Positions 1 through 64,000 of a stretch of DNA of 64,000 nt are shown piece by piece. Position 1 is the stretch's first letter; every line of letters starts with the position of its first letter. The notes under the pieces are model-generated. The model was not told the DNA's origin, searched no databases, and was given only the letters and a program-made list of their open reading frames with translations. This DNA comes from Guptibacillus hwajinpoensis. Lineage in GTDB: Bacteria > Bacillota > Bacilli > Bacillales > Guptibacillaceae. Both the position numbers and the translations under genes were made by a program. The stretch covers positions 62,001-126,000 of the forward strand of contig NZ_JAIVAE010000011.1 in assembly GCF_020171785.1 (NCBI RefSeq). The letters are read 5' to 3'.

Positions 1-552
1 GGCGATGAAGAACAAATGATCACAACAAGTCAGTTCCCAGGGACTACGCTTGATTTGATTGATATCCCACTTGATGATGGCAATACCTTATATGACACTC
101 CAGGAATTATTAATCATCATCAGATGGCTCATTTCGTAAATGCTGAAGAATTAAAGTTAATTAGCCCTAAAAAAGAGATAAAACCAAAGGTATTCCAATT
201 AAATGAAGGGCAGACCCTTTTCTTTGGAGGACTTTCACGTCTTGACTTTGTGGAAGGTGGAAGGCAGTCCTTTATTTGTCATGTGTCGAACGATCTCTAT
301 ATTCACCGTACGAAGATTGAGAAAGCTGATGAGCTCTACCGAGACCACCTTGGAGAACTTCTGTATCCACCTGGTGATCAAACGAAAAAAGAGCTTCCTT
401 CTTTAATTGGACATGAGCTTCGAATAAAAGAAGAAAAAATGGATATTGTTTTTTCAGGACTTGGATGGGTTACCGTGTCTGGAAAAGGTACAACTGTTAA
501 AGCCTATGCTCCTGAAGGCGTCGGCGTCTCAATCAGAAAATCACTAATTTAG
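1..552 (+). CDS. yqeH: Ribosome biogenesis GTPase YqeH, C-terminal part
   Basis: The window opens inside this gene; 183 codons remain of a protein usually near 370 residues. YqeH is a circularly permuted GTPase needed for assembly of the 30S subunit. Visible are the end of the GTPase domain, with the PGTT stretch (G2 region, visible residues 13-16) and the DTPG G3 motif (visible residues 32-35), followed by the C-terminal domain. Having G3 last, with nothing of G4/G5 after it, fits the permuted order of the family. The N-terminal zinc finger lies outside the window. The aroE start follows after 10 bases, so the two are co-transcribed. Confidence 0.93.
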   Translation, partial: GDEEQMITTSQFPGTTLDLIDIPLDDGNTLYDTPGIINHHQMAHFVNAEELKLISPKKEIKPKVFQLNEGQTLFFGGLSRLDFVEGGRQSFICHVSNDLYIHRTKIEKADELYRDHLGELLYPPGDQTKKELPSLIGHELRIKEEKMDIVFSGLGWVTVSGKGTTVKAYAPEGVGVSIRKSLI

Positions 553-562
553 GAGGCAGGTA

Positions 563-1408
563 ATGGGGAAACTATATGGACTTATTGGTCATCCTGTTGG
601 ACACTCGATGTCACCACTTATGCATAATGGTGAATTTAAAGCGCTTGGTTTGTCACATCACTACCAAGCATTTGATCTTTCCCCTGAACAGTTAGAGGAT
701 GGCGTAGAGGCTATGAAGATGCTTGATATTCAGGGATTCAACGTGACCATTCCTCATAAAGTCGCCATTATCCCATTACTAGATGAGGTGGAGCAAGAAG
801 CCCTTGATATCGGTGCTGTTAATACAGTTTACAAGCGTGATGGTAAATATATTGGCACAAACACAGATGGAAAAGGTTACTTACTCTCTTTACTTACTTT
901 AATGAAAGTAAAGGATCTTAAGAACAAAAGAGTCCTCGTGATTGGAGCAGGTGGGGCCGCACGAGCCGTAGCTGTTAGTATTTCTAGGGCTGGTGTGCTT
1001 TCCTTAACGATCGCAAACCGTACCCTTGAGAAGGCGGAAAATCTAACAAGTGTATGTCACGCCTATACAACAGCAAATGCCACAACACTGCAAGAAGCAG
1101 AAATGATGCTATCTCACTTTGATATTATTATTAACACAACATCAATAGGGATGAGCCCACATCTTGATCGGATGCCTTTATCAGTAGAGGATTTGAATAA
1201 GGGAACAGTGGTAAGTGATCTTATATATAATCCACTTGAAACGAAATGGATGCGACTTTCAAAACAAAAAGGCGCTATCACAGATAATGGAATTTCTATG
1301 TTTGTTGAGCAGGGGGCTCTAGCTTTTGAAAAATGGACAGGGGAAACGCCCGATCGAGAAAGAATGAGAAATGCGGTTTTAAAAGAGTTAGGAGGATATT
1401 CATGTTAA
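563..1408 (+). CDS. aroE: Shikimate dehydrogenase (NADP+)
   Basis: Reduces 3-dehydroshikimate to shikimate in aromatic amino acid synthesis, in the cytoplasm. The 281-residue length is normal. The substrate-binding SMSP motif is at residues 15-18, the catalytic lysine is K66 in NVTIPHK, the partner aspartate is D102 in TNTDGKG, and the NADP-binding loop GAGGA is at 128-132. A strong AGGAGG site precedes the ATG. Its last codons contain the ribosome binding site of yhbY and the two genes overlap by 7 bases, so translation is probably coupled. Confidence 0.97.
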   Translation: MGKLYGLIGHPVGHSMSPLMHNGEFKALGLSHHYQAFDLSPEQLEDGVEAMKMLDIQGFNVTIPHKVAIIPLLDEVEQEALDIGAVNTVYKRDGKYIGTNTDGKGYLLSLLTLMKVKDLKNKRVLVIGAGGAARAVAVSISRAGVLSLTIANRTLEKAENLTSVCHAYTTANATTLQEAEMMLSHFDIIINTTSIGMSPHLDRMPLSVEDLNKGTVVSDLIYNPLETKWMRLSKQKGAITDNGISMFVEQGALAFEKWTGETPDRERMRNAVLKELGGYSC

Positions 1409-1692
1409 CAGGTAAACAAAAACGTTTTTTACGCGCAAAAGCAAATCGTCTCAATCCTATTTTTCAAGTAGGAAAAGGTGGCGTTAATGAAAATATGACG
1501 AAGCAAATTGAGGAAGCTTTAGAGGCTAGAGAGCTTATTAAAGTAAGCATCCTTCAAAATTGTGAAGAAGATCGTAATAGTGTAGGAGAGCAATTGTCCA
1601 CTGAAACTGGAGCGGAACTTGTTCAAATTATTGGAAATATGATTGTGCTGTATAAAGAATCAGAAGAGAATAAAGAAATTATTCTTCCATAA
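1402..1692 (+). CDS. yhbY: RNA-binding protein YhbY/YqeI (CRM domain)
   Basis: A 96-residue single CRM-domain protein; the family binds pre-50S ribosomal particles. The GKGG loop typical of the CRM fold is at residues 24-27. I chose the ATG at 1402 because GGAGG lies just before it at 1391-1395 and the protein then begins MLTGKQKRFLR as in other members. An in-frame start 69 bases upstream inside aroE has no support. The stop codon shares a base with the nadD start. Confidence 0.93.
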   Translation: MLTGKQKRFLRAKANRLNPIFQVGKGGVNENMTKQIEEALEARELIKVSILQNCEEDRNSVGEQLSTETGAELVQIIGNMIVLYKESEENKEIILP

Positions 1693-2282
1693 TGACTGAA
1701 GCAAAAAAGTTGAGAGTCGGCTTACTTGGAGGGACATTTGACCCCCCTCATCTTGGACATTTAACGATTGCACAGGGAGTACTCGAGACATGTAAACTTG
1801 ATGAAATCTGGTTTATGCCGAGCCATCGTCCCCCACATAAAAACGGAAGTGCTATTACTGATAATCATCAAAGGATGAAGATGACTCAGTTAGCGATTGA
1901 TGGAAATCCTCATTTTAAGCTGTCTTTAATTGAGTTTGAACGTAATGATCGCTCATATACGATTGATACCATTGAAATATTGAAAGAAAATTATCCGGAT
2001 ATCGATTTTTATTTTATTATTGGTGGAGACATGATTGAGGATTTACCGAACTGGCATCGAATAGATGAATTGTCTCGTATGATTAAGTTCATTGGGGTTA
2101 ATCGGCCGGGTTATCATCCGGATAAAGAACAGTACCATGTTTCGCTCATAGATGTTCCACAAATTGATGTCTCATCAAGTGAATTAAGAAGAAATTTACA
2201 TGACAAAAAGAGTGGAAGATATTTACTTCCCGAATCCGTCCGAACTTTTATTGCAGAGGAGGGATTATATGAATCGAACTGA
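1692..2282 (+). CDS. nadD: Nicotinate-nucleotide adenylyltransferase
   Basis: Transfers AMP from ATP to nicotinate mononucleotide, giving deamido-NAD, in NAD synthesis. The 196 residues carry the nucleotidyltransferase signature GGTFDPPHLGH at residues 13-23 with the (H/T)xGH element, and the C-terminal SSSELR version of the ISSTxxR motif near residue 165. The ATG overlaps the yhbY stop in TAATG, the mark of translational coupling. It overlaps yqeK by 14 bases at its end. Confidence 0.96.
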   Translation: MTEAKKLRVGLLGGTFDPPHLGHLTIAQGVLETCKLDEIWFMPSHRPPHKNGSAITDNHQRMKMTQLAIDGNPHFKLSLIEFERNDRSYTIDTIEILKENYPDIDFYFIIGGDMIEDLPNWHRIDELSRMIKFIGVNRPGYHPDKEQYHVSLIDVPQIDVSSSELRRNLHDKKSGRYLLPESVRTFIAEEGLYESN

Positions 2283-2835
2283 AGCGTTAAAGCTTGTTAA
2301 GCCTCATTTAACAGAACATCGCTATGTTCATACGATTGGGGTAACGGATACTGCGGTTGATCTTGCTGAAAAATATGGGGCAGATCCACAAAGGACCGAA
2401 ATAGCAGCTATTTTTCATGACTATGCCAAGTTTCGACCTAAAGAAGAAATGCGTCAAATTATTATTGATCAATCGTTTAATGAAGATTTGCTCGAGTACT
2501 CATCCGAACTCTGGCACGCTCCAGTCGGAGCTTATTTAGTGCGCTATGAGATTGGCATCAATGACGAAGAGATTCTAAACGCAATCAAATACCATACTTC
2601 TGGACGTCCTAATATGACGTTAATGGAGAAGTGTGTGTTTATTGCTGATTACATTGAACCGGGCAGATCATTTCCTGGTGTAGATGAGGTTAGAGAAGTT
2701 GTCCAAAAAGATCTTGATCAAGCTATTGCGTTGTCTCTCAGGAATACTGTGCAGTTTTTAATGAAAAAGAATCAGCCTATTTATCCGGCGACATTCTTAA
2801 CATATAACAGCATTGTAAAGTCGTTCAACACCTGA
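2269..2835 (+). CDS. yqeK: HD-domain Ap4A hydrolase YqeK
   Basis: An HD-superfamily metal-dependent phosphohydrolase; family members split diadenosine tetraphosphate symmetrically into two ADP. The 188-residue product begins MNRTEALKLV. The metal-binding HD pair is H50-D51 in IFHDYAK, with further conserved histidines at H21 and in WHAPVGA and KYHTSG. The ATG at 2269 has GAGGAGG just upstream inside nadD; a longer in-frame version from 2200 lies entirely within nadD and is not supported. The nadD-yqeK-rsfS order is conserved in Bacilli. Confidence 0.93.
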   Translation: MNRTEALKLVKPHLTEHRYVHTIGVTDTAVDLAEKYGADPQRTEIAAIFHDYAKFRPKEEMRQIIIDQSFNEDLLEYSSELWHAPVGAYLVRYEIGINDEEILNAIKYHTSGRPNMTLMEKCVFIADYIEPGRSFPGVDEVREVVQKDLDQAIALSLRNTVQFLMKKNQPIYPATFLTYNSIVKSFNT

Positions 2836-2855
2836 GAAGAAATGGAGGAAACTAA

Positions 2856-3209
2856 ATGAATGAGAAGCAAATGATTAGCCTTGCTGCCAAAGCAGCTGAC
2901 GATAAAAGAGCAGAAGATATCGTTGCACTTAATATGAATGGAGTTTCATTAATTGCGGACTACTTTTTAATATGTCACGGTAATTCAGAAAAACAAGTTC
3001 AAGCAATCGCTAAAGAAATTAAAGATCAGGCATTAGAACAAGGGATGGATATAAAAAGACTGGAAGGTTATGATCAGGCACGCTGGGTTCTTGTTGACTT
3101 AGGCAGCGTTATTGTTCATATTTTTCATAAAGATGAACGCCATTATTATAATCTTGAGAAGCTTTGGGGAGATGCGCCACATTTACCACTTGAGGAAATT
3201 CTAGCGTAA
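2856..3209 (+). CDS. rsfS: Ribosome silencing factor RsfS
   Basis: Binds uL14 on the 50S subunit and blocks subunit joining when nutrients run short. The 117-residue protein shows the family blocks near DYFLICHGNS, the GYDQARWVLVD stretch and the C-terminal VHIFHKDERHYYNLEKLW block. GGAGG lies before the ATG. It sits between yqeK and yqeM and the next start is only 2 bases beyond its stop. Confidence 0.96.
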   Translation: MNEKQMISLAAKAADDKRAEDIVALNMNGVSLIADYFLICHGNSEKQVQAIAKEIKDQALEQGMDIKRLEGYDQARWVLVDLGSVIVHIFHKDERHYYNLEKLWGDAPHLPLEEILA

Positions 3210-3210
3210 T

Positions 3211-3939
3211 ATGCACTCATATGAACGCTTTTCTTATGTTTACGATCGTTTAATGGAAGAAGCTCCATATGGTGAATGGGTGGATCTTGTTAAAAAGGAA
3301 GTAGCAACTGGAAAAGTTCTCGATCTGGGCTCAGGAACAGGAGAATGTTCCATTAATCTTGCTCAAGTTGGTTTTGATGTTACAGCTGTGGACCTTTCTG
3401 AGCATATGCTCTCTGTAGCTCAGGATAAAGCTATTCGTGAAAAGCTTCCAATCAAGTTTCTACTGCAGGATATGCGAGAGCTTGAGACGGGTGAATTGTA
3501 TGATGTTGTTACAATTTTTTGTGATTCGTTGAACTATGTGACAGACAGAGAAGGTGTGAAAGCAACCTTATCAAACGTATATCAGCACCTGAAACAGGGT
3601 GGTGTATTATTATTTGATGTTCACTCTCTTTATAAAGTACAAAGCCTTTTTGTTGATAACACCTTTGCAAGTAGTGAAGATGATATATCTTATATATGGA
3701 ATAGTTTTGCTGGAGCAGAAGAAGGCGCTGTTGAGCATGAGCTTAGCTTCTTTGTTGAAAATGAAGAAGGACTTTATGAACGGTTTGATGAAATTCATTA
3801 CCAAAGAACGTTTGCAATCGATGAATATCTAGCCTGGCTAAGAGAAGTAGGCTTTGAAAATATTTCAGTGACATCTGATTTTACAAATTTAGAACCAACC
3901 CCGTCATCCGAGCGTTTATTTTTTAGAGCTGTTAAATAG
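3211..3939 (+). CDS. yqeM: SAM-dependent methyltransferase YqeM
   Basis: A class I methyltransferase of 242 residues. The SAM-binding motif I DLGSGTGE is at residues 38-45, followed by AVDLS (motif II acidic region) and later blocks typical of Rossmann methyltransferases. Its substrate is not known to me. No clear Shine-Dalgarno site precedes the start, so it is probably translated by coupling from rsfS. It is the last gene of the operon, ending at a bidirectional terminator. Confidence 0.9.
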   Translation: MHSYERFSYVYDRLMEEAPYGEWVDLVKKEVATGKVLDLGSGTGECSINLAQVGFDVTAVDLSEHMLSVAQDKAIREKLPIKFLLQDMRELETGELYDVVTIFCDSLNYVTDREGVKATLSNVYQHLKQGGVLLFDVHSLYKVQSLFVDNTFASSEDDISYIWNSFAGAEEGAVEHELSFFVENEEGLYERFDEIHYQRTFAIDEYLAWLREVGFENISVTSDFTNLEPTPSSERLFFRAVK

Positions 3940-3940
3940 T

Positions 3941-3974
3941 AAAAAGAGTGATTTCGATTGAAATCACTCTTTTT
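3941..3974. terminator. Bidirectional terminator, yqeM / comER
   Basis: A near-perfect 14-15 bp stem with a 4-base loop, A-rich on the left and ending in TTTTT on the right, between the convergent ends of yqeM and comER. It can serve both strands. Confidence 0.9.
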
Positions 3975-4027
3975 ATCTTTTATTGAAGGGATTTTTCTTT
4001 TCGTAGCGAATTCACTTATACACCTCG

Positions 4028-4864
4028 CTATTTCTGCTTCGACTCTTCCTTAAATTGCACTTTAATTCCTTCGCGATCTTCCTTAAACTTTCTATGAGTG
4101 CTCTGAATCAAATGATGAAACATCTCTCCGGTTTCTGCTTCAAGAACCTTTAATCCCTCTCCTGTAACGCCACCTTTGACGGTTACCTTTCGCTGTAAAG
4201 TTTCTAAAGAAAAATAATCTTTTTCAAGTAGCTTCCCCATACCAATGAGCATTTCTGTGGCAAGGATCGTAGCTTGCTCATTTGATATGTTTGTTTCTGT
4301 CACTGCTCCTTCAATAAATTGTTGAATCAAATAACTTAGAAAAGCTGGGCCACAACTTACAATATCAGAAGAAACCCTTGTGATATCCTCGTCTGTTTCA
4401 ATAGGGGTAGAAATTTGTGACATCAGATAAAGCAGCTTTACTTTGTTTGCTTCAGAACAACGACTTCCGAACGTAACAAGTGATGCGCCACTAAGAGCTC
4501 TGTTCGTAATACTTGGAATGGCTCTAGCTACGTCACAAGTAACGAATGATTCAATCTCACTTACTTTAATTGGGCTTGTGATGGAAACGATTAACTGCTG
4601 TGGTTTTAAATTAGACCGTATCTTTTTGAATAGCGGAAAATACTCATGAGGTTTGACACAAATAAAGATCATATCAGACTTTTTAACCACTTCATCTGCA
4701 CTTTTGACAACATTGAGTGAAGGATATTGCTGTTTAAGTTTCGAAGCCTTTTCACTTGAACGATTTACAATTGTGAGATGGGAAGGTATTACGGCGCAAG
4801 AATCAATAAAGGAAGATACAAGAATCGTCCCCATATTGCCGGTACCTATGACACCGATTTTCAA
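4028..4864 (-). CDS. comER: ComER, pyrroline-5-carboxylate reductase-like protein
   Basis: A 278-residue protein of the pyrroline-5-carboxylate reductase family, divergent from comEA exactly as in B. subtilis, where comER has been linked to sporulation timing rather than DNA uptake. The nucleotide-binding GTGNMG motif is at residues 7-12. I chose a TTG start at 4864 because a strong GGAGGGGG site lies just before it and the Rossmann strand LKIGVIG must begin there; the open frame continues upstream but without a site. It lacks any sign of decay. Confidence 0.9.
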   Translation of the reverse strand: MKIGVIGTGNMGTILVSSFIDSCAVIPSHLTIVNRSSEKASKLKQQYPSLNVVKSADEVVKKSDMIFICVKPHEYFPLFKKIRSNLKPQQLIVSITSPIKVSEIESFVTCDVARAIPSITNRALSGASLVTFGSRCSEANKVKLLYLMSQISTPIETDEDITRVSSDIVSCGPAFLSYLIQQFIEGAVTETNISNEQATILATEMLIGMGKLLEKDYFSLETLQRKVTVKGGVTGEGLKVLEAETGEMFHHLIQSTHRKFKEDREGIKVQFKEESKQK

Positions 4865-4965
4865 TAAACTCCCCCTCCTTCCATACTCATTTCTCCTACA
4901 ACATATGTAAGAAAGTCTCATTATATGTTTAAGAACAAGAAACATTCGAAAGGTATGAATGCCCA

Positions 4966-5577
4966 ATGAAGTATCTGAAAGCGTTTAATACAAGGGAGAA
5001 AGTTCTTCTTAGTATCATTTTGCTAGCAGTTGGAATGGCTGTATTCTTTTATTTCGATTTACCTAAAGGTGAGGAAGCGCAGTTTGTGTTTGAAGAAGAA
5101 GTAGAGGAGGGGGGAGAAGACAAAGAAGTTCCTCTGCCTACTCAAGAAAATGAGGTAACGATTGTGCTCGTAGATGTAAAGGGGGCCGTGGTCGCACCGG
5201 GTGTATATGAAGTTAGTGCGAATGGGCGTGTGAAAGATGTTATTGAGAAAGCTGGTGGGTTTCTTGAAGAAGCAGATCAAGCTCAGCTGAACCTCGCTAC
5301 CAAAGTGATTGATGAGATGATGATTTACGTTCCTTTAAAAGGAGAAACCACAGTGACTGCTGGAAGTGTGACTGCCGAGTCAGGACTTGTTTCCATCAAT
5401 ACGGCCGATCTTATTGAGCTTCAAGAACTTCCTGGGATTGGGCCAGCAAAAGCAGAAGCGATTATTCAATATCGAGAAGAAAATGGTCCTTTCAGTGCTA
5501 GTGAGGACTTACAAAATATTAGTGGAATAGGAGAAAAAACGTATGAGAAGTTAAAGGACCTAATAACCGTTCAATGA
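4966..5577 (+). CDS. comEA: ComEA, competence DNA receptor
   Basis: Membrane-anchored DNA-binding protein that takes incoming double-stranded DNA for transformation. The 203 residues show a short cytoplasmic start, one membrane segment at about 13-31, an acidic linker, an SLBB-type domain starting near VLVDVKGAV, and a C-terminal pair of helix-hairpin-helix motifs (LPGIGPAKA and ISGIGEKTY). The site before the ATG is weak. I see no pair of AAAA-N5-TTTT ComK half-boxes in the 100 bases shared with comER. Confidence 0.95.
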   Translation: MKYLKAFNTREKVLLSIILLAVGMAVFFYFDLPKGEEAQFVFEEEVEEGGEDKEVPLPTQENEVTIVLVDVKGAVVAPGVYEVSANGRVKDVIEKAGGFLEEADQAQLNLATKVIDEMMIYVPLKGETTVTAGSVTAESGLVSINTADLIELQELPGIGPAKAEAIIQYREENGPFSASEDLQNISGIGEKTYEKLKDLITVQ

Positions 5578-5640
5578 GTCATTGACTAGCAGGATTATTT
5601 CGATCAAACTAATAGAAGATAAAACATTGGGGGGAAATCC

Positions 5641-6204
5641 ATGGAACGTATTTCGTGGGATCAGTATTTTATGGCCCAAAGCCATTTACTTGCTCTTAGA
5701 AGCACATGTACTCGATTAACGGTTGGCGCCACAATTGTAAGAGATAAAAGGATGATTGCAGGTGGATACAATGGATCTGTATCAGGTGGTGTTCATTGTA
5801 TCGACGAAGGGTGTTATGTAATCGACAATCATTGTGTTCGAACGATTCATGCTGAGATGAATGCCATTATTCAATGCGCTAAATTTGGTGTGCAAACAAC
5901 TGGAGCAGAAATTTATGTCACTCATTTTCCTTGTATTAACTGCTGTAAAGCGATTATACAGGCGGGAATTAAAACAGTGATTTATGCAGAAAATTATAAA
6001 AATCACCCTTATGCGGTTGAGCTCTTTGAAGATGCTGGCGTAATAGTTAGACAAGTTGAACTAGAAGAGATGATTCTTGATACGAATAGTCAAGAAAAGC
6101 TTAATTTAACTGCGGATTTATTGGACAAACTATCAGCGTCAGGTCTTGATGCAAATGAAGTAAGGCCACTATATGAGAAAGCTTCCAAACTATACGGTAT
6201 GTAA
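5641..6204 (+). CDS. comEB: ComEB, dCMP deaminase family protein
   Basis: A 187-residue zinc deaminase of the dCMP deaminase family, which makes dUMP. The zinc and catalytic residues are in HAE at 70-72 and PCxxC at 97-101, with an extra cysteine at 102. The gene lies between comEA and comEC as usual; in B. subtilis comEB is not needed for transformation itself. A GGGGG site precedes the ATG, and the stop overlaps the comEC start in TAATG. Confidence 0.95.
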   Translation: MERISWDQYFMAQSHLLALRSTCTRLTVGATIVRDKRMIAGGYNGSVSGGVHCIDEGCYVIDNHCVRTIHAEMNAIIQCAKFGVQTTGAEIYVTHFPCINCCKAIIQAGIKTVIYAENYKNHPYAVELFEDAGVIVRQVELEEMILDTNSQEKLNLTADLLDKLSASGLDANEVRPLYEKASKLYGM

Positions 6205-8489
6205 TGAAAGGAAACCTATGGGTGCTAGCGCTCTCTTCGCTACTTGGTGTTTTCAGTGTCGATTCCTACTATGCCGTCTCTGTGAGTAGTATTTTGTTGA
6301 TATGGTTATGGAAAGGTAAGAGAGGGCTATTATTGTTAGCTACTCTTACCTTCCTATTATCTTTTAGTTACACAGTTTTTACAAATAGCACCAATATTAC
6401 CTCTTTAAAAGAAGGTGAAGTAGCCTTAAATGGGAAGATTTCTTCGCTGCCTCAAGTTGACGGTGATTCTCTTTCTTTTGAAGCTTCCACAATGAACGAG
6501 AATGTAAAGGTACAGTATTATTTATCATCAGAAGTGGAAAAGAATGATTTGAGAAATTTAAAAGTAGGTCACTGGTGTCGTTTATCAGGGACGCTCAAAT
6601 CCCCATCACCTCTAAGAATCCCCTCTCTTTTTAACTACGAACGTTACCTTTATCATAAAAAAATTCACTGGATTTATGAACTGAATGAAAAACCGACTTG
6701 CTTACCACATTCCAAATCACTAATCGTAAAGATTCAACAATACCGGCAGAAAGTGGTATCGGATATTACAGTTGTTTTTCCTATTCAACTTCAAGGGCTA
6801 GCAGCATCGTTACTTGTTGGCGATCGCAGCCTATTACCCCCTGATGTCACTGATGCTTATCAAGAATTAGGTTTAAGCCATGTGCTAGCTGTATCGGGTT
6901 TGCACGTTGGCGTTATTGGTGGCTTGTTCTTCTGGCTAATGATACGAATTGGTGTGACAAGAGAAAAAGCGTATAGTACGCTTTTCATTTTTTTTCCTTT
7001 TTACCTTGTTTTCACAGGTGGTGCACCCTCGGTCGTTAGAGCGTCTTTAATGGCGATGACAGTGGTTTTTAGTATGCGGTTTCAGTTAAAGCTTAATCCT
7101 CTTGATGGAATTGCGGCAGCTTGTTTAATCACACTATTTGTAAATCCTTATTATGCTTATCATATTGGGTTTCAACTTTCTTTTCTAATTGCTTTTGCTT
7201 TAATCGTATCCTCTCATACAATCTTGCAGCGTTATCAGCATCCCTTCACCAAACTTCTGGCTTTATCTATTCTCGCTCAAGTCATTTCTTTTCCTCTTGT
7301 TATTTATCACTTTCATCAAATTTCATTTATCAGTTTAGGATTGAACCTCATTTATGTTCCGTTTATTTCAATCATCGTTTTACCAGCTTTATTGCTTCTC
7401 TTCTTGTTGCGAGCGCTTTCTGTGTCCATTCTTTTTACGGTGTTGTCTGAACCACTTGCTACGCTCATTGCGTCCATTCATCGTTTGTTTTTGTTTCTAT
7501 CGGAGTTAAACATGAATATCGTTTTCGGAGCGATCTCAGAAGGTATGCTGATCATTTCTTTTGGAATTTGTTTTTTCGTCGTTCTGTTATGGGAGCGAGG
7601 GTTACTTATGAAAGCTAGTGTAATCTGGTCGCTTTATTGCGGTGGATTGTACATAGCTCCTTATTTGAACCCAAATGGAGAGGTGACATTCATCGATGTT
7701 GGGCAGGGGGATAGTATTTTAATCATGCTTCCTTTTCAACAACAGGTTATTTTGATTGATACAGGCGGAAAACCGAGTTTTGGTAAAGAAGAGATGTGGC
7801 GACAAAGAGAGTCAACATTTGACATAGGGGGTGATGTTATTCTCCCATTTTTGAAGTCGAAAGGTATTCGTGAGCTTGATTTATTGCTGCTTACTCATGG
7901 TGATTTTGATCATGTGGGTGGAGCGAAAGAGATTTTAGAAGGCATCTCTATAAAAAGATTGTTACTTGATCAAGGTATTGAACAAACGGAAGTCGAAGCG
8001 AATGTAATACAAATCGCACGCACAAAAAGTGTTCCTGTATCAAACGCAAAAGTAGGACAATCGTGGAGCGTAGGGAAGGCGAATTTTACTGTTGTTCAGG
8101 CGTTACAGACGAAGGAAGAGAACGATGGGAGTATCGTTTTGCATGCAAACGTTGGCGGATATAGCTGGCTTTTAATGGGTGATGTGGAAGCGGAGGGAGA
8201 ACGTCAACTTCTTGCTGGTCGCTCTCTTCCAAAAATTGACGTGGTAAAAGTAGGCCATCATGGTAGCGCTACTTCTAGCTCATCAGAGTTCATTGACCGT
8301 GCTACTCCCGATATTGCGATCATATCAGTTGGGGAAGATAACCGGTATGGTCATCCTGATGCAGATGTATTAGAACGTTATCAAGAGAACGGTGTCTCTA
8401 TTCTTCGAACCGACCTAAATGGCACAATCCGATACACATATCGATCGAATAAAAAAGGAAGTTGGTCCGTGATGTTAAATGGAAAATAG
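6204..8489 (+). CDS. comEC: ComEC, DNA-uptake channel
   Basis: Polytopic membrane protein through which single-stranded DNA enters in transformation. The 761 residues contain an N-terminal region with an OB-like soluble segment, the central Competence domain with the conserved LAVSGLHVG block and many membrane helices, and a C-terminal metallo-beta-lactamase domain with THGDFDHVGG near residue 564, proposed to be the nuclease that degrades one strand. The domain set is complete, so the uptake machinery looks intact. Its stop codon lies in the downstream terminator stem. Confidence 0.95.
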   Translation: MKGNLWVLALSSLLGVFSVDSYYAVSVSSILLIWLWKGKRGLLLLATLTFLLSFSYTVFTNSTNITSLKEGEVALNGKISSLPQVDGDSLSFEASTMNENVKVQYYLSSEVEKNDLRNLKVGHWCRLSGTLKSPSPLRIPSLFNYERYLYHKKIHWIYELNEKPTCLPHSKSLIVKIQQYRQKVVSDITVVFPIQLQGLAASLLVGDRSLLPPDVTDAYQELGLSHVLAVSGLHVGVIGGLFFWLMIRIGVTREKAYSTLFIFFPFYLVFTGGAPSVVRASLMAMTVVFSMRFQLKLNPLDGIAAACLITLFVNPYYAYHIGFQLSFLIAFALIVSSHTILQRYQHPFTKLLALSILAQVISFPLVIYHFHQISFISLGLNLIYVPFISIIVLPALLLLFLLRALSVSILFTVLSEPLATLIASIHRLFLFLSELNMNIVFGAISEGMLIISFGICFFVVLLWERGLLMKASVIWSLYCGGLYIAPYLNPNGEVTFIDVGQGDSILIMLPFQQQVILIDTGGKPSFGKEEMWRQRESTFDIGGDVILPFLKSKGIRELDLLLLTHGDFDHVGGAKEILEGISIKRLLLDQGIEQTEVEANVIQIARTKSVPVSNAKVGQSWSVGKANFTVVQALQTKEENDGSIVLHANVGGYSWLLMGDVEAEGERQLLAGRSLPKIDVVKVGHHGSATSSSSEFIDRATPDIAIISVGEDNRYGHPDADVLERYQENGVSILRTDLNGTIRYTYRSNKKGSWSVMLNGK

Positions 8490-8510
8490 ACTGCCTAGGG
8501 CAGTCTATTT
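8484..8510. terminator. Bidirectional terminator, comEC / yqzM
   Basis: A perfect 12-bp stem (AAATAGACTGCC and its complement) with a 3-base loop. It overlaps the stop codons of both convergent genes. The trailing T-run is short. Confidence 0.7.
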
Positions 8511-8640
8511 AGCCAATTGCTTTAATAATTACAGCCGTAAAGAAAATGATGGAAAAGAATAAAAATGGTACAACGAAGCCAACAGCTGATTGAACAGCGT
8601 CATTATCCTTAGCTTGAACATCTTTTTCGAACTCGTTCAT
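8509..8640 (-). CDS. yqzM: YqzM family small membrane protein
   Basis: A 43-residue protein starting MNEFEKDVQAKDND, with one hydrophobic segment from about residue 19 to the end. It matches the conserved YqzM family found beside comEC in Bacillus; its function is not known. GGAGGGAAGG lies 4 to 13 bases before the ATG at 8640. It is transcribed against comEC and its stop falls in the shared terminator. Confidence 0.85.
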   Translation of the reverse strand: MNEFEKDVQAKDNDAVQSAVGFVVPFLFFSIIFFTAVIIKAIG

Positions 8641-9042
8641 TTGCCTTCCCTCCTGCTTTCCCCATAGTATTCACTGTTCACTACTAATGTAGTCTTTATG
8701 TAGGGGATTTCCTAAAAAGGTACATTTCAATCAATATTGTATCATGTATTCCACATTATGTCTTTAATCTTCAGTAACTGACACTGTTTTAATGAAAGGA
8801 ATTTATTCGAAAGAATCACTCCCTTTCCTGTAAAGAGTTGTCACCCATACTTTAAGTTTGCATAGGATATCCTATCTACTACACACCGAACATCGTTGCT
8901 TCATGAGAGTCCTAGGCCTTATGAAGGAGCGTTTACTATAAATGGGAGGCTGGTTCTAGCAGCCGGCTTCCCTTTTCTACTTGCCAACATCGTATTGACG
9001 GATTAGGATAGGAATGGACGAATAAAAACGAGGTGTACATAG
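8641..9042. other. 402-base gap with possible small RNA segment
   Basis: No protein gene is apparent. The left part should hold the yqzM promoter. The right part has a TTGTCA box at 8838-8843, a perfect 14-bp palindrome at 8862-8875 that overlaps the expected -10 region, then two consecutive hairpins, the second followed by TTTT. The segment could make a short structured RNA or be a leader of holA. Confidence 0.4.
8899..8979 (+). ncRNA. Candidate structured RNA (two hairpins, second terminator-like)
   Basis: The first hairpin pairs CTTCATGAG (8899-8907) with CTTATGAAG (8918-8926), 9 pairs with one G-T. The second, at about 8942-8974, pairs GGGAGGCTG with CAGC and CTTCCC around a bulge and is followed by TTTTCT. 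It resembles no RNA family I recognise. It might instead be a holA leader. The call rests on structure only. Confidence 0.3.
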
Positions 9043-10065
9043 ATGTCCATTTCAGACTTAAAAAAGAAAATTAAACAAAACAAGTTAGATCCACTCTATC
9101 TCTTATCTGGTACAGAAACGTTCCTGGTTGATGAATTACAAAAAATGATCATTAATCAGGCGCTCCCAGAAGAAGAGAAAGAATTTGGACTTGCTTATTA
9201 TGATTTAAACGAAACACCTGTTCAAGCTGCAGTAGAAGATGCTGAAACGCTGCCGTTTTTAGGGGAGAAGCGTGTCATTATATTAAAGAATCCATTGTTT
9301 TTAACAGCTGCTAAGGATAAGAGCAAAATAGAGCATGATTTGGATTCACTTCAGCGGTATGCTGAAAACCCATCTCCTTTTACGATTCTTATTATTGAAG
9401 CTCCTTATGAAAAGCTGGATGAGCGGAAAAAATTGGTGAAAACCATTAAAAAAGCAGGAACATTTGTTAAAGCCGAGGCGCTACAAGAAAATCATTTGGG
9501 TGACTGGCTTCAACAACGCGCAAAGCAACATGGTGTTTCTCTTGATCAGGAAGGCGAAGAGAGGCTTGTTCAGTTAACAGGTAGTCACTTGATGTTGCTG
9601 CAACAGGAAATAGATAAAATGGCACTATATGTTGGAGAAGGTGGCATTGTCAATGCGGAAGTTGTTGATCTTCTCGTTGCCAGAACATTAGAAAATGATA
9701 TTTTTGCGTTAATTGATCGTATCGTAAGGAAAGATTTAAACAAAGCGTTTCGCATTTTATATGATTTACTTAAAATCAATGAAGAACCCATTAAAATTCT
9801 TTCGTTAATTGGCAGACAGTTTCGGATTATTTATCAGGTTAGTGAGCTTTCGAAGAGAGGGTATGGTCAGAAGCAAATGGCCTCCACCCTTAAATTGCAT
9901 CCTTATGCAGTGAAAATTGCACAGCAACAAAGTCGAAGTTTTGAAGAAGAAAAACTTCGCTTCATTTTGGATCAAATTGCTGAATCGGATTATGAGATGA
10001 AAACAGGTAAGATGGATAAAAAACTGATTCTTGAATTGTTAGTTACTAAAATTAAAAATGCATAA
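9043..10065 (+). CDS. holA: DNA polymerase III subunit delta
   Basis: The delta subunit opens the beta clamp ring within the clamp loader during replication. The 340-residue protein starts MSISDLKKKI with the typical PLYLLSGTETFLVDE opening and has the family's three-domain length. GAGGTG precedes the ATG. It stands alone between the yqzM gap and a convergent terminator shared with rpsT, the same arrangement as yqeN in B. subtilis. Confidence 0.95.
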   Translation: MSISDLKKKIKQNKLDPLYLLSGTETFLVDELQKMIINQALPEEEKEFGLAYYDLNETPVQAAVEDAETLPFLGEKRVIILKNPLFLTAAKDKSKIEHDLDSLQRYAENPSPFTILIIEAPYEKLDERKKLVKTIKKAGTFVKAEALQENHLGDWLQQRAKQHGVSLDQEGEERLVQLTGSHLMLLQQEIDKMALYVGEGGIVNAEVVDLLVARTLENDIFALIDRIVRKDLNKAFRILYDLLKINEEPIKILSLIGRQFRIIYQVSELSKRGYGQKQMASTLKLHPYAVKIAQQQSRSFEEEKLRFILDQIAESDYEMKTGKMDKKLILELLVTKIKNA

Positions 10066-10095
10066 AAAAGCTGTTGGGATATCCCAACAGCTTTT
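10066..10095. terminator. Bidirectional terminator, holA / rpsT
   Basis: A perfect 30-base palindrome (arm AAAAGCTGTTGGGAT) with A-rich left and T-rich right ends between convergent genes. Confidence 0.9.
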
Positions 10096-10110
10096 AACGT
10101 TTTTAAGGAA

Positions 10111-10377
10111 TTACGCTGAAATCTCGTTGTACATTTTAGTTAGACGAGATTTTTTACGTGCTACTGTGTTTCTGTGAATGATTCCTTTGTCAGCAGCTTT
10201 GTCGATGCGCTTAGAAGCTTGGTTAAGAGCTGTTTTCGCAGCTTCAACGTCTTTAGCTTCAACTTTAGCTTCAAAAGTCTTGATTGCAGAACGCATTTCA
10301 GATTTGAAAGCAATGTTATTAGCGCGACGATCAGATTGAGTTCTAACGCGTTTAACCGCAGATTTAATATTTGGCAT
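10111..10377 (-). CDS. rpsT: 30S ribosomal protein S20
   Basis: An 88-residue basic protein that binds 16S rRNA. It begins MPNIKSAVKRV, the standard start; AAGGAGGTG lies before the ATG at 10377, which excludes the slightly longer frame opening. It is transcribed against all of its neighbours, as in B. subtilis, from its own promoter at 10440-10468. Confidence 0.97.
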   Translation of the reverse strand: MPNIKSAVKRVRTQSDRRANNIAFKSEMRSAIKTFEAKVEAKDVEAAKTALNQASKRIDKAADKGIIHRNTVARKKSRLTKMYNEISA

Positions 10378-10439
10378 ACCTTTCACCTCCTTGCAAGGCT
10401 TAACAATTCCATGTCATATCCGTGCATAGAACAAGAAAC

Positions 10440-10468
10440 ATTCTATCAAATAGAACAATGAATTGCAA
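10440..10468 (-). promoter_or_regulatory. SigA-type promoter of rpsT
   Basis: On the minus strand TTGCAA (10463-10468) and TAGAAT (10440-10445) are 17 bases apart, about 60 bases before the rpsT start. Confidence 0.7.
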
Positions 10469-10533
10469 TAGAGAATGAAAACCTTATTTCAGGGTTACGC
10501 TAACAGGTAACAGATAGAACAAGGGGTGATCTG

Positions 10534-11652
10534 ATGGGAAGCGTTGAACTAGATAACTATCAAGTAAGGACAGATTTAGCTGTAGAAGCGCAGGAAATGG
10601 TGAAAGAAAAAAAAGCAAAGAGTATGAAAGAAGAGCAACCTGATGGGTTAAAGGGCGTTATCGTCAAAGAAAGAACCGAACAAGGTGTGAGCATTACAAC
10701 AGTCGAGGTAACAAAACAAGGCGAGAAAGAAATTGGCAAAAAAGCGGGACACTATTTAACTTTTGAGGTACAGGGTATTAGAAGAAAAGACTCAGCTCTC
10801 CAACAGACCGTTCAAGATGTTTTTGCTCATGAGTTCGCTGCATTTCTAAAGCAACAGAATATCGCCAAAGAAGCAAGTTGTCTGATTGTCGGTCTTGGGA
10901 ATTGGAACGTGACGCCTGATTCACTAGGTCCTCTCGTTGTTTCGAATTTGCTCATTACAAATCATTTATTTGAACTTCAACCCGAGACCGTTTCAGAGGG
11001 GTTCCGCCCTGTAAGTGCGATTACGCCTGGTGTGATGGGGATCACTGGAATTGAGACGAGCGATATTATTCATGGGGTTATCGAAAAAGCAAAGCCAGAC
11101 TTCGTAATTGCGATCGATGCGCTAGCGTCGCGATCGATTGAGCGTGTTAATACAACGATACAAATATCGAATACGGGGATTCACCCTGGATCAGGTGTTG
11201 GGAATAAGCGGAAAGAATTAAGCTTTGATACACTTGGCATCCCAGTTATCGCTATTGGTATTCCAACTGTTGTTGATGCGGTTTCGATCACGAGTGATAC
11301 AATCGATTTTATCTTAAAGCATTTTGGAAGAGAATTAAAAGAAAAAGATAAGCCATCAAAATCACTCGCACCAGCCGGCATGACCTTTGGTGAGAAGAAG
11401 ACTTATACAGAAGAAGATCTTCCTGACGAAGGAAAGAGACAAACGTTTCTTGGGATGGTTGGTACACTCGAAGATGACGAAAAGCGAAACTTAATTCGTG
11501 AAGTGCTTGCACCGATGGGACATAACTTAATGGTTACCCCAAAAGAAGTTGATGTATTTATAGAGGATATGGCAAATGTTATTTCGGGTGGTCTAAATAG
11601 TTGCTTGCATGGAGAAGTAGATCAGCAGAATAGTGGCATGTATACACATTAG
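10534..11652 (+). CDS. gpr: GPR endopeptidase (spore protease)
   Basis: Degrades small acid-soluble spore proteins at germination. The 372-residue protein carries the typical [13 protein letters not shown] opening, where the propeptide is removed during sporulation. The conserved core [14 protein letters not shown] and the block [11 protein letters not shown] are present. The ribosome binding site AAGGGGTGATC precedes the ATG. In B. subtilis spoIIP follows; here the next gene, after 68 bases, is yqxA. I could not identify a convincing SigF/SigG promoter upstream. Confidence 0.96.
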
Positions 11653-11720
11653 GCATATCGATTTCCTTTTGGCATACGTATAGAAGTGTAGGACAGGCTT
11701 ATTAGGAAGGAGCTGGAGAG

Positions 11721-12068
11721 ATGGCGTTGTTTTTTATGAAAACTTTTCTCCTTGTTTCGTTGCTTTTGTTTGGAGTGCTATTAGGAATGGAACAGGCTTC
11801 TAAAAATATGAACGACATGCAAGCTAGCGAAAATACAGGTGCGTTTCAGATTAATGCTACTAACGGAGTCGAAGCTGAAATCCTTGGCACATCCATTACT
11901 CAAGAAGATCTAAAAGACAAACAAAAAACACTTGAAGGAGCAAACGAATTTAATGTTCTTGGACAATTAGGGAGTACTGTAAGCCAATGGTTATCATCGC
12001 TCATTCAAGCGGTTTTATCGTTCGTGTTTACGATTATTACAACTTTATTATCTTTCTTTCAGAGGTGA
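11721..12068 (+). CDS. yqxA: YqxA family protein
   Basis: A 115-residue protein with an N-terminal membrane segment (about residues 6-23) and a hydrophobic C-terminal stretch (about 88-113), like B. subtilis YqxA. Its function is not known. It normally lies between spoIIP and lepA; here spoIIP is missing and yqxA follows gpr directly. AAGGAG precedes the ATG. The gene ends 3 bases before a terminator stem. Confidence 0.8.
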   Translation: MALFFMKTFLLVSLLLFGVLLGMEQASKNMNDMQASENTGAFQINATNGVEAEILGTSITQEDLKDKQKTLEGANEFNVLGQLGSTVSQWLSSLIQAVLSFVFTIITTLLSFFQR

Positions 12069-12092
12069 AAGGGCGCTGTTGCGCCTTTTTTT
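12068..12092 (+). terminator. Terminator after yqxA
   Basis: Stem GGCGC/GCGCC with a TGTT loop and flanking AAAG, followed by seven T residues. Confidence 0.88.
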
Positions 12093-12136
12093 AATGGGTT
12101 TCTGTTTTTAATTTGGTATGAAATTAGAGGTGTGGT

Positions 12137-12158
12137 GCCCATATCTTAATATATGGGC
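12137..12158. repeat. Inverted repeat upstream of the lepA promoter
   Basis: GCCCATAT and ATATGGGC are perfect 8-base arms around a 6-base centre, ending 10 bases before the lepA -35 box. No T-run follows, so a protein-binding site is as likely as an RNA hairpin. Confidence 0.5.
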
Positions 12159-12168
12159 GGATTGCGGA

Positions 12169-12197
12169 TTGAATCTGGACAGCGGTATTGCTATAAT
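12169..12197 (+). promoter_or_regulatory. SigA-type promoter of lepA
   Basis: TTGAAT (12169-12174) and a perfect TATAAT (12192-12197) are 17 bases apart, 37 bases before the lepA ATG. Confidence 0.85.
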
Positions 12198-12234
12198 CTA
12201 TACTAGCGTAGTTTCGCCTTAGGAGTGATTGTAG

Positions 12235-14067
12235 ATGAACCTTGAAGAAAAGTTAAAAAGACAGTCTAGGATTCGAAATTTTTCCATCATTGCCCATATT
12301 GATCATGGAAAATCGACTCTTGCTGACCGTATTTTAGAACGGACAGGTGCGTTAACTGACCGTGAAATGAAAGATCAGACGCTTGATGCGATGGATCTTG
12401 AACGTGAACGAGGAATTACGATTAAACTGAATTCTGTTCAGCTTACTTATACAGCGAAAGATGGGGAAGAATACATTTTTCATTTAATCGATACACCGGG
12501 ACACGTCGACTTCTCTTATGAAGTATCTAGAAGTCTTGCCGCTTGTGAAGGAGCGCTATTAATTGTCGATGCAGCTCAGGGGATTGAAGCGCAGACGTTA
12601 GCAAACGTATACCTTGCTCTTGATAATGATTTGGAAATTCTTCCAGTTATTAATAAAATTGATCTACCAAGTGCAGAACCAGAGCGAGTGCGTCAAGAAG
12701 TGGAAGATGTTATTGGGTTGGACGCTTCTGAAGCCGTATTAGCTTCTGCTAAGTCTGGAATTGGTATCGAAGAAATTCTTGAACAAATTGTTGAGAAAGT
12801 GCCTGCGCCTCAAGGCGATCCCGAAGGCCCGCTTCAAGCGCTTATTTTCGACTCGCTTTATGATCCATATAGAGGTGTTGTTGCATATATTCGAATTACA
12901 GAGGGGTCTGTAAAAGTCGGAGATAAAATTCGCATGATGGCAACAGGAAAAGAATTTGAAGTGAATGAGCTCGGGGTGTTTAACCCTAAGCCAATTGCTA
13001 AGAAGGAGCTTTCTGTTGGTGATGTTGGTTTTCTAACTGCTGCGATTAAAAACGTGGGCGACTCCCGCGTAGGTGATACCATCACATCTGTGAAAAATCC
13101 AGCTGCCACTCCACTACCGGGTTATCGTCGAATGAATCCGATGGTGTATTGTGGACTGTATCCAGTTGATTCTGCTCAATACAATGATCTTCGTGAAGCC
13201 CTTGAACGCCTTGAACTTAATGATTCCTCTCTTCAATATGAAGCAGAAACTTCTCAGGCTCTAGGGTTTGGTTTCCGCTGTGGTTTCCTTGGGCTTCTTC
13301 ATATGGAGATTGTTCAAGAGCGTATTGAAAGAGAGTTTAACATCGATCTCATTACAACAGCACCAAGTGTTATCTACCAGGTAAAACTTACTGATGGAGA
13401 AGAAGTTATTATCGATAACCCTGCAATGATGCCTGATGCTCAATCGATTGCAGAAGTGCAAGAGCCATATGTAAAAGCAACAATTATGGCACCAAACGAC
13501 TATGTTGGAGCGATTATGGAGTTATGTCAGGGCAAACGTGGTGATTTCATTGACATGCAGTACATGGATGAAAGTCGTGTGAATATTGTTTATCATATTC
13601 CGCTTTCTGAGATTGTCTATGATTTCTTTGACCAATTGAAGTCCAGCACGAAGGGGTATGCATCCTTTGACTACGAGTTGATTGGATACCGAGAATCGAA
13701 CTTAGTGAAAATGGATATTCTTTTAAACGCTGAGAAGATTGATGCGCTTTCTATTATTGTTCACAGAGACTTTGCTTATGATCGCGGAAAAGACATTACA
13801 GAAACTTTGAAAGATCTTATTCCAAGACAGCAATTTGAAGTGCCGATCCAAGCTTCTATCGGCCAGAAGATTGTTGCGCGATCAACCATTAAAGCAATGC
13901 GTAAAAACGTACTTGCCAAATGTTACGGTGGAGATATTTCACGTAAACGTAAGCTTCTTGAGAAACAAAAAGAAGGTAAAAAACGAATGAAAACGGTGGG
14001 GAAAGTTGAAGTGCCACAGGAAGCATTTATGGCTGTTCTTCGCCAGGATAATACAAAGAATAATTAA
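12235..14067 (+). CDS. lepA: Elongation factor 4 (LepA) GTPase
   Basis: Ribosome-bound translational GTPase. The 610-residue protein has the P-loop AHIDHGKST at residues 20-28, the DTPGH G3 motif near 82, NKID near 136, and the LepA-specific C-terminal domain ending in lysine-rich sequence with [12 protein letters not shown]. The ATG follows a moderate AGGAGTG site. A promoter lies immediately upstream and a terminator after the gene, so it can be transcribed apart from hemW. Confidence 0.98.
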
Positions 14068-14115
14068 GGTGCTTTAGTTGAAGTGTTGAGTTGATTTTTA
14101 TACCATGTAGGTTAG

Positions 14116-14144
14116 AAGACCGCAGAGCGTTTCTGCGGTCTTTA
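14116..14144 (+). terminator. Terminator after lepA
   Basis: Stem AAGACCGCAGA paired with TCTGCGGTCTT, then a short T-run (TTT). Confidence 0.8.
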
Positions 14145-14170
14145 CATTATGTTAGAAAGCAGTGATTGAA

Positions 14171-15313
14171 ATGGTTAACGCTGTTTATTTACACATCCCT
14201 TTTTGTGATTATATTTGTCACTATTGTGATTTTAATAAAGTGTTTATGCAGGGACAGCCTGTAAATGATTATTTGACACATATGGATTTGGAAATGAAAC
14301 ACACCCTTGAAAAGTTTCCAACGGATCGTATTGAAACGATCTTCGTAGGGGGAGGCACTCCTACCGCGCTCAATGAAGAGCAGCTAGAACGTTTTCTGAA
14401 GGATGTTCAAAATCGTTTTGGGCCTTATCTATGTGATTCTGTTGAGTTTTCGATGGAAGCAAATCCAGGGAGTGTTACACCTGAAAAGCTACGTATTATG
14501 AAAGCGTATGGGGTGAATCGCTTAAGTATAGGTGCTCAGGCATTCCAGGATTCTCTTTTAAATAAACTGGGGAGGGGGCATTCAGTTGCAGAAATCGGGG
14601 AAATCGTTCGGATGGCAAAGAAGGAAGGTTTTGTGAATCTTTCCTTAGATCTTATGTTCGGTTTACCAGATCAAACCATTCCTCAGTTCTCAGAGTCAAT
14701 TGCGAAAGCAATCGATTTGGGAATCACCCACATTTCTTCTTATTCCTTACAAGTAGAGAAAAAAACGGTTTTCTACAATAAATGGCGTAAAGGTGAATTA
14801 CCACTTCCTACCGAAGAAGCAGAAGCTGATATGTATGAAATGCTTATAACGCGTCTAGAAAAAGCTGGTCTATTGCAATATGAGATTAGCAATTTCGCGA
14901 AACCAGGTTATGAAAGCAAGCACAATATTACGTATTGGAAGAATAATGAGTACTACGGAATAGGCGCTGGTGCTCACAGCTATATTGATGGGGTTAGAAG
15001 GGCGAATGCCGGGCCTCTCAAGCAGTATATGACGAAGATCGATGAAAGTGGTTTTCCATATATGGATGATAATGTTCTAACGGAAAATGAGCGAATGGAA
15101 GAAGAAATGTTTATGGGTCTCCGCATGAAAGAAGGCGTTTCAAAAAAAACGTTTCAAAAGAAGTTCAATCACTCAATCGAGGATGTATTTAGCGAGCAAA
15201 TCAATAAGCTCGTTCAAAATCAACTTATACAAGACACAGGAACACACATTGCTTTAACAGAACAAGGTTTCTTTTTAGGTAATGAAGTGTTTCAGGAATT
15301 TCTTGCGATTTAG
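14171..15313 (+). CDS. hemW: HemW, heme chaperone / radical SAM protein (HemN-like)
   Basis: A radical SAM protein of 380 residues. The cluster-binding CxxxCxxC motif is at C12, C16 and C19 (CDYICHYCDF). The ordinary assignment as coproporphyrinogen oxidase does not hold for this shorter HemW branch, which carries heme; HemN proper has extra N-terminal sequence. The ATG at 14171 gives MVNAVYLHIPF as expected, while a GTG at 14162 is possible; the ribosome binding site is weak for both. Confidence 0.9.
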   Translation: MVNAVYLHIPFCDYICHYCDFNKVFMQGQPVNDYLTHMDLEMKHTLEKFPTDRIETIFVGGGTPTALNEEQLERFLKDVQNRFGPYLCDSVEFSMEANPGSVTPEKLRIMKAYGVNRLSIGAQAFQDSLLNKLGRGHSVAEIGEIVRMAKKEGFVNLSLDLMFGLPDQTIPQFSESIAKAIDLGITHISSYSLQVEKKTVFYNKWRKGELPLPTEEAEADMYEMLITRLEKAGLLQYEISNFAKPGYESKHNITYWKNNEYYGIGAGAHSYIDGVRRANAGPLKQYMTKIDESGFPYMDDNVLTENERMEEEMFMGLRMKEGVSKKTFQKKFNHSIEDVFSEQINKLVQNQLIQDTGTHIALTEQGFFLGNEVFQEFLAI

Positions 15314-15357
15314 TTTCTTTGAGATAAGACAGAATGATTGAATAGAACGGTTTATTT

Positions 15358-15388
15358 AAGGGGGAGATTATGTTCTTTCTCTCCTTTT
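15358..15388 (+). terminator. Probable terminator after hemW
   Basis: GGAGA pairs with TCTCC around a loop of about 12 bases, flanked by AAGG and CCTTTT. The T-run is short. Confidence 0.45.
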
Positions 15389-15471
15389 CATAAAAAATAT
15401 TGTTTGGGTACAATAATGATTAACGTAATGATTGACAACTAAAATAAGTTTCTGTTACCTTATTATTAGAT

Positions 15472-15498
15472 TTAGCACTCAGTCCTTTAGAGTGCTAA
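15472..15498 (+). promoter_or_regulatory. CIRCE element (HrcA operator)
   Basis: A perfect CIRCE: TTAGCACTC, 9 bases, GAGTGCTAA, 16 bases before hrcA. HrcA binds it to repress the heat-shock operon. TTGACA lies at 15432-15437 and TATTAT at 15461-15466, but the 23-base gap between them is too long for one promoter, so the exact promoter is unclear. Confidence 0.97.
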
Positions 15499-15514
15499 CA
15501 GAGGTGATGAGGAG

Positions 15515-16555
15515 ATGTTAACAGAACGTCAACTATTCATTTTGCAGTTGTTAATTAACGACTATATTCAAACGGCAGAACCGGTTGGATCACGAACGAT
15601 TTCAAAACGTGAAGACGTTACGTTTAGCTCTGCAACGATTCGCAACGAACTTGCAGATCTTGAAGAGATGGGTTATATCGAGAAGACGCACAGCTCTTCA
15701 GGCAGAGTACCATCCGAAAAAGGCTATCGCTTTTATGTGGATCATCTTCTATCTCCACCTGTCCTTTCAAAAAAAGACGTGAATAACATTCATTCTCTTT
15801 TTGCTGAGAGAATGGTGGAAGTAGAAAAAGTGATTCAGCAATCTGCGGGGATCCTTTCTGAACTCACTCAATATACGTCAATTATTCTTGGACCTGAAGT
15901 TTTTGAAACAAGACTTCGCCAGATACAAATTATTCCTTTATCCAAGGATACAGCTGTCGTTATTTTAGTAGCTGACAGTGGGCATGTTGAGAATCGAACG
16001 ATGAAAATTCCTCCATCGGTTAGCATGTCTGATATTGAAAAAGTTGTTAACATTATGAATGAGCGCTTGAAGGATGTTCCACTTATTTCCTTAAAGTCTA
16101 CCATGATGAAAGAAATGGCAACTGTTTTGAAGAAGCATATTGAGAATTACAATCAAGTGAACACAATGCTTGAAAGTCTTTTCCTCTATACGAATGCAGA
16201 GAAAGTTTATTACGGAGGTAAGACAAATATTCTTACTCAGCCTGAGTTTAAAGACATAGACAAAGTCAGGTTATTACTTAATACGTTGGAACAGGATGAA
16301 GTCATGTATAATGTTCTTCGTCCGGAGAAAAACGGAATCGAAGTTAAAATTGGTCAAGAAAATGATCTTGAAGCGATGCAGCACTGTAGTATTGTGACAG
16401 CAGATTATTTTATTGAAGGAAAACGAATGGGCTCCATTGCTTTACTAGGACCGACTAGAATGGAGTATCAACGGTCAATGAGCATTCTAGGTTTCCTTGC
16501 TAATGATCTTACAAAGACGCTTACGGATCGATATCAAAGTTTCAAACACTGGTAA
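15515..16555 (+). CDS. hrcA: Heat-inducible transcription repressor HrcA
   Basis: Represses the class I heat-shock genes by binding CIRCE; its activity depends on GroEL. The 346-residue protein has the N-terminal winged helix (VGSRTISKREDVTFSSATIRNE in two pieces around residues 25-46) and the GAF-like HrcA domain. GAGGTGATGAGG precedes the ATG. It is first in the operon with grpE and dnaK and represses its own promoter. Confidence 0.97.
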   Translation: MLTERQLFILQLLINDYIQTAEPVGSRTISKREDVTFSSATIRNELADLEEMGYIEKTHSSSGRVPSEKGYRFYVDHLLSPPVLSKKDVNNIHSLFAERMVEVEKVIQQSAGILSELTQYTSIILGPEVFETRLRQIQIIPLSKDTAVVILVADSGHVENRTMKIPPSVSMSDIEKVVNIMNERLKDVPLISLKSTMMKEMATVLKKHIENYNQVNTMLESLFLYTNAEKVYYGGKTNILTQPEFKDIDKVRLLLNTLEQDEVMYNVLRPEKNGIEVKIGQENDLEAMQHCSIVTADYFIEGKRMGSIALLGPTRMEYQRSMSILGFLANDLTKTLTDRYQSFKHW

Positions 16556-16571
16556 TTTGGTAATAGTGAAG

Positions 16572-16608
16572 AAGGTGGGAGAAACATTTCTTCCATCCTT
16601 TTCTATGA
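16572..16608 (+). other. Hairpin between hrcA and grpE
   Basis: GGTGGGAGAAA pairs imperfectly with TTTCTTCCATCC, then TTTTC. It could be a weak terminator or, as described for the B. subtilis dnaK operon, a processed stem protecting the grpE-dnaK message. Confidence 0.4.
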
Positions 16609-16647
16609 GAGAATGATTTGGTATATTTCGATAGGGAGGTGAAATTC

Positions 16648-17220
16648 GTGGAAAAGCAAAACAGTCATCAAGAGGAAGAAGAGCTTCTAACGGAAGAGGA
16701 AGAGAATCTTGAGCAAAATGCTGAAGAGAATGATGAACCTGAAGTGATTGAAGTATCTGAAACCAATGAAAATGAAGAGCTTGAAAACTTGCAACAGCAA
16801 GTAGAAGAGCTTGAGAATAAATATATGCGCACACAGGCAGAGTACGATAACTTCCGACGTAGAACACGTGAAGAACGAAGTGCAGATGCTAAATACCGTT
16901 CTCAGAAATTGGCTGAAGAGCTACTTCCGGCAATGGATAACTTTGAACGTGCACTAGCTGTTCAAAGTGATAATGAGCAAGTAACGTCATTGCTTACTGG
17001 AATGGAAATGGTATATCGCCAGTTAAAAGAAGCACTTGCCAATGAAGGTGTAGAAGAAGTTGGTACTGTAGGTGAAGCCTTCAACCCGCATCTCCATCAA
17101 GCAGTTATGCAGGTTGAATCAGATGAACATGATTCAGATGTGGTTGTAGAGGTCTTACAAAAAGGCTATCAATTAAACGATCGCGTCCTTCGACCAGCAA
17201 TGGTAAAGGTAAGCTCTTAA
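16648..17220 (+). CDS. grpE: Nucleotide exchange factor GrpE
   Basis: Releases ADP from DnaK. The 190-residue protein has a long acidic, disordered N-terminus (about 1-45), the coiled-coil dimer helix, and the C-terminal beta domain with GxxxxPHxHQAV-like FNPHLHQAVM. I chose the GTG at 16648 because GGGAGGTG lies 7 bases before it. Upstream in-frame codons give a tail not seen in the family. dnaK follows after 31 bases. Confidence 0.96.
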   Translation: MEKQNSHQEEEELLTEEEENLEQNAEENDEPEVIEVSETNENEELENLQQQVEELENKYMRTQAEYDNFRRRTREERSADAKYRSQKLAEELLPAMDNFERALAVQSDNEQVTSLLTGMEMVYRQLKEALANEGVEEVGTVGEAFNPHLHQAVMQVESDEHDSDVVVEVLQKGYQLNDRVLRPAMVKVSS

Positions 17221-17245
17221 CTACATAACAAGAAATAGGAGGTAG

Positions 17246-19084
<1,839 letters not shown>

Positions 19085-19097
19085 GAAAATGATACGA

Positions 19098-19137
19098 AAA
19101 AAAGTCAAAGTCAGGCGTATCTTGACTTTGACTTTTT
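19098..19137 (+). terminator. Terminator after dnaK
   Basis: AAAAAGTCAAAGTCA pairs with its complement across a 9-base loop and ends in TTTTTT. Confidence 0.9.
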
Positions 19138-19427
19138 TCGTTTTAACCATTAACCACTTACTGATAAAGTGGCGTTAAAAGGTTCATTGAAATAACTTTA
19201 GAGTCTAGAAAAAATCACAAGTCACGTTTTTTTCCATACATGAAAGGGTTGAACTTTTGAGGTTAGCGAGCAAAACGATGGTTTTCTGCTACAATTTTTA
19301 TTTAGCTAGGATCAATTTAGCCTACGATAACTGTTAACGTTCACTGGTGCTAACGATATAGTATTGCAGAGCGTATAAACTCAATGATATGATAAACGTT
19401 ATGTGAAGAGAATCGGGAGTGGATACG
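19138..19427 (+). other. dnaK-dnaJ gap with nested hairpin and possible promoter
   Basis: The gap holds no gene. A nested stem pairs TTTTAAC (19141-19147) with GTTAAAA (19174-19180) and CCACTT with AAGTGG inside it. An extended -10 box, TGCTACAAT at 19287-19295, is the best promoter candidate for dnaJ, without a good -35. I see no CIRCE here. Confidence 0.45.
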
Positions 19428-20537
19428 ATGAGTAAACGAGATTATTATGAAGTGCTTGGCGTTAGCAAAGATGCTTCGGAAGCTGAAATGAAAAAAGCTT
19501 ATCGCAAGCTTGCCAAGCAATACCATCCTGATATTAATCAGGAACCTGGTGCAGATGAGAAATTTAAAGAAGTGACAGAAGCGTATGAGGTACTAAGTGA
19601 CTCACAAAAGAGAGCTCAGTACGATCAGTTTGGACATGCCGATCCTAACCAAGGTTTTGGCGGTGGCGGAGCTGACTTTGGTGGCTTTGGTGATATTTTT
19701 GATATGTTCTTTGGTGGAGGTGGACGACGTAATCCGAATGCTCCAAGACAGGGTGCTGACCTTCAATACTCCATGGAATTAACATTTGAGGAAGCAGCTT
19801 TTGGTAAAGAAACGGATATTTATATACCAAAAGAAGAGGAATGTTCGACATGTGATGGTTCTGGTGCAAAGCCTGGAACGTCTCCTGAAACGTGTCACCA
19901 CTGTGGTGGTGCAGGTCAATTAAACGTTGAACAAAACACACCTTTTGGCCGCGTTGTTAATCGTCGCGTTTGTCACCATTGTGAAGGTACGGGTAAGCTG
20001 ATTAAAGATAAATGTAAAACTTGCCGAGGTAAAGGGAAAGTAGAAGTGAAGAAAAAGATCCATGTTAAAATCCCTGCTGGTATTGATGAAGGTCAACAAA
20101 TTCGCATTACTGGTAAAGGCGAAGCTGGCGTTAATGGTGGTCCTCCAGGAGATCTATTTGTAGTGGTTTATGTGAAATCACATGATTTTTACGAACGAAG
20201 TGGCGATGATGTATTATGCCAGATGCCAATCACGTTCTCTCAAGCCGGTCTTGGTGATGAAATTGAAGTTCCGACGCTCCACGGTAAAGTGAAACTTAAG
20301 GTTCCAGCTGGAACACAAAGTGGTACGAACTTCCGCCTTAAAGGCAAGGGAATTCAAAATGTGAGAGGATACGGTCAGGGAGATCAACATGTGAAAATTC
20401 AAGTGATTACTCCTAAACACTTAACAGACCGACAAAAAGATCTTTTACGTGAATTTAGTGAGATTTCAGGACAGGTACCTGATGAGCAACATGAGAATTT
20501 TTTCTCTAAAGTTAAAAAAGCTTTTAAGGGAGAATAA
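19428..20537 (+). CDS. dnaJ: Chaperone DnaJ (Hsp40)
   Basis: Co-chaperone that delivers substrates to DnaK and stimulates its ATPase. The 369-residue type I protein has the J-domain with HPD at residues 33-35, a Gly/Phe-rich linker, four CxxCxGxG zinc motifs ([32 protein letters not shown]) and the C-terminal substrate domain. The ATG at 19428 has GGGAG 9 bases before it; a GTG three codons upstream is less likely. Confidence 0.98.
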
Positions 20538-20559
20538 GCAAGGTGAAAGCTGGTAGCAA

Positions 20560-20592
20560 GCAGGCCGTACAATACGGCCTGCCTGTTTCCTT
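20560..20592 (+). terminator. Terminator-like hairpin after dnaJ
   Basis: A perfect 10-bp stem, GCAGGCCGTA with TACGGCCTGC, followed by CTGTTTCCTTT rather than a clean T-run. Confidence 0.55.
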
Positions 20593-20628
20593 TCCGAAAA
20601 AAGGATCCAAAAGAGGAGTGGGCAATGA

Positions 20629-21573
20629 ATGAAATGGTCTGAAATAAGCATTCATACAACAAACGAAGCGATTGAAGCGGTGTCAAACATTCTACATGAA
20701 GCAGGAGCCAGTGGAGTAGTGATTGAAGACCCGATGGATCTTGTGAAAGTATGGGATACTACTTTCGGAGAGGTTTATCAGCTAAATCCTGATGATTATC
20801 CTGAGGAAGGCGTTATTTTAAAAGCGTACTTACCAGTCAATAGTTTTCTTGGTGAAACGGTTGAACAAATCAAAGAAGCGATTAATGGATTGCTTGTCTA
20901 TGATATTGATCTAGGGCATAACACTGTTCAAATAAGTGAAGTGAATGAGGAAGAATGGGCTACAGCTTGGAAAAAATATTATAAACCTGTCAAAATTTCT
21001 GAACGTATCACCATTACACCTACATGGGAAGACTATCAGCCTGTTACAACAGATGAAATTATTATTGAGCTTGATCCTGGAATGGCATTTGGAACCGGTA
21101 CACATCCGACAACGGTTTTATGTGTACAAGCGCTGGAGAAAATTATTAAACCAGGCCACCGTGTGATTGACGTCGGTACCGGATCTGGGGTATTAAGTAT
21201 TGCGGCAGCTAGTTTAGGTGCAGATTCAGTGGATGCACTTGACCTTGATGAGATAGCTGTAAAAAGCGCAGCTCTTAATACAAAGCTTAATAAAGTTCAT
21301 CACAAAATTAACGTTAGTCAAAATAATCTTCTAGAGGGTGTAGAAGAGTCCTATGATGTGGTTGTGGCGAACTTACTTTCGGAAATTATCGTTCGTTTTA
21401 CAGATGACGTTGCTAGGGTTCTTAAACCTGGTGGTGCCTTTATTACTTCTGGTATCATTACGGCCAAGAAACAGGAAGTGAAACAATCGATTCTAGAACA
21501 GGGCCTTGAAATTGAAGAAACGCTACAAATGGAAGATTGGGTTGCCTTTATTGCGAGAAAGCCCCACGCGTAA
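20629..21573 (+). CDS. prmA: Ribosomal protein L11 methyltransferase
   Basis: Methylates lysines of ribosomal protein L11 using SAM. The 314 residues have the PrmA N-terminal substrate domain and a class I methyltransferase domain with [15 protein letters not shown] near residues 181-195 and VVANLLSEI. The GAGGAGTGG site is followed by an ATG at 20626 in another frame, then the true ATG at 20629. It follows dnaJ as in B. subtilis yqeT. Confidence 0.95.
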
Positions 21574-21585
21574 GGAGAGAAAGTC

Positions 21586-22338
21586 ATGCAACGATATTTT
21601 ATCTCTAAATCTCAGCTTCACCAAGATCATATTTTGATTGAAGGGGAAGATGTCAAGCATATCTCAAGAGTGATGAGGATGGCAGTAGGTGATCGCATTA
21701 TTTGTTGTACAGAAGATGGTCAATCAGCGATTTGTGAATTAAACGAGCTATCAGCTGACTCCATTAAAGCTATTCCAAAAGAGTGGCTTGACGAGCAAAA
21801 AACGTTACCTGTCAATGTGACAATTGTACAGGGGTTACCTAAAGGAGATAAACTTGAGACAGTCATTCAAAAAGGAACAGAACTTGGTGCTGATCAGTTT
21901 ATTCCTTTTAAAGCTGAGCGTTCTGTTGTAAAATGGGATGAGCAAAAAATCGCGAAAAAGTTGCAGAGGCTAAACAAAATTGCCAAAGAAGCGGCTGAGC
22001 AGTCTCATCGAACGACGATTCCAAGGATTGATATGCCTCGATCCCTTTCCTCACTGATTAAGACGAGTGAATCATATGACCATAAATTAATTGCTTACGA
22101 AGAAGAAGCAAAAGCAGGAGAAGCTGCAAAGCTCGTTCAAACGCTTCACGAGGCAAAACTGAACGACCGGGTTATGGTTGTGTTTGGTCCGGAGGGCGGA
22201 CTCTCAGAATATGAAGTCGCCACTTTGAAAGAAGCTGGGTTCTCTTCATGTGGACTTGGTCCTAGAATATTACGAACAGAAACGGCTGCTATGTATGTAC
22301 TGGCAGCAATTTCTTATCATTTTGAATTAATGGGGTGA
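21586..22338 (+). CDS. rsmE: 16S rRNA m3U1498 methyltransferase
   Basis: A SPOUT-class RNA methyltransferase, 250 residues. The N-terminal PUA-like segment is followed by the knot domain with VFGPEGGLSEYE and the LGPRILRTETAA motif that binds SAM. AAGGAG precedes the ATG. It lies 12 bases after prmA and 4 before mtaB in one operon. Confidence 0.96.
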   Translation: MQRYFISKSQLHQDHILIEGEDVKHISRVMRMAVGDRIICCTEDGQSAICELNELSADSIKAIPKEWLDEQKTLPVNVTIVQGLPKGDKLETVIQKGTELGADQFIPFKAERSVVKWDEQKIAKKLQRLNKIAKEAAEQSHRTTIPRIDMPRSLSSLIKTSESYDHKLIAYEEEAKAGEAAKLVQTLHEAKLNDRVMVVFGPEGGLSEYEVATLKEAGFSSCGLGPRILRTETAAMYVLAAISYHFELMG

Positions 22339-22342
22339 TGAT

Positions 22343-23698
22343 ATGCCTTCAGTTGCATTCCATACATTAGGTTGTAAAGTGAATCACTATGAAACGGAAG
22401 CGATTTGGCAGTTGTTTAAAGATCATGATTATGAGCGAGTGGAGTTTGATCATGCATCGGATGTTTATGTTATTAATACTTGTACCGTAACAAATACGGG
22501 GGATAAAAAAAGTCGACAGGTCATTCGTCGAGCGATTCGAAAAAATCCAGATGCTGTCATTTGCGTTACGGGTTGTTACGCTCAAACCTCACCTGCTGAA
22601 ATTATGGCAATTCCTGGTGTGGATGTAGTGGTAGGAACACAGGATCGCGTGAAGATGCTTGATTACATTGAGCAATATAAACGTGAGAGAGAGCCTGTGA
22701 ACGGTGTAGGCAATATTATGAAAGCGCGTGTATATGAAGAATTAGAAGTTCCAGCATTTACGGATCGTACGCGCGCATCCCTTAAGATCCAAGAGGGGTG
22801 TAACAATTTTTGTACTTTCTGCATTATTCCATGGGCAAGAGGTCTTCTAAGGTCGCGTGAACCTGAAGCTGTCATTACACAAGCACAGCAACTCGTAGAT
22901 GCGGGTTACAAAGAAATCGTTCTTACTGGTATTCACACAGCAGGATATGGAGAAGATTTAAAGGATTATAATTTTGCTCAGCTTCTTCGTGATCTTGATG
23001 AAAAAGTAAAAGGTTTGAAACGAATTCGTATATCTTCTATTGAAGCAAGCCAGGTAACGGATGAAGTGATTGAAGTATTAAATCAGTCAGAAAAAGTGGT
23101 TCCGCACTTGCATATTCCACTTCAATCAGGTTCAAACACAGTACTTCAGCGTATGAGGAGAAAGTATACAATGGAGATGTTTGGCGAGCGCTTGGAGCGT
23201 TTGAAACAAGCTCTTCCGGGACTTGCAATTACTTCGGACGTCATTGTAGGTTTCCCTGGTGAAACAGAGGAAGAATTTAAAGAAACGTATGATTTTATTG
23301 CAAAGCATAAATTTTCAGAACTTCATGTTTTTCCATTTTCTAAGCGTACCGGTACACCGGCTGCTCGAATGGAAGACCAGGTTGATGATGAAATTAAGAA
23401 TAAGCGAGTTCATCATTTAATTGAGCTATCCAATCAGCTTGCAAAAGAGTATGCGTCTCACTATGAAGGAGAAGTTCTTGAGGTAATTCCTGAAGAAAAA
23501 TATAAGGATGATCCAAATTCAGACTTATACGTTGGCTATTCAGCGAACTATATGAAAGTGATTTTCGAAGCATCTGAAGCCATGATTGGGAAAATTGTTA
23601 AAGTGAAAATTACAAAAGCAGGATACCCTTATAACGAAGGACAATTCGTTCGTGTTATGAATGAGGAAGAACCAACAGCTGCAGTTGCTTCGTTTTAA
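22343..23698 (+). CDS. mtaB: tRNA t6A37 methylthiotransferase MtaB
   Basis: Adds the methylthio group to t6A37 of tRNAs reading ANN codons. The 451-residue protein has the UPF0004 domain with three cluster cysteines (HTLGCKVN, INTCTVT, VTGCYAQ), the radical SAM CxxxCxxC at C153, C157 and C160, and a C-terminal TRAM domain. GGGGTGATG precedes the ATG. It closes the prmA-rsmE-mtaB run. Confidence 0.96.
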   Translation: MPSVAFHTLGCKVNHYETEAIWQLFKDHDYERVEFDHASDVYVINTCTVTNTGDKKSRQVIRRAIRKNPDAVICVTGCYAQTSPAEIMAIPGVDVVVGTQDRVKMLDYIEQYKREREPVNGVGNIMKARVYEELEVPAFTDRTRASLKIQEGCNNFCTFCIIPWARGLLRSREPEAVITQAQQLVDAGYKEIVLTGIHTAGYGEDLKDYNFAQLLRDLDEKVKGLKRIRISSIEASQVTDEVIEVLNQSEKVVPHLHIPLQSGSNTVLQRMRRKYTMEMFGERLERLKQALPGLAITSDVIVGFPGETEEEFKETYDFIAKHKFSELHVFPFSKRTGTPAARMEDQVDDEIKNKRVHHLIELSNQLAKEYASHYEGEVLEVIPEEKYKDDPNSDLYVGYSANYMKVIFEASEAMIGKIVKVKITKAGYPYNEGQFVRVMNEEEPTAAVASF

Positions 23699-23744
23699 AT
23701 AAAGAGGCTTAGCCTACTTATACAGAATTGGAAGGATGACAACC

Positions 23745-24416
23745 ATGAATAAAGAACTAGCGAAAATGATTGACCACACAGCTCTCAAGCCAGATACAAG
23801 CCGAGAGCAGATTGAGAAACTTTGTGACGAAGCGAGGGACTTCAACTTTGCTTCTGTGTGCGTAAACCCCACATGGGTTTCTCTTGCTGCAGAGAAGTTA
23901 GAAGGCTCGGAAGCAAAAGTTTGTACAGTAATCGGTTTCCCTCTAGGCGCCGTTACTACTGAAACGAAAGCTTTCGAAACAAAAGATGCCATTCAAAAAG
24001 GTGCGACAGAAGTCGATATGGTTATTAATATCGGAGCTCTTAAAGACGGTAACAACGAACTTGTAGAGCAAGATATTAAAGCAGTCGTTGAAGCAGCAAA
24101 AGGCAAAGCTCTTGTAAAAGTTATTATCGAAACGTGTCTTTTAACAGATGAAGAAAAAACACGTGCGTGTGAGCTTTCTGTTAAAGCGGGTGCTGATTAT
24201 GTTAAAACTTCAACAGGTTTTTCAACTGGTGGAGCAACAGTTGAAGATATTAAGTTGATGAGAAAAACAGTTGGACCAAACATCGGTGTAAAGGCATCCG
24301 GAGGCGTTCGTGATTTAGAAGGGTCTCAAGCGATGATTGATGCTGGTGCTACACGAATTGGAGCTAGTGCCGGAGTGAAGATTGTGCAAGGAGAAACAGC
24401 TGATACAGATTATTAA
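23745..24416 (+). CDS. deoC: Deoxyribose-phosphate aldolase
   Basis: Splits deoxyribose 5-phosphate into glyceraldehyde 3-phosphate and acetaldehyde in deoxynucleoside use. The 223 residues start [16 protein letters not shown]. The Schiff-base lysine is in [11 protein letters not shown] and the second active lysine in GVKASGG. I chose the ATG at 23745 because GGAAGG sits directly against the alternative ATG at 23736. B. subtilis has this gene elsewhere, with nupC and pdp, so it is an insertion in the conserved order. Confidence 0.95.
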
Positions 24417-24422
24417 GACGAT

Positions 24423-24462
24423 AAATCCATCACTTCTAGTACTAGAAGTGATGGATTTATTA
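24423..24462. terminator. Bidirectional terminator, deoC / yqeW
   Basis: A perfect 36-base palindrome (arms 24423-24440 and 24441-24458) flanked by A- and T-rich sequence between convergent genes. Confidence 0.9.
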
Positions 24463-25392
24463 TTGTAAATGATAATTGTGTAACTTTTCGATCGATTTGG
24501 CAAGTAGCTCAGCAAAAGGTAAGAATAAGAACGCAGAAAGAACATTGAAAAGAATTGAAACATGGGCAAGTTGAACATCTGGAAGAGATGTCATACTAGT
24601 GGCAAATGTGCCGAATAAGCCAATCAATGGGAAGAACAATATCACACCTATGATGTTGATCCAAACGTGAGCATAAGCTGCGAGTTTTGCTTCCTTGCTG
24701 CTACCGATACTTGCCATTAGTGCTGTGATGCACGTGCCAACATTAGATCCGTATAGTATGGCAATAGCTGCAGGTAATGTAAGTAATTCCTGATTAATAA
24801 ACCCCATTGTAATTCCCGTAGTGGCTGAACTAGATTGAATGACAGCGGTGACTAAGGTTCCGATCCCGATTCCATACAGAAGACTAGAATTTGTTTCGTG
24901 AATCACATGTTCAAAAAACGATAGTGTTGATAACGGGATGGCTAGTGCTTCTAGTCCGTGCATCGCTACAAAGATACATCCAAGACCAAATAGAACGGTT
25001 CCTGAACTAAAAATGAACTGATGTCGAATTTGAAGCATAATAAACCCTGTAAGTAATAATGGTAATACAAGGTGTTCAGGGTTAAGGGTCATTAATTCTG
25101 CAGTTATCGTTGTGCCGATATTTGTACCAAGAATAATGCCGATGGACTGCCTAAATGTCAGAAGTTTAGCTGCAATTAAACTGATGGTTAGAACCATGAC
25201 GGCGGAGCTACTTTGCAAGAGCGCTGTGACAAGAGCTCCTGTTAGAAGTCCACGAATGGGTGTTGAAGAGGCATGATAAAGCCACTTCTGTAATTTTGTA
25301 TTGGAAATTGTGTTTAACCCTACACGAAGAATGCTCATACCAAAAAGAAAAATACTAATGAAGACGATAAAAGAGGCTATATATGGACTCAT
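24460..25392 (-). CDS. yqeW: Na/Pi cotransporter family protein YqeW
   Basis: A 310-residue integral membrane protein of the NptA/PNaS family, which couples phosphate uptake to sodium. Two copies of the family's QSSSA motif occur (LLQSSSAVMVLT near residue 60 and VIQSSSATTG near 185), the hallmark inverted repeat of these carriers. Around eight hydrophobic segments are visible. The C-terminal PhoU-like domain of longer relatives is absent. AAAGGAG precedes the ATG at 25392. Confidence 0.9.
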   Translation of the reverse strand: MSPYIASFIVFISIFLFGMSILRVGLNTISNTKLQKWLYHASSTPIRGLLTGALVTALLQSSSAVMVLTISLIAAKLLTFRQSIGIILGTNIGTTITAELMTLNPEHLVLPLLLTGFIMLQIRHQFIFSSGTVLFGLGCIFVAMHGLEALAIPLSTLSFFEHVIHETNSSLLYGIGIGTLVTAVIQSSSATTGITMGFINQELLTLPAAIAILYGSNVGTCITALMASIGSSKEAKLAAYAHVWINIIGVILFFPLIGLFGTFATSMTSLPDVQLAHVSILFNVLSAFLFLPFAELLAKSIEKLHNYHLQ

Positions 25393-25475
25393 TTTATATA
25401 AATTCTCCTTTCCATTGAAAGTTTATGGACAGGATCTCATCGACATGCTGGTTATTTTTTTAGAAGACTCTTTTG

Positions 25476-25670
25476 CTAAATATTGTTGCATTTAGATAAG
25501 TGTTTAATTTCCGCTCCAATTAGCGAAATATATTTTTTATCCAATAATTGATTAAGAAGCAACAAACTATTAGAAAAGAGCCTTATAAGTGCGGGATTCG
25601 TTCTAGGCATGTATTCACCCAAAGCTCTTTCAATTCTCAGTTTTATTGTAATTAAGCGAACTACTTGCAT
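25476..25670 (-). CDS. Doubtful 64-residue ORF in the yqeW-rpsU gap
   Basis: A short reading frame with no clear ribosome binding site before its ATG. The middle, NPALIRLFSNSLLLLNQLL, faintly recalls the P..I..S..L..LLN pattern of Spo0E-type aspartyl-phosphate phosphatases, but the SQELD signature is absent. It is either a diverged small protein or chance. The rest of the 25393-25815 gap holds only the rpsU promoter. Confidence 0.2.
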   Translation of the reverse strand: MQVVRLITIKLRIERALGEYMPRTNPALIRLFSNSLLLLNQLLDKKYISLIGAEIKHLSKCNNI

Positions 25671-25717
25671 ATTTATTTTTAGAAAGAAGTTTAAAAAGAA
25701 AATTACAGAAAGAAATG

Positions 25718-25746
25718 TTGATAAACCGAAGGGGATGTATTATAAT
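25718..25746 (+). promoter_or_regulatory. SigA-type promoter of rpsU-yqeY
   Basis: TTGATA (25718-25723) and a perfect TATAAT (25741-25746) are 17 bases apart, 70 bases before rpsU. Confidence 0.85.
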
Positions 25747-25815
25747 TGCAGGTGACATGTCTTTGTTAGAAAGTCATGTGTTATGATTGTCTATGTTTTG
25801 GAGGGAGGGATAGAG

Positions 25816-25992
25816 ATGGCGGAAACTCGCGTGCGTAAGAACGAGTCGATCGATGATGCTCTTCGTCGCTTCAAGAGAACGGTTTCTAAAGAAGGCACTA
25901 TGGCTGAAGTAAAGAAGCGCAAGCACTATGAAAAGCCAAGTGTTAAGCGTAAAAAGAAATCTGAGGCAGCAAGGAAAAAGCGTAAGTTCTAA
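25816..25992 (+). CDS. rpsU: 30S ribosomal protein S21
   Basis: A 58-residue, strongly basic protein ending in AARKKRKF. Standard start [18 protein letters not shown] precedes the ATG at 25816; the longer open frame from 25783 has no such site. It is followed by yqeY after 17 bases, the usual Bacillus pair. Confidence 0.97.
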
Positions 25993-26009
25993 GAGAGGGT
26001 GTTAGGTCA

Positions 26010-26453
26010 GTGAGTCTAAATGACCGTTTAACAGCAGATATGAAAGTAGCGATGAAGAACAAAGAAAAAAACAAACTATCTGTTATTCGGATGGTTAAAT
26101 CTTCAATTCAGAATGAATCCATTAAGTTGGGTCATGACTTAACTGAAGAGGAAGAACTTACCGTTCTCACTCGCGAAGTCAAGCAACGCAAAGACTCCCT
26201 CCTTGAATTTGAAAAAGCTGGCCGAAGTGATCTTGTACAGAATCTCGATGAAGAGCTGTCGATCTTATCTGTCTACCTGCCGAAACAACTCTCTGAAGAA
26301 GAAGTAGAACAAATTGTTCAGGAAGTTATTTCTGAAACGGGTGCTTCTTCAAAGAAAGAAATGGGCAAGGTAATGGGTGCACTTATGCCTCGTGTAAAGG
26401 GCAAAGCGGACGGCGGACTTGTTAATCGTCTTGTACAAAAGAACTTATCATAA
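26010..26453 (+). CDS. yqeY: GatB/YqeY domain protein
   Basis: A 147-residue protein of the GatB/YqeY family, related to the tRNA-binding tail of the amidotransferase subunit GatB. Its role is uncertain. The body is helical with [15 protein letters not shown] and [12 protein letters not shown] and the closing [15 protein letters not shown]. It starts with GTG after GAGAGGGTG. It shares the rpsU promoter. Confidence 0.92.
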
Positions 26454-26508
26454 AGTGATACTTTCAACTTAGGAGATCACTCATTTCCTCAAGGTGACTA
26501 GTTGAAAC

Positions 26509-26537
26509 AATCAGACCTTAAGGTGAAGTTGATTTTT
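26509..26537 (+). terminator. Probable terminator after yqeY (first)
   Basis: AATCA pairs with TGATT and ACCTT with AAGGT inside it, with a bulge, followed by TTTTTT. Confidence 0.55.
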
Positions 26538-26604
26538 TCTTTCTTCATATGAAAAAGAAACAGTTAAACTTTGCCTTAAGCGTTGGATAAATATGATGAA
26601 GCGC

Positions 26605-26637
26605 AAACACGCTCTGTACAAAACAGGGCGTGTTTTT
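26605..26637 (+). terminator. Terminator after yqeY (second)
   Basis: AAACACGCTCTGT pairs with ACAGGGCGTGTTT, one T-G pair, then TTTTT. Confidence 0.8.
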
Positions 26638-26763
26638 CTATACATACAATTTTTTTGCAATGATAATATATAAACAAGTTAAGAGGGTTTTCAGTTCATC
26701 ATTTTAAGCTAGTAAATAGTTTCTTTATTTGTCATACTAAAATTAGTATGATCTACATAAAAA

Positions 26764-26790
26764 TGAAACTTCTTGATGACCTTATTCGTA
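26764..26790 (+). promoter_or_regulatory. SigW-type (ECF) promoter of yqeZ-floA-yqfB
   Basis: TGAAAC (26764-26769), 17 bases, CGTA (26787-26790). This is the SigW consensus, and the homologous B. subtilis operon is a known SigW target responding to cell-envelope stress. Confidence 0.85.
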
Positions 26791-26834
26791 TACTTATGTA
26801 GCTGGAGGGAGGGATCACAATCAGAAAAAATACA

Positions 26835-28148
26835 ATGCGTGTCTTTGTATCTGTTTGTTTTATGATGATGGTTATTCTTCCGTTTGCAGGAAATTTCGTG
26901 TTAAGTAAAGGCGAGGGCGATCTCGTTACGTTTATTCCTGTTGAACAAGAAGTGGAACGTGGATTGGAAGCTTTTCTAAAGCGATCGATTCAGGATGCGG
27001 AGGATCAAGGCGCTGATCATATTGTATTAGAAATTAATACGCCTGGTGGAGCAGTAAATGCAGCAGATAATATTGCAAAAATCATCAAAGCATCTGACGT
27101 TCCGATCACTGCCTATGTTTCCAACCGTGCTCTTTCAGCGGGCGCTTACATCGCTTTGAATGCCGATCAAATTATTATGGAGCCTGGGGCTCTAATGGGA
27201 TCAGCCGCTATCATTGACCAGTCAGGAAATGCAGCCGGCAAAAAAGCAGAATCTTTTTGGCACGCCGCAATGAAGTCTGCAGCAGAGCTAAATGAGCGGG
27301 ATCCAAAATACGCTTTAGCTATGGCGGATCCAGATGTTGACCTCCCGGATTATAACGCTCCAAAAGGGGAGCTCCTTACACTAAGTGATCAGGAAGCGGT
27401 AGAGGTTGGGTACGCTGAAGGAACGGCTGAGGATCGAACTGAGTTACTTAATATCCTAAATCTTGAAGAAGCTAAAATTAGTGATGCTGAAGTGAGTATT
27501 GCAGAAAGAATTGCTCGCTTTGTTACAAACCCAATTATTATTCCGATTTTATTATCAATTGGAAGTCTGGGCCTTGTATTGGAATTGTATTCTCCTGGAT
27601 TTGGCGTACCCGGCTTTATGGGTGCCGGTGCGTTACTTCTGTTTTTCTTTGGTCATATGATTGCAGGATTTGCTGGTTGGGAATCACTACTACTGTTGAT
27701 TGTAGGAGTTGTTCTCATTTTGGTGGAGGTGTTTATTCCTGGTTTTGGAATATTTGGGGTTCTAGGTGCTGTTGGGATTGTTGCGAGTATTATTTTGGCT
27801 TCAGGACAATCCATGCAATACGTTCTGTTAGCGGTCCTGATTGCGATCGCGGTTACAATTGGTGGTTCCTACCTCTTCATTCGAATCTTTGGATATCGAG
27901 GATTCTTTAAGAAAATCATTCTCTCTGATTCAACAAAAACTGAGTTAGGTTATGTGTCTAATGCCACTCGAAATGAGTTGATAGGTATGGAGGGAAAAGC
28001 CGTTACACCGCTAAGGCCATCGGGTATTGCTGACTTTGGAGATGAGCGCATGGATGTTGTGACAGAGGGGGGCTTTTTACCTGCTGGCACAGTAGTTAAA
28101 ATTGTAAAAACGAATGGTTCAAGAGTCGTTGTAAGAGCAAGTAAATAA
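26835..28148 (+). CDS. yqeZ: NfeD-type membrane serine protease homologue YqeZ
   Basis: A long NfeD protein (437 residues from this ATG). It has a signal segment, a ClpP-like periplasmic domain with LEINTPGG and the serine in RALSAGAYIA, about four or five membrane segments between 235 and 360, and a C-terminal OB-fold. It works with flotillin FloA in membrane organisation. The start is doubtful: the strong GGAGGGAGGG site ends at 26813, 22 bases before this ATG, and no ATG, GTG or TTG lies between; an in-frame ATC at 26820 is at the right distance. Confidence 0.9.
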   Translation: MRVFVSVCFMMMVILPFAGNFVLSKGEGDLVTFIPVEQEVERGLEAFLKRSIQDAEDQGADHIVLEINTPGGAVNAADNIAKIIKASDVPITAYVSNRALSAGAYIALNADQIIMEPGALMGSAAIIDQSGNAAGKKAESFWHAAMKSAAELNERDPKYALAMADPDVDLPDYNAPKGELLTLSDQEAVEVGYAEGTAEDRTELLNILNLEEAKISDAEVSIAERIARFVTNPIIIPILLSIGSLGLVLELYSPGFGVPGFMGAGALLLFFFGHMIAGFAGWESLLLLIVGVVLILVEVFIPGFGIFGVLGAVGIVASIILASGQSMQYVLLAVLIAIAVTIGGSYLFIRIFGYRGFFKKIILSDSTKTELGYVSNATRNELIGMEGKAVTPLRPSGIADFGDERMDVVTEGGFLPAGTVVKIVKTNGSRVVVRASK

Positions 28149-28166
28149 GGAATAATAGGGAGGAAA

Positions 28167-29159
28167 ATGATGGACACTAGCACGTTAGGATTATTAGTTA
28201 TTGTAGGGTTAGTCATTATCGGTTTAGCAATACTCTTTACGTTTGTACCTGTGATGCTGTGGATCTCAGCACTAGCAGCAGGAGTTCGCGTGAGTATATT
28301 CAATCTTGTAGGAATGAGGCTTCGTCGCGTAATCCCATCCCGTGTTATTAACCCGCTAATTAAAGCGGTCAAAGCGGGTCTTGAATTAAACACAAATCAA
28401 CTGGAAAGTCATTACCTTGCTGGTGGTAATGTAGACCGAGTCGTTAATGCGCTTATTGCCGCACACCGAGCTAATATTGAGCTTAGTTTTGAACGCTGTG
28501 CAGCCATTGACCTTGCCGGTCGAGATGTTTTAGATGCTGTTCAGATGAGTGTTAATCCTAAAGTAATCGAGACTCCATTTATTGCAGGTGTTGCGATGGA
28601 TGGCATTGAAGTAAAAGCAAAAGCAAGAATTACTGTTCGTGCAAACATCGATCGTCTCGTAGGTGGAGCTGGTGAAGACACCGTCATTGCTCGTGTAGGT
28701 GAGGGCATTGTCAGTACAATTGGTTCATCTGAAAACCACAAAAAGGTTCTTGAAAATCCGGATATGATTTCTCATACTGTGTTATCAAAAGGACTGGATG
28801 CTGGAACAGCTTTCGAAATTCTTTCCATTGATATTGCGGATATTGATATTGGTAAAAATATTGGTGCGGTGCTTCAAACAGATCAGGCTGAGGCTGATAA
28901 AAATATTGCTCAGGCAAAAGCTGAAGAACGTCGTGCAATGGCAGTTGCGCAAGAACAAGAGATGCGGGCTCGCGTAGAAGAAATGCGTGCGAAAGTAGTT
29001 GAAGCAGAGGCTGAAGTACCAATGGCTATGGCTGAAGCGCTACGTTCTGGTAACATTGGTGTCATGGATTATATGAATCTAAAGAACATTGAAGCAGATA
29101 CTGACATGAGAGACATGATCGGTAAACCAAATCAGGAAGAAGATGAGGATGATCGCTAA
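28167..29159 (+). CDS. floA: Flotillin-like protein FloA
   Basis: Scaffold of functional membrane microdomains. The 330-residue protein has an N-terminal membrane-inserted segment (about 7-40), the SPFH/PHB-like core, and a C-terminal coiled coil rich in Glu and Ala (about 240-300) with the EA repeats of flotillins. GGGAGGA precedes two adjacent ATG codons, 28167 and 28170; either could be used. It lies between yqeZ and yqfB in the SigW-type operon. Confidence 0.96.
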
Positions 29160-29194
29160 GCTATTCCCTCAATCCTTTGTTGGAGGTGATCGTC

Positions 29195-29644
29195 GTGGAT
29201 AATCTTATTGAACTGCTATTAAACAATATCGTTTTTGTTATTATTGCAATTGGTGGTATTATTAGCTTCTTCAAGCGTATGAGCGGCGAGGAAGAAAAAC
29301 AAAAAGCCAATCCGACTCAAAAGCGGCCACAAAGAGAACAAAGTAACCCACGATCAGGTGGTTCTATGGAAGCAAGTGAAATAGAGGAAGATGCTGCTCA
29401 ACCTGATACAGTTAGTGCTTACAAGGAAGCTTTAGGACGTATGGCAAAACGTGAGAATTACGGTTCACAGAATGAGCTGAAAGTACAAAAAAATGTGAAA
29501 TCAGCGCCATATATCAAAGATAAGAGTCTTTCTATTAGCAAGTCAAATGTTCGAAACGGCATTATATGGGCAGAAATTCTTGGCCCTCCGCGATCAAGAA
29601 AACCCCATCCTTCAATGGTAGCCGTAAAACAAAAAAATAGGTAA
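29195..29644 (+). CDS. yqfB: YqfB-like small membrane protein
   Basis: A 149-residue protein with one N-terminal membrane segment (about 9-27), then a charged, probably disordered cytoplasmic region. It occupies the place of B. subtilis yqfB, third gene of the floA operon, whose function is unknown. I chose the GTG at 29195 because GGAGGTGATC lies directly before it. A longer frame opening at 29177 would place that site inside the gene. Confidence 0.75.
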   Translation: MDNLIELLLNNIVFVIIAIGGIISFFKRMSGEEEKQKANPTQKRPQREQSNPRSGGSMEASEIEEDAAQPDTVSAYKEALGRMAKRENYGSQNELKVQKNVKSAPYIKDKSLSISKSNVRNGIIWAEILGPPRSRKPHPSMVAVKQKNR

Positions 29645-29674
29645 AAAAAAGATGCCATATGGCGTCTTTTTTTT
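29643..29674 (+). terminator. Terminator after yqfB
   Basis: AAAAAAGATGCC pairs with GGCGTCTTTTTT around ATAT, with one T-G pair, then T residues. Confidence 0.9.
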
Positions 29675-29792
29675 ATGGGTTGCAATGATTTAAATGGCAA
29701 CTGCATAAGATGGTAACAGGAGCTGTAATCGCATGTAAGTGGGATAGTTTTGTGTTTTCTTTCATAAAGATGAGTGGAGAGGGGGAGTATCC

Positions 29793-30083
29793 ATGGCAAA
29801 GTGGAAGCACAATCTAAAAAGTTGGTTAACGAGAAGATTAGAGCTTCCAGCAGATGCGGTCATGGATTTGCCGCGGATCACGATGGTTGGGCAGCTGCAT
29901 ATTTACATAGAGAATCATCAAGGCGTTCTCAAATTCTCTAATGAGGAAGTCCGACTACTGCTTAAAAATGGTCAATTGGTAATAAAAGGAGAGGATTTTA
30001 TGTTGAAAACAATCCTTCCTGAGGAAATTTTACTGGAAGGCAAAATTGAACATGTTTCCTATCTTGATAAACCCCAAAACTGA
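29793..30083 (+). CDS. yqfC: Sporulation protein YqfC
   Basis: A 96-residue protein of the YqfC/YabP family, made under SigE in the mother cell of B. subtilis and paired with yqfD. It begins MAKWKHNLKSW and has the DLPRITMVGQLHIYIENH block that defines the family. GGGGGAG precedes the ATG. I could not find a convincing SigE promoter in the 118 bases upstream. Confidence 0.92.
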   Translation: MAKWKHNLKSWLTRRLELPADAVMDLPRITMVGQLHIYIENHQGVLKFSNEEVRLLLKNGQLVIKGEDFMLKTILPEEILLEGKIEHVSYLDKPQN

Positions 30084-30128
30084 TAAAAGCCTCGAACGAT
30101 TCTCGGGCTGACGATACGGGAGGGTATT

Positions 30129-31316
30129 ATGAAGGAATACATTAAAGAACTTTTTTCTGGATATGTGCGAATTAAAGTGATTGGGTCCTATACGGAACTT
30201 TTTATTAATCGTTGTATAGAGTACAATATTCCAATTTGGGACATCTCTCGAGTGGATAATGAAACGATTTTGTTATCGCTCTATACTACCGATATTAAAC
30301 GTATTAGGCCGCATTTAAAGAGGACAAGATGTAAAATACGCATTAATGAAAGGAAAGGATTTCCTTTTATCTTTAAAAAAATAGTTTACTCTAGAGGGTT
30401 TCTGAGTGGCGTGATAAGTTGCATTCTACTCATTCTCATTTTATCGAATATGGTATGGTCAATCACTGTGAATGGTGCAACACCTGAAGTCGAGCATAAG
30501 TTAAAGCAAGTAGCCGAAGAACTCGGAGTGAAAAAAGGCGCATTCATATTTCAGTTACCATCCAATCAGGAGCTACAGCAAGAAATGACAGAAAGTCTTA
30601 AAGAAATTACCTGGGTCGGTGTTAAAAGAAGTGGTTCCACCTATCACTTTGAAGTCGTTCAAAAACAGTTGCCTGAAAAACAGCCAGCTTTAAATGCAAG
30701 GCACATCGTAGCTGATAAAAAAGCCATCATTACAAAAATATATGTTGAAGAAGGACAGGTTCAGGTAAAAGAAAACGATTATGTTAAACCAGGTCAGCTT
30801 CTCATTTCGGGATTTATTGGAAAAGAAGAAAAAAGTGAACTCGTTCCTGCGAGAGGGGAAGTTTATGGGAAAACATGGTATATAACAAATGTATCTATCC
30901 CTTTAAAATCTACTTTTGAAACGAATACTGGTGAAAGAGAAACGAAATATGCGGTAGGTTTTTTTGGTTTTCATCTTCCAATTTGGGGATTTTCAAAGCC
31001 GGAGTTTCCTCGTTATGAGACGATAATAAGTGAAACAAATTTACGCTTTTTAAAATGGGAAATCCCTCTATCGTTTCAAACAAAAGCGCTTCTAGAAACC
31101 AAAGAAGTAACGAGAGAGTATACAGAAAAGGAAGCGCTTCAGGCAGCTAGTCAAGTAAGTAGAGAAGACATAATAAGTAAAACATCAGAAAAAGCAGAAA
31201 TTAAAGAGGAAAAGATTTTACACCATGAGGTAGAGAATGGTAAAGTAAACGTAAAGATACACTATGAAATAATAGAAGAGATTGGGAAAGACATACCGAT
31301 TATTCAAGGAGATTGA
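30129..31316 (+). CDS. yqfD: Sporulation protein YqfD
   Basis: A 395-residue spore-formation protein with a membrane segment near residues 92-110 and an extracytoplasmic domain. It is thought to act in the mother cell around the forespore membrane. GGGAGGG precedes the ATG. It follows yqfC by 45 bases and ends 6 bases before phoH. Confidence 0.93.
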   Translation: MKEYIKELFSGYVRIKVIGSYTELFINRCIEYNIPIWDISRVDNETILLSLYTTDIKRIRPHLKRTRCKIRINERKGFPFIFKKIVYSRGFLSGVISCILLILILSNMVWSITVNGATPEVEHKLKQVAEELGVKKGAFIFQLPSNQELQQEMTESLKEITWVGVKRSGSTYHFEVVQKQLPEKQPALNARHIVADKKAIITKIYVEEGQVQVKENDYVKPGQLLISGFIGKEEKSELVPARGEVYGKTWYITNVSIPLKSTFETNTGERETKYAVGFFGFHLPIWGFSKPEFPRYETIISETNLRFLKWEIPLSFQTKALLETKEVTREYTEKEALQAASQVSREDIISKTSEKAEIKEEKILHHEVENGKVNVKIHYEIIEEIGKDIPIIQGD

Positions 31317-31322
31317 GGTCTA

Positions 31323-32285
31323 TTGGCAGAATCTTATGTTGATCTTACATTACAGCTAGAAAATTCTAATGAAGCTCAAAGCTTATTCGGCCCTGGTGAT
31401 GAGCATTTAAAGATAATTGAGGAAGCCCTTAAAGTGTCACTTGTTACTCGAGGAGAAGGTATATCTGTGAGAGGGGATGAAGAGAGCATCACGATGGTAA
31501 AAGACGTTGTGCATACTCTTCACACCCTCATCAAACGAGGTGCAAGTATCTCTGGAAGAGACGTTGTTTATGCGTGTCAATTAGTGCAGCAAGGAATGCT
31601 TGATCAGCTTCTGGAACTGTATCAAGAGGAAATTACCACGAATGCTAAGGGAAAGCCGATTAAAGTGAAAACACTTGGTCAACGCCATTACGTATCGGCG
31701 ATGAAAAAGACTGACCTGGTGTTCGGTATAGGGCCAGCTGGAACTGGAAAAACGTATCTTGCCGTTGTTATGGCGGTAACGGCTCTTAAATACAATCAAG
31801 TGAAGAAGATTGTACTGACTCGTCCAGCAGTTGAAGCTGGAGAAAGCTTAGGGTTCCTTCCAGGAGATTTGAAGGAAAAAGTAGATCCTTATTTACGTCC
31901 CCTCTATGATGCTCTTCATGATGTTCTAGGGGTTGAACAAACGACTCGGCTGATTGAAAGAGGTACGATTGAGATCGCCCCGCTTGCCTATATGCGAGGG
32001 CGAACCCTTGACGATAGTTATGTAATTTTGGATGAAGCACAAAATACAACCTCTCAACAAATGAAGATGTTCTTAACTCGGTTAGGATTTGGTTCAAAAA
32101 TGGTGATCACTGGTGATATCACACAGATCGATCTTCCTAAGGGAAAAGAATCAGGCTTAGCTGCTGCAGAAAAAATTCTTAAACGAGTAAAAGATGTATC
32201 GTTTATTTATCTTCAGCAGACAGATGTTGTCCGCCACCCATTAGTTCAGCGTATTATTGATGCCTATGAACATGAAACAAAATAA
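31323..32285 (+). CDS. phoH: PhoH family ATPase
   Basis: A 320-residue P-loop ATPase of unclear role, associated with RNA metabolism. Walker A is GPAGTGKTYLA near residue 138, with the DEAQN box (VILDEAQNTT) and GDITQIDLP. A KH-like N-terminal domain precedes. It starts with TTG, preceded by AAGGAGATTGAGG that overlaps the yqfD stop codon, so translation is probably coupled to yqfD. Confidence 0.94.
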   Translation: MAESYVDLTLQLENSNEAQSLFGPGDEHLKIIEEALKVSLVTRGEGISVRGDEESITMVKDVVHTLHTLIKRGASISGRDVVYACQLVQQGMLDQLLELYQEEITTNAKGKPIKVKTLGQRHYVSAMKKTDLVFGIGPAGTGKTYLAVVMAVTALKYNQVKKIVLTRPAVEAGESLGFLPGDLKEKVDPYLRPLYDALHDVLGVEQTTRLIERGTIEIAPLAYMRGRTLDDSYVILDEAQNTTSQQMKMFLTRLGFGSKMVITGDITQIDLPKGKESGLAAAEKILKRVKDVSFIYLQQTDVVRHPLVQRIIDAYEHETK

Positions 32286-32289
32286 GCTT

Positions 32290-32319
32290 AAAAGGTCCGT
32301 TTGAAAACGGGCCTTTTTT
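32290..32319 (+). terminator. Terminator after phoH
   Basis: AAAAGGTCCGTTT pairs with AAACGGGCCTTTT, one T-G pair, then T residues. Confidence 0.85.
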
Positions 32320-32507
32320 GAGCCTTATCCCTCAACTTTCCAGGTTAATCAAACTAGTTGGAGAGTCGGACTAGTGGAAAAAGGATAGGAAGAGAGAAGC
32401 GCATCAAGACGTGAACATATTATAAGATTATGGTCCATTAATGAGGGAATTCTGATAAAATATGAAGAAGAGTAGTAGAGGCCAGAACTTATGAGGTGAA
32501 GGAAGCT

Positions 32508-34634
32508 ATGATTGCGAAGATTAAGCATTTGTTGCAAAATAATCTCCGTAATATCGAACAAATTAAAATGATAAAATGGTCGCTTTATGGACTAGTGGCG
32601 CTCATTATGTACTTAACGATGTTATCAAATGTTATGCCAGAGTCCCTGGATATTACCCTATATTCAAGAGCTGATCATGATATTGCTTCACCAATTACGA
32701 TAGAAAATAAAACCGCTACAGAAGATGAGCGATCAAAAGCCGCTCAAATTGATGCGAAATATGTTTACCGTGATGAGGTTTCACAGTCCCAGTTTGATAA
32801 GTTAAATGATTTGTTTTCTGGGATAGATAAAGTCAATAAGAATGAACCCGAGAACAAAACGTCTCAAGAAAAAATATCAGAACTTCAATCAATTATTTCA
32901 GTCTCGATGTCTGATGAACTTACTGATGATACATTAAAGCCGTTAATTGAAGCGGAACCTTCTCAAATTAGTTTAATAAAAGAACTAACGTTATCTGAGG
33001 TAATGGAAGTGATGACTGATCGTGTATCAATTGATAATTTAGAGCAATCTAAATCAGATGTTGAAGACCGATTATCTCTTACTTCGCTCCCAACTGACCA
33101 GAAGAAAGCGATGATTACAGTCGCACAGCAAAGTATTGTACCAAATTACTTTCTTGATCCAGAACAAACGGAACAAAGTCGTCAAGAAGCAATTGAAGCT
33201 GTCCAGCCAGTAATGATACGCGAAGGACAAATCATTGTGGAAGAAGGCGCCATGATTAACCGAGAAGTCATGGAGCAGCTTAGACTAGCTGGTTTACTTG
33301 ATGAAGGCTTTGATGCTGTTCCGTATGTAGGACTGGCTCTTCTTGTGATGTTACTGACAGGATATTTATATTATTTCTTTCAAGACGTCAAATCAAGAGT
33401 TCGTTCTTCCAATACAAACCTCCTTATTCTAGTGCTTATTTATCTTAGCACCCTCCTAGTCCTTAAGCTATCAAGCTTATTACAGGGGATAGAAGTTCCT
33501 GGGATTGCTTATATCGTTCCAGCAGCAGTAGGGTCCATGTTAATAAAGATGCTTTTTAACGAACAATTAGCAATTGCTTCAAGCTTACTTTTTGGCGTTT
33601 GTGCTGGTGTTTTCTTTAATGGAGAAATTACTGGGCCAATGAATGCTTCGATTGGATTCTACGTGTTAATGAGTTCGCTATCAGGAGTGTTTTTTCTCGG
33701 AAAGAGAAATCATCGTTCAAACATTTTAACAGCGGGATTGCTTGTGTCACTAATAAACATAGTAGCTGTGGCTATATTATTAATGTTAAAGAATGGCCAA
33801 TATGGTGGTATTGAACTTAGCTATCATTTTGTCTTTGCCTTTTTGTCTGGTTTCTTATCTTCTATGTTAACTCTGGGATTAATGCCGTTTTTTGAAGCTG
33901 GATTCCGCATTATTTCGACTACAAGGTTAATTGAACTTTCAAATCCAAATCACCCCTTGTTAAGAAAAATACTCGTGGAAACGCCCGGAACTTACCATCA
34001 TAGTGTGATGGTTGCAAATTTGTCAGAAGCAGCTTGTGAGTCAATTGAGGCAAATGGCCTTCTTGCTCGAGTAGGCGCTTATTATCATGATATCGGAAAA
34101 ACAAAACGTCCTCACTTCTTTATTGAAAATCAAATGAATATGGAAAATCCGCATGATAAGATTTCGCCTCACCTAAGTAAAACGATTATTGTATCGCATG
34201 CCTCTGATGGAGCAGAGATGTTAAGAAAGCATCGATTGCCAAAAGAAATTGTGGATATTGCTGAACAACATCATGGTACAACATTATTGAAATATTTTTA
34301 TTACAAAGCAAGTGAACAGACGGATCAGACGGTTTCAGAAATGGAATTTCGATACCCTGGGCCAAAAGCACAGACGAAGGAAGCGGCAGTTGTTGGAATT
34401 GCGGATTGCATTGAAGCGGCGGTAAGATCGATGACGAAACCAAATCCAACAACGATTGAATCGCTTGTAAGAAAAATCATTACTGAAAGACTAGAAGATG
34501 GTCAATTTGACGAATGTGATTTATCACTAAAAGAGCTTGACATTGTTGCAAGAACGATACTAGAAACGTTGAACGGTATTTTTCACAGTCGAATTGAGTA
34601 TCCAACAGAAATAAAAAAGAAGGTGACTTCATGA
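32508..34634 (+). CDS. pgpH: Cyclic-di-AMP phosphodiesterase PgpH (7TM-HD)
   Basis: Membrane enzyme that hydrolyses c-di-AMP to pApA and so lowers this essential messenger. The 708 residues comprise one N-terminal helix, an extracellular domain, about seven membrane helices and a cytoplasmic HD domain with TYHHSVMVANL, YYHDIGKTKRP and EQHHGT. I chose the ATG at 32508 since GAGGTGAAGG lies just before it. It lies between phoH and ybeY as yqfF does in B. subtilis. Confidence 0.95.
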   Translation: MIAKIKHLLQNNLRNIEQIKMIKWSLYGLVALIMYLTMLSNVMPESLDITLYSRADHDIASPITIENKTATEDERSKAAQIDAKYVYRDEVSQSQFDKLNDLFSGIDKVNKNEPENKTSQEKISELQSIISVSMSDELTDDTLKPLIEAEPSQISLIKELTLSEVMEVMTDRVSIDNLEQSKSDVEDRLSLTSLPTDQKKAMITVAQQSIVPNYFLDPEQTEQSRQEAIEAVQPVMIREGQIIVEEGAMINREVMEQLRLAGLLDEGFDAVPYVGLALLVMLLTGYLYYFFQDVKSRVRSSNTNLLILVLIYLSTLLVLKLSSLLQGIEVPGIAYIVPAAVGSMLIKMLFNEQLAIASSLLFGVCAGVFFNGEITGPMNASIGFYVLMSSLSGVFFLGKRNHRSNILTAGLLVSLINIVAVAILLMLKNGQYGGIELSYHFVFAFLSGFLSSMLTLGLMPFFEAGFRIISTTRLIELSNPNHPLLRKILVETPGTYHHSVMVANLSEAACESIEANGLLARVGAYYHDIGKTKRPHFFIENQMNMENPHDKISPHLSKTIIVSHASDGAEMLRKHRLPKEIVDIAEQHHGTTLLKYFYYKASEQTDQTVSEMEFRYPGPKAQTKEAAVVGIADCIEAAVRSMTKPNPTTIESLVRKIITERLEDGQFDECDLSLKELDIVARTILETLNGIFHSRIEYPTEIKKKVTS

Positions 34635-35104
34635 ATCTAACAATTGATTTTATTGATGAAACTGAAACATTAAACCAAGATCAACTTGAAATGCTTGAAA
34701 AATTATTGAGCCATGCAGCAAAGGAAGAAGGGGTTGAAGCTGGGAGCGAAGTGTCCATTATGTTTGTAAATAATGAGCGTATCACGGAGATTAACCGAGA
34801 TTATCGCGGCAAAGATCAGCCTACTGATGTCATTTCCTTTGCTCTTGATGATGAAGAAGAGGGTGATGATCCGATCGTATTTGAGGAACAAATACCGCAC
34901 TTGCTTGGAGAAATTGTTGTTTCGGTCCCGAAAATAAAAGAGCAGGCAACTGATTACGGACATAGCTTTGAACGTGAACTAGGTTTTTTATGTGTTCATG
35001 GTTTCCTTCATTTACTCGGTTATGACCATATGACAGACGAAGATGAAAAAGAAATGTTCGGTAAACAAAAAGTACTTTTAGAGCAATATGGCCTCACAAG
35101 ATAA
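34631..35104 (+). CDS. ybeY: Endoribonuclease YbeY
   Basis: Zinc-dependent RNase acting in rRNA maturation and ribosome quality control. The 157-residue protein ends its core with the three-histidine motif HGFLHLLGYDH. The ATG overlaps the pgpH stop by 4 bases (ATGA), and its 3' end overlaps dgkA by 17 bases. An AAGGTGA site lies inside the end of pgpH. Confidence 0.96.
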   Translation: MNLTIDFIDETETLNQDQLEMLEKLLSHAAKEEGVEAGSEVSIMFVNNERITEINRDYRGKDQPTDVISFALDDEEEGDDPIVFEEQIPHLLGEIVVSVPKIKEQATDYGHSFERELGFLCVHGFLHLLGYDHMTDEDEKEMFGKQKVLLEQYGLTR

Positions 35105-35477
35105 GCGTTCAAGGCTTGTGCGGTTTTTGCGAAGTTTTCTATATGCATCGCAAGGTTTTCGTTACTTAATCAAAAATGAACAAAACTTTCTCTTCCATCT
35201 CCTAGCAGGTTTTGTGGTCGTAATAGCTGGGTTAGTGTTGGGGTTATCAGTAGTTAAAATGTGTTTGTTGCTAACTGTAATCGGTATCATGCTAAGTTTG
35301 GAAGCACTAAATACAGGCATTGAAAGAACAATTGATTTAATTACGGAAGAAAAACATCCTATAGCAAAGGTAGCAAAGGATGTGTCAGCTGCAGCAGTCT
35401 TTCTTTTTGCAGTTATTTCAGTTATAATCGGTGTCCTTCTCTTTTTTGAACCGATTGCTCAGTTGTTTCAGTCATAA
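35088..35477 (+). CDS. dgkA: Undecaprenol kinase DgkA
   Basis: Phosphorylates undecaprenol to renew the lipid carrier for cell-wall synthesis; Gram-positive DgkA prefers this to diacylglycerol. The 129-residue protein has three membrane helices and the signature EALNTGIERTIDLI. The start lies in the end of ybeY without a good site, so it is likely coupled. cdd follows after 12 bases. Confidence 0.93.
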   Translation: MASQDKRSRLVRFLRSFLYASQGFRYLIKNEQNFLFHLLAGFVVVIAGLVLGLSVVKMCLLLTVIGIMLSLEALNTGIERTIDLITEEKHPIAKVAKDVSAAAVFLFAVISVIIGVLLFFEPIAQLFQS

Positions 35478-36789
<1,312 letters not shown>

Positions 36790-36889
36790 GTGAAATTTTG
36801 TTAAATATTCCATCACATAAACCGACTTATGTAAGGTCAAGCTAGAGGTAAGAGATAAACTTTTTACAAAATGAAAGGTGGGATCTAAA

Positions 36890-37027
36890 GTGTTAGAGTT
36901 TACCTGGAAAATATTTTGTGAAACAGGAAACATCGATACTTATCTTCTTTTGAAGGAAATGGAAATACCGAATGATGAAGACAATGATTCTCTCGCCGAG
37001 ATGGAAGAAGTACCTCGTCTCTCTTGA
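36890..37027 (+). CDS. yqzL: YqzL family small protein
   Basis: A 45-residue protein starting MLEFTWKIFCETGNIDTYLL with an acidic second half. The family lies between era and recO throughout Bacillus; its function is unknown. It starts with GTG and AAAGGTGG precedes it. It had to be read directly from the sequence because it is short. Confidence 0.85.
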   Translation: MLEFTWKIFCETGNIDTYLLLKEMEIPNDEDNDSLAEMEEVPRLS

Positions 37028-37066
37028 CCTTTTGGAATTGCAACAGGAAACGGTTGGTGAAAGTTC

Positions 37067-37816
37067 TTGTTAAAAAAGGTTGAAGGAATTGTGATTCGAA
37101 CCGTGGACTATGGTGAAACAAATAAAATACTGACGATTTATTCGAGAGAGACGGGTAAGGTTGGCGTCATGGCAAGAGGCGCAAAAAAACCTAAAAGCCG
37201 TCTTTCTGCTGTTTCACAACTTTTTGTCTATGGACAGTACCTTTATCAGCATACATCGGGTCTTGGGGGATTGAATCAGGGAGAAATAATTGATTCATTT
37301 CGCTCTATAAGAAATGATTTGTTTCTCACTTCCTATGCGGCATATGCTGCAGAGTTAGTTGATAAATTAACAGAAGAGAGAAAACCCAATCCCTATTTAT
37401 TTGAAATGCTATATCAGGTTCTTCATGCGTTGAATGAAGAGAAAGATCCTGAAGTTATTTTATTTATTTTTGAGCTTAAAATGCTTCGCGTTGCGGGAAT
37501 TACACCACAACTAGATCGGTGTGCGAACTGTGGTCTTTCTGAAGGTAAGTTTCATTTCTCTATTAACGAAGGTGGATTACTATGTCATCGGTGTCTTTCA
37601 GTAGATCCTTATAACATTCCAATCATGAAGCGGACGGCAGAACTTCTACATTTATTTGCCCATATTGATTTGGGGAGATTGGGAAATATTTCATTAAAAA
37701 AAGAAACGAAAAAAGAGATTAGACAAATTCTCAACCTTTATTTTGATGCCTATTCGGGCCTTTATTTAAAATCAAAACGTTTTTTGGATCAGTTGGATCG
37801 GTTTAAACTTGAGTAA
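37067..37816 (+). CDS. recO: DNA repair protein RecO
   Basis: Recombination mediator that helps load RecA with RecF and RecR. The 249 residues show an N-terminal OB-fold (LKKVEGIVIRTVDYGETNKI) and the four-cysteine zinc site CANCGL and CHRCL. The start is TTG with GGTGAAAG before it. A terminator follows. Confidence 0.94.
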   Translation: MLKKVEGIVIRTVDYGETNKILTIYSRETGKVGVMARGAKKPKSRLSAVSQLFVYGQYLYQHTSGLGGLNQGEIIDSFRSIRNDLFLTSYAAYAAELVDKLTEERKPNPYLFEMLYQVLHALNEEKDPEVILFIFELKMLRVAGITPQLDRCANCGLSEGKFHFSINEGGLLCHRCLSVDPYNIPIMKRTAELLHLFAHIDLGRLGNISLKKETKKEIRQILNLYFDAYSGLYLKSKRFLDQLDRFKLE

Positions 37817-37823
37817 TTAGATT

Positions 37824-37853
37824 AACCTGCGGAATGTAATCCGGAGGTTTTTT
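37824..37853 (+). terminator. Terminator after recO
   Basis: AACCT and TGCGG pair with CCGGAGGTT around a short loop, then TTTTTT. Confidence 0.82.
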
Positions 37854-37966
37854 ATTTTAAATAAGGTATTTTACAGATCGTTTTCACAAAACAATGCGGA
37901 GTACTTTCGTTGAAATGGTATAATCGTATATAATAATGAAAATAAAGTATAACCTTATTAAAGGTG

Positions 37967-38605
37967 GTGATTTTTATCCAATTAAACAATAGGCAGGAAA
38001 CCATCCTTCAGATCGTGAAAAATGAAGGACCGATTACAGGGGAACACATTGCAGAGAAGCTCAGTTTAACTAGAGCTACGCTTAGACCAGATCTAGCCAT
38101 TTTAACAATGGCAGGATATCTTGACGCGAGGCCGAGAGTCGGGTATTTTTATACAGGTAAAACTGGTTCGCAGCTTCTTACTGAGAAAATAAGAAAAATT
38201 AAAGTTGATGACTACAAATCAATCCCCGTCGTCGTACAAGAAAACGCAAGTGTCTATGATGCGATATGTTCCATGTTCCTAGAAGATGTCGGCACATTAT
38301 TTGTAGTGAATGAATTGGCGCATCTCGTAGGTGTATTATCTAGAAAAGATCTATTAAGAGCTGCGCTTGGTAAACAAGATCTTGAAAGTATACCCGTCAC
38401 AATTATTATGACGAGAATGCCGAATATTACTGTATGTCAGAGAGATGATCTCTTAATCGAAGTAGCGAATCAGTTAATTGAAAAGCAGATTGATGCATTG
38501 CCGATTGTAAAAGAAGTAGAGAATGGTATTGAGGTTATTGGAAGGATAACAAAGACAAATGTAACGCGAGCACTAGTGGATCTTGCTAAAGACGAAATTA
38601 TTTAG
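37967..38605 (+). CDS. ccpN: CcpN-type transcriptional repressor (HTH and CBS domains)
   Basis: Represses gluconeogenic genes when glucose is present. The roughly 212-residue protein has an N-terminal winged helix (GPITGEHIAEKL, LTRATLRPDLAIL) and two CBS domains (about 80-130 and 145-205). The start is unclear: adjacent GTG codons at 37964 and 37967 lie too near the AAAGG of the ribosome site, whereas the full site AAAGGTGGTGAT points to an in-frame ATC at 37976. ppsR follows after 14 bases, and CcpN with YqfL is a conserved pair. Confidence 0.88.
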   Translation: MIFIQLNNRQETILQIVKNEGPITGEHIAEKLSLTRATLRPDLAILTMAGYLDARPRVGYFYTGKTGSQLLTEKIRKIKVDDYKSIPVVVQENASVYDAICSMFLEDVGTLFVVNELAHLVGVLSRKDLLRAALGKQDLESIPVTIIMTRMPNITVCQRDDLLIEVANQLIEKQIDALPIVKEVENGIEVIGRITKTNVTRALVDLAKDEII

Positions 38606-38619
38606 CTTAGGAGGTTTAT

Positions 38620-39444
38620 ATGACGAATTCAACGAATCGTGCAATTGTGTATGTGATTTCTGATTCGGTAGGCGAAACAGCGGAACTTGTTGTAAAAGCA
38701 GCGGCAAGTCAATTTGACCCTACCGATTTTGATGTCCGAAGAGTCCCTTATGTAGAAGATACAGCGACAATTCACGAAGTGATGACTCTTGCCAAAGAAA
38801 CTAAAGCGATTGTCGCTTTTACTCTCGTAGTACCGGAGTTAAGAAATTTCCTACTTGAAGTCGCATCAAAAGAAAATATTCAGGCTATTGATATTATTGG
38901 TCCAATGATTGACCATATGCAAACAGTAATAGGGAAAGAACCACGAAATGAGCCTGGACTTGTACATAAACTTGATGAAGACTATTTTCGTCGAGTAGAG
39001 GCAATAGAGTTTGCGGTGAAGTATGATGATGGGAGAGATCCACGTGGGATTGCTCTTGCGGATATTGTGCTTGTTGGTGTTTCTAGAACTTCTAAAACCC
39101 CTTTATCACAATATTTAGCACACAAGAGGTTGAAGGTAGCCAATGTTCCTATAGTCCCTGAGGTCGATCCGCCTGATGAATTATTTAATGTGGCAGAAGG
39201 AAAATGCTATGCTCTAAAAATAAGTCCTGAGAAGTTAAATAACATTCGTAAAGAGCGACTAATTGCGCTTGGATTAAATGCTGAAGCAAGCTATGCTAAT
39301 ATGACAAGAATCAAAGATGAACTGGAATATTTCGATACGATTATTAATAAAATGAACTGCCAAGTTATTGATGTTTCAAATCGAGCGGTAGAGGAAACAG
39401 CTAATTTAATTTTAAGCCTTTATAAAGGGAAACATACATCTTAA
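38620..39444 (+). CDS. ppsR: Pyruvate, phosphate dikinase regulatory protein (YqfL)
   Basis: A bifunctional Ser/Thr kinase and pyrophosphorylase family (DUF299) that switches pyruvate phosphate dikinase or PEP synthase on and off. The 274 residues contain the P-loop [11 protein letters not shown] near residue 153. AGGAGG precedes the ATG. Its place after ccpN fits control of the pyruvate-PEP step. No ppdK is in the window. Confidence 0.92.
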
Positions 39445-39460
39445 TAAAAGCATAACAAGA

Positions 39461-39507
39461 AAACACCATTTTCGAGACAAAAATGTTCTCGATGATGGCG
39501 TTTTTTT
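39461..39507 (+). terminator. Terminator after ppsR
   Basis: ACACCAT pairs with ATGGCGT and TCGAG with CTCGA further in, then TTTTTTT. Confidence 0.8.
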
Positions 39508-39699
39508 ATCGTTTTTATCTGTTCAATTTAATATTTTTAGTATATAATCAAATATTGTCAATAAAATTTGTCTATAATCATAAAAGAAGGCTTTCAGAAG
39601 AATATAGTAGTTATCTAAAATAGTTCGATCTAAAATTCTGAAAGTTAAAACATAAATATCAAAAGAAGGATAACTCAGGGAGATGTAGAATAGAGAATT

Positions 39700-40191
39700 A
39701 TGACGAAAAAGAAACTGACGCTTTTTGTCGATGCAGATGCATGTCCTGTTCTAATTAAAGAAGAAATTATGTCTTTTCAGAAAGCTCTATCAGAAGTAGA
39801 AACGATTTTTGTCGCTTCTTATGCTCATATGAGCACGACATTCCGTGAGGCGAAGTGGGTTATGGTAGACTCTGAAAAGGAAGAAGCGGATCTCTATATT
39901 CATCGCCATGCCAAAAAAGGCGATATTGCTGTGACCCAAGACTATGGTCTTGCAAGTTTGCTCCTTCCAAAAGGTGTTTTTGTTCTTTCTCCAAGAGGGA
40001 AACAGTATACAGAAGAGAACATATCAACTCTTTTACATACGCGGTACCTGGCATCTAAAAGTAGAAGAGCTGGTAAGCATACAAAAGGTCCAAGAAAGTT
40101 TACCAGTGATGATCGAGTTCAATTTCGGGAAGAACTAATAAAAATATTGTCGAACTATGAAGGAGATTATTTTTATTTGTCGAAACTATAG
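39700..40191 (+). CDS. yqxD: YaiI/YqxD family protein (DUF188)
   Basis: A 163-residue protein of the UPF0178 family with a NYN/PIN-like fold; its function is not known. The conserved FVDADACPV stretch is near the start and DIAVTQDYGLASLLL follows. It lies before dnaG and sigA as in B. subtilis. The GGGAG site lies 17 bases before the ATG, so the start is not certain. The 255 bases upstream are AT-rich with two TATAAT-like boxes and no clear -35. Confidence 0.85.
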   Translation: MTKKKLTLFVDADACPVLIKEEIMSFQKALSEVETIFVASYAHMSTTFREAKWVMVDSEKEEADLYIHRHAKKGDIAVTQDYGLASLLLPKGVFVLSPRGKQYTEENISTLLHTRYLASKSRRAGKHTKGPRKFTSDDRVQFREELIKILSNYEGDYFYLSKL

Positions 40192-40210
40192 AATCTGTTG
40201 GTGATAAATA

Positions 40211-42031
40211 ATGAGTGGCAGAATCCCAGAAGAAAAAATTGAAGCGATTCGCCGATCCACAGATATTGTTGATGTGATTAGCGATTATGTCCAACTGAAA
40301 AAGCAAGGAAGAAATTTCTTTGGCCTTTGTCCTTTTCACGGTGAAAGCACTCCTTCATTTTCAGTAGCGCCGGACAAGCAAATTTATCATTGCTTCGGAT
40401 GTGGTGCTGGCGGTAACGCTTTTTCGTTTTTAATGGAAATTGAAGGATATAACTTTGTCGAAGCTGTTCAAAGTCTTGGACAAAAATCTGGTATCGACTT
40501 ACCTGAAGTGCAAGAGAATCAAAGCGGTAGCGCAAAAACAAATTCTGAGAATGACACCATATATAAGGCCCATGACTTTCTCGCTAAACTATACAATCAT
40601 TGTATGGTTAAGACACCGGAAGGCGAACAAGCCCGTGCTTATCTTAATGAACGAGGTTTTTCGAAAGAAATGATTGAAAAGTTTCAGTTAGGCTTTGCAC
40701 CTGATTCTTGGGACTATGCAACATCGTATTTGGAAAAAAGAAACTACCCTCTCGCAAAAGTGGCTGACGCAGGTTTACTCGCCAAAAGAGAATTTGATGG
40801 AAAGTATTTCGATCGCTTTCGAAATCGAATTATGTTTCCAATCTGGGATCCAAAAGGTAGACCTGTTGCATTTGGAGGAAGAATCATAGGTGAGGGCGAA
40901 CCGAAATATCTAAATAGCCCAGAGACAAAGCTTTTTCAAAAAGGAAAGTTTCTCTATGGTTTTCATTTAACTCGTTCAGCCATTCGCTTAAAAGATCAGG
41001 CAATCCTATTAGAAGGTTATGTTGATGTGATTACAGCATACGGAAATGGGGTACAAAACGTTGTAGCAAGTTTAGGTACGGCTTTAACGAAGGATCAAGC
41101 AAAGCTGCTGCGAAGACAGACAGAGTCTGTGGTCATTTGTTATGACTCAGATAAGGCTGGAACCAATGCTGCCACAAGAGCGGCAGACGAATTAATGGAA
41201 GCCGGGTGCTACGTTAGAATAGCAAAAATGCCAGGTGGACTAGATCCCGATGACTATATCCGGACATACGGTGCAGAACGGTTTGAAAAGGATGTAATAG
41301 GGGCAGCGCCAACGGTAATGGCTTTCAAAATGGAGGTTTTTCGATCAGGAAAAAACCTATCGGATGAAGGAGAACGAATCCGCTATATCGAAGAAGTACT
41401 TAAAGAAATTAGCCGTCTTCCTAATGCGGTTGAACGCGATCATTATTTAAGACAGCTAGCGGAAGAATTCTCACTTTCACTCGATGCTTTAAAGCAGCAG
41501 GTTTCCCAGTTTTTTAAAGAGGGGAAGAAAAGTAAGGATAATGCTCCTCCGAAAAGGGATAATAATGCTAGGAAAAATTTCTATGTTAAGAAAAAGCTCT
41601 TACCAGCATTCCAGAATGCAGAACGTATCTTACTTGCTTATATGATGCGTGATCTGGAAGTGGCAGAAAAAGTACAGGAAGAGGTTGGCGGTTCGTTTAA
41701 TATTGACGAGCATAGTGCGATTGCTGCATACCTGTATAGCTTTTATGCTAACGGCCATGAAGCTGACGTGAGTCAATTCATGGAGCAGCTGACTGATCCT
41801 AACCTTGTCAAAATTGCTTCTGAACTGGCCATGATGGATTTAAATAATGACGTGTCGGACAAAGAATTACATGATTATATCCGACAGGTGTTAAATTATC
41901 CAGAATGGATAAAGATAGAAGAGAGAGAAAAAGAAAAGAAAGAAGCGGAAATGAAGCAAGATTTTGTCCAGGCAGCCAAGATCGCTATGGAAATTCTTGA
42001 AATGAAAAAGAACTTAAAAAATTCATTTTAA
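40211..42031 (+). CDS. dnaG: DNA primase
   Basis: Synthesises RNA primers at the replication fork. The 606-residue protein has the N-terminal zinc finger CPFH and CFGCGAGG, the TOPRIM catalytic core with LLEGYVDVI and YDSDKAG, and the C-terminal helicase-binding domain. The start follows the yqxD stop by 19 bases with a GGTGAT site. sigA follows, the classical macromolecular synthesis order. Confidence 0.97.
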   Translation: MSGRIPEEKIEAIRRSTDIVDVISDYVQLKKQGRNFFGLCPFHGESTPSFSVAPDKQIYHCFGCGAGGNAFSFLMEIEGYNFVEAVQSLGQKSGIDLPEVQENQSGSAKTNSENDTIYKAHDFLAKLYNHCMVKTPEGEQARAYLNERGFSKEMIEKFQLGFAPDSWDYATSYLEKRNYPLAKVADAGLLAKREFDGKYFDRFRNRIMFPIWDPKGRPVAFGGRIIGEGEPKYLNSPETKLFQKGKFLYGFHLTRSAIRLKDQAILLEGYVDVITAYGNGVQNVVASLGTALTKDQAKLLRRQTESVVICYDSDKAGTNAATRAADELMEAGCYVRIAKMPGGLDPDDYIRTYGAERFEKDVIGAAPTVMAFKMEVFRSGKNLSDEGERIRYIEEVLKEISRLPNAVERDHYLRQLAEEFSLSLDALKQQVSQFFKEGKKSKDNAPPKRDNNARKNFYVKKKLLPAFQNAERILLAYMMRDLEVAEKVQEEVGGSFNIDEHSAIAAYLYSFYANGHEADVSQFMEQLTDPNLVKIASELAMMDLNNDVSDKELHDYIRQVLNYPEWIKIEEREKEKKEAEMKQDFVQAAKIAMEILEMKKNLKNSF

Positions 42032-42079
42032 GATAATGACTGATTTTTATTGTTGAGATGTATGGAAGGAGGGGATCGA

Positions 42080-43195
42080 ATGGCTGAAAAACCAACTCGC
42101 CAACCGGCGGAAGGTGAATTAACCATCGATCAAGTGAAAGAGCAGTTAGTAGAGCTTGGAAAGAAAACAAGCTTAATTACTTACTCTACGATCGTAGAAC
42201 GGTTGTCCCCATTTGAACAGGATTCCGATCAAATGGATGAATTCTTTGAATATCTAGAGGAACAAGGTGTTGAAGTCATCGAAGATACTTCTGATAATCC
42301 TTCGCCTCAAGAAGTTAATAAAGAAGAAGAATTTGATTTGAACGACTTAAGTGTTCCTCCGGGTGTCAAAATAAATGATCCGGTTCGTATGTACCTAAAA
42401 GAGATTGGCCGTGTAGACCTTCTTTCTGCGAAGGAAGAGATTAGTCTAGCACAACGTATCGAAGAAGGTGACGAAGAAGCTAAGCGTCGTCTCGCTGAAG
42501 CAAACCTTCGACTTGTTGTTAGTATTGCGAAAAGATACGTTGGACGAGGCATGCTCTTCTTAGATTTAATTCAAGAAGGGAACATGGGACTCATTAAAGC
42601 AGTTGAAAAATTCGATTATCGTAAAGGGTACAAATTTAGTACGTATGCAACGTGGTGGATTCGTCAAGCCATTACTCGAGCAATTGCAGACCAAGCTAGA
42701 ACGATACGTATTCCCGTTCATATGGTCGAAACGATTAATAAATTAATTCGAGTTCAGCGTCAACTTCTTCAAGATCTTGGACGTGAACCATCACCTGAAG
42801 AAATTGGTAAAGAAATGGATCTTTCTCCAGAGAAAGTCCGTGAAATTCTTAAGATTGCTCAAGAACCTGTCTCTCTTGAAACGCCTATTGGTGAAGAAGA
42901 TGACTCCCACCTTGGAGATTTTATTGAAGATCAAGATGCCCTTGCGCCATCGGATGCTGCAGCTTATGAGCTGTTGAAAGAGCAGCTTGAAGATGTTCTA
43001 GATACGTTAACTGACCGAGAAGAAAACGTATTGAGGCTTCGTTTCGGGCTAGACGATGGGCGAACAAGAACGCTAGAAGAAGTAGGACGCGTCTTTGGCG
43101 TTACGCGTGAGCGAATCCGACAGATTGAAGCAAAAGCTCTTCGTAAACTTCGCCATCCAAGCCGTAGCAAACGATTAAAAGATTTTCTAGAATAG
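42080..43195 (+). CDS. sigA: Primary sigma factor SigA
   Basis: The housekeeping sigma factor. The 371-residue length equals that of B. subtilis SigA. It has region 1.1 at the N-terminus, region 2 with the -10 contact [10 protein letters not shown], region 3, and the region 4 helix-turn-helix ending [19 protein letters not shown] chose the ATG at 42080 since GGAGGGG lies just before it; the frame is open further upstream. A terminator follows. Confidence 0.98.
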
Positions 43196-43203
43196 ACTTA
43201 CTT

Positions 43204-43239
43204 ACTCTCTGACTGCTTAAGCGGTTAGAGAGTTTTTTT
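43204..43239 (+). terminator. Terminator after sigA
   Basis: ACTCTCTGAC pairs with GGTTAGAGAGT and a GC step, then TTTTTTT. Confidence 0.88.
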
Positions 43240-43455
43240 ATTATTTATTAGCGTTTATGTCTCATTCGTATTTAACTTGTTAATATAACTAATGAAGAAT
43301 TAAAGGATACATTTCTTGTCATTTATTTTACTGATTTTTCTTTCGTTTTGCAAATGACCCTTTTGAAAATAAAAGTACTGCCTCTTGTCCTAATAGGCTT
43401 TAGAGTCTTAGTAACAAAAAAATAATATATAAAATTATTTTTATTTTCTAAAATG

Positions 43456-43484
43456 TTGAAAAAATCGCCTCTAAAAGAGATAAT
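43456..43484 (+). promoter_or_regulatory. SigA-type promoter of the acyl-CoA dehydrogenase gene
   Basis: TTGAAA (43456-43461), 17 bases, GATAAT (43479-43484). Confidence 0.75.
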
Positions 43485-43488
43485 AAAA

Positions 43489-43502
43489 TGTAAGCGCATT
43501 CA
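43489..43502 (+). promoter_or_regulatory. cre site (CcpA operator)
   Basis: TGTAAGCGCATTCA fits the relaxed consensus WTGNAANCGNWNNCW in full. It begins 4 bases after the -10 box, at the expected start of transcription, where CcpA binding blocks initiation. This implies glucose repression of the fatty-acid genes. Confidence 0.7.
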
Positions 43503-43534
43503 ATTTGGTGGCATTTATAGGAGGTTATATGGTA

Positions 43535-44674
43535 ATGAATTTTGACTTAACGAAAGAGCAAAAAATGATTCAAAAGATGATTAGAGAGTTTGCAGATGAG
43601 AAGGTTGCGCCTGGTGCAGAACAAAGAGATAAGGAAAAGAGGTTTCCTAAAGAGATTTTTCAACAACTCGGTGAACTGGGTATTATGGGTCTTCCATTTC
43701 CGGAAGAGTATGGTGGTGGGGGAGCAGATACAATAAGCTTTGCCATTGTCGTAGAAGAATTAAGTCGTGCGTGCGGGTCAACTGGAATTACTTATTCCGC
43801 TCACGTATCGCTTGGAGGAGCACCGCTCCACCTCTTTGGCACAGAAGAACAGAAACAAAAATACCTTGCACCAATTTGTTCAGGAGAGTCATTGGGTGCA
43901 TTCGGATTAACAGAGCCTAATGCCGGATCAGATGCGGGAGGGACAGAAACAGAAGCCTTTCTCAATGATGGCCAGTGGATTATTAATGGGAATAAGTGCT
44001 ATATTACAAATGCATCTTACGCCGATCATCTTGCATTAACGGCGATTACTAATCGTAAAGACGGCGAAAAAGAAATTAGCGCGATAATTGCGCCTACTTC
44101 CGCACCTGGCTTTAGAGTGATTGATAATTATGAGAAATTAGGATTGCATTCGTCGAATACAACGGAACTTGTTATGGAAGACGTCGTCGTACCGGAGGAG
44201 AACCTACTTGGGAAGCGTGGAGATGGCTTCAGACAATTCCTTATGACGCTTGATGGTGGAAGGATAGGGATTGGTGCTATGGGTGTAGGAATTGCTCAGG
44301 CAGCTTATGAGAAGGCGTTACAGTATGCAAATGAACGGAAGCAGTTTGGTCGATCAATTTCACGTTTTCAAGCCATACAATTTAAATTAGCAGACATGGC
44401 TATGAAAATAGAATTAGCTCGTACAATGGTATACAAAGCTGCCTGGTTAAAAGACCAGGGTAAAAAGTTCACAAAAGAAGCCTCTATCTGCAAATTATAT
44501 GCTTCAGAAATCTGTATGGAAGTTTGCGACCAGGCAGTTCAAATTCACGGTGGAAATGGCTATATGCGTGATTATCATGTTGAACGTTATTTTAGAGACG
44601 CGAAACTACTTGAAATTGGCGAAGGAACATCAGAGATTCAACGAATGGTCATTGCTCGTGAAATTGGTTGTTAA
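43535..44674 (+). CDS. Acyl-CoA dehydrogenase
   Basis: FAD enzyme that oxidises acyl-CoA to trans-2-enoyl-CoA, the first step of beta-oxidation or branched acyl-CoA breakdown. The 379-residue protein has the N-terminal helical domain, the FAD-binding [12 protein letters not shown], and the C-terminal [12 protein letters not shown] and [13 protein letters not shown]; the catalytic glutamate is probably in EGT. GGAGG lies before two in-frame ATG codons, at 43529 and 43535; I took the second. It resembles B. subtilis YngJ. This pair is not between sigA and cccA in B. subtilis. Confidence 0.92.
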
Positions 44675-44675
44675 A

Positions 44676-44695
44676 CTGAACGAGCGCTCGGTTAG
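44676..44695. promoter_or_regulatory. TetR-type palindromic operator candidate
   Basis: CTGAACGAGCGCTCGGTTAG has a perfect 10-base centre (CGAGCGCTCG) and 8 of 10 symmetric pairs. It lies between the dehydrogenase stop codon and the promoter of the synthetase gene and looks like the operators of TetR-family fatty-acid regulators. Confidence 0.5.
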
Positions 44696-44718
44696 AAGAG
44701 ATGTGTTAGGAATTACAT

Positions 44719-44746
44719 TTGATTCAGTGTACATGCGAATTATAAC
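44719..44746 (+). promoter_or_regulatory. SigA-type promoter of the acyl-CoA synthetase gene
   Basis: TTGATT (44719-44724), 16 bases, TATAAC (44741-44746), 25 bases before the gene. Confidence 0.5.
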
Positions 44747-44771
44747 ATGGTAATTAAAAAGGGGTGCGACT

Positions 44772-46427
44772 ATGACAAAATTGCTTCATGAGACAATTGG
44801 GGCGATGCTTGAGAGACAGGTTCATCAATTTGGCTCGAAAGAAGCTGTCGTATATGCAAAAGAAAATATTCGGTACACGTTCAGTGAATTTAATAGGGAA
44901 GTTAATTCAGTTGCCAAATCGCTGCTTGATTTAGGTGTGGTCAAAGGAGAGCATATTGCCGTATGGGCAACAAATGTACCAGAATGGCTACTATTGCAAT
45001 TTGCCACTGCTAAAATAGGTGCGGTGCTTGTTACTGTGAATACGAACTATCAGTCAACTGAATTAGAGTACGTTCTCAAGCAATCTGATGCCACTCATCT
45101 ATTTATAATTGATGGTTTCAAAGGTACTTCTTATCCAAAGGCCTTTCTTGATCTGACCAAAAGTGGTGACAAGGTTATTAATGGGAAATGTGCCTTGCAT
45201 GATCTCCCTTATTTAAAACATGCGATTTATATCGGATCAAATCCACAATCTTCTTTTATGTCATGGAATGAATTCATTCAATGTGGTAAATCAACGTCAG
45301 AAGAGGAGTTGGATATAAGAAAGAAAGAGCTTGATCCTGATGATGTGATCAATATGCAATATACGTCAGGGACTACTGGTTTTCCAAAAGGTGTTATGCT
45401 TACTCATTACAATATCCTTAATAACGGCTATCAGATTGGCCAGTGTATGAAATTAACAGAAGAAGATCGTCTTTGTATTCCTGTGCCATTCTTTCATTGT
45501 TTTGGCTGTGTATTAGGTACTTTAGCTGCTTTTTCAGCAGGAGCTACCATCGTTCCGATTGTCGAATTTGAGGCGAATCTTGTATTGAGGACGGTGGAAC
45601 AGGAGAAGTGCACAGCCCTACACGGTGTACCGACAATGTTTATTGCGGAGCTCAATCTTCCTGAATTTGATACCTTTGATTTGCGATCTTTGCGGACCGG
45701 AATAATGGCTGGAAGCCCTTGTCCAATTGAAGTGATGAAAAATGTGATGAACAAAATGAATATGGAAGAAATTACGATTGCTTATGGTCAAACGGAATCT
45801 TCTCCTGTTATTACCCAAACTAGAACGTATGACCCGGTTGAATACAGAGTAAATTCTGTTGGTCAGGCTTTACCTGGTGTTGAGGTTAAAATTGTAGATC
45901 CTCTAACGAGTAAAGAAGTTCAGGAAAATCAAATAGGAGAATTATGTACAAGAGGTTACCATGTGATGAAAGGATACTATCACATGCCTGATGCGACGAA
46001 GCAGGTAATTGATCAGGACGGTTGGCTACATACCGGAGATTTAGCGAAAATGAATGAGAGCGGGTATGTTCAGATTACAGGGCGTTTAAAAGATATGATT
46101 ATTCGTGGTGGGGAGAATGTGTACCCTCGTGAAATTGAAGAATTTTTGTATACACATCCTGCTGTTCAGGACGTTCAAGTTATTGGTGTTCCAGATGAGA
46201 AATATGGCGAAATCGTTGTAGCTTGTGTTCAATTGAAAGAGAATGAAACGATCACCCCTGCCGATATTCTTCATTTTTGTGAAGGGAAAATTGCACGATA
46301 TAAAATCCCGTCTCATATCTTTTTTGTCGATAACTATCCAATGACTGCTTCTGGAAAGATCCAAAAGTATAAACTCCGTGAAACCGCGGTAAAGTGGACT
46401 AATCTTAATTCTAAGTTAGAAAAATAA
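44772..46427 (+). CDS. Acyl-CoA synthetase (AMP-forming)
   Basis: Activates a fatty or branched-chain acid to its CoA ester through an acyl-AMP. The 551-residue protein has the AMP-binding motif YTSGTTGFPKGVMLTH near residue 200, AYGQTE, TGDLA, GRLKDMIIRGGENVYP and the catalytic C-terminal lysine in SGKIQKYKLR. It resembles B. subtilis YngI. Its neighbour is the acyl-CoA dehydrogenase, so the pair likely feeds substrates into beta-oxidation; the exact substrate is unknown. GGGGTGCG precedes the ATG. Confidence 0.92.
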   Translation: MTKLLHETIGAMLERQVHQFGSKEAVVYAKENIRYTFSEFNREVNSVAKSLLDLGVVKGEHIAVWATNVPEWLLLQFATAKIGAVLVTVNTNYQSTELEYVLKQSDATHLFIIDGFKGTSYPKAFLDLTKSGDKVINGKCALHDLPYLKHAIYIGSNPQSSFMSWNEFIQCGKSTSEEELDIRKKELDPDDVINMQYTSGTTGFPKGVMLTHYNILNNGYQIGQCMKLTEEDRLCIPVPFFHCFGCVLGTLAAFSAGATIVPIVEFEANLVLRTVEQEKCTALHGVPTMFIAELNLPEFDTFDLRSLRTGIMAGSPCPIEVMKNVMNKMNMEEITIAYGQTESSPVITQTRTYDPVEYRVNSVGQALPGVEVKIVDPLTSKEVQENQIGELCTRGYHVMKGYYHMPDATKQVIDQDGWLHTGDLAKMNESGYVQITGRLKDMIIRGGENVYPREIEEFLYTHPAVQDVQVIGVPDEKYGEIVVACVQLKENETITPADILHFCEGKIARYKIPSHIFFVDNYPMTASGKIQKYKLRETAVKWTNLNSKLEK

Positions 46428-46439
46428 ATGATATGAACT

Positions 46440-46476
46440 GGCATCAGTAATTGTGCTGATGCCGTTTGTTTTATTG
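46440..46476 (+). terminator. Terminator after the acyl-CoA synthetase gene
   Basis: GGCATCAG pairs with CTGATGCC across a 7-base loop, followed by GTTTGTTTT. Confidence 0.7.
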
Positions 46477-46644
46477 AGAAAATTTGCTATCATAGAGATA
46501 GAGTGAATAACTATGACAAATATGTGATTTGCCTCGCTTCCCCTTTTCTTTCATAGCGTTTTCAAGTAAAATAAGTTATGATTTGTTTACTCTTACATAT
46601 TTGGGGAAAACGACATCAGCGAATCGGTACAAGGAGGAAAAGAA

Positions 46645-47007
46645 ATGAAAAAGAATCCGCTTATTCCATTTGCTTGGACAGCCGTTATCGGATTAATTCT
46701 CATTATTGGTGTTTCTTTCTGGGCATTGCAACAGGACGGCAAAGAGAGCGCTGAGGGCGAAGGTGAAAAGCAAGAACAGGCTGAAGCAGCTGCACCTGAA
46801 GATATTTACGCTCAAAATTGTGCATCTTGTCACGGTGGTGATCTTGGTGGCCAGGTAGGACCAGCTCTAAATGCGGTTGGAGGAAAGTACTCCAAGGATG
46901 AAATTCTCGACATTATTAATAATGGTAAAGGCTCCGGAATGCCTGCGGGACTCATTCAAGGAGAACAGGCTGAAGCAGTTGCTCAGTGGCTTTCCGAGAA
47001 AAAATAA
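46645..47007 (+). CDS. cccA: Membrane-anchored cytochrome c550
   Basis: Small electron carrier on the outside of the membrane. The 120-residue protein has one N-terminal membrane helix (about 9-28), an acidic linker, and a class I cytochrome c domain with the heme site CASCH and an axial methionine in GSGMPAG. AAGGAGG precedes the ATG. It follows sigA directly in B. subtilis; here the acyl-CoA genes separate them. Indicates an aerobic respiratory chain. Confidence 0.93.
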
Positions 47008-47013
47008 GAAGCG

Positions 47014-47046
47014 AAAAAAGCTTTCTGTGAGAACAGGAAGCTTTTC
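47014..47046 (+). terminator. Terminator after cccA
   Basis: AAAAAAGCTTTCTGT pairs with ACAGGAAGCTTTT around GAGA. Confidence 0.8.
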
Positions 47047-47144
47047 TATTTGGAACAAAACCTAATTCCTTTTGATGCGAATTTCTGTTATCAATAAATG
47101 GTAAAGGGTAAACTATAAAGAAGAAAATTGGGTAAGGTGAAGAA

Positions 47145-47855
47145 ATGAACGATAAATTATTGTCAGAGCGTTTAAAAACGGTAGCAAACTTTGTTCCAGT
47201 AGGAAGTAGCGTAGCGGATATCGGATCTGATCATGCGTATTTACCTTGCTACTTAATGAATAAACAGCACATCACGTTTGCAGTAGCAGGTGAGGTAAAT
47301 GAAGGTCCATATCAATCAGCCGTTAACCAAGTTAAACGTAGCGGCTTCACGAGAGAAATCACAGTGCGTAAAGGTAATGGTCTTGAAGTACTTTCTCCTG
47401 GAGAAGTAGATGTTATTACAATTGCTGGAATGGGCGGTCAATTGATTCGCGATATTTTACTAGAGGGAAGAGAGAAGTTAGCGAACGTAAAGCGACTTGT
47501 TCTACAACCCAATGTGGCTGCACATCTTCTCCGTGAACGACTTTCCGATTTAGATTGGGAGCTAGTTGATGAATGCATTCTTGAAGAAGATCATAAGGTG
47601 TACGAAGTTCTTGTGTTCGATGCAGGAAACGGAAAGCGTCCTTATGAAGGAATGTCTGATAAAGAGCTACGAAAAAGTATGTTAGTTGGTCCGATACTTT
47701 TAAAAAATCAAAACGAAGCCTTCCGGACAAAGTGGCAAAATGAATTATCGAAGAGGGAACGGATCTTAACGTCGTTAACAAAAACACACGGTGTTTCAGA
47801 TAAAGAAGCACAGGTAAAAAATGAACGGGACATTATTAAGGAGGTTCTTTCATGA
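47145..47855 (+). CDS. trmK: tRNA m1A22 methyltransferase TrmK
   Basis: Methylates N1 of adenine 22 in tRNA. The 236-residue protein has the SAM-binding VADIGSDHAYLP in its Rossmann domain, TIAGMGGQLI, and a C-terminal coiled coil. AAGGTGAAG precedes the ATG. It overlaps yqfO by 4 bases (ATGA). Confidence 0.94.
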   Translation: MNDKLLSERLKTVANFVPVGSSVADIGSDHAYLPCYLMNKQHITFAVAGEVNEGPYQSAVNQVKRSGFTREITVRKGNGLEVLSPGEVDVITIAGMGGQLIRDILLEGREKLANVKRLVLQPNVAAHLLRERLSDLDWELVDECILEEDHKVYEVLVFDAGNGKRPYEGMSDKELRKSMLVGPILLKNQNEAFRTKWQNELSKRERILTSLTKTHGVSDKEAQVKNERDIIKEVLS

Positions 47856-48973
47856 GTAAGCTAGTTTCAGGACAGGCAATTATTCAAGAATTTGAATCCT
47901 GGTCTAAAAAGAAATATGCAGAAGAGGGAGACCCGATCGGGCTACAGGTTGGCAGTCTTAACAAGAAAATAAAGAAAGTCATGACTGCACTTGATGTGCT
48001 TCCCAATGTTGTTGAAGAAGCGGTGAATGAAGGTGTCGATTTAATCATAGCGCATCATCCTATTCTTTATCGACCGCTAAAAAAAATCAATTTAGATACA
48101 GCTCAAGGGAAAATGATTGAAACGCTGATTAAGCATGATATTGCAGTGTATGCTGCTCACACGAACTTGGATGTGGCCCCAGGTGGTGTGAACGATATGC
48201 TGGCAGAAGCGTTAGGATTAAAAGATACAAGCGTTCTCGTGGAAACATTTCAGAGAGAGCTAAAAAAGGTTGTCGTTTTTGTACCGGCATCTCACCAGGA
48301 AGAGGTAAGAAATGCTCTTGCTAACGCGGGAGCTGGCTCTATAGGAGAATATAGTGACTGTACCTTTACTTCTCAAGGGACAGGAAGGTTTAAGCCAACT
48401 GACCATGCACAGCCGTTCATTGGTAAGGCAGGCGCTTTAGAATCCGTAGATGAAGTGAAAATTGAAAGTATCTTCTATGCGGATCACCAAGCAGCAATCA
48501 TAAATGCTATAAAGAAGGCGCATCCATACGAAGAAGTAGCTTATGATATTTATCCACTTGATAATGAACCAGAAAAGTTAGGTCTAGGAAGAATTGGTCA
48601 ACTTGAAACTGAGATGAGCTTAGAAAGCTTTGCCGGTTTTGTGAAAGAAAAGCTTGGTGCAGGTGGCGTTCGGGTTGTCGGAGATCTCCAATCTACGATT
48701 AAAAAGGTAGCTGTATTAGGTGGAGACGGTAATAAATTTATAAACGCCGCTCGTTTTAGTGGAGCAGATGTTTTTGTCTCAGGTGATATTTATTACCACG
48801 TCGCACATGATGCTATGATCGAAGGGCTCCAAATCATAGATGCAGGACATAATATTGAAAAAATCATGATCGAGGGCGTGCGTAAGAAATTGTTAGCTTT
48901 TCTAGAAGAGAAGCGATATGAAACAGAGATTATTTCCTCTCAAGAAAAAACTGATCCATTTCAATTTAGATAA
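47852..48973 (+). CDS. yqfO: Nif3-like dinuclear metal centre protein YqfO
   Basis: A GTP cyclohydrolase 1 type 2/NIF3 family protein of 373 residues. The metal-binding histidines are in IIAHHPILYRP and AAHTNLDVAPGG, with the C-terminal pair in DIYYHVAHDA and DAGHNIEK. The long form carries an inserted PII-like domain in the middle (about 130-250). Role unclear. GGAGG lies before the ATG. Coupled to trmK. Confidence 0.92.
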   Translation: MSKLVSGQAIIQEFESWSKKKYAEEGDPIGLQVGSLNKKIKKVMTALDVLPNVVEEAVNEGVDLIIAHHPILYRPLKKINLDTAQGKMIETLIKHDIAVYAAHTNLDVAPGGVNDMLAEALGLKDTSVLVETFQRELKKVVVFVPASHQEEVRNALANAGAGSIGEYSDCTFTSQGTGRFKPTDHAQPFIGKAGALESVDEVKIESIFYADHQAAIINAIKKAHPYEEVAYDIYPLDNEPEKLGLGRIGQLETEMSLESFAGFVKEKLGAGGVRVVGDLQSTIKKVAVLGGDGNKFINAARFSGADVFVSGDIYYHVAHDAMIEGLQIIDAGHNIEKIMIEGVRKKLLAFLEEKRYETEIISSQEKTDPFQFR

Positions 48974-49003
48974 AAAATCCCGCCATTACTGGCGGGATTT
49001 TTT
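48972..49003. terminator. Bidirectional terminator, yqfO / ispH
   Basis: AAAAAATCCCGCCA pairs with TGGCGGGATTTTTT around TTAC, between convergent genes. Confidence 0.92.
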
Positions 49004-49004
49004 G

Positions 49005-49949
49005 TTACTTTTTCACTTTTACTTTAGGAAGGATTTTGGATGAAGGTACCTTTCTTTCCCGTACCCAAGTATCTTCATTTTCTGGATCATATTGATCAAG
49101 AAAACGGATCACTTCTTTCGTAATTGGAGTTGGAGTAGAAGCTCCAGCAGTCACACCGACTGTTTCAACTCCTTTGAGCCACTCAAGTTGTAATTCTGAA
49201 ATGTCGGTAATTCTGTATGCAGGTGTTCCTGCAACTTCAATTGATACTTGCGCAAGGCGGTTCGAATTATTACTTTTTGGGTCTCCGACGACAAGAACTA
49301 AATCTGTATCACCAGCCTGTTCGGCAACGGCTTCTTGACGTACTTGAGTAGCATTACAAATTTCATTATGGATAACGGCATGCGGATATCGTTCAGTCGC
49401 TCTTTCCATAATTTCTTGTACATCCCACTGACTCATTGTCGTTTGGTTTGTAATAATAATCTTTTCACTGTTAATTTGAAGAGCATCGACTTCTTCTGGT
49501 TTTTCAACAAGATGCACGATTTCAGGAGCGATTCCCATGGCTCCTTCAGGTTCGGGGTGTCCTTTTTTACCAATATAAATAACGTGATAGCCTTCTTGTT
49601 GTTTCTCACGAATTAAATCATGTGTTACCGTCACATCGGGGCAAGTAGCATCAAGGACAGTTAACCCCTTTTCTTCAGCTAGCTCACGAACTTGAGGCGA
49701 AACGCCATGAGCAGTGAAAATAACCGTTCCGGATTCTACCTTCTTAAGAATTTCCATACGGTTCGGTCCATCAAGGGTAATAATGCCATCATCTTCAAAA
49801 GCATCTGTTACATGTTTATTATGAACGATCATCCCGAGAATGAAAATCGGGCGCGGTAAAGTTTTATCAAGCGCTGCATTGCGTGCAATGACCATTGCAT
49901 CCACAACACCATAGCAATAACCTCTAGGTGAAATTTTAGTTACTTTCAT
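49005..49949 (-). CDS. ispH: HMBPP reductase IspH
   Basis: Last step of the MEP isoprenoid pathway, giving isopentenyl and dimethylallyl diphosphate. The 314-residue protein has the three cluster cysteines: GYCYG (C12), DATCPDV and EICNATQ. GAGGAGG lies before the ATG at 49949, which excludes the longer frame. Together with ispG at 59643 it shows the MEP route is used. Confidence 0.96.
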
Positions 49950-50042
49950 CGAGTACCTCCTCAATCCATGGATGGATTGTTGTATAACTGATCTCTCCTA
50001 ATTATAAAGGAGATATCGAGATAACTCAACGAAACACGTTAG

Positions 50043-50636
50043 TTAAACATAGAGTTTAGGTTTTGATTTAATACTTTGTTCATTTGAAACCGGTTTGGAT
50101 TTTTTCTTTACGTTTGTTATTGGAGGGGTTTTACCTTTTGTTTTTTTAGAAGATTTCTTTGCTTTCTTAGGTGTTTCGTCTGCTTCGCTTTCTTCATCAT
50201 CTTCTGTTTCCCCTGAAGATTTTTGATATTCTTTAAATAAAGCGATCATTTCGGGCAGTTGTTTTACCATTGGTCCGTATTGCTGTACCATAGGTTTAAT
50301 TGTGTCGGCAGCTTGCATCACTTTTTGAACATTTTGGATCATGCCCATCATATCCATACCACCCTGGCCGGCACCTGGAAGAAATCGAGATAACATTCCA
50401 GCCTGCTGAGGAAAACCAGGTATCGCCCCGCGCATTGCTGGAAATGAACCTGGAGGCATAGGGAGTCCACCTGCTTGCGTTCCGCCACCGCCTAAAAACC
50501 TTGATAATAGTCCTCCAGTTCCTGTTTGTGGAGGCTGTGAAAAGCCTGGGCCGGGACCTTGAAACCCTCCGCCGGAAAATGGAAAGCCCATACCAGGACC
50601 CGGACCACTTTGAGGGGAGGGAGGAAATTGATTCAT
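50043..50636 (-). CDS. yqfQ: YqfQ/VrrA family protein
   Basis: A 197-residue low-complexity protein. The first 90 residues are rich in Gly, Pro and Phe/Gln, followed by a helical Met/Gln-rich core and a lysine-rich tail. It matches YqfQ (VrrA) by position and composition. The role is unknown. GGAGGG lies before the ATG at 50636. Sequence of this kind varies by repeat number between strains. Confidence 0.75.
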   Translation of the reverse strand: MNQFPPSPQSGPGPGMGFPFSGGGFQGPGPGFSQPPQTGTGGLLSRFLGGGGTQAGGLPMPPGSFPAMRGAIPGFPQQAGMLSRFLPGAGQGGMDMMGMIQNVQKVMQAADTIKPMVQQYGPMVKQLPEMIALFKEYQKSSGETEDDEESEADETPKKAKKSSKKTKGKTPPITNVKKKSKPVSNEQSIKSKPKLYV

Positions 50637-50940
50637 GTCATACCCTCCTTCTTATAACTTGACCAAAATAAACTGTTGGTACTATTAAGGTATGCTGAAA
50701 AAATAGAAGGTGTGAGAAGGTTCAATATTGGGCAATACAAATAATAGAAAAGTTTTTGAATCAAATCTGCCTTCTTTAAGCATGGAATCGCTTCTTAAAT
50801 AAATGCGTAGGAAACGTCAGATTTCTATTATATGACAGTGCATGCAAAATCAGAGTGGAAGGTCTTTTCTGAACGTATGGCGCTTTACGTGAATTTGCTT
50901 TATAATACAAAGTGGATTAATGGATGGAGGAACAACGATA
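50637..50940. other. Gap between yqfQ and cshB
   Basis: No gene is seen. A perfect TATAAT lies at 50901-50906, with a poor -35, and may be the cshB promoter. AAATCTG (50763-50769) can pair with CAGATTT (50818-50824) over a 48-base distance. The ribosome site GGATGGAGG of cshB closes the gap. Confidence 0.4.
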
Positions 50941-52218
50941 ATGAAACAATTTGATAGATTAGAGCTTAAGCCATTCTTAATTGAAGCGCTAGAAGCTCAG
51001 AAATTCACAAGACCAACTGAAATACAAGAGAGACTTGTGCCAGCTATACGTAATGGTGAGAGTGCAATTGGACAATCACAAACGGGATCAGGTAAAACAC
51101 TTGCCTTTCTTTTACCGCTTATTCATCGTATTGACCGTGAGAAGAATGAATGTCAGGCCGTGATTACAGCACCAACTCGCGAACTAGCTGATCAAATATA
51201 TAATGAGGCATTAAAATTAATCGAGCCGCTTTCAGAAGAAGAAGCGATTTCCATCAAAAAAGCCGTAGGTGGAACGGATCGGAAACGCATGATTAGTCGG
51301 ATGAAAAATACGCCACATATCGTGATTGGAACACCAGGAAGAATTAAAGACCTTGTTGAAGAGCAAGCCTTAAGCGTTTTTCCGGCAACTATGCTCGTAG
51401 TAGATGAAGCTGATCAGATGCTAGATATGGGTTTCATTGAAGATGTGGATTATATTGCTTCAAGAATGGCAAAAGAATTACAAATGCTCGTATTCTCTGC
51501 AACAATTCCAAAGAGTCTGCAACCATTTTTGAAGAAATATATGGACAACCCTAAATTTGTTGAAGTCAATGCTGAGCAGGTAACGGCTGATAAAGTAGAA
51601 AATATTTTTATACCAGCCCGATATCGTGAGAAGAAAGAGTTGCTGCTTAATGTAACAAAAGCCATCAACCCTTATTTAGCTCTTGTCTTTACGAATACGA
51701 AACAAACGGCTGATGAAGTAGCTGACTTTTTAATTGAGAACGGGCATAATGTAGAGCGACTTCATGGCGGTGTTCAAGCTCGTCAACGGAAGCAAATTAT
51801 GAAGAAAATTCAAGAAGCTGAATGTCAGTATGTCGTAGCGACAGACCTTGCTTCACGAGGGATTGACATAAAAGGCGTGTCGCACGTTATAAATTTTGAA
51901 TTACCGAAAGATCTTGATTTCTATATTCACCGCGTTGGTCGAACAGCACGTGCAGGTCAGGATGGAATTGCTTATACACTTGCAGAGCCTTCCGATCAAC
52001 AAGCGATTCAAAAGCTGTCAGCAAAGGGAATCAGTATTGCATATAAAGAGGTAAAGAACGGGGAATGGGTAGAAGCGAAACCTGTAACTCCTCGTAAAAA
52101 ACCTACTTCATCAAAGCCGGACGTTTTTGTACCAAAGCCAAAGAAAGTTAAACCAGGGTACAAAAAGAAAATGCAACAAGAGCGTGACAGAATTCAGCAA
52201 AAGCAACGTAGAAAATAA
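50941..52218 (+). CDS. cshB: DEAD-box RNA helicase CshB
   Basis: ATP-dependent RNA helicase linked to cold growth and RNA turnover. The 425-residue protein shows the Q-motif, QTGSGKT (I), PTRELADQ, DEAD in VVDEADQML (II), SAT (III), and HRVGRTAR (VI), and a lysine-rich C-terminal tail. GGAGG lies 10 bases before the ATG at 50941. It follows yqfQ and precedes nfo as yqfR does in B. subtilis. Confidence 0.94.
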   Translation: MKQFDRLELKPFLIEALEAQKFTRPTEIQERLVPAIRNGESAIGQSQTGSGKTLAFLLPLIHRIDREKNECQAVITAPTRELADQIYNEALKLIEPLSEEEAISIKKAVGGTDRKRMISRMKNTPHIVIGTPGRIKDLVEEQALSVFPATMLVVDEADQMLDMGFIEDVDYIASRMAKELQMLVFSATIPKSLQPFLKKYMDNPKFVEVNAEQVTADKVENIFIPARYREKKELLLNVTKAINPYLALVFTNTKQTADEVADFLIENGHNVERLHGGVQARQRKQIMKKIQEAECQYVVATDLASRGIDIKGVSHVINFELPKDLDFYIHRVGRTARAGQDGIAYTLAEPSDQQAIQKLSAKGISIAYKEVKNGEWVEAKPVTPRKKPTSSKPDVFVPKPKKVKPGYKKKMQQERDRIQQKQRRK

Positions 52219-52221
52219 CTC

Positions 52222-52249
52222 AAAAACCCTCTTAATACAGAGGGTTTTT
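52222..52249 (+). terminator. Terminator after cshB
   Basis: AAAAACCCTCT pairs with AGAGGGTTTTT around a 6-base loop. Confidence 0.9.
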
Positions 52250-52352
52250 GTCTGCTTTATTATGATAAATGCTATCGTTGGATGTGATGTCGCTAGTGTG
52301 TCATCAAATCAGTAGAATGGAAACAAAGTTAAAAAGGGAAGGGCTGAAGATT

Positions 52353-53246
52353 ATGTTAAAAATAGGATCTCACGTTTCAATGAGTGGAGATAAAATGCTA
52401 CTTGGAGCAAGTGAAGAAGCTGTGAAATATGGTGCAACAACTTTTATGATCTATACGGGTGCCCCTCAGAACACAAGACGTAAGGCGATTGAAAAACTCA
52501 ACATTGAACAGGGCGCAGCTCACATGAAGGAACATGGCATTCAGGATATTGTGGTACATGCTCCGTATATTATTAATATTGGGAATACAACGAAGCCAGA
52601 AACATTTCAGCTTGGAGTTGATTTTCTTCGTTCCGAAATCGAACGGACCCATGCTCTAGGAGCCCGTCAAATTGTCTTACACCCTGGTGCTCATGTAGGA
52701 GCGGGGGCAGACAAAGGGATTCAGAAGATTATTGAAGGATTAAATGAAGTTCTTACACCGGAGCAAGAAGTACAAATTGCTTTAGAGACAATGGCAGGGA
52801 AAGGATCTGAATGTGGAAGAAACTTTGAAGAGCTAGCTCAAATTATTGACGGTGTGACGCATAATGAGAAGCTATCTGTCTGTTTTGACACGTGTCATAC
52901 TCACGACGCGGGCTATGATATTGTTAATGACTTTGACGGTGTATTAAATGAATTCGATCGTATTGTTGGGATCGAGCGATTGAAGGTTCTTCACGTAAAT
53001 GATAGTAAAAATGAATGTGGGGCAGCGAAAGACCGCCATGAAAATATTGGTTTTGGTTATATTGGTTTTGACGCTCTAAATAAAGTGATTCATCATCCGC
53101 AATTAAAAGAAATTCCCAAAATCCTAGAAACACCGTATGTAGGAGAAGATAAGAAAAATAAGAAAGCGCCGTATAAACTTGAGATTGAAATGCTTCGTAA
53201 TAAGAAGTTTGATGATGATTTAAAAAACAAGTTAATGACTGTCTAA
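52353..53246 (+). CDS. nfo: Endonuclease IV
   Basis: AP endonuclease of base-excision repair, with three zinc ions. The 297-residue TIM-barrel protein contains [38 protein letters not shown] and [24 protein letters not shown], given here as short pieces. GGGAAGGG lies before the ATG at 52353; the upstream open frame is not supported. Important in spores along with other AP endonucleases. Confidence 0.96.
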
Positions 53247-53247
53247 C

Positions 53248-53271
53248 AAAAAACCGCTTCAGCGGTTTTTT
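53248..53271. terminator. Bidirectional terminator, nfo / yqfT
   Basis: AAAAAACCGCT and AGCGGTTTTTT with a 2-base loop, between convergent genes. Confidence 0.9.
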
Positions 53272-53272
53272 G

Positions 53273-53533
53273 TTATTGATTTAAAAAAGATAACATTAAC
53301 TTATTTACACGTGACGCAACGGAAGGACTAACTTCACGGCTTATTTTCAATAAAATGCGCTTTCGCTGTGTTTGATTTGCAATATCGATATTTTCTTGTT
53401 TCAATATTTGGACAATTTTCTTTGCATCTCCTGTGGTAAGTGTAATACCATATTGTTTAGATAGCTGAAGTAATTCTTCAGCCGTAATACGGTTCAATTT
53501 GAAGTTTACAAGTTGAAGTTGTATTGGATTCAT
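53273..53533 (-). CDS. yqfT: YqfT family protein (DUF2624)
   Basis: An 86-residue protein with helical blocks NRITAEELLQLSKQYGI and TTGDAKKIVQILKQENI. It matches DUF2624, found next to nfo in Bacillus. Function unknown. AAAGGGGG lies 7 bases before the ATG at 53533; an extra GTG codon before it is not needed. Confidence 0.82.
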   Translation of the reverse strand: MNPIQLQLVNFKLNRITAEELLQLSKQYGITLTTGDAKKIVQILKQENIDIANQTQRKRILLKISREVSPSVASRVNKLMLSFLNQ

Positions 53534-53682
53534 CACGATGCCCCCTTTGCCTATCTCATACTATGCATCCTCCTTGTGATGGTGTTCAAAATTGTATAAG
53601 AAGCTTTCATGTCTTTTAGTACAAAGAGAATTTTAATATAATAAGTAATAAGATTTTACTTTGGAACTTTCTGGAGGGTGTA

Positions 53683-54549
53683 ATGGAAAAAAAACAGCAT
53701 AGGAAAGAAAGTAAAACGCACTTAATTTACCGTTTACTTATGATTATGATTGGCGCTTTTCTCGCTGCAGCCGCTATTGAATTGTTTCTTGTTCCTAATC
53801 AATTAATTGATGGAGGAATAATTGGCGTTTCTCTGATTCTCGATCACCTCACACCCTTTAATTTTGCTATTTTAGTGGTTGTTTTAAATCTTCCGTTTAT
53901 GTATTATGGCTACAAACAAATTGGAAAAACGTTCGCATTTTCAACCCTATTTGGAATTATAGGGCTTGCGACTTTTGAAACGCTTCTTCATCATACTGCG
54001 CCATTTACCACTGAGCCAATTTTGGGTACGGTGTTTGGTGGGCTAACTTTAGGACTTGGAGTTGGGCTAGTTATTCGACATGGAGGCTCAATGGATGGGA
54101 CGGAAATATTAGGTATTCTCTTAACAAAAAAAATCCCTTTTTCAATTGGCGAATTTGTTATGTTTACAAACATTTTTATTTTTACCTGGGCTGGTTTTGT
54201 ATTCAGTTGGGAAAATGCCATGTATTCTGTAATGGCGTATTATATTGCATTTAAAACAATAGATACTGTCATTCAAGGTCTTGATGAAACAAAAGCAGTA
54301 TTAATTGTATCAGATTTATATGAGGAGATTTCTGATGCGATCCTTGATCGACTTGGTAGAGGAACAACAAAACTGGTTGGCAAGGGTGGTTATACTGATG
54401 AAGAAAAAGAAGTAATCTACGTGGTTATCACTCGTCTTGAGGTTACAAAGCTTAAAAGTGTTATTTATGATATTGACCCCCATGCATTTCTTACGATTAT
54501 GAATACGCAGGAAACGAGAGGTGCAAAATTTAAATCACCAATTCATTAG
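53683..54549 (+). CDS. yqfU: YitT family membrane protein
   Basis: A 288-residue protein with five or six membrane segments in the N-terminal DUF161 region and a soluble DUF2179 domain at the C-terminus (about 215-285), the build of the YitT family. Function unknown. In B. subtilis yqfU takes this place. GGAGGG precedes the ATG. A terminator follows. Confidence 0.88.
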
Positions 54550-54574
54550 GCTCCTTAAATTGGGGCCTTTTTTC
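54548..54574 (+). terminator. Terminator after the YitT gene
   Basis: AGGCTCC pairs with GGGGCCT, one T-G pair, followed by TTTTTT. Confidence 0.75.
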
Positions 54575-54627
54575 TTATATAAAGATGTTCATTGCTGAGC
54601 AAAATAGTAGAAAGGTTTGAGATATAA

Positions 54628-55428
54628 ATGTTAGGGTATAAACTTAACTGGTGCTCTTCAGCTTTATTAAAACCAGTTGTAAAGGAGTGCAACACTATCA
54701 ACTTTATTCAAAACAACCTAAAAAAAACTCTGTCAATGATCACTGCTATTGTTCTAACACTTGTACTAGCTATCATTCTCGTACAATTTCACTTTTTTAA
54801 CGAACAAGTTGCCGATGCGAAAACAACGGTTGGGGAGTTGGATCAAAAATCTTCCCAGAACGATCAGATCAAAACACAGACAGCGATAACTAGATTAGAG
54901 AAAGAAACGGGCTATTCACTCGGTACGCAATCAGTGAGTGTAGAAGAATGGAAACAAGCAAAAGCATACTCTGAGCAATTTTATAATGACAGTGAAGGAA
55001 AGTTTAACAAAAAGTGGGGGTTATTTCTAACTTACCAGTCAATGAAAGTAGATATTGATCCTGCAATTGCTTATGAGCTTCTAAAGGTAGAAACAGGTAA
55101 TACGTTTGATCCAGAGCTTATCGGTCCAGAAACAAAATATGGGCATGCGTATGGCATGGCTCAATTTATGAAGAATACCGCCCCGTGGATTGCTGATATG
55201 GCTGGTATTGACTACTCAGAAGAAAAATTATTTGACCCTTATTTTTCAATAACCCTTTCTGTCACTTATCTTGATTATCTTTATGACAAATATGATAATT
55301 GGGATGAAGCGCTGACGGCTTATAACCGTGGCATCGGTGGATTAAAAACCTATGTAGCAAATGAAGGAACACCTAGAAGTGGTTATTCAGACGAGATTCA
55401 AGAAATGGCTAGTAACCATGATATGTAG
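54628..55428 (+). CDS. Membrane-anchored lytic transglycosylase
   Basis: A 266-residue protein with one membrane segment (about 37-58) and an SLT-type lysozyme fold at about 130-260. The catalytic glutamate is in LLKVETGNTF, followed by GHAYGMAQFM and the closing AYNRGIGGLKTY. It would cut peptidoglycan glycan strands outside the membrane. The ATG at 54628 has AGAAAGG 11 bases before it; a second site, AAAGGAG at 54681, precedes an in-frame ATC at 54697, which would remove 23 residues. Confidence 0.87.
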   Translation: MLGYKLNWCSSALLKPVVKECNTINFIQNNLKKTLSMITAIVLTLVLAIILVQFHFFNEQVADAKTTVGELDQKSSQNDQIKTQTAITRLEKETGYSLGTQSVSVEEWKQAKAYSEQFYNDSEGKFNKKWGLFLTYQSMKVDIDPAIAYELLKVETGNTFDPELIGPETKYGHAYGMAQFMKNTAPWIADMAGIDYSEEKLFDPYFSITLSVTYLDYLYDKYDNWDEALTAYNRGIGGLKTYVANEGTPRSGYSDEIQEMASNHDM

Positions 55429-55465
55429 TTGAAATAGCACCTTCGCTTCGTTCATAATGGAAGCG

Positions 55466-55500
55466 AAAAAACCCTCTACTTTAAACTAGAGGGTTTTTTT
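55466..55500 (+). terminator. Terminator after the lytic transglycosylase gene
   Basis: AAAAAACCCTCTA pairs with TAGAGGGTTTTTT, with a second, smaller hairpin just upstream (TTCGCTTC with GGAAGCGAA). Confidence 0.88.
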
Positions 55501-55513
55501 GATGGTTTAGTAT

Positions 55514-56231
55514 TTATAAATAAGAAAATGGATTCTGCATTAATTTTTGTTGACTATTAATGGGGGGTTCATTTGTATTTCTTTCAACATAGTGATAAAT
55601 ACCATTACTATCCTGAACTCTTGCTTTCTCATTATCCTTTAGAATCAGGTCTAACGTTAATTTTACTTTTTCCTTTAAATTGGATTGGAGTATAGGAAAT
55701 AAGATTTCAATTCGCTTATCCATTCGTAAAAGCTCCAAAAGGAAAACTGTGGTAATGCTTCATTTGACGATTTTCTAAATAAGTGATTTCCGTACTGCCT
55801 CCACCTATATCAATTGTATAGCCATCTTGAAGGTTTGTGGACTAAATGACAGAAAGATAACCGTAGTAAGCTTCTTCTTTTTCACTTAGAATGTTAACTT
55901 TGAAATCTGTTTCATTCTCTATTAATCCCATAATCGCACTTCGGTTTTTCGCTTGTCGGACAGCTGCAGTTGCAATTAAGTTAACTGTTTTTAAGTCATA
56001 CGATCTTGTGACGGTTTGGAAGTGCTGCAAAGTCGTGAGGATGACATTTAAACCTTCTGGATTAATTGTTAAGTCTTCTTCAAGATAGGAGCGCAAACGA
56101 GCTGTAACTTTGAGATTTTGTTCTTCCTGTAATTCACCGAATGAATTTAATTTATAGATAACAAGCCGAATCGTATTGGATCCCATATCGATGACAGCAT
56201 AATAAGATTTTCGAGACAAGGTGAAATTCAT
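55514..56231 (-). pseudogene. ppx-ppk deletion scar (exopolyphosphatase front joined to polyphosphate kinase tail)
   Basis: From 56231 the frame encodes the start of an exopolyphosphatase (Ppx/GppA): YAVIDMGSNTIRLVIY near residues 11-26. After 129 residues a TAG (55842-55844) stops it. The same frame then continues with TIDIGGGSTEITYLE, again Ppx, to SFPFGA near 55740. From there a different frame, up to 55514, reads MDKRIEILFP, DNEKARVQDSNGIYHYV and PPINSQQ, the C-terminal tail of polyphosphate kinase Ppk1. So roughly 350 residues of Ppx and 600 of Ppk are missing. It cannot make either enzyme. Confidence 0.88.
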
Positions 56232-56299
56232 TTCTAAAAATGAATTTTGTTTTCATTATACATGAAGATGAAAAAGGGAAGTGACATCGGTATTTTAAA

Positions 56300-56329
56300 T
56301 TTACAAACACTCCTGATGTCATGTATACT
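56300..56329 (+). promoter_or_regulatory. SigA-type promoter of znuC-znuB-zur
   Basis: TTTACA (56300-56305), 18 bases, TATACT (56324-56329). Confidence 0.65.
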
Positions 56330-56337
56330 ACATAATG

Positions 56338-56358
56338 TAAATCGTAATGATTCTTATA
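56338..56358 (+). promoter_or_regulatory. Zur box (partial)
   Basis: TAAATCGTAATGATT matches the left half and centre of the Bacillus Zur consensus (AAATCGTAATNATTACGATTT); the right half is diverged. It lies 9 bases after the -10 box, in front of znuC. Confidence 0.6.
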
Positions 56359-56374
56359 GATGGTAGGTAATAAA

Positions 56375-57151
56375 ATGAGTACTTCTAATAATTTAATTGA
56401 TCTTAAGGACATTTCTTTCCATTATGGAGATGGCAATGTACTAGAGGATATTACTTTCTCGATCCCTCAAGGGGCCTTTGTTGGATTGGTGGGACCGAAT
56501 GGATCTGGAAAATCAACTTTAATTAAAATTATCTTCGGTTTATTAAAAGCTCAAAAAGGTTCTGTTCATATTTTCGGTAAAAAAATGAGTAAATTTCATG
56601 ACTGGAGTAAGATTGGTTATGTTTCACAAAAAGCCAATAGTTTTAATTCTGGTTTTCCTGCTTCTGTTTTTGAAGTTGTTTCAATGGGACTGACAAGCAA
56701 ACTGGGTTTATTCAAATTTATGAAAACAAATGATCGTAAGGCAGTCATGGATGCTCTGCAATTAGTTGGAATGAGTGATTTTGCATCCAGTAATATTGGG
56801 GAACTTTCAGGCGGCCAGCAACAACGGGTATTTATTGCAAGAGCATTGGTCAGTCAACCGGAAATCCTGATTCTTGATGAACCGACAGTAGGAGTAGATG
56901 CGAATTCTACAAGTGATTTTTATGAGCTTCTCGGTAAGCTGAATAAGGATAATGGGATTACCTTATTGCTTGTTACACACGATATCGGAACGATTACGGA
57001 CAAAGTGACGCACGTTGCTTGTCTAAACAAAACGCTTCATTTTCATGGAGAAACGAATGAATTTGAACAGTTTAATGAACGTGAATTATCAGGTTTTTAT
57101 GGCCATCATGTTCATGTATTAAGTCACGATCATGATCATGGAGGCTTTTAG
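56375..57151 (+). CDS. znuC: Zinc ABC transporter ATP-binding protein
   Basis: Powers high-affinity zinc import. The 258-residue ATPase has Walker A GPNGSGKST, the LSGGQQQR signature, and Walker B ILILDEP. Its tail is histidine-rich (HHVHVLSHDHDHGG), suited to binding zinc. I chose the ATG at 56375, after GGTAGG. znuB follows after 3 bases and zur after that, but no znuA binding protein is nearby. Confidence 0.93.
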   Translation: MSTSNNLIDLKDISFHYGDGNVLEDITFSIPQGAFVGLVGPNGSGKSTLIKIIFGLLKAQKGSVHIFGKKMSKFHDWSKIGYVSQKANSFNSGFPASVFEVVSMGLTSKLGLFKFMKTNDRKAVMDALQLVGMSDFASSNIGELSGGQQQRVFIARALVSQPEILILDEPTVGVDANSTSDFYELLGKLNKDNGITLLLVTHDIGTITDKVTHVACLNKTLHFHGETNEFEQFNERELSGFYGHHVHVLSHDHDHGGF

Positions 57152-57154
57152 AAA

Positions 57155-57994
57155 ATGATTCAAGCTTTATGGAAATTTGAGTTTTTACAGAATGCCTTTA
57201 TGGCAGGTATCTTAATTGGAGTTATTGCACCGCTTCTTGGGGTATTTATCGTTGTTAGAAGACAGGCATTAATTGCAGATGCCTTATCACATATAACACT
57301 TGCTGGAATTGCCGCTAGCCTGCTTCTGGGCAAGTATTCTACATTTTGGCAAGGTGTTAATCCTGTTTATATGGGAATGGGTTTTTCAGCAGCGGGCTCG
57401 TTATTTATCGAACAGCTTCGTAAAGTATATAAACATTTTGAAGAGCTTGCTATTCCGATTACGCTGTCTGGTGGCATTGGTCTAGGGGTTGTCTTTTTAT
57501 CTTTAGCAGATGGATTTAATTCGGATTTGTTTAATTATTTATTCGGAAGTGTTATTGCTATTAGTCGAAGTGACTTAATGGCAGTTGCAATCATTAGTGT
57601 GATTGTCGTTATTGTCGTAACGCTATTATATAAAGAACTGTTTTTCCTTTCATTCGATGAAGAACAAGCAATTGTATCAGGGGTAAGGGCAAAATGGATT
57701 CATTTCATTTTTATTTTACTCGTGGCATTTGTAATTGCTGTTTCAATGCAAATTGTAGGGGTCTTATTGGTTTCTGCACTAATGACGCTTCCTGTGGCCG
57801 CTAGCATTCGAATTGCACGTGGATTTAAGCAGACGATTGCCTATTCAATCATTTTCGGTGAGATGGCTGTACTTGGAGGACTTGTCCTGGCCTATTATCT
57901 TGATATCGCGCCAGGTGGAACAATCGTTCTTTTATCAGCATTTATTTTACTGTTCGTACTTTTGGTAAAACGAATTAAACAATGGAAATCTTAA
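57155..57994 (+). CDS. znuB: Zinc ABC transporter permease
   Basis: Membrane component of the zinc importer. The 279-residue protein belongs to the ABC-3 permease family, with eight or nine membrane segments and the conserved ISDALSHITLAGIA-like DALSHITLAGIA near residue 42. GGAGG lies before the ATG at the end of znuC. zur follows after 17 bases. Confidence 0.94.
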   Translation: MIQALWKFEFLQNAFMAGILIGVIAPLLGVFIVVRRQALIADALSHITLAGIAASLLLGKYSTFWQGVNPVYMGMGFSAAGSLFIEQLRKVYKHFEELAIPITLSGGIGLGVVFLSLADGFNSDLFNYLFGSVIAISRSDLMAVAIISVIVVIVVTLLYKELFFLSFDEEQAIVSGVRAKWIHFIFILLVAFVIAVSMQIVGVLLVSALMTLPVAASIRIARGFKQTIAYSIIFGEMAVLGGLVLAYYLDIAPGGTIVLLSAFILLFVLLVKRIKQWKS

Positions 57995-58011
57995 CATGAT
58001 GAGGTGGAAGT

Positions 58012-58428
58012 ATGAATGTCTCTACAGCATTGCGTATTTTAAAAGAACAAGGCTATAAATATACGGAGAAGCGCGAAGATCTTGTGACGTTATTTGCTAA
58101 AGAGAAGAGGTATCTCTCCGCGAGAGATGTACTGAACCATATGCAGAGAAGTTATCCAGGGATGAGCGTAGATACGATTTACCGAAATTTGACGCTATTT
58201 ACCGACCTAACTATTTTAGAAGAGACGGAATGGAATGGTGAAAAGCGCTATCGACTTAGCTGTGCAACACAAAGTCATCATCATCACCTCATTTGCCTGG
58301 ACTGCGGAAAAACACGTCATATTGATTCTTGTCCTATGGAAGCTATTCCAGTGGGGGATACAGGGTTTGAAGTAACTGGTCATAAATTTGAGGTGTATGG
58401 ACGCTGTGACGAATGTCAAGTAAATTAA
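58012..58428 (+). CDS. zur: Zinc uptake regulator Zur (Fur family)
   Basis: A 138-residue Fur-family repressor. It has a winged-helix N-terminus, the HHHH stretch in SHHHHLICLDCGKT, and the cysteine pairs CLDCGKT and CDEC that hold structural zinc. Sited after znuCB and the partial Zur box, it likely represses its own operon when zinc is plentiful. B. subtilis Zur (yqfV) is in the same neighbourhood. GAGGTGG precedes the ATG. Confidence 0.92.
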   Translation: MNVSTALRILKEQGYKYTEKREDLVTLFAKEKRYLSARDVLNHMQRSYPGMSVDTIYRNLTLFTDLTILEETEWNGEKRYRLSCATQSHHHHLICLDCGKTRHIDSCPMEAIPVGDTGFEVTGHKFEVYGRCDECQVN

Positions 58429-58458
58429 AAGCGGTAGAGCTCAGGCTCTGCCGCTTTT
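58427..58458. terminator. Bidirectional terminator, zur / yqfW
   Basis: AAAAGCGGTAGAGC pairs with GCTCTGCCGCTTTT, one mismatch. It overlaps both gene ends, including the last codons of yqfW. Confidence 0.85.
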
Positions 58459-59019
58459 GTTGTGTAGTTGAATCCATTGACGTGCTTCATGCCACGATTC
58501 TAATCGGGAAACATTAGAAGGTACGGTTCCTTGATTATAAGGTGTATTAAAAAGAATAACAGGTATTTGACACTCCTCTGCAATGGCACAAGCATTATCA
58601 TGTTTGTCTTCAAAAAATACGTCAACACCATGTTTTTTTATCGCGTCAATTTTATCATGTTTTCCAATAAGCTCAATGTGATGGAACGGAACAGAATTTG
58701 CAGCAAACCAATTTTTTGTTGTGTCTAGAAGGTGGTTTCCTCTGGCACTGATGTAGAAAAGGTCGTACTTTCCTTCCCAAGATTTTAATATTGAATGAGC
58801 ATCATCAGCGATTATTGCGTTAGCATAAATGTTTTTCTCATTTGCTTTTAACCACTTGAAGAATTCATCTTTATGAATGCCGAGAATATTCGCAAGATTA
58901 TACTCTGTTAGATCATCAAGTGACAATTTCTTATTAAATGATGAGTTTAAGTATGGAAGGAATGTTTTAGGACTTGTGACTGTTCCATCAATATCAAGTC
59001 CGAGTCTTTTGATAGTCAT
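58441..59019 (-). CDS. yqfW: HAD-superfamily nucleotidase-like protein YqfW
   Basis: A 192-residue haloacid-dehalogenase protein. The nucleophile motif is LGLDIDGTVT near residues 6-15, and the C-terminal acidic motif is FFEDKHDNA. The B. subtilis YqfW is a putative nucleotidase in this place. I chose the ATG at 59019 as AAAGGGG lies before it; the open frame runs far upstream without support. Substrate unknown. Confidence 0.85.
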   Translation of the reverse strand: MTIKRLGLDIDGTVTSPKTFLPYLNSSFNKKLSLDDLTEYNLANILGIHKDEFFKWLKANEKNIYANAIIADDAHSILKSWEGKYDLFYISARGNHLLDTTKNWFAANSVPFHHIELIGKHDKIDAIKKHGVDVFFEDKHDNACAIAEECQIPVILFNTPYNQGTVPSNVSRLESWHEARQWIQLHNKSGRA

Positions 59020-59170
59020 GATAAAACCCCTTTTTGTGATCTCACATATTATCATAACACAGAAGCAATGACCTTGAGTTGGAAGGATCTTACTGAAGAA
59101 TGAAACATAATCTTTGGTTTGCTTACGAATACTAAGCATGCTCCACAACAAGGCAAAGTGAGGGATGTAT

Positions 59171-59572
59171 ATGACAGAAGACAGACAAGATGAGGATCTG
59201 GACCTAATCGAGGAGCGAGAGGTACGCGCTGAAGAGGATTACTATGAAGAAGCAGCAGCGGAAGTAGCTCCCGGTGTAATGGACCGCCCTTATTTACAGT
59301 CACCTGAAAATGAACGTCCAACTTCTGAAGAGCATCATGAACACTTTGAAGCTAAAAGACAGGAACAAGAAAAAACGGGAGTAGGTATTGGTGTAGCAGC
59401 TCTTGCTCTGTCCGTTATTTCTTTGTTTATTCTTCCCGTGATTCTTGGAGCAGCGGGAATTGTCGTAGGATTTGTTGCTAGGAGAAAGGGACTGACAACG
59501 CTTGGATCATGGGCGATAGGTGTCGGTGCCGCTTCAATGATCATCAGCTTATTCTTCGCACCGTTCTTTTAG
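59171..59572 (+). CDS. yqfX: YqfX-like membrane protein (DUF4190-type)
   Basis: A 133-residue protein with an acidic N-terminal half (about 1-65) and two membrane segments (about 72-100 and 108-131) with a GxxxG-rich pattern as in DUF4190. Its function is unknown. GAGGG lies before the ATG at 59171; the ATG two codons upstream abuts the site. It is divergent from yqfW and ends at a terminator facing ispG. Confidence 0.8.
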   Translation: MTEDRQDEDLDLIEEREVRAEEDYYEEAAAEVAPGVMDRPYLQSPENERPTSEEHHEHFEAKRQEQEKTGVGIGVAALALSVISLFILPVILGAAGIVVGFVARRKGLTTLGSWAIGVGAASMIISLFFAPFF

Positions 59573-59588
59573 TTAAGTAACAGAAATA

Positions 59589-59622
59589 GAAAAGCCAGGC
59601 ACTCTTTCGTGCCTGGCTTTTC
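59589..59622. terminator. Bidirectional terminator, yqfX / ispG
   Basis: GAAAAGCCAGGCAC and its complement with a 6-base loop, between convergent genes. Confidence 0.9.
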
Positions 59623-59642
59623 GTGTCTACAGGAACAGTTTC

Positions 59643-60761
59643 TTAAGAGTTAGCTTCCGCTTTCTCTTTTTCTTCTGCCATTTTTTTGTAGTGTTCTTCT
59701 GCTATTTTATCTACTTCTTTTTTCAATTCTTCTACCATTGTTTCTTCAGGAACCTTGCGTATGATTTCTCCGTGACGGAAGAGAAGACCTTCACCTCTAG
59801 CGCCTGCAATACCAATATCAGCTTCACGTGCTTCCCCAGGACCGTTAACGGCACAGCCAAGCACAGCTACTTTAATTGGTGCTTTAATCGTAGAAATATA
59901 CTCCTCAACTTCATTTGCAATCGAAATTAAATCAATTTCAATCCGTCCACATGTTGGGCAAGAAATTAATGTCGCAGCATTTGCAGCAAGACCAAATGAT
60001 TTAAGAAGTTCTCTAGCTACTTTCACTTCTTCAACAGGGTCAGCACTTAGAGAGATACGTGCCGTGTTTCCAATACCTTTAGAAAGAATAACACCTAAAC
60101 CAGCGGCACTTTTCACTGTACCAGCAAATAGCGTTCCAGATTCTGTGATCCCAAGGTGTAATGGATAATCAAATGAGCGAGCTGCGAGCTCATAAGCTTC
60201 TGTAGCAAGTTGTACATCAGATGCTTTCATTGAGACAATGATATCGTAGAAATCAAGGTCTTCAAGAATTTTAATGTGGTGAAGGGCACTTTCAAGCATA
60301 CCTTCAGCCGTTGGATATCCGTATTTCTCAAGGATTTTACGCTCTAGTGAACCAGCGTTTACCCCAATACGAATTGGAATACCTTTTTCTTTAGCTGCCT
60401 TTACAACTGCCTCCACTTTTTCACGACGCCCAATGTTACCTGGGTTAATTCGAATCTTGTCAGCTCCACCTTCAATGGCTTTAAGGGCAAGCTTGTAATT
60501 GAAATGGATGTCAACGACAAGAGGAATATTGATTCTTTTTTTAATTTCTGGAATCGCATCTGCAGCTCGATCATCTGGACAAGCAACACGTACGATCTGA
60601 CAACCAGCTTCTTCAAGACGATTAATTTCAGCTACTGTTGCTTCCACATCGTGCGTTTTAGTAGTTGTCATACTTTGAATAATAACTTCATCGTTACCGC
60701 CTATCGTTAAAGGACCTACTTTAACAGGTCTTGTTTTACTACGGTGGGTAATTTCATTCAT
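59643..60761 (-). CDS. ispG: HMBPP synthase IspG (flavodoxin-dependent)
   Basis: Makes HMBPP from MEcPP in the MEP pathway. The 372-residue protein has the TIM-barrel domain and the C-terminal iron-sulfur domain with CPTCGR and CAVNGPGEA. The tail after about residue 348 is an acidic-lysine-rich extension. AAAGGAG precedes the ATG at 60761. Pathway partner of ispH at 49005. Confidence 0.95.
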
Positions 60762-60901
60762 GCGAAAATCGCTCCTTTTACATGTAGGATTGCTTACCTC
60801 ATGATTTAGATCGCTTTTATATGCTTCCCTAGTAGGGAATAAGACTCATCTGTAATACTATCCCATTGTAGCAACTTTACAGAGCTATTGACAAGAAATA
60901 A

Positions 60902-61231
60902 TCACTGAGCAGATGTGTTGGGATAAGTTGGTATCTTATATTCTTTTCCTATTTGTATCCCTGTAGGATGAATTTTGTTTAATGTTTCAAAATCGTGAAC
61001 AATCGTTTCAATTGCTACAGGAACCGATCCATTTGCCTTTTCCACTAAAGAAAGAACGGTATCACCAGCGCTAATTTTGTATACCACATAGGGGGCATCG
61101 TCTTTGGGTGGAGCGAGTACTTCTGCTGCTTCAGACTCCACTCTGGGTGAGGGGAGTGTCCCAGTTGTTAAATCATAGTAAGTGGTGTGAAGAATTAGGA
61201 GTAAAAGGATTCCCATTAGCAGCTTTTTCAT
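60902..61231 (-). CDS. yqfZ: LysM-domain protein YqfZ
   Basis: A 109-residue protein with an N-terminal signal segment (MKKLLMGILLLLILHTT) and one LysM domain at about 50-105, which binds peptidoglycan or spore material. It lies next to ispG like B. subtilis yqfZ. GGAAGGTGAG lies before the ATG at 61231. A SigE-type promoter at 61270-61298 implies expression in the mother cell. Confidence 0.85.
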   Translation of the reverse strand: MKKLLMGILLLLILHTTYYDLTTGTLPSPRVESEAAEVLAPPKDDAPYVVYKISAGDTVLSLVEKANGSVPVAIETIVHDFETLNKIHPTGIQIGKEYKIPTYPNTSAQ

Positions 61232-61269
61232 CGCTCTCACCTTCCTATCGTGTTTATTTCTTTTATATA

Positions 61270-61298
61270 TAAGTATGCTTGTCCTTCCATGATATGAC
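61270..61298 (-). promoter_or_regulatory. SigE-type promoter of yqfZ
   Basis: On the minus strand GTCATATC (61291-61298), 13 bases, CATACTTA (61270-61277), close to the sporulation SigE consensus. Confidence 0.6.
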
Positions 61299-61415
61299 AG
61301 GTTTCTTAATGAATTATCTTTTCTTTCGAGCAACTGTCGAGTAGAATACAAGGAGATGAGAAGTCTTAACATTTACTCATCGAGCAAGCCTTACGTTAAA
61401 AAAGGAGATCAAAAC

Positions 61416-62291
61416 ATGTTTAAAAAAGTAATGCCATTTTTTCTGTCAATGTTGTTGATCATGTTCATTGTGCCAATTGTAACGTTCGCTGATGCTAGTG
61501 TTGGTGATGTCATTGTGACACTTGGTGAAGATTTATCAGAAGAACAAAAGCAAACGCTATTAGAAGAAATGAAAGCACCAGACGACGTCATGACCGTGAC
61601 GGTATCAAATGAAGAAGAGCATAAATACCTTGGCAACTATATTAGTAAAGCCTTAATTGGAACGCGTGCCTTGTCTTCCTCCTCGATTACAATTGGTGAG
61701 AAAGATGCTGGGTTAAGTGTGGAAACAAAAAATATCAACTGGGTTACAGATGAGATGTATGCCAATGCTTTAATAACAGCTGGAGTAAAAGACGCTGATA
61801 TCTACGTAACAGCACCAACGGAAGTATCCGGTACGGCAGCTTTAACTGGTTTGATTAAAGCGTATGAGTTAAGTTCAGATGAAGTCATTCCTGAGGAACA
61901 GAAACAGGTTGCAAATGAGGAGTTAGTAACGACTGCTCAATTAAGTGATAGTATTGGTGCTGATAAAGCAACAGAGTTAATGACGAAAATTAAAGATGAA
62001 ATTGCTACAAACCCCCCTGAGACAGAAGAAGACATGAGAACGATGATTAAACAAACGGCTAGCGATTCAGGAATTGAACTAACTCAAGAAGAACTAGACG
62101 GACTTGTAGCACTGTTTAATCGAATGAAGAATCTCGATATCGACTGGGATCAAATGAAGAGTCAGCTCGAGAATGCGAGAGAAAATCTTGATGAATTTTT
62201 AAACAAAGATGAAACACAATCTTTTATTAAGAAAATAATTGATTTCTTTATTGCGCTTATTGATGGAATAAAAGGGGTATTTCAATCGTAA
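61416..62291 (+). CDS. Secreted DUF1002 (YpuA-like) protein
   Basis: A 291-residue exported protein. The signal peptide (about 1-24) is MFKKVMPFFLS and the hydrophobic IMFIVPIVTFADA. The mature part is the DUF1002 domain, seen in B. subtilis YpuA, whose role in the cell envelope is not settled. A hydrophobic stretch lies at the C-terminus (FFIALIDGIKGVF). AAAGGAG lies before the ATG at 61416; the frame opening at 61356 is not needed. Confidence 0.85.
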   Translation: MFKKVMPFFLSMLLIMFIVPIVTFADASVGDVIVTLGEDLSEEQKQTLLEEMKAPDDVMTVTVSNEEEHKYLGNYISKALIGTRALSSSSITIGEKDAGLSVETKNINWVTDEMYANALITAGVKDADIYVTAPTEVSGTAALTGLIKAYELSSDEVIPEEQKQVANEELVTTAQLSDSIGADKATELMTKIKDEIATNPPETEEDMRTMIKQTASDSGIELTQEELDGLVALFNRMKNLDIDWDQMKSQLENARENLDEFLNKDETQSFIKKIIDFFIALIDGIKGVFQS

Positions 62292-62362
62292 AGTGACAAT
62301 GGACTGAAACTTTCTTCTCTCGTTATACGTATTAAGAGTGGAAAGAAAAGGAGGGAGCGAGG

Positions 62363-63019
62363 ATGGAAATCCTATCTTTGCCTGCAGTTGGTTTTCTTGT
62401 TGTCTTACTTAGCGTGCTTTTCTTATTCGGAGAGTTGCTTGTTCGAGTAAAAGGGATTTTTGGATTGATTGGAATCCTAATCCTTACATTCTATTTCAGT
62501 TACCATTTAACATCATTATCATCTATGGTTTGGATGGGTCTTGTGTTTGCAGTTGGTCTAGGATTAGTTATTCTAGACGGAAAATTATTGAATGACGGAA
62601 CGTTTGGCCTGATTGGATTAGCAATGATGGTAACGGCAGTTGCTATACCTTCCCCAACTTTTCTATATGGACTGCTTGTTTCAAGTGGATTTTTAATTGG
62701 AACCGCGGCGTCCTTTCTATTTTTAAGAGTATTTCCTGCCAGGTCTATGTGGACGAAGATGACGCTAAAAGATCGTCTTAGTAGTGAAATGGGGTACAAC
62801 TCAATGAATGTGGAGTATAAAAAATTAGTTGGAGAAACAGCTATCGCTCTTACTCCGTTTCGACCGAGTGGTACAATTGAAATGAACGATAAAAAGTATA
62901 GCGCGATTTCAGCAGGAAGCTGGATCGATAAGGATACGGTAGTTGTCGTAACCTCCGTTGATGGAACGCGCATTGTAGTGGAAGAAAAGAAGGTAGAAAG
63001 TAAACGTCATCCGATATAA
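62363..63019 (+). CDS. Short NfeD-like membrane protein
   Basis: A 218-residue protein with about four or five membrane helices (residues 6-125) and a C-terminal OB-fold, whose LVGETAIALTPFRPSGTIE block is the NfeD C-terminal signature. It lacks the ClpP-like protease domain of YqeZ. NfeD proteins of this type work beside flotillins; no flotillin gene follows. It is 71 bases after the DUF1002 gene and likely in one operon. AAGGAGGG precedes the ATG. Confidence 0.85.
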   Translation: MEILSLPAVGFLVVLLSVLFLFGELLVRVKGIFGLIGILILTFYFSYHLTSLSSMVWMGLVFAVGLGLVILDGKLLNDGTFGLIGLAMMVTAVAIPSPTFLYGLLVSSGFLIGTAASFLFLRVFPARSMWTKMTLKDRLSSEMGYNSMNVEYKKLVGETAIALTPFRPSGTIEMNDKKYSAISAGSWIDKDTVVVVTSVDGTRIVVEEKKVESKRHPI

Positions 63020-63025
63020 AACTGA

Positions 63026-63054
63026 GCCTCGAGTCATAGATTCGGGGTTTTTTT
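63026..63054 (+). terminator. Terminator after the NfeD-like gene
   Basis: CCTCGAG pairs with TTCGGGG with wobble pairs, then TTTTTTT. Confidence 0.7.
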
Positions 63055-63097
63055 CATATTCTTTACTAATCCGTTTATCCCGATCTCTAAACTAGGG

Positions 63098-63126
63098 TTG
63101 ACAGATTGTTAGATAATAGTTAAGAT
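63098..63126 (+). promoter_or_regulatory. SigA-type promoter of the S-box leader
   Basis: TTGACA (63098-63103), 17 bases, TAAGAT (63121-63126), shortly before the riboswitch. Confidence 0.85.
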
Positions 63127-63137
63127 TTAGAAAATAA

Positions 63138-63290
63138 CTTATCAAGAGAGACCGAGGGACTGGCCCGATGACGTCCAGCAACCTGCCTTCGAGGCAAGGT
63201 GCTACTTCCAGCAAAATGGAGTCCATTTTGGAAGATAAGGTGAATTAAGGTAACCTAATCTGTCTTTCCAATTTGGGAAGGCTTTTTTAG
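63138..63290 (+). ncRNA. SAM-I (S-box) riboswitch with terminator
   Basis: The P1 stem pairs CTTATC (63138-63143) with GATAAG (63234-63239). Between them are the conserved AGAGA near 63146, GGGACTGGCCCGATGA (63156-63171), and GCAACC (63178-63183). The expression platform is a terminator, GTCTTTCC (63262-63269) with GGGAAGGC (63275-63282) and TTTTTT. High SAM ends transcription before yezD and cysH. Confidence 0.95.
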
Positions 63291-63337
63291 TTGTTTAGCC
63301 TCTCCTATAGATTATGATGAGCAAGGGAGGTTGCAAG

Positions 63338-63481
63338 ATGGGAAGCAAGGAGCAGAACTTTTCAGACGTTGCAGCGCGTATTGAACGAATGCTAAGCACG
63401 TTGAAGTATGGATCGATTACACTTGTCATTCAAGATGGAAAGGTGATTCAACTTGAAAGAAAAGAAAAAGAACGACTTTAA
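63338..63481 (+). CDS. yezD: YezD family protein (DUF2292)
   Basis: A 47-residue protein. It has the family block LKYGSITLVIQDGKVIQLE near 22-40, typical of YezD/DUF2292, which often lies with sulfur assimilation genes. Its function is unknown. GGGAGG precedes the ATG. It is the first gene behind the SAM riboswitch and is followed by a strong hairpin before cysH. Confidence 0.88.
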   Translation: MGSKEQNFSDVAARIERMLSTLKYGSITLVIQDGKVIQLERKEKERL

Positions 63482-63504
63482 TTTTAGCGCTGACTAGAGA
63501 CACT

Positions 63505-63547
63505 AGAGGCGGTTCTAACCACGGTGGTTAGGACTGCCTCTTTTTTT
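63505..63547 (+). terminator. Terminator between yezD and cysH
   Basis: AGAGGC, GT, CTAACCA pair with TGGTTAG, AC, GCCTCT in a long stem with two small mismatches, then TTTTTTT. It lies 32 bases before the cysH start. Confidence 0.88.
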
Positions 63548-63579
63548 AGGATAATTTGATTGCCATAGGAGGTTTTGTA

Positions 63580-64000
63580 ATGGAATGGTTATATGAGAAC
63601 TGGTCAGGCGAGGAGCCGGAATTCAATCAGGATTCAGATACAAAAGGAGCATTGGAAGTTCTTAATTGGGCCTATCAAACTTATAAAGAAGACATCGTAT
63701 ATGCATGTAGTTTCGGTGTGGAAGGTATTGTTCTCATTGATTTGATTTCTCATGTAAATGAGGAAGCTGAAATTGTTTTTTTAGACACCGGACTTCACTT
63801 TAAAGAAACGTATCAATTAATTGAGAAAGTAAAAGCAAGATATCCAAAGCTTAAGATAAAGATGAAGCAACCAGAAGAGTCTGTAGAAGAGCAAGCATTA
63901 AGTAAAGGGGAGGCACTTTGGGAGAAGGATCCAGGGCAATGCTGTAATTTACGAAAAATTGTTCCTTTACATGAAGAATTAGACGGCGTAAGTGCCTGGA
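63580..64000 (+). CDS. cysH: Phosphoadenylyl/adenylyl-sulfate reductase, N-terminal part
   Basis: Reduces APS or PAPS to sulfite in sulfate assimilation. The 140 codons seen show YACSFGVEGIVLIDL, the FLDTGLHFKETY block and the CCNLRKI motif; the double cysteine marks the iron-sulfur-bearing APS-reducing type. The gene runs off the window. AGGAGG precedes the ATG at 63580. It is controlled by the SAM riboswitch upstream, if transcription passes the hairpin after yezD. Confidence 0.93.
   Translation, partial: MEWLYENWSGEEPEFNQDSDTKGALEVLNWAYQTYKEDIVYACSFGVEGIVLIDLISHVNEEAEIVFLDTGLHFKETYQLIEKVKARYPKLKIKMKQPEESVEEQALSKGEALWEKDPGQCCNLRKIVPLHEELDGVSAW

Follow-up and report, generated by a model that had tools for sequence, protein, structure and literature searches.

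The loss of polyphosphate genes at scattered positions of the bacterial tree is an already described phenomenon, stated in a survey of 944 proteomes, which adds that such losses may depend upon niche (PMC5932413). A second study reports both ppk and an exopolyphosphatase gene in all three strains of Bacillus coahuilensis (PMC4744853). The locus described here resembles the cases in the survey in being a scattered loss of polyphosphate genes, except that the survey scores presence or absence per proteome, whereas here the breakpoint and several separate losses within one genus can be followed at the level of single bases. Intact counterparts are found, for example, in Alkalihalophilus pseudofirmus OF4 (L092) and Pseudalkalibacillus spartinae (L032), which have the same slt and znuC neighbors in the same order and orientation as our locus. 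Both of these carry full-length genes, whereas ours keeps only the start of ppx and the end of ppk. Our locus lies in a window of 64,000 nucleotides, which is the whole stretch of Guptibacillus hwajinpoensis DNA that we analyzed (its genome is referred to below as G000). We are almost certain that its slt-znuC interval is a gene-loss scar, combining a single deletion of ~3.02 kb, a nonsense change in the ppx remnant, the lack of a second copy, and a late date of loss.

Both ends of the gene pair are recognizable in the interval. A sequence-only reading had proposed that Ppx sequence lies on both sides of a TAG in one and the same frame, and profile searches agree. On the minus strand, the piece 5' of the stop (55845-56231) matches the TIGR03706 exopolyphosphatase profile (E 9.2e-35) and PF02541 (E 7.8e-16), while the piece 3' of the stop (55719-55841), with the frame unchanged, matches the same two profiles at E 2.7e-9 and E 2e-6, respectively. 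Both pieces score under the TIGR03706 cut-off of 307 bits, and there is no complete Ppx open frame, as only positions 14-145 of the 285 in PF02541 are represented and one TAG falls inside them. The Ppx sequence aligns at 95% identity with residues 1-165 of the protein from G009, the closest relative with intact genes, and the remnant (56219-55725, minus strand) corresponds to the 5' third of an exopolyphosphatase gene. The same reading had assigned the frame at 55514-55738 to the C-terminal tail of Ppk1, which was confirmed by matches of the piece at 55517-55738 to PF13090 (PP_kinase_C, E 1.6e-11, profile positions 116-172 of 172) and to the NF003920 polyphosphate kinase profile (E 1.6e-16, positions 626-688 of 719). 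This piece also aligns with residues 632-700 of the G009 PPK at 96% identity, and these three results together rule out a chance match. The best matches among solved structures were likewise polyphosphate kinases, albeit weak (E 0.0036 at best). The main body of PPK1 is missing, since codons 1-631 of 700 are absent relative to G009 and no PF02503 match exists genome-wide.

The proposed fusion of the two genes also stood, though not at its proposed position. The join had been placed at ~55740 with a PPK frame from 55738, but the last base with Ppx homology is 55725 and the first with PPK homology is 55723. That a TTG opens the frame at 55738, upstream of the junction, is due to chance. Similarly, a Ppx N-terminus had been read from 56231, and its identity as Ppx was correct, whereas its start was not, as neither G009 nor G010 has the ATG at 56231 and ppx in both starts with a TTG corresponding to 56219-56217. 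It should be noted that the purine-rich, RBS-like stretch just upstream of ppx (56219-56235) is altered relative to G009, G010, and G007, and that the new ATG lies 12 bases upstream of the TTG start of these three genomes, none of which has it. These two changes either arose by chance or are another sign of decay. The features of the interval are collected in Table 1, in which the names of both border genes are presumed.

Table 1. Layout of the slt-znuC interval of G. hwajinpoensis (positions are those of the window).
Feature	Position	Strand	Basis and remarks
Left neighbor, presumably slt (lytic-transglycosylase-like gene)	54628..55428	+	ORF
Terminator-like hairpin 3' of the ppk end	55465..55497	-	Stem with AACCCTCTA / TAGAGGGTT, then a T run; read from the letters
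ppk1 remnant, last 69 codons and stop	55514..55723	-	PF13090, NF003920, alignment with G009 PPK
Junction base	55724	-	Fits neither G009 flank as placed; an added or changed base (alignment)
ppx codons between stop and junction	55725..55841	-	TIGR03706 and alignment; last codon is G009 Ppx residue 165
In-frame TAG within ppx	55842..55844	-	Sense codon at this position in the 5 intact congeners compared
5' portion of ppx, beginning where G009/G010 have their start codon	55845..56219	-	TIGR03706, alignment
Right neighbor, presumably znuC (metal ABC transporter ATPase)	56360..57151	+	ORF

When the intervals were aligned, a single gap of 3,023 bp, found both against G009 and against G010, was sufficient to explain the join, which agrees with the one deletion of ~3 kb originally suggested. 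Missing relative to these genomes are all ppx codons from 166 onward, the 90-bp gap, and ppk codons 1-631, and the two remnants are in different frames. Relative to its near relatives, G. hwajinpoensis has lost most of both genes in a single deletion of ~3.02 kb. Comparing two 50-bp windows at the breakpoints in G009, taken as a stand-in for the parent sequence, yielded a longest common word of 5 bp, located away from the join. Because there is no long repeat at the deletion ends, the deletion probably arose through illegitimate recombination. Nonsense decay had been thought to follow the deletion; there is one stop, the TAG in the ppx remnant, and this nonsense change could have come before the deletion or after it. 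Outside of the two remnants, a hairpin similar to the one downstream of ppk is present in the aligned G009 and G010 intervals, and a simple terminator scan reported 0 terminators, this hairpin being passed over as well. Between ppx and znuC, the stretch at 56300-56360 resembles a zinc-regulator (Zur) box, and this candidate is kept in all seven of the empty congener intervals described below.

We examined the same interval in a sample of 14 genomes of the genus, consisting of G000 and 13 congeners (G001-G013). The slt neighbor was present in all 14 and znuC in 13 (at E<=1e-60), while 5 of the 13 congeners have an uninterrupted Ppx match and 6 have a PPK1 C-domain (PF13090) match. Both borders could be compared in 12 congeners, with G004 left out: five of these have ppk and ppx between the borders (G001, G006, G008, G009, and G010) and seven have neither gene there (G002, G003, G005, G007, G011, G012, and G013). 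The gene order and orientation in the near relatives is slt> <ppk <ppx znuC>, and the interval spans 3,941-4,068 bp where both genes are kept, 934 bp in G. hwajinpoensis, and 213-405 bp where it is empty. As for G004 (L144), ppk is followed shortly by the end of the contig, and no znuC turned up at E<=1e-60; a gap in the assembly or a rearrangement could be the cause. We therefore rejected its missing ppx as evidence of loss and counted this genome among those with the pair on the strength of its ppk. In G008 (L128), the slt homologue has one TAA inside the match, and its longest open frame from a start codon is 207 codons.

Among the empty intervals, that of G007 (245 bp) retains only the pre-ppx region, the ppx start codon plus the codon behind it, and the hairpin downstream of ppk. 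As in the scar, slt and znuC are joined and the pair is gone; unlike in the scar, nearly the whole pair is gone, the breakpoints are other ones, and the genome falls outside of the group formed by G000, G009, and G010. These three make up one side of a split with a support of 100 in the DNA tree and 93 in the protein tree, and the G007 loss is therefore separate from that of G000. A deletion common to both is ruled out by the trees together with the different breakpoints, and the interval of G007, which comes from the sister lineage, was emptied by a different deletion. In the remaining six empty intervals, nucleotide and protein searches for remnants of the pair (E<=1) returned only short matches of E 0.058 or weaker, none of which we take for a remnant.

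Outside of the genus, we compared 15 loci, drawn from 80, in which slt is followed by znuC at >=50% identity. Six contain both ppk and ppx in the interval (L050, L051, L065, L085, L092, and L097), one contains a short ppx alone (L064), and eight contain neither gene. Whole-genome searches found PPK1 in 7 of these 15 genomes, namely the six with the pair plus Salsuginibacillus halophilus (L091). In the latter, slt adjoins znuC without the pair and ppk and ppx are neighbors at another place in the genome; the pair has moved and is not lost. The short ppx belongs to Evansella clarkii (L064:10803-11973) and is an uninterrupted Ppx-like gene with a 314-codon frame, alone in its interval, and no PPK1 match was found in that genome. 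Overall, relatives with ppx-ppk between slt and znuC, which the sequence-only reading had proposed to look for, do exist both within the genus (5 of the 12 congeners in which both borders were compared) and beyond it (6 of the 15 loci). Since the slt-ppk-ppx-znuC order is intact in 5 of 13 congeners and 6 of 15 other-genus loci, it is an old one. In a sample of 120 genomes of the order, 77 have a PF13090 match, many of those added to the strong ones being weak and one being the scar fragment of G. hwajinpoensis itself; 23 matchless genomes are absent from the result rows. By row count, a strong PPK1 match (E 4.3e-65 or better) occurs in 64 of the 120, and PPK1 absence is thus common in the order.

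The number of losses depends upon what the genus ancestor carried. Under Dollo parsimony, with the ancestor assumed to have the pair and the protein tree rooted with six other-genus loci, there are five losses among the 14 species (G000, G007, G005, the G002-G012-G013 group, and the G003-G011 group), and the DNA tree gives 5 to 7, depending on which of the tried rootings is used. Two nodes around G008 are uncertain, as the position of this genome has a support of 94 in the DNA tree but 48 in the protein tree, which also places it elsewhere. From this count, the ppk-ppx pair would be dispensable in the genus and its interval would have been emptied about five times. Alternatively, the ancestor might have been without the pair, which was then gained repeatedly by interspecies exchange, with the scar recording the loss of a recent gain. 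By our own count, unordered parsimony requires only three gains and the G000 loss in this case, which is fewer steps than five losses, and a strong PPK1 match is missing in about half of the sampled genomes of the order. However, the place and orientation of the pair are identical in Alkalihalophilus, Halalkalibacter, and Salipaludibacillus, and the ppk and ppx trees agree with the species trees except for the order within the G001/G004/G006 trio. We consequently give repeated gain little chance and favor repeated loss of an ancestral pair.

In the genome of G. hwajinpoensis, a 4.24-Mb draft of 35 contigs with a completeness given as 100, the scar was the sole match to both PF02541 (Ppx-GppA) and PF13090, and the PF02503 (PPK1) and PPK2 searches had no match. 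PPK2 is absent from all 14 genomes of the genus, which, together with the lack of another PPK1 in this genome, rules out a compensating second polyphosphate kinase. With no second copy of Ppx/GppA, PPK1, or PPK2 found in the draft, the genome contains no recognizable PPK1 or PPK2 for polyphosphate synthesis and no recognizable Ppx/GppA for its breakdown, and the cell would hence be unable to carry out either process by these routes. The suggestion that this lineage had lost polyphosphate turnover at this locus therefore holds at the gene level. These searches also bear upon the possibility that the strain has an intact pair whose two ends are wrongly joined in the contig. The assembly is indeed a draft of 35 contigs, and the G004 contig end beside the interval, with znuC not found at E<=1e-60, suggests that the region can be difficult to assemble. 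Still, such an artefact is highly improbable, as the junction is inside a 163-kb contig, no further Ppx or PPK1 piece was found on the other contigs, and the in-frame stop of the ppx remnant would not be a product of misjoining.

The genuine deletion that we favor looks recent, judging from the comparison of homologous bases. The flanking genes of G000 are 98.16% identical to those of the intact G009 and 97.33% identical to those of the intact G010 (11,031 aligned bases each), and 96.25% identical to those of the empty G007 (10,968 bases). On the G000 branch, the 233 codons of the scar show 8 nonsynonymous changes, with the stop counted in, and 15 synonymous ones, which differs strongly from the neutral expectation (a nonsynonymous fraction of 0.70-0.79; P 7e-6 to 5e-4) and is indistinguishable from the 7:14 counted for the equivalent codons along the branches of G009 and G010 (P 1.0). 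The substitution rate of the scar on the G000 branch is also not significantly raised (P 0.20). The scar ratio is higher than that of the flanking genes on the same branch (17:123, P 0.010), but the intact ppx is loosely constrained as well (23:38 over the full gene between G009 and G010). Because most of the changes arose under constraint, inactivation, and with it the deletion, would have happened late on the G. hwajinpoensis branch. A recent loss had been claimed from the outset, and both the 98.16%-identical intact relative and a substitution pattern unlike that of a long-dead gene uphold it; apart from the stop, post-loss decay is invisible. Within the ppk remnant (55514-55723), there are 11 changes in 207 bases on the G000 branch, 8 of them synonymous, compared to 2 on the G009 branch and 2 on the G010 branch, and this excess is perhaps the result of exchange with a more distant allele. 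We give almost no credence to the remnants being kept as functional short genes, for instance a truncated Ppx or a peptide with a regulatory role encoded by the 74-codon PPK-tail frame. Although that frame is open and the 8:15 ratio is without a neutral-drift signature, recent loss accounts for this ratio given the equal 7:14 in the intact G009 and G010 genes, the Ppx piece is interrupted by a stop and spans half of the PF02541 profile, and nearly the whole pair is gone in G007, so the gene ends are unneeded there.

Our literature search found no description of this particular loss, which is not proof of it being unpublished. The scar is a new and well-resolved example of an already known kind of event, i.e. 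ordinary repeated gene loss. It is conceivable, though we consider it unlikely, that selection rather than drift is behind the repeated loss, with a shared shift in habitat or in phosphate or zinc handling making polyphosphate turnover costly in this genus. If so, an interval beside a zinc uptake operon would have been emptied repeatedly and G. hwajinpoensis would have been caught just after the event. PPK1 is a widely studied stress and persistence factor, and despite this role, the free-living spore-formers examined here seem to drop it repeatedly. Species this close, some lacking the pair (G000 or G007) and some keeping it (G009 or G010), offer nearly equal backgrounds and would be well suited to testing polyphosphate function.
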